From the IMG/VR virus record IMGVR_UViG_3300025536_000030, positions 1-35,114 of that record: 35,114 nucleotides of DNA; one strand, 5' to 3'. Shown here one piece after another: positions 1-35,114 of the stretch (positions are counted from its first letter, which is position 1; every line of letters starts with the position of its first letter). The notes below the pieces were generated by a model. It was not told the origin of the DNA, did not search any database, and saw only the letters and a list, made by a program, of their open reading frames with translations. The translations under genes were made by a program, and so were the position numbers. Source of the DNA: a virus.

Positions 1-1323
1 TCTAAGGTTATTAGAAGCGGCAGTTACGAGGTTATAGGTAGTTCCGTTAGCCGGAGTAGCCGTCGTCGTACCGGCGGAGGTAAGAGATCCGCTTACCGCT
101 AGAGTAACGGCTCGAAGAATATCGACCGGTATAGGAGAGTTCGTAGTCTGTCGGGTATCTTGTACGACCGTATCTATAGCCGAGTAATTACTTACCGAGA
201 CGTATCCGATAGTCCACGTAGTCGTAGTAGCCGGAGCGGTAGAGCCGTTAGCCATACGGATTTGAACTTTAAGCTCTACGTCGTCCGGTACGTTCTCGTC
301 TCGAGAAGCCCTTATAGTAGAACGAACCGTAGCCGAACTCGCTACTAACTGATCGCTAAAGATAGCCGTAAGATCGTTACCGGTAATAATAGCTAAATGA
401 CCAGGAGAGGCGGTCGTACTTATCGTAGCGGTCGTATCTCCGGTAGCGTATCCTCGACGTTGCGTATCGAACTTAGCTTGCGTAGCTGTCGTAGCGTCGT
501 ATAGGAGGTGGTAGTAATTCCAGCCGAAAGCGGATACCGTACCCGAACCGACGGCGAATCCGGCGACGGTAAAGGTTACGTTATCTCCAGATACCGAAGC
601 GATTGCGTATCGTCCGCTAAGGAACGTACCAGTACCGACGAATCCGCCTAAATACATAGACTGACCGACGTTAGCCGACGTAAATCCGTGTCCTGCCGGC
701 ATTGTTACGACGATAGCCGTAGCCGAACTAATCGTATAAGCTAGTCCGTCTCCGATTACGTCTACGAGTTCGACGAAGAAGTTATTATTCGCTATACGTT
801 GCGATAGAGTACTTCTCGCTCGAAGTCGGACGCCTCCCTTAAAGGACTCGTTAGAACGGATAATAGTCTCGGCTCGAGCGGTCGTACCGGAAGTAAGTAC
901 TAAGTTACCGCCGGTCTGATTTACGCCCTGTCCGGTAGCGATAGATCCGATAAGTCCGCCCCACTCGGTATCGACGTTATTAGAGATCGCTTTAGCGAAG
1001 CTAATACGGCGTACGTTTTGCGGTCGAGGAGTAACTACTACGGCTTCGTGATCGCTGTCGGGAACTTCGCTAGCTAATAGCTCTACGTCTACCCATATCT
1101 GTAGATCGTCGGCGTTATCCATAGCGGAGGTATCGTAGTCGAGGGTAAGTACGTTAGTCGCTACCGAACCGCCGAGGGTAGGCTCGCAGAAGTTATAAAT
1201 TATAATTCCGTCGGTTACGTTCGTAATAACGAGGACTTGCTCTAGGCTAATAGAAGCGTAGTCGCTAAAAGTAATCGTCTTAGCCGTCTTATCGAAAGTA
1301 TAGTTTGTAATAAGTTTTTTCAT
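1..1323 (-). CDS. Large virion protein, N-terminal part (continues at 34988 across the junction)
   Basis: Leftward reading frame starting at ATG 1323 (MKKLITNYTF), ten bases after the collagen-like gene and preceded by a GGGAG ribosome site. It is open to the left edge and resumes in frame at 34988, ending with TAG at 34689: 540 codons, 539 residues. The protein is rich in Thr, Ser, Ala, Gly and Val with many short beta-strand-like stretches, and has few Lys or Cys, as in virion surface or fibre proteins. I do not recognise a named family. Its position between the portal/collagen-like genes and the protease/capsid genes suggests a head-associated or adhesion protein. The part shown here is about residues 1-440. 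Confidence 0.85.
   Translation of the reverse strand, partial: MKKLITNYTFDKTAKTITFSDYASISLEQVLVITNVTDGIIIYNFCEPTLGGSVATNVLTLDYDTSAMDNADDLQIWVDVELLASEVPDSDHEAVVVTPRPQNVRRISFAKAISNNVDTEWGGLIGSIATGQGVNQTGGNLVLTSGTTARAETIIRSNESFKGGVRLRARSTLSQRIANNNFFVELVDVIGDGLAYTISSATAIVVTMPAGHGFTSANVGQSMYLGGFVGTGTFLSGRYAIASVSGDNVTFTVAGFAVGSGTVSAFGWNYYHLLYDATTATQAKFDTQRRGYATGDTTATISTTASPGHLAIITGNDLTAIFSDQLVASSATVRSTIRASRDENVPDDVELKVQIRMANGSTAPATTTTWTIGYVSVSNYSAIDTVVQDTRQTTNSPIPVDILRAVTLAVSGSLTSAGTTTATPANGTTYNLVTAASNNLR
4..129. repeat. Terminal direct repeat, left copy (circular overlap)
   Basis: Bases 4-129 are identical to 34989-35114 (126 bp). The first three bases (tct) differ from the corresponding ggc at 34986-34988. 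The repeat lies inside one leftward gene whose frame continues exactly across the joint. This is what an assembler leaves at the ends of a circular or terminally redundant molecule, so it is probably an assembly overlap rather than a biological repeat. The three-base mismatch at the very end may be a read-end error or a strain variant. Confidence 0.9.
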
Positions 1324-1332
1324 AATCTCCCT

Positions 1333-2247
1333 TTATAGTACCGTAGCTAAGGCTATTACTTTATTATAATCTGCGTCCGCTCCGGCTTGACCGGTCTCGC
1401 CTTGTTCTCCCTGCTCGCCTTGAATACCTTGCGAGCCGTTAGTTCCGTTCGTACCATTAGTACCGGCTGGTCCGGTAATCTCGGATAAAGCTACGAGGTT
1501 AGTCCAAGAGACCGCCCCGACGTATCTCCACTGTAAATGCGTAGCGTTAGACTGTAGCTCGATCTCTCTACCGTCCGCTCCGGCTTCTCCGCTACCGCCC
1601 TCGGAAGATCCGCCTCCGCTAAAACCGGTAGGACCAGTCGGACCACGTAAAGAACCTCGAAGCTCCCAGTTCATAGAGTCGACTTTTTCGTAGTAATTAC
1701 CGTTACTAGAGTCGATATAGAAGTCGTTTAGAGTACCGACGTTATACTGCGGCTTACCTCGTTTAGAGAACCAACGAGTAGAAGATCCGTCTTTACCGTT
1801 CTTGCCGTCTTTACCCTTAGCTCCGTCGAAGCCGTCTCGTCCGTTACGACCGTTTTTACCGTCGATTCCGTTACGTCCGTCCTTACCGTCTTTACCGCTA
1901 AGACCTACGATCCCTCGGAGACCGTCTCTACCGTCTTCGCCGTCCTTACCGTCTCGACCTTTTATATTAAGGACTTGACCCCAGATACCGCCGTTATTAA
2001 AGAAAATATCGCCGGTAGTAGCGTCGAGGAAGAAGTCGCTCGCTTTACCTACCGAGAGAGCCGGTACGCCCTCGCCTACGTGCCAAGTAGAGGCTTCGAC
2101 GATACCGGATTTAAGGACTTCGGCGAACTGGCTATAGAACTCCGCTCGTACCGTAGCGAGTAACTTAGCTTCTCGTTCTTTAGATAGCTCCTTAGCCTTT
2201 CGAGCGACGTCTTTCGCTAGAGATAGTTCTTCGTCGTTACTACTCAT
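1333..2247 (-). CDS. Collagen-like repeat virion protein
   Basis: 304 residues. The N-terminal about 90 residues are helical and charged (SLAKDVARKAKELSKEREAK). Two Gly-X-Y tracts follow, at about residues 98-155 (GKDGEDGRDG type) and 259-290 (GTNGTNG, GEQGEQGETG), separated by a globular segment with Trp and Tyr. Phage Gly-X-Y tracts form collagen-like triple helices in trimeric fibres or capsid decorations. The ATG at 2247 overlaps the portal stop by 8 bases (ATGAGTAG), so translation is probably coupled. Its place directly after the portal-MuF fusion suggests a head-associated fibre or neck appendage. Asp and Lys are common in the X and Y positions, favouring salt bridges in place of hydroxyproline. 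Confidence 0.85.
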   Translation of the reverse strand: MSSNDEELSLAKDVARKAKELSKEREAKLLATVRAEFYSQFAEVLKSGIVEASTWHVGEGVPALSVGKASDFFLDATTGDIFFNNGGIWGQVLNIKGRDGKDGEDGRDGLRGIVGLSGKDGKDGRNGIDGKNGRNGRDGFDGAKGKDGKNGKDGSSTRWFSKRGKPQYNVGTLNDFYIDSSNGNYYEKVDSMNWELRGSLRGPTGPTGFSGGGSSEGGSGEAGADGREIELQSNATHLQWRYVGAVSWTNLVALSEITGPAGTNGTNGTNGSQGIQGEQGEQGETGQAGADADYNKVIALATVL

Positions 2248-4495
2248 CTTCTTTAAACTCCTCGTCGAGAATATCGTCGACTAGAGCGTTCTTATAGAAG
2301 TCGACTTTACGACTTAGTTTTTCTACGAGAGAGTCTTTACCGTTTTTAGTAGCGAGGCTAGGCTCGGTAACGCCCCCAGGAGCGACAGGGAAGCCGGTAA
2401 TAGCCGGAGGCTCTAGTTCGTCTACGAGTATCGCTACCCAGATACAGCGACAATGATGATGTATAGGCGGATCGAATAGAGTTCGCTTATATTCGGCTTC
2501 GTCTAGGACTTTACCGTCGAGGTCGTCGCAGATATTACAGGTCTTATCGTCTAGGATCGCCGAGTACTGGTAAGCGTATACGTCCTCGGAATACTTCTCG
2601 AAGACGTCTTTACGCCCCTTATTAACGCCCATAGCGACGACGGCGGAAGCGGTTAGACCGATAACGCTAGAATAGAAGTCGCTAAAGATTCCGCTAACTG
2701 CGGCGATAATCTCTCCGATAGCGAGGCTCGTATCGAGTTGATCCTTACGACGCCCCTCGGCTACTTTCGAATTAACCTTAAAGAGTAGGTCGGCGAATTG
2801 CTTATCGGCTACGCTCTTAGCATTATCCCTAAAGAAGTTCTTAGAGTCGGACGGAGTAGCCGGAGCTTTCTTACCTAGCTCGTCGCTCGCTCCGTTCTTA
2901 CCGTAGACGTAGGCTTCGAGACCGGACTCTTTAATAGCTCGTACGTACTGATTACGGAGATTCTCGTCGAAGATATTTTTCTCGGTAATAGATTCGTACT
3001 TACCGTTATCGAGGTAATCGTTAATCTTTACGAGAGCCTTATTAACGATCTCGTCGTAGATAGGTCGAGCCGTACGTTCGAACTCGCTCTCGAGGCTATT
3101 AAGTTTCTTCTCGATACCGGTAAAATTAACCCGAGATTCCGCCGGAGTAAGGTCTCTACGCCAGCCGTCCGTACTTAGCGACGTACTTTCTTTTTTTTTT
3201 GAGTTCTCGACGATAGCGTCCGAGTTAGCTTCTTCTTCGTCGGTTACTTCCGTATCTTTACCGGTAGTAGCCTTATCGAGATTATCGAGATCTATATCGA
3301 GCTTATCGGCGACTCGCTGTACTACGCCGTCGATTACTTCTTGCGGTAGACGGTCTTTCTCGGTTAGCTTAATAAAGACTTGCTTTAATAGGTCGATAGT
3401 AGAATCGGTAATATCTTCGAACTTAAACGTACCGTAGACCGGCTTCTCGAAGTTATAAGAGTAGAGATCGCTAATAAGGTAGCTCGTAATATGATTCTCG
3501 AGGCTCTTTCGGATAGACATTAAAGCCTGAATAAAGAAGTCGCTTTGATCTTGGCTAAGGCTATAGCTACCGGTCTTAGAACCAGTACCGAGAAGTATAA
3601 ACATAGCGAGGACGCTTCGAGCCATTTCGGCGTTATGATGTTCGATTAACGGTAGGAGATCCATAGCCGTAGCGTTATTTAGAGCGGTAAGGCTATAACC
3701 GTGAGGTAGACCGACGGTAGCTTTAAAGCCTAGTTCGTCGACCGCTTCTACGGTAGCGTCTAGCTCGTCCTGATTAGCTTTCTCTTTACCGGTAACGACT
3801 TTAATCTTTAGAGCGTCGCTTTGAGCCTGTTGCTCGGATAGGTAGTAGAGACGACGCTTCTTATCGTAGCTAGAATACGCCGCAGTAAAAGCGGAGCGAC
3901 CTTTTAAGTTATGGAACTCTTTACCGTAGGTATAAAGGTAGGCTCGTTCGAGAGGAATAGGTACTTCTTCGTACTTATCGCCGATAAAGGCTCGTTGTTT
4001 AAAGCCGTTAAAACCGCCCCGAGGGTCGGCTAAGATAGCGATAGTCGTAGGATCTCGCCAAGCGATTTTACGGAAGACGATATAACCGTCCTTAATCTCG
4101 AGGACTTTCTCGAATCCGGCGTATCCCTCTACTACGGCTCGTAGCATTTGAGCGACTACGAGGTCGAACGGAGTAGACATACCGCCTTTATGTGGCGGAG
4201 TACGAAGCCAAGCCTCGACTTTCTCGGACTGCGTATTACCGTCCGGAGTATCTTCGTCGCTTTCGATAGACCAGTTACTACCGAGAATAGGCATTACTAT
4301 AGTGTTATAGAGAGCTTGTACCGTACCGTCGTTATCGAGCATTTTCTTAAAGTCGGCGACTTTAATTTTACTAACGTCGATAAACTCCCCTTGTAGGAGA
4401 CTAGGTAAGTTACCGACGGTAGAAGTACCTACTTCGATTCCGGTCTTCGGAGGCGTAGGCTTTGCGAGGTTGATATTTACTGGTCCTATTTTCAT
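2240..4495 (-). CDS. Portal protein fused to a MuF-like minor head domain
   Basis: 751 residues. The N-terminal about 450 residues resemble the DUF935/Mu gp29 portal family. The C-terminal part carries the MuF/SPP1 gp7-type signature: LDDKTCNICDDLDGKV at about 646-663 with Cys653 and Cys656, then HHHCRCIWV with three His and Cys681/Cys683, likely a metal-binding knuckle. In Mu and SPP1 these are two genes (portal, and minor head protein); here they are one polypeptide joined by a charged linker near residues 425-455. The portal forms the dodecameric DNA channel, and MuF-type proteins are injected or assist assembly. It follows the large terminase by 22 bases, the usual packaging order. Confidence 0.88.
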   Translation of the reverse strand: MKIGPVNINLAKPTPPKTGIEVGTSTVGNLPSLLQGEFIDVSKIKVADFKKMLDNDGTVQALYNTIVMPILGSNWSIESDEDTPDGNTQSEKVEAWLRTPPHKGGMSTPFDLVVAQMLRAVVEGYAGFEKVLEIKDGYIVFRKIAWRDPTTIAILADPRGGFNGFKQRAFIGDKYEEVPIPLERAYLYTYGKEFHNLKGRSAFTAAYSSYDKKRRLYYLSEQQAQSDALKIKVVTGKEKANQDELDATVEAVDELGFKATVGLPHGYSLTALNNATAMDLLPLIEHHNAEMARSVLAMFILLGTGSKTGSYSLSQDQSDFFIQALMSIRKSLENHITSYLISDLYSYNFEKPVYGTFKFEDITDSTIDLLKQVFIKLTEKDRLPQEVIDGVVQRVADKLDIDLDNLDKATTGKDTEVTDEEEANSDAIVENSKKKESTSLSTDGWRRDLTPAESRVNFTGIEKKLNSLESEFERTARPIYDEIVNKALVKINDYLDNGKYESITEKNIFDENLRNQYVRAIKESGLEAYVYGKNGASDELGKKAPATPSDSKNFFRDNAKSVADKQFADLLFKVNSKVAEGRRKDQLDTSLAIGEIIAAVSGIFSDFYSSVIGLTASAVVAMGVNKGRKDVFEKYSEDVYAYQYSAILDDKTCNICDDLDGKVLDEAEYKRTLFDPPIHHHCRCIWVAILVDELEPPAITGFPVAPGGVTEPSLATKNGKDSLVEKLSRKVDFYKNALVDDILDEEFKEDE

Positions 4496-4517
4496 ATCTA
4501 TAGTATATTCCTTATTT

Positions 4518-5993
4518 TTATTCTCTCATACGCTCTCGTATTTTCGAAGAAGTGTCTCGTCCGGTACTAGCCTTAGCCTCTCTTTCTGTGCTAAGTATAT
4601 CTGCTAGTGAGTAAATAAGCGAGTCCGCTCGGTCGGGAGATTTACCCTTATAACGAGCTTTCCAATCGTCTTTCGATTCGACGGTTAAACCTCGTCCGGT
4701 AAACTTATAGCGTCTCGTAGATAGTTGCATTATCAGTTTATCATCTTTCGGTATAGCTAGCTCTCCGGCGATAAATAATTCTCTAGCTCTCCACCATAAT
4801 TGACTAGCGAGGTTAGCGAACGTAAGTCCGGTAGCGTCCGGTAAGGCTTTGCCGTTGTTATAAATCTCGGCGATACCGTCGATCTTATCGTCGTTTAACT
4901 TATCGTATACACCGCCTCCGAGTCCGTCTACGTCGATACCGATAAAGACCGGTCGAGGACGGTTAAACTGCTTAACTCGTCCGGCGGTAGCTTGCGTATC
5001 CTCTTTAAAGCTAATCATCTGTTCGGGAATAAAACCGCCGTAGCGAGGCGTAATAACGGTCTCGTCGTTACCGAAGCGAGCAGGGTCGACGCCGATACGT
5101 AACGGACCACCTTTAGCCTCGAGCTTCTCTCGGTGTTCTTTCTCGTAGGCTAGCTCTACGTAGTTAAGCGGAATAACCGTATTAACCGACTGACTCGGGA
5201 AGTTACCGAGTACACGAGCTTGGAACATAGGCGAATCTGCTCCCCAAGTATCTATTTTCTCTTGAGCCCAGCGAGGAGCGACGAGGTACGGATTTATAAT
5301 CTCTATCTTATCGAGGTTAGCTTCTCGGAGATCCGTAATATCCTTTATACCGTTATTAACGAAGTTCGGCGTATCGAATACCGAGATATGGATTTTATTA
5401 GCGTGAGTCCAGCTATGATGTGATTCTCGGAACGATCCGGAGTCGGAGGTCGGGTTACCAATCATTAGCATACGAGCGGACTCGGAAGTCATCATACCCT
5501 CGATAGCTTCGAACGCTGGCTCTTGAACTCCTGCGGCTTCGTCGACAATTATAAGAATATCTCCGCTCGAGGCGTGGAATCCCTGTAGCTTATCCGGATC
5601 TCCGCTAGACGCCCCGATAGCGTACCAGTCCGGAGCTATATCGAGTCGGGTCTTTAAAGGCTCTCCGCCTAGAGGCTGTCGGCTAGCTTCGTGAGCCGAA
5701 CGTAGCTCTCTCCATAATAAGTTCTCGACCTGTCGCATTGTAGGAGCGGTAGAGACGACGATACTTTGAGGGTGCGAGTATAAGAACCATAAGGCGGTAC
5801 GTGCGGCGATATACGTCTTACCTACGTCGTGGCAAGCTCGAACGGTCGTATAACGGTTATCTCGAACCGAAAGAATAATCTCCTCTTGTTTAGACCAAAA
5901 GCTACCGCCTAGTATCCACTCGTTAAAAAAGGGAGGGGATATTTTAGACGCTTTACGTAGCTTACGTATTGCCTCCGCTTGATTCCTGTCCAT
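4518..5993 (-). CDS. terL: Terminase large subunit
   Basis: 491 residues, DNA-packaging motor and nuclease. Walker A-like ACHDVGKT at 53-60, with the Gly-Lys-Thr/Ser phosphate loop, and Walker B ILIIVDEA at 146-153. The C-terminal RNase H-like nuclease begins near residue 300 with GVDPARFGND and ends with an Asp in SPDRADSL around 455. Length and motif order are normal for TerL. It overlaps the small terminase by 32 bases, so the two are probably translationally coupled. Together with the portal immediately downstream it forms the packaging module. Confidence 0.95.
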   Translation of the reverse strand: MDRNQAEAIRKLRKASKISPPFFNEWILGGSFWSKQEEIILSVRDNRYTTVRACHDVGKTYIAARTALWFLYSHPQSIVVSTAPTMRQVENLLWRELRSAHEASRQPLGGEPLKTRLDIAPDWYAIGASSGDPDKLQGFHASSGDILIIVDEAAGVQEPAFEAIEGMMTSESARMLMIGNPTSDSGSFRESHHSWTHANKIHISVFDTPNFVNNGIKDITDLREANLDKIEIINPYLVAPRWAQEKIDTWGADSPMFQARVLGNFPSQSVNTVIPLNYVELAYEKEHREKLEAKGGPLRIGVDPARFGNDETVITPRYGGFIPEQMISFKEDTQATAGRVKQFNRPRPVFIGIDVDGLGGGVYDKLNDDKIDGIAEIYNNGKALPDATGLTFANLASQLWWRARELFIAGELAIPKDDKLIMQLSTRRYKFTGRGLTVESKDDWKARYKGKSPDRADSLIYSLADILSTEREAKASTGRDTSSKIRERMRE

Positions 5994-6585
5994 TTTCTGA
6001 TAATACCTTTTCTGCCGCCTTTACCATATCGGAGAACCCACTCCATACGCTACCGCCGGTCGGGTCGGTAATAGCCGAGACGCTCGTAGGTAGACCGAGG
6101 ACTACTCTTTCGCCGTCTATAGCTATCTTTAATGTTTTCGCTAACTTCTCTAAAACGAACGTATTAAGAGGCTTAGGTATCGGCTTACCGTCGATTAAGA
6201 TTAGGTGTCCGGCTTTATTACGCTCGTAGTTACGTTCGGCTAGATCGACGATAGAGTTATTCGCTAACGCCTGTAAGTTCTGCCAGTGGGTAAGGTGTCG
6301 GTTATTAGCCGAACTCTTTTCGTCGAGGAGCTTCTCGGTAAACTTAGTAAACGCTCGTTCGTACAAGTCTTGTCGAAGATTCGTCCAGTCTTCGGCTTTA
6401 GCTCTATTACCTACGGCGGTCTTAGACGTACCGTACTTTTTAGCTATATCTTCGAAGCTTAAAGTACTATCCCCTAGATAATCTTTACGAGCCTCGTACC
6501 AATCTATATTCTTAGGACCACTCTTAGAAGACCCCTTTTTAACAGGTGCTTTTTTCGGAGTCTTCTTAGGAGTAGTCTTTACCAT
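5962..6585 (-). CDS. terS: Terminase small subunit
   Basis: 207 residues. The N-terminus is a Lys/Pro-rich basic tail (TPKKTPKKAPVKK). A helix-turn-helix-like segment follows at about 43-68 (SFEDIAKKYGTSKTAVGNRA), as expected for DNA recognition by small terminase. The middle is helical for oligomerisation. It sits directly upstream of and overlaps TerL. The assignment rests on position plus the HTH, because small terminases diverge strongly in sequence. Confidence 0.8.
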   Translation of the reverse strand: MVKTTPKKTPKKAPVKKGSSKSGPKNIDWYEARKDYLGDSTLSFEDIAKKYGTSKTAVGNRAKAEDWTNLRQDLYERAFTKFTEKLLDEKSSANNRHLTHWQNLQALANNSIVDLAERNYERNKAGHLILIDGKPIPKPLNTFVLEKLAKTLKIAIDGERVVLGLPTSVSAITDPTGGSVWSGFSDMVKAAEKVLSENGQESSGGNT

Positions 6586-6604
6586 ACTTTTATTGTACTA
6601 CTAT

Positions 6605-6793
6605 TTAGATACTACGGTCTCGGCTCTCTAATTCGTAGAAGATAGCGAATACGACGAACGTACCGATACTTACTACCGTCATAGAGACGAGGTATAAACC
6701 GGCGAAGTAAAAGATCCACGCTATAGGTACGTTTAAAAAGAAAACGATCATAGCGATAGATATTAGGCTACCGGTCGAGTAGTCCTTTAACAT
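6605..6793 (-). CDS. Small membrane protein, two transmembrane segments
   Basis: 62 residues with two hydrophobic segments, about 10-31 (ISIAMIVFFLNVPIAWIFYF) and 33-53 (LVSMTVVSIGTFVVFAIF), then a short charged tail. It lies between the small terminase and an unknown gene, two bases downstream of that gene. No family recognised. Small two-helix proteins in phages are often holins, exclusion factors or antiholins, but this one is far from the lysis cassette. Confidence 0.6.
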   Translation of the reverse strand: MLKDYSTGSLISIAMIVFFLNVPIAWIFYFAGLYLVSMTVVSIGTFVVFAIFYELESRDRSI

Positions 6794-6795
6794 AG

Positions 6796-7062
6796 TTACC
6801 CTTTTAGATTAACTGGCTTACTAGAGCGGACGCCGGCTGTAGGATAGTCGAGTACCTTAACGAGTACGCCGAAGAACTTACCGCTTTCTACGTCGACGGA
6901 GTGGATCTCTTTAAGAACCCAGCCCTCCGGCTCGGTGTATTCTTCGTCTACTTTAATAGCGACGACTTTAATAACGGCTTGAGGCTTCTTCGGAGCTTCC
7001 TCTACCTTTACCGGCTCGTCGGGAGCTAGAGTTTCTTTAGGGGTTGTTTGTTCTTTTGCCAT
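6796..7062 (-). CDS. Unknown protein with Pro/Glu/Lys-rich N-terminus
   Basis: 88 residues. About 30 residues of disordered Pro/Glu/Lys-rich sequence (APDEPVKVEEAPKKPQ) precede a compact beta-rich domain (VIKVVAIKVDEEYTEPEGWV ...). It is preceded by the GGAGACCAG ribosome-site motif found before many genes here, which suggests strong expression. It overlaps the preceding 62-residue gene by 26 bases. I do not recognise it. Confidence 0.65.
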   Translation of the reverse strand: MAKEQTTPKETLAPDEPVKVEEAPKKPQAVIKVVAIKVDEEYTEPEGWVLKEIHSVDVESGKFFGVLVKVLDYPTAGVRSSKPVNLKG

Positions 7063-7225
7063 AATGCTGGTCTCCTTTATTTATTGACTTTCTAATTCTA
7101 TCACGATTAAGGCTCTCTCGGTATTGTAAGCCGATAGCTCGGAGAGACTCCGGCATAGCGTCGCCTAGCTTATAGCCGGTCGGAGGCTTACGATATTTAC
7201 GTTTGTTTTTCTGGTCTGTAGTCAT
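7037..7225 (-). CDS. Small basic unknown protein
   Basis: 62 residues, rich in Arg/Lys/Tyr (KNKRKYRKPPTGYK), probably nucleic-acid associated or disordered. It lies between the CmoA-like gene and the 88-residue gene. The ATG at 7225 is preceded by AAGGTGG. The stop overlaps the next gene by 26 bases. No family recognised. Confidence 0.5.
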   Translation of the reverse strand: MTTDQKNKRKYRKPPTGYKLGDAMPESLRAIGLQYRESLNRDRIRKSINKGDQHYGKRTNNP

Positions 7226-7241
7226 TTATCCACCTTATCCC

Positions 7242-7946
7242 CTATTTTATACACATATAAGCCCGAAAGTTAAAGCAAGACCAGATCGTCGTAGTCGAGC
7301 GGAATCGTTTATTAAGCTCGCCGACGAGTAGTTCTTCTTCGAAAGGTCGCATTATATCCCGAATATCTCGCTCTTTTTTAACGACTTCGGCTTCGGTAGT
7401 ATGAGCTAACTTATGATCCGTAGACCCTCCCTCGAGAATCCTAAAGGCGTTCGCCGAGTCCGGATAAACTTTTTCGGCTAGGATAAATCCGTATCCGGTA
7501 TCGAGAGAATCGCTAATAGAGTCGAGTACTCGTAGCCGGTCTTTAGGGTCGATAAACTGTAGCGTAAATAGCGATAGGATTAAGCTCGCCTCGGAGAATA
7601 CGTAGCCTTGCGTTACGTCCGCTTTATTAAACTTTACCGTCGGAGTATCTACGAAGTCCTTGGCGAAGTTATGATTAACGTCTATACCGACGTATTCGGC
7701 TTTACGGTCGGCGTACTTAGTATCGAGAGCGGAGATTAGCTTACCGGTAGAACAGCCTATATCGTAGACTCGCTTACCGCCGATAATAAAGTAATCGGAG
7801 AGAGCGAGTACCGTAGCTCCTAGCCGGTCGTAGTCTCGGATATGTAGGCTAATATGGTCGTCGAATCCCTCGATAGAATCGAAGCTAAACTTCTTCGTAA
7901 GATCGTAGCTCGCTTCGTGTACTGGCTCGTTTTCTGGCTTACTCAT
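7242..7946 (-). CDS. cmoA: CmoA-like carboxy-S-adenosylmethionine synthase
   Basis: 234 residues, class I SAM-dependent fold. Motif I is YDIGCSTG at 61-68 (YDLGCSLG in E. coli CmoA). Further CmoA-like signatures are LFTLQFIDPKDR at 126-137, FILAEK at 154-159 and a C-terminal CFNFRAY at 224-230 (CFNFGSL in CmoA). CmoA converts SAM and prephenate to carboxy-SAM. In bacteria CmoB then uses this for the tRNA wobble modification cmo5U. No CmoB is present in this phage. Instead the gene overlaps by 8 bases the end of a C5-cytosine methyltransferase with an altered motif X. The segment matching E. coli Arg199 (carboxylate contact, from memory) reads KKERDIRDIM at 190-199, so the Arg register is shifted or uncertain. 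I am confident of the CmoA relationship, less so of the exact product. Confidence 0.85.
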   Translation of the reverse strand: MSKPENEPVHEASYDLTKKFSFDSIEGFDDHISLHIRDYDRLGATVLALSDYFIIGGKRVYDIGCSTGKLISALDTKYADRKAEYVGIDVNHNFAKDFVDTPTVKFNKADVTQGYVFSEASLILSLFTLQFIDPKDRLRVLDSISDSLDTGYGFILAEKVYPDSANAFRILEGGSTDHKLAHTTEAEVVKKERDIRDIMRPFEEELLVGELNKRFRSTTTIWSCFNFRAYMCIK

Positions 7947-8913
7947 TTTCTAATATCTCCTTTATAGAATTAGCTATAGCTTCCGTTACCGGCGGAGTTA
8001 CCGCTCTACCGATCCCCTCCCTCGCTCGATTAGAGTCGACGGATTCGAAAGTAAAGTCGTCTCGGAGACCTTGTAGTCTCTTTAACTCTCGGACGGTAAA
8101 GCGTCTATTATCCCAATGATGTAGAGCGTTAGATCCCTTACCGCCGATAGTAGCGGTTATTGTAGGACTCGGACGGTACGGATTCGCCTTAACGAGATTA
8201 AAAGCGGATTCTCCCATAGCGAGATCTTTAAGTTTAGGGTAGATCGAATACTTCTTAATATCGGCTTCGGCTAGCTCCTCCGGCGTAGCGACAATACCGT
8301 CTAAAGCTCGTCCGGCGGTAATCGGAGACCGGCGTTTAAGTACGAGGTCGAAGTTATCGCCGACTATATCCTTACGTCCTCCGATAATAAAGACCCTATT
8401 CCGACTCTGCGGTACTCCGAAGTCTTTAGAGTTTAGTAGGAAGATCCGGATCTTATATTCTTTCGGGAAGCTCTTTAAGATATAGCTTAGGTAGGCTTTA
8501 TTATTACCGAGGATTAAGCCTTTTACGTTTTCGGCGACGAAGAACTTAGGACGGATAGCGTCGACGAAGCGGATATACTCGAAGAATAGATCGTCCGTAA
8601 CTTGCGTCTTATTACCGTAGCTCTTAGCCTTACCCCAGCCTTTAGAGCCTTTACCGGATACCGAGAAGCTAGAGCAAGGCGGAGAGCCGTCGAGGACGTC
8701 GAGTTCGCCTACCTTTAAGCCGAGGTCTTTAATAATTTCGAGAGGATCGAGCTTTCGAATATCCTCCTCGTAGAGCCTCGTCTCGGGGTGATTATCTCGA
8801 TATACCTTAGCTTGGTAGTCGAGGAACTCTACCGACGCTAGGACGTCCGCTCCTGCGGCTAAGTATCCCTCGGAGCTACCGCCGATACCGGAGAATAAGC
8901 TAATTACCCTCAC
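7939..8913 (-). CDS. C5-cytosine DNA methyltransferase with motif-X Asn-to-Arg (predicted carboxymethyltransferase)
   Basis: 324 residues with the full C5-MTase order: motif I LFSGIGGSSEG from 6, motif IV DGSPPCSSFS with catalytic Cys80, motif VI ENV at 128-130, motif VIII QSRNRVFIIG at 169-178, a target-recognition region about 190-265, motif IX RELKRLQGL at 275-283 and motif X at 301-313. Motif X reads IGRAVTPPVTEAI: residue 303 is Arg where the family nearly always has Asn (GNAVPPP; Asn304 in M.HhaI). Substituting Lys or Arg at this Asn in M.MpeI (Asn374) is reported to let the enzyme take carboxy-SAM. The carboxy-SAM synthase homologue is the next gene (8-base overlap), and a ParB-like gene precedes it (14-base overlap). 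Predicted product: 5-carboxymethylcytosine. Ordinary 5-methylation is the fallback. The target sequence is unknown. Confidence 0.92.
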   Translation of the reverse strand: MRVISLFSGIGGSSEGYLAAGADVLASVEFLDYQAKVYRDNHPETRLYEEDIRKLDPLEIIKDLGLKVGELDVLDGSPPCSSFSVSGKGSKGWGKAKSYGNKTQVTDDLFFEYIRFVDAIRPKFFVAENVKGLILGNNKAYLSYILKSFPKEYKIRIFLLNSKDFGVPQSRNRVFIIGGRKDIVGDNFDLVLKRRSPITAGRALDGIVATPEELAEADIKKYSIYPKLKDLAMGESAFNLVKANPYRPSPTITATIGGKGSNALHHWDNRRFTVRELKRLQGLRDDFTFESVDSNRAREGIGRAVTPPVTEAIANSIKEILENE

Positions 8914-9541
8914 GGTCGTTTATAATTTCTCGGACTCTCTCGATTAGAGCCTCGCTTATAGGTATTTCGAACTCGCAACGAGGACAGTTTATACAGTCTT
9001 TATCTTCGTTTAAGTAGTCGTCGGCGTTTAATTCTTTCGAGGCGTCTTCGTCTTCGGACGGCGAAAGGCGGTTAACTATATCGGATACCGGCGTAATCTT
9101 AGTCGCTACGGAATAGACCTCGGTATTAACTTTATTTAGAGTCATTAACTCGGCGAGCTTTAACTCGTTATTAGTACCGATAGAGTCGTTATGAGATAAG
9201 GCTAGCTCGATCTTAGCCTGATTAGCGGTCTCGAACGTACGCTCCGACTTCTTACCGTCTACTACGATATGGACGCTATCTCCAGCTTCGACGATCTCTA
9301 CGACAACGACCTTAGCGAACTCTTTACCGATCTTCTGATAAGCTCGAAGACGAGTATTACCGCCGAGAACTTCTCCCTCGGTAGTAACTAGCATAGTCGA
9401 GTGTTCGCCTAGCTTAATCTGTTCGAGTAATCGTTCGAAGTCTTTAGCCTCTACGTCTCGAGGATTATCTTTATAGAGGTAGAGATCTTTAACCGGAGCG
9501 AGTGTTACTCCGTTATCTCTTACGAACTTAATCTTAGTCAT
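8900..9541 (-). CDS. ParB/Srx N-terminal-like protein with C-terminal Cys-rich knuckle
   Basis: 213 residues. The first about 85 residues match the ParB N-terminal (ParB/Srx) fold: KDNPRD near 24, then VLGGNTRLRAYQKIG at 58-72, equivalent to the ParB GxRR/GNTR nucleotide-binding box. An acidic linker at 161-180 leads to CINCPRC (Cys183, 186, 189), a possible zinc site. ParB-like domains are often encoded next to phage DNA methyltransferases. Here the gene overlaps the C5-MTase by 14 bases and heads the modification operon. It may bind DNA or nucleotide to help or direct modification, but that is inference. The start at 9541 follows a GGAGACCAG ribosome site. Confidence 0.8.
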   Translation of the reverse strand: MTKIKFVRDNGVTLAPVKDLYLYKDNPRDVEAKDFERLLEQIKLGEHSTMLVTTEGEVLGGNTRLRAYQKIGKEFAKVVVVEIVEAGDSVHIVVDGKKSERTFETANQAKIELALSHNDSIGTNNELKLAELMTLNKVNTEVYSVATKITPVSDIVNRLSPSEDEDASKELNADDYLNEDKDCINCPRCEFEIPISEALIERVREIINDREGN

Positions 9542-9567
9542 AGACTGGTCTCCTTAGTCATAGAACA

Positions 9568-9595
9568 ATGATAGCATATTTTTAAGAACGTAAAA
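9568..9595 (-). promoter_or_regulatory. Probable leftward promoter for the modification/late operon
   Basis: On the minus strand: TTTTAC, 16 bases, TATCAT, with an upstream TGC giving an extended -10 (ATGCTATCAT). The -10 ends 26 bases before ATG 9541. The TATCATT string also occurs shortly before the genes starting at 34636, 29602 and 27835, which may be other leftward starts. Confidence 0.4.
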
Positions 9596-10010
9596 TAAAC
9601 CCTTTTTTCGGCTAGCTAACGCTGGGAGGGTATTAACGACTCGTCGGAACTACAACTTTACCGATAGTATAGGGTCTTATTCTAATATCAAGCTTTATCT
9701 TAGATTTAGAGTATTCCTTATTCTACTTAGTAACTATAGACAAAAAGAGTAATTTATTATAAAGACTAGAGCGGTTAGAACCTAGACAGCTATTAAGCTT
9801 ACTATAGATTCGAACCGTACTAATCTCTATATTTTTTAAGGTACGACGTTACTATCGTATAAAGGGATCTATTTACAGCCGATCCAGCCGAGTTAATTAG
9901 TTCGTAAGCCTAGTAACCTTACTTTTACCGGCGAGTTAGGAGTCGTTACTCTCCGAGGCTTCCGGTCGTCCGCCTAACTAGCGTCCTGTCTACCTCTGTT
10001 CTACTAGGGG

Positions 10011-10039
10011 TTGACTTACGAAGTTCCTCGGGATAAAAT
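10011..10039 (+). promoter_or_regulatory. Rightward promoter for small antisense RNA
   Basis: TTGACT at 10011-10016, 17-base spacer, TAAAAT at 10034-10039: near-consensus for the housekeeping sigma factor. The predicted start is about 10046. The only thing downstream in this direction is a short stretch ending in an intrinsic terminator, so the unit looks like a small RNA gene. Confidence 0.55.
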
Positions 10040-10045
10040 TAAAGA

Positions 10046-10097
10046 GTAAATGTTTCATACCCTCCAACGAATCTAGGACTTTAGCGAGTCCTTTTTT
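10046..10097 (+). ncRNA. Putative ~52-nt small RNA, antisense to the leftward leader
   Basis: Lies between a consensus-like promoter (10011-10039) and a perfect intrinsic terminator (10075-10097). The 5' part, GTAAATGTTTCATACC, is echoed at 10116 downstream by GTAAATGTTTCCTACTACC. The RNA would be fully complementary to the leader of the leftward modification/late operon transcribed from 10172-10201, so an antisense regulatory role is plausible. No ORF of useful length lies on this strand. A 36-codon ORF on the opposite strand (9990-10100) is the competing explanation. Confidence 0.42.
10075..10097 (+). terminator. Intrinsic terminator of the small RNA
   Basis: AGGACT (10075-10080), loop TTAGCG, AGTCCT (10087-10092), then an unbroken run of T to 10097. 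It is directional: on the minus strand the stem is followed by AGATTCG with no U tract. There is no rightward gene upstream that would need a terminator here. Confidence 0.65.
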
Positions 10098-10113
10098 CAT
10101 ATCTTCGAATTGT

Positions 10114-10161
10114 TCGTAAATGTTTCCTACTACCCTCTCTTATAAAGAGATTATTTACGTA
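10114..10161. repeat. Nested inverted repeats next to second GTAAATGTTTC copy
   Basis: CGTAAAT near 10115 pairs with ATTTACG near 10153-10160. Inside the loop CTCTT and AAGAG form a second five-base-pair stem around TTATAAAG (about 10136-10149). It lies in the leader just downstream of the leftward promoter at 10172-10201. It could be an RNA hairpin or a protein-binding site. Confidence 0.35.
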
Positions 10162-10171
10162 GGTAAGGCTT

Positions 10172-10201
10172 AGTATAGCGTGGGATAATACCGCTTGTAA
10201 A
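10172..10201 (-). promoter_or_regulatory. Leftward promoter with operator-like spacer
   Basis: On the minus strand: TTTACA (10201-10196), 18 bases, TATACT (10177-10172). The same -35 and -10 hexamers occur at the rightward promoter before RecT, and AAGCG also begins at the same end of the spacer as in the rightward set. It would drive a leader of about 620 bases into the ParB-like/methyltransferase operon. Confidence 0.5.
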
Positions 10202-10207
10202 TAGCTA

Positions 10208-10393
10208 TTAAGCCGCACCGTCCGGCGTATCGGGGGTCGGGAAGATAATTAAGTTAAGCTCCGACTCTCGGCTCGCTATACGTCCTAAAGACCTATCTCG
10301 AGCTAAACGTCGTAACCATACCCTTTTAGCTAGTTCGGGGTATTCGTCGATATAAACTACGTTCTCGGTATCTACTATTTTTAGATCTTCCAT
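10208..10393 (-). CDS. Small unknown protein
   Basis: 61 residues, charged (VVYIDEYPELAKRVWLRRLA), starting at ATG 10393 with an AAGGAAG ribosome site eight bases upstream. It is the first leftward gene after the divergent control region and ends just before the leftward promoter at 10172-10201. The Arg-rich middle would suit a small DNA- or RNA-binding regulator, and its position between the divergent promoters is typical for one, but no HTH is recognisable. Confidence 0.5.
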   Translation of the reverse strand: MEDLKIVDTENVVYIDEYPELAKRVWLRRLARDRSLGRIASRESELNLIIFPTPDTPDGAA

Positions 10394-10483
10394 ATCTTCC
10401 TTAGTGTAGGGGAGACGACCGGAGACCAGCCGGACGGCAGAACCGCCTCTATCGAGATAGAATCGCCTCTTACCTACAGAATA

Positions 10484-10513
10484 AATATAATCTATTACCC
10501 CCTATAATTACAA
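10484..10513 (-). promoter_or_regulatory. Leftward promoter for the 61-residue gene
   Basis: On the minus strand: TTGTAA (10513-10508), 18 bases, TATATT (10489-10484). The -35 touches the upstream operator-like copy ATTAAGCGATAATG (10513-10526), so one protein could control both divergent promoters. Confidence 0.4.
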
Positions 10514-10529
10514 TTAAGCGATAATGTCC

Positions 10530-10559
10530 TTTACTAATTAAGCGTTAACGTAGTATACT
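10530..10559 (+). promoter_or_regulatory. Early rightward promoter P1 with AAGCGTTAACG in the spacer
   Basis: TTTACT (10530-10535), 18-base spacer, TATACT (10554-10559). The spacer holds AAGCGTTAACG (10540-10550), whose core CGTTAACG is a perfect palindrome. The same element sits at the same distance from the -10 at three other rightward promoters. It drives the DUF3846-like gene and the small-gene cluster. Confidence 0.7.
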
Positions 10560-10592
10560 AGAGGTACAAACAACTAATAGGAGACCAGCCCT

Positions 10593-10853
10593 ATGTATAA
10601 GTACAAAATATTAAAAGCCGACGGCTCTATAGAGGAATATAAGACCGAGAAGCTCTCGCTCGACTCCCTACAGTTTAACGTCGGAGGCTTTATACAAGTC
10701 CTACCTCGACCGGAAGACTTCGGTATTAAGACGACCGGTACGGTCTACGTTAACGAGGACGGTAAGAACCTCGGACTACTTCCTAATCCGCTCGTCGCTC
10801 CTAGTAGCTACGACGTTCTCGTCGGTAACATCTTAATCGAAGAAAAGGTATAA
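10593..10853 (+). CDS. DUF3846-like protein
   Basis: 86 residues. It matches the DUF3846 pattern: LDSLQFNVGGFIQVL near 24-38, then NEDGKNLGLLPNPLVA near 54-69, and a terminal DVLVGNILI. The family is common in phages and plasmids; its biochemical role is unknown. First gene of the rightward block, with the GGAGACCAGCCC ribosome site at 10580-10591 and promoter P1 upstream, so it is probably made early and abundantly. Confidence 0.8.
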   Translation: MYKYKILKADGSIEEYKTEKLSLDSLQFNVGGFIQVLPRPEDFGIKTTGTVYVNEDGKNLGLLPNPLVAPSSYDVLVGNILIEEKV

Positions 10854-10854
10854 G

Positions 10855-11130
10855 GTGGCTCCGGTGGATAAAATAAATATACGTATAAAAGAGATCGAGG
10901 TAAGCTCCTTTACTCTAATCGAGGGAGATACTCGCTTTAAGTGCGATCACGAACTAGCCGAAGTCGAGTACGACGTAGGCGGAGACGGTATTACCGAGCC
11001 TGGACCAAGTTATAGCGTTTACTGCGGCGACTGTCGTAACGAACAATTAGAACAGTACGAAGTAGACGCTATCGTCGAAGCCTACGTCGATAATATGGTC
11101 GACGCCGAAGCCGAGGCTTGCTATGTATAG
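10855..11130 (+). CDS. Unknown acidic protein with a Cys/His zinc-site pattern
   Basis: 91 residues from GTG 10855. A second in-frame GTG at 10864 has AAGGTGG five bases upstream and may be the real start. Cys30 and His32 (KCDH) and Cys57/Cys60 (CGDC) make a plausible four-ligand zinc site. The C-terminus is strongly acidic (DAIVEAYVDNMVDAEAEA). It begins one base after the previous stop and overlaps the next gene by 8 bases, so it belongs to a tightly packed operon. Family not recognised. Confidence 0.65.
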   Translation: MAPVDKINIRIKEIEVSSFTLIEGDTRFKCDHELAEVEYDVGGDGITEPGPSYSVYCGDCRNEQLEQYEVDAIVEAYVDNMVDAEAEACYV

Positions 11131-11293
11131 TCTATATAACGGCTACCGTCGTCCTCTCTGGAAGCGGATACTATCGACGACGATAAACGTCCTAGCTATC
11201 GCCGGCTGGGTACTAATAATCCTAATACTAATCTCGATAATTTTCGGATTCTTCGACGATATTTTACTAATGAGCTGGGAGGCTACGGAATAA
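11123..11293 (+). CDS. Small single-pass membrane protein
   Basis: 56 residues, ATG 11123 to TAA 11293. A basic N-terminus (YRRPLWKR) is followed by one strong membrane helix at about 20-44 (INVLAIAGWVLIILILISII), then FFDDILLMSWEATE. By the positive-inside pattern the N-terminus is cytoplasmic. It starts inside the previous gene in another frame and ends with TAATG shared with the next gene, so it is translationally coupled on both sides. No family recognised. Confidence 0.6.
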   Translation: MYSLYNGYRRPLWKRILSTTINVLAIAGWVLIILILISIIFGFFDDILLMSWEATE

Positions 11294-11619
11294 TGACTAC
11301 TCTTAAAGAAGAATACGAAGCCGAGGAGATCGAGCGTATCGCTCGCTGGCTTAAAAACCAAGTCGACGAATATCGCTGTACGTATATTCCGTCGCTACCG
11401 CTACACGAATTACTAGCCTTTATCTATCCGGCTCGTATCGGAGAACTCGGCGACTTACTAGAAGCTCACGACTCCGACTACTTTAGTTCCGGCGATAATA
11501 TGATTAAAGCGACCTATAACGGAAGCGATCTAGTCGTCGACGTATTACCGATACTTAAAAAACTAAAGATAGATCCTCGTACTATTACCGAGGAATATCG
11601 AGGGGAGGAGACTAAATAA
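11293..11619 (+). CDS. Unknown protein, 108 residues
   Basis: Acidic, mostly helical protein (EEYEAEEIERIARWLKNQV). It starts at the TAATG junction with the upstream membrane-protein gene and is followed immediately by the next gene (stop then ATG). Cytoplasmic by composition. No motif I can name. Confidence 0.65.
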   Translation: MTTLKEEYEAEEIERIARWLKNQVDEYRCTYIPSLPLHELLAFIYPARIGELGDLLEAHDSDYFSSGDNMIKATYNGSDLVVDVLPILKKLKIDPRTITEEYRGEETK

Positions 11620-12012
11620 ATGCCTAGTAAAGTTAAACTTCGAGATATGGTCGAGACCGTTCTAAAAGACGTCGAAGAGACTCGTAATTCCGATATTAAG
11701 CTAACTATAGCGATCTGGATTAAATACTATCCGGATCACGTTCTAAATACTTCGAGAGGCGATAAGACCGGTATATTCCTCGAATCGCTCTATAAGCTAC
11801 CTCGGGAAGATAACGTAAAACGTATCCGAGCTAAGATACAGAACGACGAGAAGAAGTACCTACCTACCGATCCGGACGTCCGACGTAAGCGAAAGATCTC
11901 CGAGGAGGAGTGGTATAGCTATCTCGGATACGCCGTTCGTAACCCTAATCAAACCGAACTAGGCGGAGAGATTCCGTCCGCTCCTAAAGCGGTAAGCTGG
12001 CTAAATGATTAA
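11620..12012 (+). CDS. Unknown protein, 130 residues
   Basis: Charged helical protein with Trp/Tyr-rich patches (AIWIKYYPDH, EEWYSYLGYAV). The N-terminal segment (MVETVLKDVEETRNSDIKL) is helical and the middle is basic (RKRKISEEEW). The layout looks like a small globular DNA-associated or regulatory protein, but I do not recognise a family. It overlaps the next gene by 8 bases (ATGATTAA). Confidence 0.65.
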   Translation: MPSKVKLRDMVETVLKDVEETRNSDIKLTIAIWIKYYPDHVLNTSRGDKTGIFLESLYKLPREDNVKRIRAKIQNDEKKYLPTDPDVRRKRKISEEEWYSYLGYAVRNPNQTELGGEIPSAPKAVSWLND

Positions 12013-12211
12013 ACTAACTATCTACCGGCTTAACGAGACTATCGAGGTCGAGCTTCCTCTCGACGATACCTCTAGCTTCCGGAGTAATACGGTACAGGTC
12101 TACGGACGAATTAACGATAAAGGTATTCGAGAGGATATTCGCTACCGTCCGTATTACCGGCGTACTATCGACGGCGTTCTAAACGTATTCGCCGAGGAGG
12201 AGCTAGAGTAA
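12005..12211 (+). CDS. Unknown small protein, 68 residues
   Basis: Beta-rich, with an early LTIYRLNETIEVELPL segment and a basic middle (DIRYRPYYRRT). Translation is probably coupled to the upstream gene through an ATGATTAA overlap and to the downstream micro-gene through TAATG. No family recognised. Confidence 0.6.
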   Translation: MIKLTIYRLNETIEVELPLDDTSSFRSNTVQVYGRINDKGIREDIRYRPYYRRTIDGVLNVFAEEELE

Positions 12212-12273
12212 TGGTATTCGTAATCGCTTTTCTCCTATGGCTTATACTACTAGCTATAATCTTTAAAAAATAA
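12211..12273 (+). CDS. 20-residue hydrophobic microprotein
   Basis: ATG 12211 shares TAATG with the upstream stop and ends with TAA at 12271-12273. The product is almost entirely one membrane helix (VFVIAFLLWLILLAIIF) capped by two Lys. GAGGAGG at 12194-12200 serves as a ribosome site 10-11 bases upstream. Too short for homology. The coupling and clean membrane-helix composition support it. Confidence 0.45.
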   Translation: MVFVIAFLLWLILLAIIFKK

Positions 12274-12285
12274 TCGAGGTATTAA

Positions 12286-12504
12286 ATGGGTAAAGTAACC
12301 GATATACGAGTAGCTAAACCGGACGACGAACCGGAGAGAGAGCTTACTCCTAGAGAAAGAGAACAAATAGCTTATCGAACCGGTAATCGAAAGCTTCGCC
12401 GTAAGATAGCTAAGAATAATAAGTTCTTCCGAGATAAGACCGGTACGGCGTGGCGAGAGTCTAACCGTATGATTCGGGAAGACGATACGGAAGTAAAACT
12501 TTAG
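12286..12504 (+). CDS. Small basic unknown protein
   Basis: 72 residues, highly charged (ELTPREREQIAYRTGNRKLR), with no hydrophobic core segment, so probably helical or disordered and nucleic-acid associated. The ribosome site is a weak GAGG. Last gene before promoter P2. Confidence 0.6.
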   Translation: MGKVTDIRVAKPDDEPERELTPREREQIAYRTGNRKLRRKIAKNNKFFRDKTGTAWRESNRMIREDDTEVKL

Positions 12505-12505
12505 C

Positions 12506-12534
12506 TTTACAAATAACCGTTTACGGAATATACT
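12506..12534 (+). promoter_or_regulatory. Rightward promoter P2 (RecT) with CCGTTTACGG in the spacer
   Basis: TTTACA (12506-12511), 17-base spacer, TATACT (12529-12534). The spacer carries CCGTTTACGG (12517-12526), a near-perfect palindrome aligned with the P1 element. It lies 38 bases upstream of the recT start. Confidence 0.7.
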
Positions 12535-12571
12535 TAGAATAAGTAATCATTAAAAAAGGAGACCAGCCCTT

Positions 12572-13621
12572 ATGACTAATAAACCAACTGTAAGCCTACA
12601 AGCGTATATTCGCTCCGGAGCGGTACAGCAAGTAATCGGAGAGAGTATCGGCGGAGATAACGCCGGTAACTTTACTACGTCGCTTCTAAGCGTCGTTAAT
12701 ACTAACTCCGTATTACAAGACTGTCCGCCAGAGAGCGTAATTAAAGCGGCAATAACCGCCGCAAGTATGAAGCTACCGATAGATCCTAATCTCGGCTTCG
12801 CTTATATAATCCCCTATAATAATAAGATTAAGACTAAAGAGATCCGTAAGCGATCCGACGGTAGCGAATACGAAGTAACCGTCGAGACTTGGCAGAACGT
12901 CGCCCAGTTCCAACTAGGCTATAAAGGATTTATCCAACTAGCCCAACGATCCGGACAGTTTAAGAGAATTAACTCCTCCGACGTTCGAGAGGGAGAATAT
13001 AAAGGTACGGATCGTCGCTCCGGCGAGGTCGAGTTCGACTTTATACAAGACGATAAGGAACGTAACGCTAAACCGGTAATCGGATACCTCGGGTACTTCC
13101 GTCTTAATAACGGCTTCGAAAAAGAGCTTTATATGACGGTCGACGAATTACAGTACCACGCTAAGAAGTACTCTAAGAACTACGCTAAATACGGTACAGG
13201 CTTATGGAAAGACCAGTTCGACGTAATGGCCAAGAAGACCGTTCTAAAGCTCCTTATCTCTAAGTATGGAGCGTTATCTACGAGCCTACAGCAAGCTATA
13301 CGAGCCGACCAAGCCTCTATAGACGGCGACGGCTATAACTACGTCGATAACGATAAGGAATCTATCGTAGATACGGACGACGACGCTTCCGATAAAGGTA
13401 AGTCCGATAAGACTAACGTAATCGAGGGAGAGACCGCCGACGACGACGTAGATCAAACTCCGAAAGAACCTACCGAAGCCGAAGCTCCGCAAGCCGAGCC
13501 GGTCGCCGGAGATCCTCCTAAAGAAGAAGCTAAGGCTACCGAGCCGGTCGAGACTACTAAAGAGAAGCTCGCTCGTAAGTTCGAGGAATCTAAAGCTCGC
13601 CGAGAAGCCGATAAAAAATAA
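12572..13621 (+). CDS. recT: RecT single-strand annealing protein
   Basis: 349 residues. The first about 255 match the RecT/Redbeta superfamily: SVIKAAITAASMKLPIDPNL, LGYKGFIQLAQRSGQFKRI and VMAKKTVLKLLISKYG are characteristic. It binds single-stranded DNA and anneals complementary strands during phage recombination and replication. The C-terminal about 80 residues are a disordered acidic then Lys/Glu tail (from about 268), longer than usual. The partner nuclease is the next gene, a RecB-type nuclease fused to FtsK. It has its own promoter P2 and a GGAGACCAGCCC ribosome site. Confidence 0.95.
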   Translation: MTNKPTVSLQAYIRSGAVQQVIGESIGGDNAGNFTTSLLSVVNTNSVLQDCPPESVIKAAITAASMKLPIDPNLGFAYIIPYNNKIKTKEIRKRSDGSEYEVTVETWQNVAQFQLGYKGFIQLAQRSGQFKRINSSDVREGEYKGTDRRSGEVEFDFIQDDKERNAKPVIGYLGYFRLNNGFEKELYMTVDELQYHAKKYSKNYAKYGTGLWKDQFDVMAKKTVLKLLISKYGALSTSLQQAIRADQASIDGDGYNYVDNDKESIVDTDDDASDKGKSDKTNVIEGETADDDVDQTPKEPTEAEAPQAEPVAGDPPKEEAKATEPVETTKEKLARKFEESKARREADKK

Positions 13622-13623
13622 GC

Positions 13624-13652
13624 TTTACAAGTAAGCGTTTACGATATAAACT
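13624..13652 (+). promoter_or_regulatory. Rightward promoter P3 (nuclease-FtsK) with AAGCGTTTACG in the spacer
   Basis: TTTACA (13624-13629), 17-base spacer, TAAACT (13647-13652). AAGCGTTTACG at 13633-13643 matches the P1/P2/P4 element in sequence and position. It starts one base after the recT stop, so the downstream gene can be expressed separately from recT. Confidence 0.68.
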
Positions 13653-13686
13653 AAGATAGTAATAAACTAAATAGGAGACCAGCCCT

Positions 13687-15717
13687 ATGGAACCACAAAT
13701 AGACTACTGGAGTTACTCTAGTATGTCGGCGTTACTAAGTAATCCGTTAAACTTTAAGAAGAAGTATATCCTTAAAGTTTACGACGATCCTATGAGCCCT
13801 AGCGGTGTCGTCGGTACGGCTTGCCATAAGGTAGCCGAGGCGTACTTCGGGAACGGTAAGAGCGAACAGGAAGCGATCCAAGCCGGATACGACTATATCG
13901 ACTCTATAAGCCATACCGAGATAGATTACGGTAAGACCGGCTCGAAAGAGAAAATACTTAAAGACTTCGAACAAGCTACTAGATTCTTCTTCGAGGAGCT
14001 TCCGCAGTATCACGAGATACTAGGAGTCGAATACTCGATTACTACCGAGATTACGACCGTAGACGGTAATACTCTACCTTTACCGGCGAAAGCTAAAATC
14101 GACTTAATCTCTAAGAATAAACTCGGCGAGATAGAAGTTATCGACTGGAAGTTTACCCGAGGCTATACGGATTCCGGCGTAACAGACTTCGGTAAGTTCT
14201 TACAGGCTATGTTCGACTACCATATCGTACTAGCTAAGTTCGGCGAAGCTCCGGCTCGAGTTATCTTTAGGGAGGTTAAAATCTCTAAGAATAAAGATAA
14301 TACTCCGCAGATACAGGACTACGTTATCGACTTTAAAGAGGGAACGATTTACGGCGACTTCGCTACGTTCTATAAGCTCTATAACGATACGACTAAGTAT
14401 ATTAGCTCGCCGACCTCTATCTACCTACCGAACCCTAACGACTACTTTAACGGACAAAACTCGTTCGATAGCTTCCGACTCGGAATTATCGGTACGGAAG
14501 CTCCGGTAGCCGTTAAGCATAAGGTAGCTCAAAAGACTTTCGTCGATAAGAACTACGTCGCCTCCGCTACCGAGCGAGTCGAGAATAAGGACTTATCGGA
14601 CGAGGAGAAGATCCGCTTTAAATTACAAGAGTTCGCTATGCCGGTCGAGATGTCCGAGACCTACGTCGGAGCGAGCGTTACGAAGTATACGCTTAAACCG
14701 AGCCGAGGTATCCCGATGTCTAAAATATCCCGAGTCGGTAACGATATAGCTCTAGCTCTAGGAGCGGAGAGCGTACGTATCGAAGCTCCGATTCGAGGAA
14801 CGAACCTCGTCGGTATCGAAGTACCGTCTAAGAACCGGAAGCGAGTCGACCTCGTAGAGAGCCACTTCCAAAAAGGAACGACGAATATCCCTATCGGAAT
14901 CGACGTATTCGGTAAGGTCCATTATAAAGACCTCGCCGATATGCCTCACTTACTAATAGCCGGAGCTACCGGTAGCGGTAAATCCGTAATGCTAAACGTA
15001 ATCCTAACCGCTCTAACGAAGCAGAACTCGCCGGACGCTCTAAAGCTAATCCTCGTCGACCCTAAAGAAGTCGAGCTAGCTAGCTACGCTAAGTTAAAGC
15101 ACCTCGACCGACCTATCGTTACTACGAACGCCGGAGCTATCGAAGTAGTAGACTACGCCGTTAAGTTAATGGAAGACCGCTATAAGATCCTAGCTAAAGC
15201 CGGAGTAAAGAACCTCGAGGAGTATAACGCTAAGAACGCTCCGCTCCCTCGCTACGTCGTTTTAATCGACGAGTTCGCCGATCTAATGATGTCGGCTAAG
15301 AAGACCGCTAACGTAGATCTCGATATTAAAGAGTTTACCGAACGGATTAACGGAGTCGCTCTTAGGAAGCTCGTAGCCGGTAAGAAGATTACTCAGAAAG
15401 ACGTATCCGGTCTAATTAAGGAGCTTAAAGAAGAAGCTCTACCGGACGTCGAGACCTCGATAATCCGAATCGCTCAGAAAGCCCGAGCCGTCGGTATCCA
15501 CCTTATACTAGCTACCCAGCGTCCGAGTGCGGACGTAGTAACCGGTCTAATTAAGGCGAATATCCCGACGAAGATAGCGTTCGCTACTACCTCCGAAGTT
15601 AACTCTCGAATTATTCTCGACGAGTCCGGAGCGGAGGAGCTAATCGGTAAAGGCGATATGCTATTCCAAGATCCGAACTCCCGAGACCTCCGACGGTTAC
15701 AGGGATTGTATATTTAA
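13687..15717 (+). CDS. RecB/Cas4-type nuclease fused to an FtsK/SpoIIIE DNA translocase
   Basis: 676 residues, two enzymes in one chain. Residues 1-250 are a PD-(D/E)XK nuclease of the RecB/Cas4 type: GTACHKVAEAYF with His47, KIDLI with Asp139, VIDWKF with Asp153 and Lys155, and QAMFDY with Gln173 and Tyr178. From about 330 it reads as FtsK: a beta/alpha domain (VGIEVPSKNRKRVDL), Walker A GATGSGKSV at 426-434, Walker B YVVLIDEFADLM at 523-534 and LATQRPSADVVTGLIKANIP at 608-627. About 45 extra residues interrupt the motor after Walker B. The chain ends at RRLQGLYI, so the DNA-sequence-reading gamma winged helix is absent and no membrane domain exists. Placed between recT and rusA, it is probably a motor-driven end-resection nuclease. 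No cleavage or frameshift separates the domains. Confidence 0.93.
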   Translation: MEPQIDYWSYSSMSALLSNPLNFKKKYILKVYDDPMSPSGVVGTACHKVAEAYFGNGKSEQEAIQAGYDYIDSISHTEIDYGKTGSKEKILKDFEQATRFFFEELPQYHEILGVEYSITTEITTVDGNTLPLPAKAKIDLISKNKLGEIEVIDWKFTRGYTDSGVTDFGKFLQAMFDYHIVLAKFGEAPARVIFREVKISKNKDNTPQIQDYVIDFKEGTIYGDFATFYKLYNDTTKYISSPTSIYLPNPNDYFNGQNSFDSFRLGIIGTEAPVAVKHKVAQKTFVDKNYVASATERVENKDLSDEEKIRFKLQEFAMPVEMSETYVGASVTKYTLKPSRGIPMSKISRVGNDIALALGAESVRIEAPIRGTNLVGIEVPSKNRKRVDLVESHFQKGTTNIPIGIDVFGKVHYKDLADMPHLLIAGATGSGKSVMLNVILTALTKQNSPDALKLILVDPKEVELASYAKLKHLDRPIVTTNAGAIEVVDYAVKLMEDRYKILAKAGVKNLEEYNAKNAPLPRYVVLIDEFADLMMSAKKTANVDLDIKEFTERINGVALRKLVAGKKITQKDVSGLIKELKEEALPDVETSIIRIAQKARAVGIHLILATQRPSADVVTGLIKANIPTKIAFATTSEVNSRIILDESGAEELIGKGDMLFQDPNSRDLRRLQGLYI

Positions 15718-15752
15718 GGCTATTAAAAAATCAAGTAAAGGAGATTAAAACA

Positions 15753-15959
15753 ATGGCAGGAACAAAATTAGGCGGTAAGAAAGCCGCAGAGACAAACAAG
15801 CGAATACACGGCGAAGACTTCTATCCTCGTATCGGAGCTATCGGCGGTAAAAAAGGTAAGACCGGCGGATTCTACGCTAACCGAGAGCTAGCTCGTATCG
15901 CCGGAGCTAAAGGCGGTAGAATAAGTAGGCGGACTAAAAGAGTCGGCGGAGGAGTCTAA
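15753..15959 (+). CDS. KGG-motif protein 1
   Basis: 68 residues, very basic, with repeated Gly-Gly-Lys / Lys-Gly-Gly boxes: KLGGKKAAE, IGGKKGKTGGF and AGAKGGRISRR. This is the con-10/GsiB-like KGG pattern known from bacterial stress-induced proteins, whose molecular role is poorly defined. The ribosome site is AAAGGAG. A second KGG gene follows four bases after the stop. The composition suggests DNA or RNA binding. Confidence 0.75.
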   Translation: MAGTKLGGKKAAETNKRIHGEDFYPRIGAIGGKKGKTGGFYANRELARIAGAKGGRISRRTKRVGGGV

Positions 15960-15963
15960 GATA

Positions 15964-16164
15964 ATGGGAGGTACAACTAATGGCGGTAAGAAAATTAAAG
16001 AAAAGCTTACTCGAGAAGATCCTGATTACTATCGTAAGCTTCGCTCTAAGCGTAAAAGCTACCCTAAGCACGACGGCCAGTTTAATACGGAGTCGGCAAA
16101 AGAGGCAGGAGCGAAAGGCGGAGAAAAAAGTCGTCGCCCGAAAGCTAAGAAGCTCCCTCGATAA
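15964..16164 (+). CDS. KGG-motif protein 2
   Basis: 66 residues, a diverged paralogue of the preceding gene: NGGKKIKEKL at the start and AKEAGAKGGEKSRR near the C-terminus align with the same boxes in KGG protein 1. Basic and probably nucleic-acid associated. GGAGGAG lies nine bases upstream. An alternative long frame starting at 15980 overlaps nearly all of it. Confidence 0.68.
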   Translation: MGGTTNGGKKIKEKLTREDPDYYRKLRSKRKSYPKHDGQFNTESAKEAGAKGGEKSRRPKAKKLPR

Positions 16165-16252
16165 AGTTAAATTAAAGTTCGAAGCCTTACCAAGCGAAAA
16201 TAAGTTTCGGAGAATCCGGAAGAAAGCGAAAAAATCTAATGAAAAGAAGTAA
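15980..16252 (+). CDS. Possible overprinted basic membrane protein (alternative frame)
   Basis: 90 codons in the +1 frame over KGG protein 2, continuing through the otherwise empty 16165-16238 and ending 14 bases inside the exported-protein gene. GGGAGG lies eight bases before its ATG, as good as the KGG2 site. Codon choice (GTA AGC TTC GCT CTA AGC) resembles genuine phage genes. The predicted protein is very basic with one hydrophobic stretch (ILITIVSFALSV). It would give the downstream gene, which lacks a good ribosome site, a coupled upstream partner. It may still be chance. Confidence 0.33.
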   Translation: MAVRKLKKSLLEKILITIVSFALSVKATLSTTASLIRSRQKRQERKAEKKVVARKLRSSLDKVKLKFEALPSENKFRRIRKKAKKSNEKK

Positions 16253-16616
16253 ACTAACTCTCCTAGCGATAGCGGTCGTAAGTCCGCTAATCGCTTACGG
16301 AGCGATAATCCTAACCGTACCTAATCCGGTACAGCCGGCAAGTGCGGCGGACGGTACGGCGGAGCGAATCCCCTTTACTAATAAACCGGTAGTAGCCGGA
16401 GATCCCGATAGCTATATCGGTACGTACGGACAATGTCCGTTCTACGAGAACGCCGGAGATAAAGGCTGTTACCCTCCGTCCGATATTACTTGTAACGCCG
16501 ATTGGTCTTACTGCGAACCTAAAAAAGAAAGCGAGCCGATAAATGTACCGACTAACGATCCTCGGAGTACCTCGGGTAAAGAAGAACAATCAAGCGGTAG
16601 TACTTGCTCGAACTAA
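16239..16616 (+). CDS. Exported Cys-rich small protein
   Basis: 125 residues. Signal peptide: MKRSK, hydrophobic core LTLLAIAVVSPLIAYGAIIL, then PASAA, a likely signal peptidase I site near residue 36-37. The mature part is hydrophilic with five Cys before a Ser/Lys-rich tail (QCPFY, GCYPP, TCNADWSYC), suggesting disulfides outside the cell, and a final Cys near the end. No family recognised. Phage-encoded exported proteins often alter the host surface or block superinfection, but this is inference. It overlaps the RusA-like gene by 74 bases. Confidence 0.65.
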   Translation: MKRSKLTLLAIAVVSPLIAYGAIILTVPNPVQPASAADGTAERIPFTNKPVVAGDPDSYIGTYGQCPFYENAGDKGCYPPSDITCNADWSYCEPKKESEPINVPTNDPRSTSGKEEQSSGSTCSN

Positions 16617-16986
16617 GACCGGTAAGTATTACCCTAAAAAGGTAGACACTAAGGCTTATAAAGAGTGGCATAAAAAAGCTATTCCGCAGATTAACCTACA
16701 GAAGCCGAGTATCGAGATCGACTATCCGATTAACCTAGCTTGTCGCTTCTATATGGATACGACCGGTAAAGTCGATCTCTCCGCTCTCTACGAAGGTATA
16801 CAAGACGTACTCGTCGAGCTAAACGTACTAAGCGACGATAACTATACTATCGTCGCTAGCCACGACGGAAGCGGAGTCGCCGTCGATAAAGCGAATCCTC
16901 GTATGGATATAATAATTACCGCTAAGGAGGCGGTCGAATATGAACCTACTACTAAGCCTAAAGAAGAAGATAGCGAACCTTTTTAA
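16543..16986 (+). CDS. rusA: RusA-like Holliday-junction resolvase
   Basis: 147 residues. The N-terminus MYRLTILGVPRVKKNNQ fits the RusA start, confirming ATG 16543 despite the 74-base overlap with the exported-protein gene. The acidic metal-site region is GKVDLSALYEGIQDVL (Asp78, Asp88) followed by LSDDN (Asp98/Asp99) and the usual C-terminal PRMDIII. The second Asp of the classical DxD pair is Ser80, a variant also seen in other RusA-like proteins as DLTN/DLSN. RusA dimers cut four-way junctions, which would resolve products of RecT-mediated recombination before packaging. The C-terminus is an acidic tail. Confidence 0.85.
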   Translation: MYRLTILGVPRVKKNNQAVVLARTKTGKYYPKKVDTKAYKEWHKKAIPQINLQKPSIEIDYPINLACRFYMDTTGKVDLSALYEGIQDVLVELNVLSDDNYTIVASHDGSGVAVDKANPRMDIIITAKEAVEYEPTTKPKEEDSEPF

Positions 16987-17098
16987 GCCCCTCCCCGACG
17001 AGGAGTACCGCCGGAAGCGTCATAACGCCGGATACTGTCCTAAAGCTATCGGAGGCTATAACTGTAAGGGATCTAATAATTATAAGCAGTGCGAGTAA
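16940..17098 (+). CDS. Small Cys-containing unknown protein
   Basis: 52 residues, ATG 16940 (AAGGAGG nine bases upstream), TAA 17096-17098. Basic N-terminus (LKKKIANLFKPL), then YCPKAIGGYNCKG and a terminal QCE: three Cys that could bind zinc. It overlaps the RusA gene by 47 bases in another frame and shares TAATG with the next gene. No family recognised. Confidence 0.55.
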   Translation: MNLLLSLKKKIANLFKPLPDEEYRRKRHNAGYCPKAIGGYNCKGSNNYKQCE

Positions 17099-17205
17099 TG
17101 CCTCCTATAATCCTCTTAAAGTTCCTAACTATAGGCGATCTAATCGACCTAGAGCCTACCTATATAATAAACGCCGACCGAGGTTATTTAATTAAAAGTA
17201 GCTAA
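17098..17205 (+). CDS. 35-residue unknown peptide
   Basis: ATG 17098 lies in TAATG with the upstream stop, and TAA ends at 17205. The sequence is short and partly hydrophobic (PPIILLKFLTIGDLIDL). Support comes from coupling and phage-like codon use only. Last gene before promoter P4. Confidence 0.4.
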   Translation: MPPIILLKFLTIGDLIDLEPTYIINADRGYLIKSS

Positions 17206-17210
17206 AGTAC

Positions 17211-17239
17211 TGGACAAACAAGCGTTAACGTGATAGACT
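17211..17239 (+). promoter_or_regulatory. Rightward promoter P4 with AAGCGTTAACG in the spacer
   Basis: TGGACA (17211-17216), 17-base spacer, TAGACT (17234-17239). The spacer holds AAGCGTTAACG (17220-17230), identical to the P1 element. The predicted transcript starts near 17246 and carries a leader of about 160 bases with a long hairpin before the gene at 17404. Confidence 0.68.
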
Positions 17240-17286
17240 CATAGTAGGTTAAAAGAAAACAAATAACCTAAAACTAAAATTAACAA

Positions 17287-17380
17287 TTCGATAGCTCCTC
17301 CCCCTAGCCCAAGCCGATAGCAAAGCAGGTTGCGAACCGACACTCTAAACGGAACTTAGCTAGGACGAGGAGTTATCGAA
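17287..17380 (+). ncRNA. Long structured RNA leader (20-bp interrupted helix with internal hairpins)
   Basis: TTCGATAGCTCCTC (17287-17300) pairs with GAGGAGTTATCGAA (17367-17380): 14 pairs including one G-U. After a 2x2 internal loop CCTAGC (17303-17308) pairs with GCTAGG (17359-17364). The enclosed 50 bases can form GCAA/TTGC (17320-17333) and CCG/CGG (17337-17352). No gene lies inside. It sits between promoter P4 and the GGAGACCAGCCC ribosome site at 17391, which stays outside the helix. Candidate roles are an RNA stabiliser, a regulatory leader or a free small RNA. No riboswitch class is recognised. Confidence 0.6.
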
Positions 17381-17403
17381 AACAAGACAAGGAGACCAGC
17401 CCA

Positions 17404-17676
17404 ATGTCAAAAGAACAACAAACCGAAAAAGCCGAGGGAATCGTAAAGAACTTCCTCGCTAGCGAGTTCGTCGCTAACGTAAAGCTCGTCGCTAAGACGA
17501 CTAAACGAGTAATCCTAATCGTAGTACCTCTAGGTATCGCTACCTACTTACTACACTCTCAGAGCGACCAGATCGTATTAGCTCTCGGAGTAGCTATCGG
17601 ATTAGTCGGAGTACTAAATATACTAACGACCGCCTATACCGCCGAGAAGCTAGCTAAGACTAGCCGTCGGAAGTAG
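17404..17676 (+). CDS. Small membrane protein, two transmembrane segments
   Basis: 90 residues. The N-terminus is helical and charged. Two hydrophobic segments follow, about 38-54 (VILIVVPLGIATYLL) and 58-79 (IVLALGVAIGLVGVLNILTTAY), then a basic tail (KTSRRK). It has a strong GGAGACCAGCCC ribosome site and a long structured leader. It is immediately upstream of the exported lysozyme-like gene, so a holin-like or envelope role is possible. No family recognised. Confidence 0.65.
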   Translation: MSKEQQTEKAEGIVKNFLASEFVANVKLVAKTTKRVILIVVPLGIATYLLHSQSDQIVLALGVAIGLVGVLNILTTAYTAEKLAKTSRRK

Positions 17677-17700
17677 TGATATAATAAGCGAGTGCTACTT

Positions 17701-18318
17701 ATGAAGTATATAATTTTACTTCTTATCGGGATCTTTTCCGTCGCCGTTCTACCTCTCGATAAGATAAATACTAACGAAGTTACTAAAACCGAGAGTATTA
17801 ACTCTACGTCCGTAGAGGCTCTAGGATCGTCGAGTATTGCTAAAACGGACGAGAAGCCGTTAGAGCCTCCGAAAGCTCCTACGTTCGCCGAATTAAGCCT
17901 CGAGGAGAAGATTAAAGCGAACCCGAACAAGTGCGATCTAAACGTACAAGTAATGTACGAAGACGGTAGCTGTCATAATACGACCGCTCCTACTTCGGCT
18001 ATATCCGGAGGCGGAGACTGCGAAGCTTCTATCCGACGTATCTTTCCGGCTAGCGAACACGCTCGAGCTATTAAGGTAATGATCCAAGAGTCGAGCCGTA
18101 ATCCGTCGATCCATAACTATAACCCTAGTACCGGAGACGATTCGTACGGTTGCTTTCAGATTAACCTAGCCGGTAATAATAAATACTCTCGTCCGAGTCC
18201 GGCGGAGTTAGTAATAGCGGATAATAACGTAGCCTACGCTTATAAGCTATGGCAGTCTACCGGTTGGTGTTCTACCGGAGGCTGGCTAAATACTGGTAAT
18301 AAAGTTGGTATCTGTTAA
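17701..18318 (+). CDS. Exported lysozyme-like (transglycosylase-type) protein
   Basis: 205 residues from ATG 17701; a GTG at 17692 is an in-frame alternative. The N-terminal MKYIILLLIGIFSVAVLPLD is a signal peptide or anchor, then a Ser/Thr/Pro/Glu-rich linker to about residue 100. The C-terminal about 95 residues are lysozyme-like: IKVMIQESSRNPSIHNYNPS with the likely catalytic Glu, then DDSYGCFQINLAGNNKYS and NVAYAYKLWQSTGW, as in lytic transglycosylase/resuscitation-factor folds. Cys pairs suggest disulfides outside the cell. A perfect TATAAT at 17680-17685 lies just upstream, so a short-leader transcript is possible. It could remodel host peptidoglycan or aid release. Confidence 0.8.
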   Translation: MKYIILLLIGIFSVAVLPLDKINTNEVTKTESINSTSVEALGSSSIAKTDEKPLEPPKAPTFAELSLEEKIKANPNKCDLNVQVMYEDGSCHNTTAPTSAISGGGDCEASIRRIFPASEHARAIKVMIQESSRNPSIHNYNPSTGDDSYGCFQINLAGNNKYSRPSPAELVIADNNVAYAYKLWQSTGWCSTGGWLNTGNKVGIC

Positions 18319-18383
18319 GATTACTTAGTGGGTAAATTAGGTACTAACGTACCTACCCGAAAGGGATTAGTTTTAGGGAATAA

Positions 18384-18415
18384 GAAAAGACGGCTTCTGC
18401 GAGAGCCGTCTTTTC
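18384..18415. terminator. Bidirectional intrinsic terminator between convergent blocks
   Basis: GAAAAGACGGCT (18384-18395), an 8-base loop, AGCCGTCTTTTC (18404-18415): a perfect 12-bp stem with A/T tracts on both sides. Upstream in the rightward 3' region are two more small hairpins, TAGGTAC/GTACCTA around 18338-18355 and CCC-GAAA-GGG at 18356-18365. It separates the rightward lysozyme gene from the end of the leftward holin gene. Confidence 0.88.
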
Positions 18416-18464
18416 GTTTCGTTTTTGTCTTAGGTGGTAGTCGCCTACCAACTTTACTATAACA

Positions 18465-18734
18465 CTACTTTTGTAGAAAACTAGGAGCGATTCCGTTCGC
18501 CTCGATAGCTTTCGATTCGTGTACGTACTTATCGAGAAGCTTAACGAGTCCGGTAATAATCGCTAGGATTAGGAACGATAAGTTAATCGTCATACCGTTA
18601 AAGACGACGTTAATATCGTTTAATTGTCCGCTAGTAACTAACGTACCGAGGAACGTAATTACGAGACCGATTAGTCCGAACCAGATAAAGCGAGCGAAGC
18701 TCTTTACTAATTCGATTAAAGCTTTTTTATCCAT
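18465..18734 (-). CDS. Holin-like protein
   Basis: 89 residues with two membrane helices, about 14-33 (FIWFGLIGLVITFLGTLV) and 49-66 (INLSFLILAIITGLVKLL), a short loop between and a polar C-terminus. Size, topology and position directly after the amidase endolysin fit a holin that opens the cytoplasmic membrane at lysis. The ribosome site is AAGGAGAATAAATAGT. Last gene of the leftward block, before the shared terminator. Confidence 0.72.
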   Translation of the reverse strand: MDKKALIELVKSFARFIWFGLIGLVITFLGTLVTSGQLNDINVVFNGMTINLSFLILAIITGLVKLLDKYVHESKAIEANGIAPSFLQK

Positions 18735-18739
18735 ACTAT

Positions 18740-19987
18740 TTATTCTCCTTTTTTCTTAAATATAGGGAAGTTCTTAAAGATATTTACGAAGAACTCGCTA
18801 ATAGCTTTTAGGAACGTCTCGATTAAAGTTAAACGAACCTCTACGTCGCCGTTTCCTGGCGTCGTAGGATCGGTATCTATCGGAGTCTCGGGTACTGGCT
18901 CGACCGGTACTTCCGGAGCGGTAGGTAGTTCGACCATAGAATCCGCCGGTACGCCCCATACCTTATTATTCGTCTGAGCCCACTTAGAGCGGAAGTACAT
19001 TTTATTATCGGCTAGAGTAGCCTTATCGACGATCTCTATATCCGTACCGGCTACGATAACGTCGCCTACTTCGGTCTTAGTCGTAAGGTCGATTACTCGG
19101 AGATCTCGTCCGGTACGTAGCTTACGAGGATTTTCGAGCGGCACGAATACGATAGGAGTCGGCGGTACTGGTACTTCCGGCGTAGGAGCTGGCGGTACTG
19201 GTATCGGAGCAGGAGAGACGTAATCTCGTACGTCGGCTACGTTAACGCCGTAGGTAGAGCGGATAGCTCCCTCGTTAAAGCTATAAGCCGTCATATAGTA
19301 GCGACCGCCTCGAGCGTTCGTAGCGATAGCTACTACGTCGATAAGCTCGCCTTGATTAAAGGCTTTAATAGCTCGAGCGTCCGCCCACTCTCGGAAGTTA
19401 AAATCCCATAGGTTAGCGAGAGGCTTAGTAACCTCGACTCGCTTAGGAGTAATTCGTTCGTAACTAATAGCCGGAGACGGAGGAGGAGTCGGCGTAGGAG
19501 CTGGAGCGTTCTCGCTAGCGATACGAGCCTTAGCGTTATTCCATACGTTTAAAGCCCAGCCTTTATTCTTTAGGTCGGCAGGACATAGGGTATAGACGGA
19601 GCTTACGTCTTGGTGGAACGTAAGAATAAGATTCGGATAGACTTTTAGACACTGGTACATTAGCTCCTGTAGCGTATTTAGCGTCGACTGATCGTAATAA
19701 CCTCGCCAGTCTCCCCGAGTCTCGCAAGTAATAGACTCTTGATTCGAGACGAAGTTACCGTTCGTATAAGGAGTATCGTTAGTATCGACGTATTGCTCGT
19801 AATAACCTTGTCCGACGAAGAACGTAGAAGAAGCCCCTCGGTTAGCGTTAGCCCAGAGGTAGCGGAGGGTAGACTCGAATCCGGCGGTATGATGTACCGT
19901 AAAATATTTAATAGAGCGTCCGCCTCGTCCTGCTTGGTAGTTACTACTATGAGCTTGATAAAAGCCCGATATTCCTGCGATTCTCAT
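18740..19987 (-). CDS. Endolysin: N-acetylmuramoyl-L-alanine amidase with two SH3-like repeats
   Basis: 415 residues. Residues about 25-165 are an Amidase_2/PGRP domain: VHHTAG near 31 and HQDVSSVYTLCPADL supply zinc ligands (His, His, Cys). Two SH3-like wall-binding modules follow, separated by Pro/Thr-rich linkers (PTPTPPPSP; PVPPAPTPEVPVPP). The last about 30 residues form an amphipathic helix with a Lys cap (FLKAISEFFVNIFKN...KKK), which may bind membrane. It cuts the peptide-glycan link in peptidoglycan. No signal peptide, so release depends on the holin. It has the GGAGACCA ribosome motif. Confidence 0.9.
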   Translation of the reverse strand: MRIAGISGFYQAHSSNYQAGRGGRSIKYFTVHHTAGFESTLRYLWANANRGASSTFFVGQGYYEQYVDTNDTPYTNGNFVSNQESITCETRGDWRGYYDQSTLNTLQELMYQCLKVYPNLILTFHQDVSSVYTLCPADLKNKGWALNVWNNAKARIASENAPAPTPTPPPSPAISYERITPKRVEVTKPLANLWDFNFREWADARAIKAFNQGELIDVVAIATNARGGRYYMTAYSFNEGAIRSTYGVNVADVRDYVSPAPIPVPPAPTPEVPVPPTPIVFVPLENPRKLRTGRDLRVIDLTTKTEVGDVIVAGTDIEIVDKATLADNKMYFRSKWAQTNNKVWGVPADSMVELPTAPEVPVEPVPETPIDTDPTTPGNGDVEVRLTLIETFLKAISEFFVNIFKNFPIFKKKGE

Positions 19988-20020
19988 AGACTTGGTCTCC
20001 TTTATAAAGTAATTATAGCA

Positions 20021-20386
20021 CTATTTATCGTCGTCGTTAGCTAGCCGGTAAATCCGCCAAAGTAAATACGAAAGAAGAAGCGTCTGTAAGTGGACGCCCA
20101 TAGAGTATACGAAGCTAATCGGAGAGACGTTACTCGGTCTACCGCTATTACCGTTACCGCCTACTTCGATTAAGAGGGTAATTACGTTAATACCGATCGG
20201 TATTAGACCCATTACGACGATCGTTATAGAGATAGCGAATAGAGTATGTCGGAACGTCTTAATATCCTTTTCGGTAATCGGTCGCTTAAAAAGGTCGATC
20301 TGCCGGTTTATAATTCGGAACATAAAAATCATCGCTATAGCACTTATAGCGAGTAGGATAATTATATACGGTACGAGTGCTATCAT
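20021..20386 (-). CDS. Membrane protein of the lysis region
   Basis: 121 residues with three hydrophobic segments: about 4-24 (LVPYIIILLAISAIAMIFMF), 48-71 (LFAISITIVVMGLIPIGINV) and 92-112 (FVYSMGVHLQTLLLSYLLW). It begins one base before the end of the upstream gene and lies just before the endolysin. It may be a second holin, an antiholin or an inhibitor. No family recognised. Confidence 0.62.
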   Translation of the reverse strand: MIALVPYIIILLAISAIAMIFMFRIINRQIDLFKRPITEKDIKTFRHTLFAISITIVVMGLIPIGINVITLLIEVGGNGNSGRPSNVSPISFVYSMGVHLQTLLLSYLLWRIYRLANDDDK

Positions 20387-20656
20387 TTATCTACTTCCTG
20401 CTTTTTTAATCGGAGGCTTTCCACCTGCCGCTAGATATATTTTAATGGTAAAGCCGTTCTGAACCAATAGGTCGTTAAGCTTATTACTAGCGTTTTTAGC
20501 TTCCTCGATAACTTCTTTCTTAGAGTTCTCGTTAGCGATAATCTCGACTATAGGGTCGGGAGTCTTCGTAACCGGAGAAGATTCGGTAATACTAACAGAG
20601 TCGGCTTTTATCTCGACGCTCTCTACGCTACCTTTCTTTCGGCGGAATAAGCCCAT
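20387..20656 (-). CDS. Unknown small protein
   Basis: 89 residues. Basic start (GLFRRKKG), a Ser/Thr/Pro-rich disordered stretch, then a helical region (IIANENSKKEVIEEAKNASN) and a basic C-terminus (GGKPPIKKAGSR). It overlaps the upstream coiled-coil gene by one base (TAATG) and sits between two membrane-protein genes. No function assigned. Confidence 0.6.
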   Translation of the reverse strand: MGLFRRKKGSVESVEIKADSVSITESSPVTKTPDPIVEIIANENSKKEVIEEAKNASNKLNDLLVQNGFTIKIYLAAGGKPPIKKAGSR

Positions 20657-20949
20657 TAGTTACGGTCTCCCTTTACAGCCTCTATTTTACTCGCTAGTAG
20701 ATTATTAGACTGTGAATTAGTTTGCAATACCGAGAGAACTTCTTTAGTCGTAGTATTACTTTCGACTCGACGAGCCTCGATAATATCTTCTTTTTCCTTT
20801 TGTAGTTGCTTAACTTCGAGAGCGTGAGCCGTTCGGTCGTTCTCTCTACTATTATACAGCTTAATACAAACCCACCCGAGGACGAATACGGCGAAGCCTA
20901 ATACTCCTTGAGTAAATAGGTAACTCGTAAGCCCTGCGGACGGGTCCAT
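20656..20949 (-). CDS. Single-pass membrane protein with coiled coil (lysis accessory?)
   Basis: 97 residues. A short N-terminus, one transmembrane helix at about 10-30 (FTQGVLGFAVFVLGWVCIKL), then a charged coiled coil (HALEVKQLQKEKEDIIEARR) and a polar tail. This layout, one helix plus cytoplasmic coiled coil near the endolysin, is common among phage lysis accessory proteins and some holins. Exact role unknown. Confidence 0.62.
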   Translation of the reverse strand: MDPSAGLTSYLFTQGVLGFAVFVLGWVCIKLYNSRENDRTAHALEVKQLQKEKEDIIEARRVESNTTTKEVLSVLQTNSQSNNLLASKIEAVKGDRN

Positions 20950-20951
20950 AA

Positions 20952-21215
20952 CTAAATAGCGTCTTCCTCTTTAGGACGAGCCGATAGATCGGTAGTAAAG
21001 TTCTCTCGAGAGACTTCGTAACCGTTATCTTCTAAGAACTTGATACGATCGTCGAAAGATACGCCGGTAAACTCGGGAGTCTCCGGAGTTTCGAGATTCT
21101 CGAATAGTTCTTTAGCTTTTTTATCGGTAAGCTTAGAGGCTTCCTCGTAGCTAAGGTTATGAAAGATACCGCCGTATTGTTCTTCTTGTTTTGTATATAG
21201 TCCTTTTTTAGCCAT
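20952..21215 (-). CDS. Unknown acidic protein
   Basis: 87 residues, hydrophilic and helical (NLSYEEASKLTDKKAKELFE), with an acidic C-terminus. It follows the fibre gene and has the GGAGACCA ribosome motif, so it is probably well expressed. It may be a virion or lysis-linked protein. An alternative frame over the same bases (to 21316) is only a shadow. Confidence 0.6.
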   Translation of the reverse strand: MAKKGLYTKQEEQYGGIFHNLSYEEASKLTDKKAKELFENLETPETPEFTGVSFDDRIKFLEDNGYEVSRENFTTDLSARPKEEDAI

Positions 21216-21231
21216 AATTTGGTCTCCTTTA

Positions 21232-22065
21232 TTAAGCTTGCGATGTCATATAACACTGGAAGAAAGTCTGCGATTGACCGGATACAATATCTCGAGAACC
21301 GACCATAGTACCCCATAGCTCGATATAGTCTCCTGCGGCTAATTCGATAAGGACGCTTAGGTTAGGTCGCATTAGTCGGTTAGCGTTATCGCTACCGTTA
21401 TGACGCATAGATTCCGGCATACCGGTAGCCGAACCGTTCTTTCTAATAGCGAACTGGCAATACTCGGAAGAACCGGCACCGGCAGAGCCGAACCATACTT
21501 GAGCGTTTACTTGGTAGTATCCGGCTACCTTAGCAGTAAATCGACTAGAAGCGAACTCGCTATTCGTATCGAAAAGCTCCGTCTGTAAGTCGACGATAAG
21601 ACTCGTATTCGTAATAGTCTTACCGCTAGAGCAGTAAGCGGAGACTTTCGACGGAGTTTTAATAGCGGTAGTCTCTATCTGTCCTGCTCCTACTGGAGAA
21701 GCTCCTACGGCGTAGGACGGAGACGTAATAGCTTCGTTAGCGAGAGTAGCTCCGTTACGCCAAGCTATCGTTAAGAGGGTAGAAGCGACGTTTATAATCG
21801 TACCGTACTTAGTACCGCCGGTCGTCTGCGTAATCTTAATTACCATACCTTTAGCGTATTTAACTGTAGCGTCGGTAGGAACGGTTATAGTAGACGCCGA
21901 GGCGTACGTCCAAGATTCGCCGGAAGCGGTAAAGCCTAAGTCCGGAATACCGAAAGCGTTAGCTATCGTAATTTTCTTAGCGATATTAGCCGAACTATCT
22001 AGGACGACGAGATAATCGTCGGACGCTAGGCTTGTTAGTTCGGTTAAAGCTGATATTCTACCCAT
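21232..22065 (-). CDS. Tail fibre/spike protein with C1q-like C-terminal domain
   Basis: 277 residues. The N-terminus (RISALTELTSLASDDYLVVL) is the attachment segment typical of phage fibre proteins. The middle is a small beta domain. The C-terminal about 120 residues (VAGYYQVNAQVWFGSAG ... LAAGDYIELWGT) follow the C1q/TNF-like jelly-roll pattern, which trimerises and binds surface ligands. The probable role is receptor binding at the tail tip. It is followed by the lysis region, the usual end of a siphovirus tail module. Confidence 0.78.
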   Translation of the reverse strand: MGRISALTELTSLASDDYLVVLDSSANIAKKITIANAFGIPDLGFTASGESWTYASASTITVPTDATVKYAKGMVIKITQTTGGTKYGTIINVASTLLTIAWRNGATLANEAITSPSYAVGASPVGAGQIETTAIKTPSKVSAYCSSGKTITNTSLIVDLQTELFDTNSEFASSRFTAKVAGYYQVNAQVWFGSAGAGSSEYCQFAIRKNGSATGMPESMRHNGSDNANRLMRPNLSVLIELAAGDYIELWGTMVGSRDIVSGQSQTFFQCYMTSQA

Positions 22066-22095
22066 TATTATTACTCCTTATTCGTTATTATAGCA

Positions 22096-24480
22096 CTAGC
22101 TAGGCTCTGTCGGATTGTTCTTATTTTCGACGACCTCGAGATTACGTTTAATATCCTCGATTCGCTTATTTACTTGCGGTACGTTATAGGTTAAAGCGAG
22201 AGGCATTATATCGGGTCGGTAGTCTTTCGATACGCTTTGTACGACGATAGCGTCGACTATACCGCCGAAGCCGATAAATCCGACGGTCTCTCCGACCGCT
22301 ACGTCTTCGAGGTAGAAAGTACCGTCCTCGGTAATCGTAACGTCTCCGGCATAAAGAGCGTCTTCGTACTGATCTATTAACCCTTGAGATATGATAACCG
22401 CCGTACTAGAGTCGGTTACTCGGTTATCGGATAGCTTCCTAAGACCTCGGCGAGTACCGGCGGACGGAGTTTGTCGAGTTCGCTTAAATAGGTTAGTCGG
22501 AGAACCGCCTCCCGAGAATAGAACGTCGTTAACGGCTTGCTCTATAGTTTTTACGATCTTACCATCGACTACGGACTGACCTCTACGAAGCCACCTATCC
22601 GGAGTATTACGCTTCTCTCGGAGGTAGATCGTATCCGTACCAAAGTCGTAATAGTAATACCAGTTAGACGGAGCTAGCTCGAGAACTTTATCTATAGCCT
22701 CTTTAATCGTATTCGTATTAAACGTATAGGAGACGAGCGTCTCGGTTACTTCTATCGAGTCGGAAGTATAGTTTATATCCGCTCCTCGGCTTCGAGCAAA
22801 GTCTACTATAGAGCGTAGGATTTGACTCGGATCTTTAGATAGGAACGGTACGGAAGTATCGCCTCCGGCTTCGTAGAGCGTAAAGGCTATATCTTTCGAA
22901 GTATCGTTAACGAGTCCGGTATCGTTCGTATAGTACCAGAGAGAACCTCCCGAGTACGCCGTCGGAGCTAGACCGAAGTTAATCGGATACGTTACGTTAC
23001 CGCCGGTCTTAGATTGCGAAGTAGTAAACATAAAGAAGTACGTACCAGCCGGTAAGGTTATCGGAGTATCGAACGATACGTCGGTATAAAGCTCCGGCTC
23101 GTCTCTATTAGCGAACGCCGAACCGCCTCCGTAATACGTTCCGAACGCCGACGGAGTACCGCCGAATATACCTACACTAAAGTCTACGTCGAAGTACCAG
23201 CCGGCTATAGCGTTTAACCGTACTTTAGAAAATGTCTTTTGTGCGGCTATAGTAAAGCTCTGATATACGACGTCGTAATCGGTCGGACCACCTCCGGCGA
23301 TTCCGATAGTATTCGAGTACGGACTAAGGTTGTTAGGTAATCCGGTATCGACGTAAATTACGTCTTCGGTCTCGAGGATAATGTTATTTAAGTCTTGCGA
23401 GAACGAACGGATCTCGGTCTTAATAGCCGAACCGTCGAGAGGAAGCTCCCAGCGAGGAACGTACCCTCTAAAGATAGTCCTACCGAGTGGGTATCCCTCC
23501 TCGACAAGAAGAAGCGAACCGTCCTCGTTTAGAATCGGCGTATCGTCCTCGTTAAGTAGAGCCTCGAACTGTCCGTAAATAGCGTCGACTTCTACCGTAT
23601 GATTCGTATCTAGGGTCGTACCGCTTCCGAGACCTGTTACCGGCGATATGTCGATTAGGAACGGAGAGTCGTCTTCGTTCGTAAGTACTGCGTCGTCTTC
23701 GTTTAAGAGGGTATCGACGGCGGACTCTACCGTAATATCGTTACGAGCTAGGGTAATAGGCATAGATCCGATTACGTTATTTATATCTTGCTTATAGCTA
23801 GGATCGTTCGCCGGATCTTTCCAGTCTCCGAGATAATCGCCGGTCTCGCTATACGCCTTAAAACGATACTTCTTTTGCGGTAATTCTCGGTTAGGTGGGT
23901 CGATATAGATACCGCCGAACGAGGAAGCTTCGGCTACGATCTCTATATCCCAAGTAAAGGTATAACGGACTTTAATAGTATCGTATTGAATCGTATCCGT
24001 ACCGCCTCCGGTACTAGGATTTTGCGTATCGAACGTCGCCTCGATACCAGTTACGACGGCGTTATCCGGAATAGTAGGATTAAAGTCGGTTAGAACGAGG
24101 TAGTAGGCTTTATCGGAGTATACCGAACCCGAGTAGGTAAAACGTCCTATACCGAACGCTACGCCGAACTTAGAGCTTTTAATATCCGCTCCGCTCATAC
24201 CGGTATGACCCCATACGTTAGAAGCTCCTCCGGCGTCGGCGAAAGGATATTGGTCGTTAGAGGTTACGACGTCGTTAGCGGTATCTATAACGTCGTTAAT
24301 TACGAGGTGTCCTCGCATTAAAGCACCGGTATTTACGCCGGATAGGTTAACGAAGCTAAAGGTAGCGTAAGAGCCGTCGTCGAGAAGTATATCGTCGAGT
24401 TCTACCCAAGAGGTATCGCCGATAGAGTCGTCGGTAGTAACTCGGCTAGGTAGAAGCCAAGGAGTCGTAAAGGTCGCCAT
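22096..24480 (-). CDS. Tail tip/baseplate protein (Tal-like) with inserted beta domain
   Basis: 794 residues. The N-terminal about 190 residues form a beta-rich domain. Two LLNEDD-type repeats follow near 255 and 307 (LLNEDDAVLTNEDDSP; LLNEDDTPILNEDGSLLLVE), then a baseplate core split by an inserted beta-sandwich-like domain (about 405-540, AIAGWYFDVDFSVGIFGG ... LPAGTYFFMFTT). The core resumes with a segment like phage Tal/hub proteins (SIVDFARSRGADINYT ... IDKVLELAPSNWYYYYD). The inserted domain may bind host carbohydrate. It lies in the usual order after the distal tail protein. Confidence 0.75.
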   Translation of the reverse strand: MATFTTPWLLPSRVTTDDSIGDTSWVELDDILLDDGSYATFSFVNLSGVNTGALMRGHLVINDVIDTANDVVTSNDQYPFADAGGASNVWGHTGMSGADIKSSKFGVAFGIGRFTYSGSVYSDKAYYLVLTDFNPTIPDNAVVTGIEATFDTQNPSTGGGTDTIQYDTIKVRYTFTWDIEIVAEASSFGGIYIDPPNRELPQKKYRFKAYSETGDYLGDWKDPANDPSYKQDINNVIGSMPITLARNDITVESAVDTLLNEDDAVLTNEDDSPFLIDISPVTGLGSGTTLDTNHTVEVDAIYGQFEALLNEDDTPILNEDGSLLLVEEGYPLGRTIFRGYVPRWELPLDGSAIKTEIRSFSQDLNNIILETEDVIYVDTGLPNNLSPYSNTIGIAGGGPTDYDVVYQSFTIAAQKTFSKVRLNAIAGWYFDVDFSVGIFGGTPSAFGTYYGGGSAFANRDEPELYTDVSFDTPITLPAGTYFFMFTTSQSKTGGNVTYPINFGLAPTAYSGGSLWYYTNDTGLVNDTSKDIAFTLYEAGGDTSVPFLSKDPSQILRSIVDFARSRGADINYTSDSIEVTETLVSYTFNTNTIKEAIDKVLELAPSNWYYYYDFGTDTIYLREKRNTPDRWLRRGQSVVDGKIVKTIEQAVNDVLFSGGGSPTNLFKRTRQTPSAGTRRGLRKLSDNRVTDSSTAVIISQGLIDQYEDALYAGDVTITEDGTFYLEDVAVGETVGFIGFGGIVDAIVVQSVSKDYRPDIMPLALTYNVPQVNKRIEDIKRNLEVVENKNNPTEPS

Positions 24481-24484
24481 ATCC

Positions 24485-24868
24485 TTAGACCTCCCCGATT
24501 ACTATATCTCCGGAGTTAATCGTAAGATTATCCGTAGCATTTAGCTGTATCGGTAAATCGAACGCTCCAAAGTAAAGTAGATTACCTCCTGAACTTGCGT
24601 CTCTAATACCCCAGTGGGTAACGGTAGAGGCTGGCATACTCGAGAACGTCTCGGAAGTATTCGATACCTTAGATCCTCCCGAAGCGTTAGCGAACGATAG
24701 AAGCTGTCTAGCGTAAGAACCTCCAGTAGATTCCGTACCGGTATCGGCTACGGTCGGATTAGTCGTATAGAGAGCGAGGTACGTATTAGTCGGCATAGTA
24801 AAGCTAGCCTCGGCTAGAACGTGCTTTATAATTTTATCTTTTAGATAGTTTGATTTTACCGCTAACAT
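24485..24868 (-). CDS. Tail-associated structural protein
   Basis: 127 residues from ATG 24868, chosen because it shares TAATG with the previous stop and has AGGAGG eight bases upstream. A GTG at 24877 would add three residues. The segment TYLALYTTNPTVADTGTEST followed by GGSYARQLLSF is typical of a widespread small phage tail protein family often labelled tail fibre. Its position between the distal tail protein and the large baseplate protein agrees. The exact role is unknown. Confidence 0.72.
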   Translation of the reverse strand: MLAVKSNYLKDKIIKHVLAEASFTMPTNTYLALYTTNPTVADTGTESTGGSYARQLLSFANASGGSKVSNTSETFSSMPASTVTHWGIRDASSGGNLLYFGAFDLPIQLNATDNLTINSGDIVIGEV

Positions 24869-25644
24869 TAGAGCCACCTCCTATAGTAGTCTGAGAAAAT
24901 ATCTACGTTAATAGTCGTAGCGTCGAAGCTAAACTCGAACGTACCGCCGGTCGGAGACCATATAGGCCAGCTACCGTTACCCTCGATTATCTCACTATTT
25001 TTATAAATAATCTCGTTAAAGGAGTCGATAGTTACTACGTCTCCGGCTTCAAAGATATTCGGAATATCCATATAAGTATTTTCGATAGCGTTACCGATAG
25101 AGAGCGTTACGAAGTCGTCGTCTGGGTTAATCGAGTTAATCGTAATTACCGTAAGAGGTTGAGCAAAATAAGAACCTCCGGCTACGACTGGGAAGTTAGA
25201 AGCGGTAGTAACGCCGGTCTCGTCGACGAGCGTCGTTTTCGTAGCGTCTTGAGCGAAAGGATTAGGAGCGACTAACTGTAAGTTAAAGCCCATACGAGAG
25301 ACGTCGGTATTCTTTCTAGCGACTTGTAGATTCTCGACTCTTACGTCGTTCCATATTCGAAAATCTCCGAGATAGCCTAGCTTAAACTCGAGACCCCGAC
25401 GATTTACGTAGCTCTTTAACTGATCTAGTACGCCGTCGGCGTTAAACTCCGTATCGGCTTGAATATAGCCGGTAAGGTTAATCTTACGATCCTTAAAGCG
25501 TTCGAAGACGGCTTTAGCTCCGTCCTTTCTAGCTAACTGTATAACGTCTACGACTTTCGGAGGAGCGTTAAAAGCGTCGGTCTCCGTAATACGGACGTAA
25601 CCGGCTTGTAAATCTAATCCGTCTAATACGACTGCTCTAGCCAT
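24868..25644 (-). CDS. Distal tail protein (Dit-like)
   Basis: 258 residues from ATG 25644 (MARAVVLDG), preceded by GGGAG; a TTG eight codons earlier is less likely. It overlaps the tape-measure stop by 8 bases. The N-terminal domain (LDLQAGYVRITETDAFNAPP ... INLTGYIQA) and the rest of the layout fit siphovirus Dit proteins, which form the ring joining tail tube to baseplate. The C-terminal beta domain ends in a Trp/Arg-rich tail. Position directly after the tape measure supports this. Confidence 0.8.
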   Translation of the reverse strand: MARAVVLDGLDLQAGYVRITETDAFNAPPKVVDVIQLARKDGAKAVFERFKDRKINLTGYIQADTEFNADGVLDQLKSYVNRRGLEFKLGYLGDFRIWNDVRVENLQVARKNTDVSRMGFNLQLVAPNPFAQDATKTTLVDETGVTTASNFPVVAGGSYFAQPLTVITINSINPDDDFVTLSIGNAIENTYMDIPNIFEAGDVVTIDSFNEIIYKNSEIIEGNGSWPIWSPTGGTFEFSFDATTINVDIFSDYYRRWL

Positions 25645-27835
25645 TTGTCGGTACTCCCTGCGACGCAAGTTCGCTTATTCGGTTAAACCTATCCCAGAAC
25701 GCTTGCGACGCTTCCGGAGTCTCGTTAACGATAGATCCGTAGTTATTAAACGTCATACCTCCGCCGACTCCTCCGCCCTCGGCTAGAGAGCTTAGGATAC
25801 GCTTCGTCTCTCGGTTATTATAGACGTCCGAACCGCTAGGAAGCGAGACTAACTCTCCTCCTCGTCCGTTAACGTCTCCGACTACCGCCATACCTCCGCC
25901 GAAGTTTCGAACTCCGGTATAGAAGCTAGGTACGGATAGCTTACCGATTTGAGGGATATTAACTCCTGGGATCTTATTTATCGCCGAGGTAGCTCCGTTA
26001 ATCGTACCGATAACGCCGTTAATTATATTTACCGCTCCGGAGAGAACGCCGTTAACCGCCGACTTAAACGCTCCGGAGATAGCATTACCGACGCTTGTAC
26101 CGATATTCGTAAAGATACTTACGATACTATTCCATACGCCCCTAAAGAATCCGGCTACTTGTCCGAAGATAGAGGTAATTCGATTCCAAGCTTGAGAGAA
26201 GACGTTAGCGAACCAGCCGATAATCGGACTAAATATCGTTACGATACCGTTCCAGATACCGGCGAAGAAGCCGGTTACTTGATTCCAGATAGAGACGATT
26301 ATATTCCACGCCGTACCGAAGACCATAGCGTAGAAGCCGACTACTTGATTAAAGATAGCGACGATACCGTTCCATACTCCCGAGAAAAATCCGACTGCGG
26401 CGTTCCAGATACTAACGACGATATTCCAAGCGGTGCTAAAGATCATAGCGTAGAACTGTACGATAGGAGTAAAGATAGCGATTATAAATTGTACGACTCC
26501 GTTAAAGAACGCCTTAATTGGCTCCCAGAACGTAATAATAAGTCCGACGGCTAGAGTAAACGGCCAGAATAGAATAGCTAGGATCGTAAGCCCCCACTTC
26601 TGAAAGAATCCGACGATAGCGTTAAAGACCCCGACTACGGTATTCCATAGTCCGGTAAAGAATCCTACGATCCCCTCCCACGCTTTAACGATTCCGTCGA
26701 TTATTGGTCCGAAGATTCCGGCTACCCACTTCGTAAAGCTCTCGAACGCCTTTTTAACGGTATTCCAGAGTCCTATAAAGAACGCCTTTATCGTATCCCA
26801 GTTCTTAATAATTAAGTAAGCGAGACCGGCGATTACTAGAATAATTGCGGCGATAGCGAGGATTATCGGATTTGCGGCTAAGAAAGCGAACGCTACGTTA
26901 AGAGCTTTAACGACCGTTATAAGGTGTCCGATAATCATAATTAGCGGTCCAAGTGCGGCGATAACGCCGACGGCTATTAGGAGAGCTTTTTGCTGTCCGT
27001 CCGAGAGCTTATTAAAAAAGTCGAGTACCTTACTACCGGTATCGAGGAGCTTATTATAAGCCGGAGCTAGTTTTTCGCCGAACTGAGCCGATAGCTCTTT
27101 CGTTCGCTCCGCCTGTATACGAGTCTTATTAGCGATACCGTCGGAGGTACGAGCGAAGTCGCCTTGAGCGTTCTTCGTCTTATCCATTACGTAGTTATAG
27201 CGAAGCTGTACTAATTCCGCTTGACTCATCTCTTGCATTGACTTGTTAATACCCTTAGCTCGAGCAAACTCCTCGAGGTTAGTCTGAGTCATTACGATAC
27301 CGAGACCTTTAAGAGCTTCCGTTTCGCCGGTATAGATACCAGCTAGAGCCGTCTGAGCCCTTTCGAAAGAGACGTTCTTAAAGGACGCCATATCCGCCCC
27401 GAGTTGCGTTAAGCCCATAGACATTTTAGAGGCTTCCGTCTGCGTCTGCCCCATACCTGTACCCATATCGCCGAATAACGCCGTAGCGTCGAGAGCCGAC
27501 TGTCGAGCGAGACCCATACTCTTAATAGAGTCTTGAGCCCACGCCTTAACGGTTACGGACTGATTACCGAAAGATACGTCTACCTTATTAAGCGTCTCTT
27601 GTAGATCGGAGAACGACTTAACGGCGAGACCAGCTCCGGCTAAAATAGGAAGCGTGAGAGTCGCCGACATTTTACCGCCGACGTTTTTCATTTTATCGCT
27701 AACCCTATCGAGCTTTTCGTTCATAGAATCGAAGCGACCCGAAGTCTTCTCGAGCTGTCCGTTAGCTTCGTCGAAAGCTCCCTTAGCTCTGTTTTGTGCT
27801 TCGATTAAGATTTTTAGTTTAGCTTCGTCCGTCAT
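25637..27835 (-). CDS. Tail tape measure protein
   Basis: 732 residues. Helical N-terminus (RAKGAFDEANGQLEKTSGRF), an Ala/Gly-rich phage-type segment (LAGAGLAVKSFSDLQETL), long hydrophobic stretches about 285-345 and 415-465, then three 40-residue repeats (466-585) beginning FSTAWNIVVSIWN, FGTAWNIIVSIWN and FSQAWNRITSIFG. Its length sets the tail length; it lines the tube and is ejected with the DNA. By the usual 1.5 angstrom per residue rule it predicts a tail near 110 nm. The start has no good ribosome site and probably depends on the upstream frameshift gene. Confidence 0.92.
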   Translation of the reverse strand: MTDEAKLKILIEAQNRAKGAFDEANGQLEKTSGRFDSMNEKLDRVSDKMKNVGGKMSATLTLPILAGAGLAVKSFSDLQETLNKVDVSFGNQSVTVKAWAQDSIKSMGLARQSALDATALFGDMGTGMGQTQTEASKMSMGLTQLGADMASFKNVSFERAQTALAGIYTGETEALKGLGIVMTQTNLEEFARAKGINKSMQEMSQAELVQLRYNYVMDKTKNAQGDFARTSDGIANKTRIQAERTKELSAQFGEKLAPAYNKLLDTGSKVLDFFNKLSDGQQKALLIAVGVIAALGPLIMIIGHLITVVKALNVAFAFLAANPIILAIAAIILVIAGLAYLIIKNWDTIKAFFIGLWNTVKKAFESFTKWVAGIFGPIIDGIVKAWEGIVGFFTGLWNTVVGVFNAIVGFFQKWGLTILAILFWPFTLAVGLIITFWEPIKAFFNGVVQFIIAIFTPIVQFYAMIFSTAWNIVVSIWNAAVGFFSGVWNGIVAIFNQVVGFYAMVFGTAWNIIVSIWNQVTGFFAGIWNGIVTIFSPIIGWFANVFSQAWNRITSIFGQVAGFFRGVWNSIVSIFTNIGTSVGNAISGAFKSAVNGVLSGAVNIINGVIGTINGATSAINKIPGVNIPQIGKLSVPSFYTGVRNFGGGMAVVGDVNGRGGELVSLPSGSDVYNNRETKRILSSLAEGGGVGGGMTFNNYGSIVNETPEASQAFWDRFNRISELASQGVPTNG
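26081..26440 (-). repeat. Three tandem 120-base repeats in the tape measure gene
   Basis: Residues 466-505, 506-545 and 546-585 are imperfect copies (each about F-AWN--VSIWN--GFF-G-WN-IV-IF). The DNA copies have diverged, so the repeat is maintained at the protein level. Gain or loss of units would change tail length by about 6 nm each. Confidence 0.75.
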
Positions 27836-27859
27836 ATTCTAATGATACCACTTAGAGAC

Positions 27860-28404
27860 CTATTTAGAACTAGGAGCGGTATTACGCTCGTACTCCGATT
27901 CCGTCTCCGATTTAATTTTTAATAGCTCGATAAACCAAGCCGGTTGCGAAGCGTAATCTTGATAAGTCCAGTTTAGCGAGGCACAGAGGACGGCTATCGA
28001 GAAGCGGTCGTCGTCTATACGACCCTTACCGTTAGCTAGGACTTTGTAGTACTGGTCTCTGAGCCGTTGGCTTTTTTTTCGTCGATACCGCCGTTAACGA
28101 CTTTATCGACTTCTTCGAGTACGAACTTATAATCTCCGGCTCGCATATTTAGAACGGCGTTAACTACGTCTTTATCGCTACCGTCGACGCTAACGACTAC
28201 GGCTTTAATAGAGGCGTTCTCTTGGTCGGCGATCATAGAGTCGGATAGCTTCGGCTGTAACTTCTTACCGTCGACGCTAGTACCGACTCCGGCGAACATA
28301 GCCGTATCTATAGCCTGTGATTCTCGTCCGGTAATCCAAGATTTAAGGACTACTTTAATACCCTTAACAGGGGTTACTACTTCGTAAGATTCTCGGTCTT
28401 CCAT
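27860..28404 (-). CDS. Tail assembly chaperone G-T, -1 frameshift product
   Basis: Joined product: the first 111 codons of the G gene, then a -1 slip on A AAA AAA G, then 70 further residues beginning SQRLRDQYYKVL and ending ERNTAPSSK at TAG 27860-27862, 181 residues in all. The -1 frame is open for the whole stretch, fills the otherwise empty 27863-28035, and uses normal phage codons. Lambda-like phages use the same trick to make a small amount of GT protein that recruits tail tube to tape measure. No separate start exists for the T part. Confidence 0.87.
28036..28404 (-). CDS. Tail assembly chaperone G (zero-frame product)
   Basis: 122 residues, ending at TAG 28036. Its position between the tail tube and the tape measure is that of lambda gpG-type chaperones. 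The C-terminus contains a run of eight A on the coding strand (28079-28072) where ribosomes can slip to make a longer G-T product. It has the GGAGACCAG ribosome motif. Without slippage the product ends KANGSETSTTKS. Confidence 0.82.
   Translation of the reverse strand: MEDRESYEVVTPVKGIKVVLKSWITGRESQAIDTAMFAGVGTSVDGKKLQPKLSDSMIADQENASIKAVVVSVDGSDKDVVNAVLNMRAGDYKFVLEEVDKVVNGGIDEKKANGSETSTTKS
28072..28079 (-). other. Slippery site for -1 ribosomal frameshift
   Basis: Eight consecutive A on the coding strand preceded by G and followed by GCC: GAA AAA AAA GCC in frame 0. A -1 slip of both tRNAs on A AAA AAA keeps perfect pairing. Frame 0 ends 12 codons later and the -1 frame is open for 70 codons. 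Confidence 0.85.
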
Positions 28405-28442
28405 ATTTTCTGGTCTCCTAATTATTTAACTATCTCTATTCT

Positions 28443-29423
28443 CTAGTAATCTGAGCCGTCTTGCAAGTTTGTAAGACGAGCGGTAATCATAGCGTCGTCG
28501 GTTACGGATACTAAAGCTTCGAAGTTTAGAGTCTGCTTTAGAGGATCGTTAGCGTCCCAGCCTCGCTCGAACTCCGTAAAGGCTACTTCGTTAAGGTCGA
28601 AGCGTAGCTCGGGGTTATGACCTGTACCGAGGTTAACGGTAGTATCTACCATAGAGAGGCGTACCGCTCGGTGGGTATTAGCCATTACGTATTCTCGGTA
28701 AGTAGTATTTTCGAAGTAAAGCTCGATAGTTCCGGTAACTCCGAATTGCTTGTTAATGATGTCTTCCGGCTCTTTAGAACCTAGAACGTAGAGAGCCTCG
28801 GCGTTCTTAGCGACTTCCATATTAAAGCTCGTTACGTTTATCGCACTTGCGGCGTCTAGTCCTGCGGCGTTCGTAGCTAGCTTTAGGCTAACCATACTAG
28901 GAATAAACTCTACTTCGTTCGTAAACGCCGGAGCGTTAGAGACGGTAGCGGACTTCTTAGAGATTAGGTTAATCGTACGCTTTACGTAGTCGTCTACGGC
29001 TACTTCGAGAGACCAAGAGTTAACCATAGCGAACGGAGAACGGACGTCTTGTACGTCGTCTACGTAGGATACGCTTAGGCTCTTATGATCGTTATTGTTA
29101 GCTAACTCGTACGTGTGATCGAAAACGTCGCTCGTACCACGCTCTACGGATACCGGAGAAGCTCCGAATACCGCCGTAAGCTCTGCTCCTACGGAGTCGA
29201 TAAAGATCTTACCGCCGTATTCGCCCTCGCCCCATTGTTTAATAATATCTGCGTCGTTAAACTCCTCGATTCGCCCCATAGCGGAATCGTTCTTAACGTA
29301 TTCGACTTTATCGTCGAACGAATAGCTCTGTACTGGTACGAAGAAAGTAGGAGCAACGGCTGTACCTTGCGTCGCTTCTACCGCTATTCCGATAGCTCCA
29401 GTACGACCGATAACTTTTGCCAT
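28443..29423 (-). CDS. Major tail tube protein
   Basis: 326 residues. The start KVIGRTGAIGIAVEATQGTA is typical of siphovirus tail tube proteins. The rest is beta-rich with a central jelly-roll-like pattern, and the C-terminus ends in KQTLNFEALVSVTDD. It shares TAATG with the upstream 59-residue gene and precedes the frameshifted chaperones in standard order. It forms stacked hexamer rings of the tail. Confidence 0.85.
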   Translation of the reverse strand: MAKVIGRTGAIGIAVEATQGTAVAPTFFVPVQSYSFDDKVEYVKNDSAMGRIEEFNDADIIKQWGEGEYGGKIFIDSVGAELTAVFGASPVSVERGTSDVFDHTYELANNNDHKSLSVSYVDDVQDVRSPFAMVNSWSLEVAVDDYVKRTINLISKKSATVSNAPAFTNEVEFIPSMVSLKLATNAAGLDAASAINVTSFNMEVAKNAEALYVLGSKEPEDIINKQFGVTGTIELYFENTTYREYVMANTHRAVRLSMVDTTVNLGTGHNPELRFDLNEVAFTEFERGWDANDPLKQTLNFEALVSVTDDAMITARLTNLQDGSDY

Positions 29424-29602
29424 TACTTAGCCTCCTGTTTAGTTTCTTTTAAGTGAGTCTCTAAAGCTTTTTGAGCTTCTTTAAGGCTCTTAGCTTCGAC
29501 AATAAATCCGTGTCTAGTAAAATTATACACCCTGCCGGTAGCGGTTGGCTTAGTTTCGACTACTTCGTTTTCGACTGATGTAACTTCTTTATCTTTTGAC
29601 AT
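29423..29602 (-). CDS. Small unknown protein before tail tube gene
   Basis: 59 residues, ATG 29602, with AGGAG seven to eight bases upstream; the stop shares TAATG with the tail tube start at 29423. Disordered acidic N-terminus, then a compact part (GRVYNFTRHGFIVEAKSLKE) and a Lys/Glu-rich helix. A TATCATT promoter-like string lies just upstream. Tail morphogenesis by position only. Confidence 0.62.
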   Translation of the reverse strand: MSKDKEVTSVENEVVETKPTATGRVYNFTRHGFIVEAKSLKEAQKALETHLKETKQEAK

Positions 29603-29641
29603 TTATTTACTCCTAGCTTAATGATACTATAATACGCTTAT

Positions 29642-30160
29642 TTAATATAGATTCGCCTTACGTTGCGTTTTTTCGACGTTAAAGCGGAGAATACCCTCTA
29701 CGGAGAAGATATTAGATCCTCGCTTCTCGACCCCTAAGCCGTAATCTATAAGAAGTCCGTCGTCGTTAATAGAGATAAAGAGATCGTCGGCTAGTTTTTG
29801 ATTCTTTCGGAGAGCGTAGGCTAGCGTATTATGAGCTAATTCTTGCGTCGTTACGTCTCGCTTCTCGATAAGTTCGTAGAGTTGCGAAGTACCTCGGGAT
29901 AGATCGAACGAGGTATTAAGATCGGAAGTATAGTCGACGATTACCGCCATTACGATACTCGTAACGTGCCGGTCTAGCATTGTACCGTCGGAGAGGACTC
30001 TCGTACCGTCTCGAGCTACGGAGATAACCGGTAGAGCGGATTTAGGCGGAGCGAGGGTATCGCCATAGATATAATGACCTCTTAGCTCGGCTGGTCCGTC
30101 GGCTTCGAGCATATCTATAATCGCCTTTAGAATAGGATCTCGGTATTCGGATAAACTCAT
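29642..30160 (-). CDS. Tail terminator/completion protein
   Basis: 172 residues. Early segment DPILKAIIDMLEADGPAELR, then a beta-strand-rich middle (PVISVARDGTRVL ... SIVMAVIVDYTSD), resembling tail terminator proteins that cap the tube and join it to the head. Order (connector, completion protein, this gene, tube) matches Mu-like and siphovirus modules. Assignment mainly by position and size. Confidence 0.62.
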   Translation of the reverse strand: MSLSEYRDPILKAIIDMLEADGPAELRGHYIYGDTLAPPKSALPVISVARDGTRVLSDGTMLDRHVTSIVMAVIVDYTSDLNTSFDLSRGTSQLYELIEKRDVTTQELAHNTLAYALRKNQKLADDLFISINDDGLLIDYGLGVEKRGSNIFSVEGILRFNVEKTQRKANLY

Positions 30161-30164
30161 TTAG

Positions 30165-30590
30165 CTAGACTCCTTTCCTTAGAGCGTCGTTTATATGCTT
30201 CTGGAACTCTCGTTGTATAAATCGTTTACGCTCGTCGTCTATCTTCATCATAACTCGGCGAGGTATCTTTTTACGAGGCTTATTCGATTGGTGGTACTTA
30301 AAGTAAGAGGTCGGGTTAAAGATCTCGATATAGTCCGGACCAAGAGACTGTTTAAAATTACGCCGCATAGTAGAGGTCTTCTCTAGTAGAGGGTGCGGTA
30401 GATTATCCTTACGTGGTACCCAACGTCCGAATAAAGCCCCTCTCGAGCTAAAGTTCTGATCTATCGAGCCTCGGATCTCTCCGCCGATACGGAATAAAGG
30501 GATCTTCCAGTTACTAATATCGCTCGGTATAGTCATTAACCGGCGACTTAATTGCTTCTCTCCCTCTAAAGTTACGTTTAAGGTAATCAT
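30165..30590 (-). CDS. Head-tail joining/virion morphogenesis protein (Mu gpG-like)
   Basis: 141 residues, basic. MITLNVTLEGEKQLSRRL at the start, then FSSRGALFGRWVPRK, resembling the phage virion morphogenesis family found in Mu-like phages. Strongly basic C-terminus (KPRKKIPRRVMMKIDDERKR). The start shares TAATG with the connector stop. Likely a neck or tail completion factor. Confidence 0.72.
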   Translation of the reverse strand: MITLNVTLEGEKQLSRRLMTIPSDISNWKIPLFRIGGEIRGSIDQNFSSRGALFGRWVPRKDNLPHPLLEKTSTMRRNFKQSLGPDYIEIFNPTSYFKYHQSNKPRKKIPRRVMMKIDDERKRFIQREFQKHINDALRKGV

Positions 30591-31306
30591 TAATCGCCTC
30601 GCATAAAGTGTTCGGTCGTACTCTGCGTCTCGTTAAAGGTAGATAGATCCGTATTACGAGGGAAGATATTACCGTCGGAGCGAGAGGTAGCTCGAACTCG
30701 AGCCGTAGAAGCGTTACCGCCGGATTCCTCGTCGATATACTCTTGTAGTAAAGATTTAGCCGTAGAGAGTCGCTTATAGCCGTCCTTAGACGTATTCTCG
30801 GTATCGGCGTTTAGACCTTGATCTCGGATAAGGATAAGTCCTGCGGCGTAAATACGTACGACCGTCTGTACGATAGGCGGTACGTCTACGTCCGTCCAAG
30901 CTCCGAAGTCGATAATACCGTTAATCTTACGCTGTACGTAGCTAATAGCTTCCTTACGATATTTTGCGACTTTAGTATCGTTAATACTCGAGTGGTAATA
31001 AGTACCTAGAACCGTAGCTCCGTTAGCCGGAGCGTTAGCTAGAGAGATCTTACCGGTATTAGCGTCGATAGCCGAGACCTCGACCGCCGAGTCGTTGACG
31101 TAGACTACGACGTCTCCGGAGCTAGTATCGACGTTTAGAACGTCGTCGTAGTTCGAATCGACTACGTAGGTACGCTTTACGTAATAATTAGTATTAGAGC
31201 CGTTAGCGAGTCCGGTAAGAGCCTCTAATTTATTTAGGTGCTGGTGTCCGGCTTCTTCTCGTATATCTTGTAGGGAAGAATAATCTTTTTCGCTAACGAC
31301 TGCCAT
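30590..31306 (-). CDS. Head-tail connector/adaptor protein
   Basis: 238 residues. A helical part (KYRKEAISYVQRKINGIIDF ... PIVQTVVRIYAAGLILIRDQ) resembles gp6/DUF1320-type adaptors that dock on the portal ring. A beta-rich domain (about 40-110) is inserted in front. It lies after the capsid genes and before the completion protein. Assignment by helical pattern and order. Confidence 0.68.
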   Translation of the reverse strand: MAVVSEKDYSSLQDIREEAGHQHLNKLEALTGLANGSNTNYYVKRTYVVDSNYDDVLNVDTSSGDVVVYVNDSAVEVSAIDANTGKISLANAPANGATVLGTYYHSSINDTKVAKYRKEAISYVQRKINGIIDFGAWTDVDVPPIVQTVVRIYAAGLILIRDQGLNADTENTSKDGYKRLSTAKSLLQEYIDEESGGNASTARVRATSRSDGNIFPRNTDLSTFNETQSTTEHFMRGD

Positions 31307-31330
31307 ACTAACTACTCCTTAGTCGATTTA

Positions 31331-31858
31331 TTAAGAAGTAGCTTCGCTTTGATTGCGAGCCTCGGCGTCGACTATCGCCTGTGCTACTTCTGGCTTACCT
31401 GAAAGGGTCTCGGGAGCTTCTACGCCAGCTTCGAGAGCTAGAGCGTCGAGTTCTTTACGAGAGTTATTCTTAACGAGATCGTCTACCGTAGTAACGACTT
31501 CTTCTTCGCTCGAGTCTTCCGTAACGTCGTCGCTAACTTCTTCCGCTTCGTCGCTAGAAGAATCTTCGCTATCGCTATCTTCTGTCGTAGCGTCGTCTTC
31601 GGCTTCGTCTCCGGCGTCCTGTGAGTCTTCTCCGCTATCGCTAGCCTCGTCGCTCGAGTCCGTCGAGCTTGTAAGCTCTGACGCCTCTTTAATTGAGAAT
31701 CGCTTATCATCTTCGAAAGCCTCCACTTCCGCCGGTGTTAGGTCTAGGAGTTGAGGTACTTTAACCTCGAACAAGCGACCGGCTCGCCACATAGTTTTCT
31801 TAGCTCCGCTACCGGTAGTATGAGCCATTTCTACTTCGTATGATTTAGTTTTCGCCAT
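31331..31858 (-). CDS. Protein with long acidic Ser/Asp/Glu tract after capsid
   Basis: 175 residues. The N-terminal about 60 are folded-looking (MWRAGRLFEVKVPQLLDLTP, PAEVEAFEDD). About residues 62-130 are almost only Ser, Asp, Glu, Thr and Ala. The end is helical (LVKNNSRKELDALALEAGVE), resembling a SAP/Rho-N-like helix pair. The ribosome site is GGAAGACCA, a variant of the common motif. It follows the capsid gene. It may be a decoration or neck protein, or bind basic partners. Confidence 0.6.
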   Translation of the reverse strand: MAKTKSYEVEMAHTTGSGAKKTMWRAGRLFEVKVPQLLDLTPAEVEAFEDDKRFSIKEASELTSSTDSSDEASDSGEDSQDAGDEAEDDATTEDSDSEDSSSDEAEEVSDDVTEDSSEEEVVTTVDDLVKNNSRKELDALALEAGVEAPETLSGKPEVAQAIVDAEARNQSEATS

Positions 31859-31906
31859 AATTTGGTCTTCCTTTACTAGAGTTAATTAGTTCGAGTAGTA
31901 GAGGTC

Positions 31907-31924
31907 GGGAAGCCGAAGCCTCCC
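31907..31924 (-). other. Stable UUCG-type hairpin downstream of the capsid gene
   Basis: On the minus strand GGGAGG-C(TTCG)G-CTTCCC: a seven-pair stem (one G-U) closed by a cUUCGg tetraloop, in the 89-base gap after the capsid stop. There is no U tract, so it is more likely an mRNA 3'-end stabiliser or processing stop than a terminator. Confidence 0.5.
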
Positions 31925-31947
31925 TCCCTCTAAGCTACTATTATAGG

Positions 31948-32823
31948 CTAGGCTACAATGTTTCCGATAGCTTTCTGGTAGAGACCGTATCCGGCGTTTC
32001 CTCTCCAGTAAGTACCGTAGTAGTTCTTCTTTCGCATAAAGTTACCCTCTGAGCCCTCTTCCAAGGATTCGAAAGGAATAAACTCACGCTCTTGAAGAAC
32101 GAAAGGCTTAATAACACCGGCTACGTTAAGTAGGTACCAGTTGTTAGTATCTGTAAGCCAATCGACTACGAGAATACGAGCCTTACCCTTATTAGTGTTC
32201 GTAGCACCGCTAGCGTCTCGCTCTGCTTCGAGGATCTGCTCTGCTGTGTTTTCCAATTCAGGAGGAACGACTAATAGTAAGTCCATATTACGGTTAATAG
32301 TAGGACGACCGCTATCGTCTTTCATACGTCGCAACGCTCCACGAGCGGTGTTAAACGTACCAGCACTTAGAGCCGCAGTAAGCTTGTTACTTTGAGTAGC
32401 TCCAGTTTCGCCGACTGGGTGGTCGGTGTCGAAGAAGTACTGACCGTCGTAAGCTAATTCGGTTGTACCGTTAGGTAGCAACGTCTCGAAGATTAGCTCG
32501 TCTGGGAACGCCTTAGCGGATTCGCCGATAGACTTAGCCTGAATACCGTACTGTCCGGTCTGATCGTCTTTAATATCGGCGTGTTTTACTTCGATAGAAG
32601 CTTCGTATTCTTCGTTTACGATAGTGTAAGTGTGAGCTAAGAGCTTTTTAGGAACTCGCTCGCCTTCCATTTTTCGCATACGAGGGATAGAGCCTATCCA
32701 AGCGTAGTTTTCGCTACGTGCGGTTGACGGAACTTTTGTCGCAACTTCTTGCCAGTAAGTAACTGTCGAGTTGTAACCCTCGAAGAAGTTAGTCAAAAGT
32801 CCTTTTGCTAGAATTGAATCCAT
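31948..32823 (-). CDS. Major capsid protein (Mu gpT-like)
   Basis: 291 residues. The N-terminus with GLLTNFFEGYNSTVTYWQEV and ARSENYAWIGSIPRMRKMEG is diagnostic of the Mu gpT major head subunit family, and FDTDHPVGE and TNNWYLLNVAG also fit. It forms the HK97-fold shell. Base use is clearly different from neighbours: TpG and CpA are common and CpG rare (for example at 32221-32280), as expected for strong codon selection in the most expressed gene. Ribosome site AAGGA. Flanked by the decoration protein gene and the UUCG hairpin. Confidence 0.92.
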   Translation of the reverse strand: MDSILAKGLLTNFFEGYNSTVTYWQEVATKVPSTARSENYAWIGSIPRMRKMEGERVPKKLLAHTYTIVNEEYEASIEVKHADIKDDQTGQYGIQAKSIGESAKAFPDELIFETLLPNGTTELAYDGQYFFDTDHPVGETGATQSNKLTAALSAGTFNTARGALRRMKDDSGRPTINRNMDLLLVVPPELENTAEQILEAERDASGATNTNKGKARILVVDWLTDTNNWYLLNVAGVIKPFVLQEREFIPFESLEEGSEGNFMRKKNYYGTYWRGNAGYGLYQKAIGNIVA

Positions 32824-32858
32824 AGTATTTTTTTCCTTAGACTTTTATTATTTTACTA

Positions 32859-33281
32859 TTATCGCTTGCTACCGAAAGGGTAGAGAGCTACTCGAACTAC
32901 GCTCGAGCTTTCGACTTTTTGTATACGACCACATACAACGTCGTTAGTAGTAGTACCGGCTACGTCTACGGTCTGATTGTCCGATAGAGTAACTTCGTCG
33001 CCTACGTTCGTTTGAGCCGCACTAAAAGCGGTCTTAACCTGAACGATTCCACCGGATCGAACTACGATCTCGGTATCTCCTGCCGCACCGGCGGAGTTGT
33101 CGACTGTTTCTTGAGCAACGCCAGCGAAGACAGCTCCTGCGTCGTCTCCTGCGTTTACTGCGAATCCTGCCGAGTTAACGCTAACTAAAGCTCCCTCGAC
33201 GATTTTTTCTGCGCCTTGTTCTAGAGCGAACTGAATACCTTGCTGGTGCTGTTCGTCTCGGCGAGTAGTTGTATCTGCCAT
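32859..33281 (-). CDS. Head decoration/cement protein
   Basis: 140 residues, Ala/Val/Gly-rich beta protein (VEGALVSVNSAGFAVNAGDD, VFAGVAQETVDN). It resembles DUF2190/decoration proteins that sit beside Mu-like and lambda-like capsid genes and stabilise the shell. It lies between protease/scaffold and capsid, the usual place. Its codon use is intermediate towards the capsid gene. Confidence 0.75.
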   Translation of the reverse strand: MADTTTRRDEQHQQGIQFALEQGAEKIVEGALVSVNSAGFAVNAGDDAGAVFAGVAQETVDNSAGAAGDTEIVVRSGGIVQVKTAFSAAQTNVGDEVTLSDNQTVDVAGTTTNDVVCGRIQKVESSSVVRVALYPFGSKR

Positions 33282-33286
33282 AATAG

Positions 33287-34636
33287 CTAGTTACCTTTCT
33301 TTTCGTACTTTTTACTTAATGATTTGAGAGCCTCACGAAAGACTGGGTCTTTCTCCGCTAGCTCGTCCATTTTAGCGGGGTCTGCTCCTACAGCTTTAAA
33401 TCCTGCAAGTTCAGCTTCTGAAAGTGATTCGGACGGTTTCTTATCGGCGTTTGAGGTATCGTCGTCCTTATTTTCTTCGTCCTCGTTCTCTTTATTCGAA
33501 CCGTTTTCTTCGGTTGAGAACTTTACGTTACCGGCTTCGAGAATATCGAAGACTACGCTAGCGAGGTCGATTTTCTTACCGCTATCGGTCGAGAGCTGTA
33601 CGCCCTGACTCATCTTAGCGAGACCGAGGATTCGGTCTTTTTGTGCCGGAATAACTTTACCGGCGGATAGAAGCTCGCCGTATCGCTTCTCTACGGTTAG
33701 TTCGGCGTTACGAAGATTAGCCTTAGCGAGAGCCTTTTTAGGATCTTTTTCGTCTTCGTCTTCTTCGTCGGCGTTTTCGTCGGTAGAGTCGGAGTTAGAG
33801 TCGTCGTCGCTATTAGCGTCGTCGTCTTTGTTCTCATCTTCGCTAGAAGAATCGTCTTCGTCTTCCGGCTTTACAGCGTCGGCGATTTGTGTAGTAACTT
33901 CCTCGGCGACTGCTGTAGGTACTACAACGTCTTCTCCGGCTTTAACTACTACTTCTTTATCTTCGTCGCCGTCCTTATAGGTAACGGTAACGTCGAAGTC
34001 TTTGTCGTTTTTGATAGTTGATTCTTCCACGTTTGCTAACTCCTTTATCTTAGTCCTTGAAAGCATTATAGCACCGCCATTATTTAGCGATAGTCCTACA
34101 GGCTTAAAGGATTTATTTAATTTACTTAACGCCGCACCGACTTTTTCGAAAGCACTCATACCGATAAGGTACGGAGTATTTACGAGAGCAACGTGTAGAA
34201 GCGTTGGTCCGTAGTGCTTTCCGTTATCTTGTCGGACTAAATCCCATACGAAAGAGATAGATACGTCGAATATAAGACCATTATCGAGAGCTTCGATAGT
34301 TTCGGCGTCTCGGATCTCGAGATTACCGTAAAGACCGTCTCCGGCTACTACCTCTACTCCTACGAGTTCGCCGGTATTAGCTTTAACGTCGTCGGTATGA
34401 TTAAGAGGTACAGGAACTTTCGAACCGAGATTACCGGCGTCGAAGTTCTCTTTAACTCGATTACCCCAGTCTTCGTCTAGCGTCATTTTAGGATCGTCGC
34501 TAAACCAAGGATAATCCGGATTCTCCCACTCGCCGAACTTAACGAGTTGCTTTCGGTAAATAGTACCATTAAAAGACGCTTTCTGCGTATCCTCGTTAGC
34601 GAACTGTAAGATATTTCCGTATTTAGTTTTAGGCAT
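33287..34636 (-). CDS. Prohead protease fused to scaffold (Mu I-like)
   Basis: 449 residues. The N-terminal about 165 residues match the Mu I protease family: VPVPLNHTDD with His80, FDVSISFVWDLV with candidate Ser126/Ser128, and HVALVNTPYLIGM. An extremely acidic linker (about 253-297, Asp/Glu/Ser) leads to a helical scaffold-like part (AKANLRNAELTVEKRYGELL). A second acidic stretch comes near 380. The C-terminus is basic (LKSLSKKYEKKGN), as scaffolds often are to bind capsid. In Mu, protease and scaffold come from overlapping genes; here it is one chain. First gene after the virion protein crossing the junction. Confidence 0.8.
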   Translation of the reverse strand: MPKTKYGNILQFANEDTQKASFNGTIYRKQLVKFGEWENPDYPWFSDDPKMTLDEDWGNRVKENFDAGNLGSKVPVPLNHTDDVKANTGELVGVEVVAGDGLYGNLEIRDAETIEALDNGLIFDVSISFVWDLVRQDNGKHYGPTLLHVALVNTPYLIGMSAFEKVGAALSKLNKSFKPVGLSLNNGGAIMLSRTKIKELANVEESTIKNDKDFDVTVTYKDGDEDKEVVVKAGEDVVVPTAVAEEVTTQIADAVKPEDEDDSSSEDENKDDDANSDDDSNSDSTDENADEEDEDEKDPKKALAKANLRNAELTVEKRYGELLSAGKVIPAQKDRILGLAKMSQGVQLSTDSGKKIDLASVVFDILEAGNVKFSTEENGSNKENEDEENKDDDTSNADKKPSESLSEAELAGFKAVGADPAKMDELAEKDPVFREALKSLSKKYEKKGN

Positions 34637-34688
34637 TATTATTTCTCCTATGTTAATGATACTACATTTCTAAAATAATATAACTACC

Positions 34689-35114
34689 CTAGATATAGGT
34701 AGCGTTAACCTGTATTCCTGCGACGGCGTTAGTAGCGTCCGTAGCTCCTGCTCCTCCGACTACGGCGATAGCGATACCGGTAGCGAATCGTTTACCGATA
34801 GCTCCGAAGTTAAAGCTTTTTTCTCCTACTCCTGCGGCGGTCGCCGGAATAGCTATCGTTAATACCGGAACGTCGGAGGCGACTACCGGAGCGGTCGCTT
34901 TGTTATAGAGCTTAATATAAGCCGGAGTAGCGGTCGGATTAGATACGGTTATCTCGTATAAGTTACCGGCGGTAGCTTTAATAGCGGCAAGGTTATTAGA
35001 AGCGGCAGTTACGAGGTTATAGGTAGTTCCGTTAGCCGGAGTAGCCGTCGTCGTACCGGCGGAGGTAAGAGATCCGCTTACCGCTAGAGTAACGGCTCGA
35101 AGAATATCGACCGG
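34689..35114 (-). CDS. Large virion protein, C-terminal part (continues from base 4 across the junction)
   Basis: C-terminal continuation of the gene that starts at 1323. After the junction it reads through about 100 further codons and stops with TAG at 34689-34691. The C-terminal segment is again Ala/Thr/Gly/Val-rich and beta-rich, ending with VNATYI. Bases 34989-35114 duplicate 4-129, so the residues they encode should be counted once. The stop is 52 bases before the start of the protease/scaffold gene at 34636. The function is inferred only from context and composition (virion protein). Confidence 0.85.
   Translation of the reverse strand, partial: PVDILRAVTLAVSGSLTSAGTTTATPANGTTYNLVTAASNNLAAIKATAGNLYEITVSNPTATPAYIKLYNKATAPVVASDVPVLTIAIPATAAGVGEKSFNFGAIGKRFATGIAIAVVGGAGATDATNAVAGIQVNATYI
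34989..35114. repeat. Terminal direct repeat, right copy (circular overlap)
   Basis: Right-hand copy of the 126-bp end overlap, matching 4-129 base for base. Removing one copy leaves about 34,985 bp of unique sequence and joins the two pieces of a 539-residue virion protein without a frame break. Confidence 0.9.

Follow-up and report, generated by a model that had tools for sequence, protein, structure and literature searches.

The window, which is the whole of the 35,114-bp virus record IMGVR_UViG_3300025536_000030, carries on its minus strand a run of three overlapping genes that is very probably an operon for cytosine carboxymethylation by CmoX and CmoA, like the one known from Synechococcus phage S-B43, with bare 5-carboxymethylcytosine (5cxmC) predicted in the virion. 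The first-pass annotation had proposed that this phage makes its own carboxy-SAM (Cx-SAM) and uses it in a C5-cytosine methyltransferase (MTase) with an arginine in motif X. The proposal is supported by the match of the pair to S-B43 in sequence, fold, key residues and adjacency, and it appears to be right, but the pathway has already been published (Yang et al., Nat Commun, December 2025; PMC12783734). In S-B43, CmoA produces Cx-SAM and CmoX then yields 5cxmC, on the evidence of biochemistry, a crystal structure and mass spectrometry of virion DNA, and CmoY acts as an amide ligase (PMC12783734). This is the only report of natural 5cxmC found in the literature. Relative to the published system, the new elements are a small closed genome and the apparent lack of a ligase.

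The operon and the genome that carries it

Both the MTase gene and the gene for the CmoA homologue are open, intact frames at the annotated positions and overlap by 8 bp, and the ParB-like gene that heads the run overlaps the MTase gene by 14 bp (Table 1). ParBc genes are common beside CmoX, both in our own count and in the published survey of IMG/VR, UniProt and MGnify, which lists 5,615 CmoX candidates together with 4,257 CmoA, 2,251 ligase and 1,660 ParBc genes (PMC12783734). Measured against a near relative (contig L002, 86% identical), dN/dS is 0.195 for the MTase and 0.100 for CmoA; both genes are under purifying selection with their reading frames kept, and the pair is not a product of chance.

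Table 1. Features of the window discussed in the text, with the evidence for each
Feature	Position	Strand	Evidence
cmoA, phage type, predicted carboxy-SAM synthase, 234 aa	7242..7946	-	TIGR00740, phrog_4752, S-B43 CmoA, Foldseek
CmoA Arg196 codon, one helix turn past the E. coli Arg199 position	7359..7361	-	alignment, 199 related proteins
cmoX, predicted C5-cytosine carboxymethyltransferase, 324 aa, GTG start	7939..8913	-	Pfam, 8YF3, AlphaFold2/Foldseek
Arg303 codon, motif X (SpCmoX Arg350, HhaI Asn304)	8005..8007	-	alignments; computed from gene start 8913
Catalytic Cys80 codon, SPPC motif (SpCmoX Cys98)	8674..8676	-	alignment
ParB-like protein, 213 aa, first of the overlapping trio	8900..9541	-	phrog_620 (ParB-like), E 1.3e-8; phrog_940, E 3.4e-9
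End repeat, left copy	4..129		blastn, 100% over 126 bp
End repeat, right copy	34989..35114		blastn, 100% over 126 bp

The MTase matches the Pfam DNA_methylase family (E 4e-55) and has the SPPC catalytic motif at residues 77-80. Its top sequence match in the PDB is 8YF3 (E 1.5e-55, runner-up 4.8e-28), the structure of SpCmoX from S-B43 with Cx-SAM, in which the motif-X residue Arg350 touches the carboxylate (PMC12783734). The AlphaFold2 model of the window protein (pLDDT 93.3) likewise has 8YF3 as its top Foldseek match (E 6.7e-27, TM 0.83/0.81), which places 8YF3 ahead of all SAM-using C5-MTases by sequence and by fold. The residues reported to contact Cx-SAM or to act in catalysis in SpCmoX, namely F25, E47, F48, D69, the catalytic C98 and R350 (PMC12783734), align with F7, E29, F30, D51, C80 and R303 of the window MTase; the alignment confirms the two residues singled out by the first-pass annotation, Cys80 and Arg303, and shows that all published Cx-SAM contacts of SpCmoX are kept. 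The window protein therefore combines the three features by which CmoX is recognized: a C5-MTase fold with SPPC, an arginine in motif X and a CmoA neighbor.

The neighboring protein contains all of the CmoA motifs named earlier (YDIGCSTG, LFTLQFIDP and CFNF) and matches phrog_4752 (E 7e-41) as well as NCBIfam TIGR00740 (E 1.7e-19), the latter at 70.4 bits and thus under the curated cut-off of 193.3. The experimentally active S-B43 CmoA, to which it is 33% identical, also scores under this cut-off (115.6 bits), and the window protein is for that reason filed as a phage-type CmoA rather than as an equivalog. Its AlphaFold2 model (pLDDT 84.9) has E. coli CmoA (4IWN/4GEK, E about 1e-17) as the top Foldseek matches. 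In the E. coli enzyme, Arg199 binds the carboxylate by a salt bridge (PMC3663124), and the register of this residue within the segment KKERDIRDIM had been flagged as uncertain. The register is now settled: window K191 corresponds to E. coli K198, E192 to R199 and R196 to position 203, which leaves Glu192 in the Arg199 column. Displacement of Arg199 by an alignment gap was ruled out, because the flanks are gap-free and the lysine of the K198 column is invariant in 199/199 related proteins. Glutamate occupies the Arg199 column in 159 of these 199 proteins and arginine the R196 column in 127, the active S-B43 CmoA being among both groups, so the earlier caveat, although valid for the E. coli enzyme, is no argument against phage CmoA. 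With the site residues Y39, D62, G64, S66, D89, D110, E158, K191, E192 and R196, the window protein shows the CmoA fold, the SAM-site residues, the K198/E199 pair and the arginine at position 203 that characterize the phage type.

The record ends in a 126-bp direct repeat with identical copies, and a structural-protein ORF that leaves its left end resumes at the right end. The repeat and the junction-spanning ORF show that the genome is essentially complete, with a circular map of ~34,985 bp. Its assignment to the linear class in the collection probably stems from three extra bases at the left end. Because the genome is essentially complete, the absence of genes from the record carries weight. 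The Asn_synthase domain of CmoY-type ligases (PF00733) has no match in the end-closed genome, CmoB (PF08003) has none anywhere in the record, in agreement with the first-pass annotation, and no tRNA gene was found in the record. The CmoA gene is followed by small unknown genes and by terminase, portal and tail genes. Genes for a head of Mu-like type, a tail of siphovirus type, an endolysin, RecT and an exonuclease-FtsK fusion make up the remaining genome. This fusion (13687-15717, 676 aa) adjoins the RecT gene and joins a PDDEXK_1 exonuclease domain (residues 8-184) to an FtsK alpha/SpoIIIE translocase; the PADLOC models SspH and mad8 match it via its FtsK part.

Motif-X arginine and CmoA among relatives

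CmoX relatives were collected from bacterial and archaeal genomes irrespective of their motif X. A CmoA gene lies within 10 kb of 36 of the 39 relatives with a motif-X arginine versus 1 of the 37 with asparagine or methionine, and this one exception (L195) has a doubtful CmoA. The corresponding Fisher p value of 5e-17 is nominal, since the loci are related by descent and not independent; in the tree, loci with the same motif-X residue (Arg, Asn or Met) cluster strongly. The co-occurrence that the first-pass annotation had suggested looking for is accordingly present, and the motif-X arginine gains independent statistical support as a mark of carboxymethyltransferases. CmoX and CmoA are encoded on the same strand in 170/170 pairs, mostly adjacent and less than 300 bp apart. 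The window CmoX falls into an eight-member clade (SH-aLRT 98) with prophages of the Bacteroidota genera Telluribacter, Spirosoma, Hymenobacter and Larkinella. No third gene besides CmoX and CmoA recurs in more than four loci of this clade; conserved third genes considered as an alternative ligase were rejected, the candidates being mostly antisense frames of CmoX or CmoA.

CmoA genes also occur in other settings. In Staphylococcus phages (L008 5947-7646, L011 5977-8495 and L256-L259), CmoA adjoins a C5-MTase with a GGVIN motif X, which has Gly rather than Arg at this position and SPCQ instead of SPPC, and which the published filter for SPPC plus Arg would miss. The GGVIN type is the only C5-MTase in the whole genomes of L008 and L011, L258 also has an Arg-type enzyme, and a CmoY homologue is additionally present in L011 and L258. 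These enzymes may represent a second, independent lineage of carboxymethyltransferases. Alcaligenes phage Afa-NA1 (L010) and Gordonia phage Evaa (L012) carry a CmoA homologue with zero C5-MTases (PF00145, whole records), and in Erwinia phage vB_EamM_Y3 (L009 5935-8526) the neighbors of CmoA are an Asn-synthase homologue and a 2OG-Fe(II) oxygenase, a C5-MTase-like frame (742 aa, split match) being found ~17 kb away. Three Verrucomicrobia MAGs (JABTUJ, JAOSKK and JAKQDD) hold three to six related CmoX and CmoA copies each (L179-L183, L185, L187-L193 and L200), two of which share one contig about 40 kb apart. As the copies in L191 are surrounded by genes for terminase, portal and head proteins, they probably belong to related phages or prophages.

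Avoidance of CA/TG across the genome

The strand-symmetric observed/expected ratio (obs/exp) of CA/TG in the window is 0.27, versus 1.74 for CG and 1.48 for TA, and GC is not depleted (0.94). At codon 3-1 junctions the ratio falls to 0.07 for CA and 0.12 for TG, and in the 15 window genes counted CTG makes up 1 of 496 leucine codons and GTG 3 of 468 valine codons. No 2.5-kb segment is free of the depletion (0.18-0.40), and intergenic DNA shows it as well. Among 231 random viral contigs used as background, a single one has a CA/TG obs/exp below 0.8 (L503, 0.43), and this is a 7.7-kb fragment with neither CmoX nor CmoA. The near relative L002 shares the depletion, and a second CmoX clade (L016, L017, L020, L109, L110, L112, L117 and L118) is CA/TG-poor at 0.29-0.56. 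Near-total avoidance in the window together with this second clade amounts to a strong genome-scale signal. CA depletion is seen in 10 of 157 CmoX/CmoA loci versus 1 of 231 background contigs; counted by clades this is two versus one, which corresponds to about p 0.1 by a rough clade count. When TerL relatives lacking CmoX were sought to serve as a matched control, only the same near-relative contig turned up, and a literature search for phage CA/TG avoidance found no paper.

The target of SpCmoX is GC (PMC12783734). The GC obs/exp is 0.50-0.71 in loci at least 83% identical to SpCmoX, and no background contig of similar G+C falls under 0.81. S-B43 and RN05-S have 0.67-0.72, versus 0.77-0.95 for ten cyanophages assumed to lack CmoX since they are not among the CmoA matches. 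Since S-B43-like phages are low in the very dinucleotide that their CmoX modifies, CmoX phages may shun their own target, which suggests that CA might be the target of the window CmoX. The full form of this idea, in which CmoX modifies the C of CA, the mark or incomplete marking is costly, CA/TG is purged and the depletion reports the target, has a further hint in the second CA-poor CmoX clade but is doubtful. Locus L014 is not CA-poor even though its target-recognition region is 50% identical to that of CA-poor L016, and this, together with the small number of known CmoX clades that are CA-poor, two in all, argues against CA as the target. A shared target of both CA-poor clades is also unsupported by target-recognition similarity, window and L016 being just 33% identical.

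Loss of CA/TG by deamination of the modified cytosine is unlikely, because at codon 3-1 junctions the G-to-A change would alter the protein and TG is nevertheless equally scarce there. The leftover CA and TG dinucleotides are conserved relative to L002 (0.80 and 0.77) like other dinucleotides, which also argues against deamination decay. Several palindromes are avoided in the window (observed/expected counts of 0/122 for CGCG, 1/66 for GCGC and 4/84 for GGCC), as would be expected if restriction pressure were heavy overall. L002 additionally avoids GATC (1 versus 31 expected), which the window does not (135 versus 166 expected); this contrast may reflect a difference in host or in restriction pressure.

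End product, alternatives and known counterparts

In the proposed mechanism, CmoA would convert host SAM and prephenate to carboxy-SAM, the supply of prephenate being assumed. CmoX would then flip the target cytosine out of the phage DNA, Cys80 would attack C6 of the flipped base and Arg303 would hold the carboxylate of carboxy-SAM while the carboxymethyl group is transferred to C5, giving 5cxmC and SAH. The bare base would most likely be kept in the virion and shield it from host nucleases; 5cxmC blocks HhaI in vitro (PMC12783734), and an anti-restriction purpose of the mark is plausible in this phage. The genes, their motifs, fold and selection, the co-occurrence and the closure of the genome are direct observations; the chemistry has been established with homologues, and the activity and purpose of the pair in this phage are inferred. 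Because no recognized CmoY-type ligase is encoded in the essentially complete genome, the bare acidic base is probably the final product.

One alternative accepts that 5cxmC is made and treats it as a mere intermediate whose carboxyl is then capped by a host amide ligase or by an unrecognized phage protein. S-B43 sets the precedent, its virions holding the glycine amide only, with free 5cxmC absent (PMC12783734), and the several window ORFs that match no family could include a non-homologous ligase. Capping is nonetheless unlikely in view of the absence of an Asn_synthase domain from the record, and within the CmoX clade of the window none of the eight members has a ligase nearby and no third gene recurs. 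The complete phages S-CRM01 and Mcat8 similarly lack PF00733.

Departing further from the carboxymethylation reading, the MTase could be a plain SAM-dependent 5-methylcytosine enzyme whose motif X merely varies, and CmoA could serve tRNA modification with a host CmoB or drain host SAM. A CmoB may be present in hosts, depletion of SAM is a possibility considered by Yang et al. (PMC12783734), and the CmoA score lies far under the bacterial equivalog cut-off. Against these points stand the joint occurrence of CmoA and motif-X arginine, which the Asn/Met relatives do not share, and the behavior of SpCmoX, which has the same arginine and uses Cx-SAM only, its R350N variant taking neither cofactor (PMC12783734); such an enzyme is highly improbable here. 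That one or both proteins are inactive remnants is more remote still; no observation favoring it was found, and against it stand the intact frames, the complete set of catalytic residues, the low dN/dS relative to L002 and the retention of the pair in eight divergent relatives.

The carboxymethylation operon can be set beside four known counterparts. The engineered M.MpeI N374K shows that a positive motif-X residue accepts Cx-SAM (cited in PMC12783734), but it is an artificial, CG-specific enzyme supplied with Cx-SAM and is unrelated in detail. Moraxella phage Mcat8 (KR093632) has the nearest CmoX of a named phage (41.5% identity), a CmoX-CmoA overlap and a whole genome without a PF00733 ligase; it differs in being another phage type with a CmoA that has neither Arg199 nor Arg203, and a search for a ParB-like neighbor detected none. 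The Cytophagales prophage pairs (Hymenobacter, Spirosoma, Larkinella and Telluribacter) belong to the same clade as the window and also have CmoA adjoining CmoX in a ligase-free vicinity, whereas their CmoX proteins are 47-49% identical to that of the window, CmoA precedes CmoX in them, the reverse of the window order, and their CA/TG is not depleted.

S-B43 itself shares with the window the adjacent CmoA and CmoX genes, the motif-X arginine, SPPC, all Cx-SAM contacts, a phage-type CmoA without the E. coli Arg199 and the absence of CmoB. In contrast to S-B43, the window has a CmoX with an overall identity of about 38% whose target-recognition region differs (28% identity), a ParB-like gene in the operon, and a genome that is poor in CA/TG rather than GC. 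S-B43 encodes CmoY, whereas the essentially complete 35-kb genome of the window has no recognized CmoY-type ligase. The natural DNA modification that has only just been published is thereby extended to a small phage whose head genes are Mu-like and whose virion is predicted to end at the bare acidic base 5cxmC, an end point not seen in the published phage.
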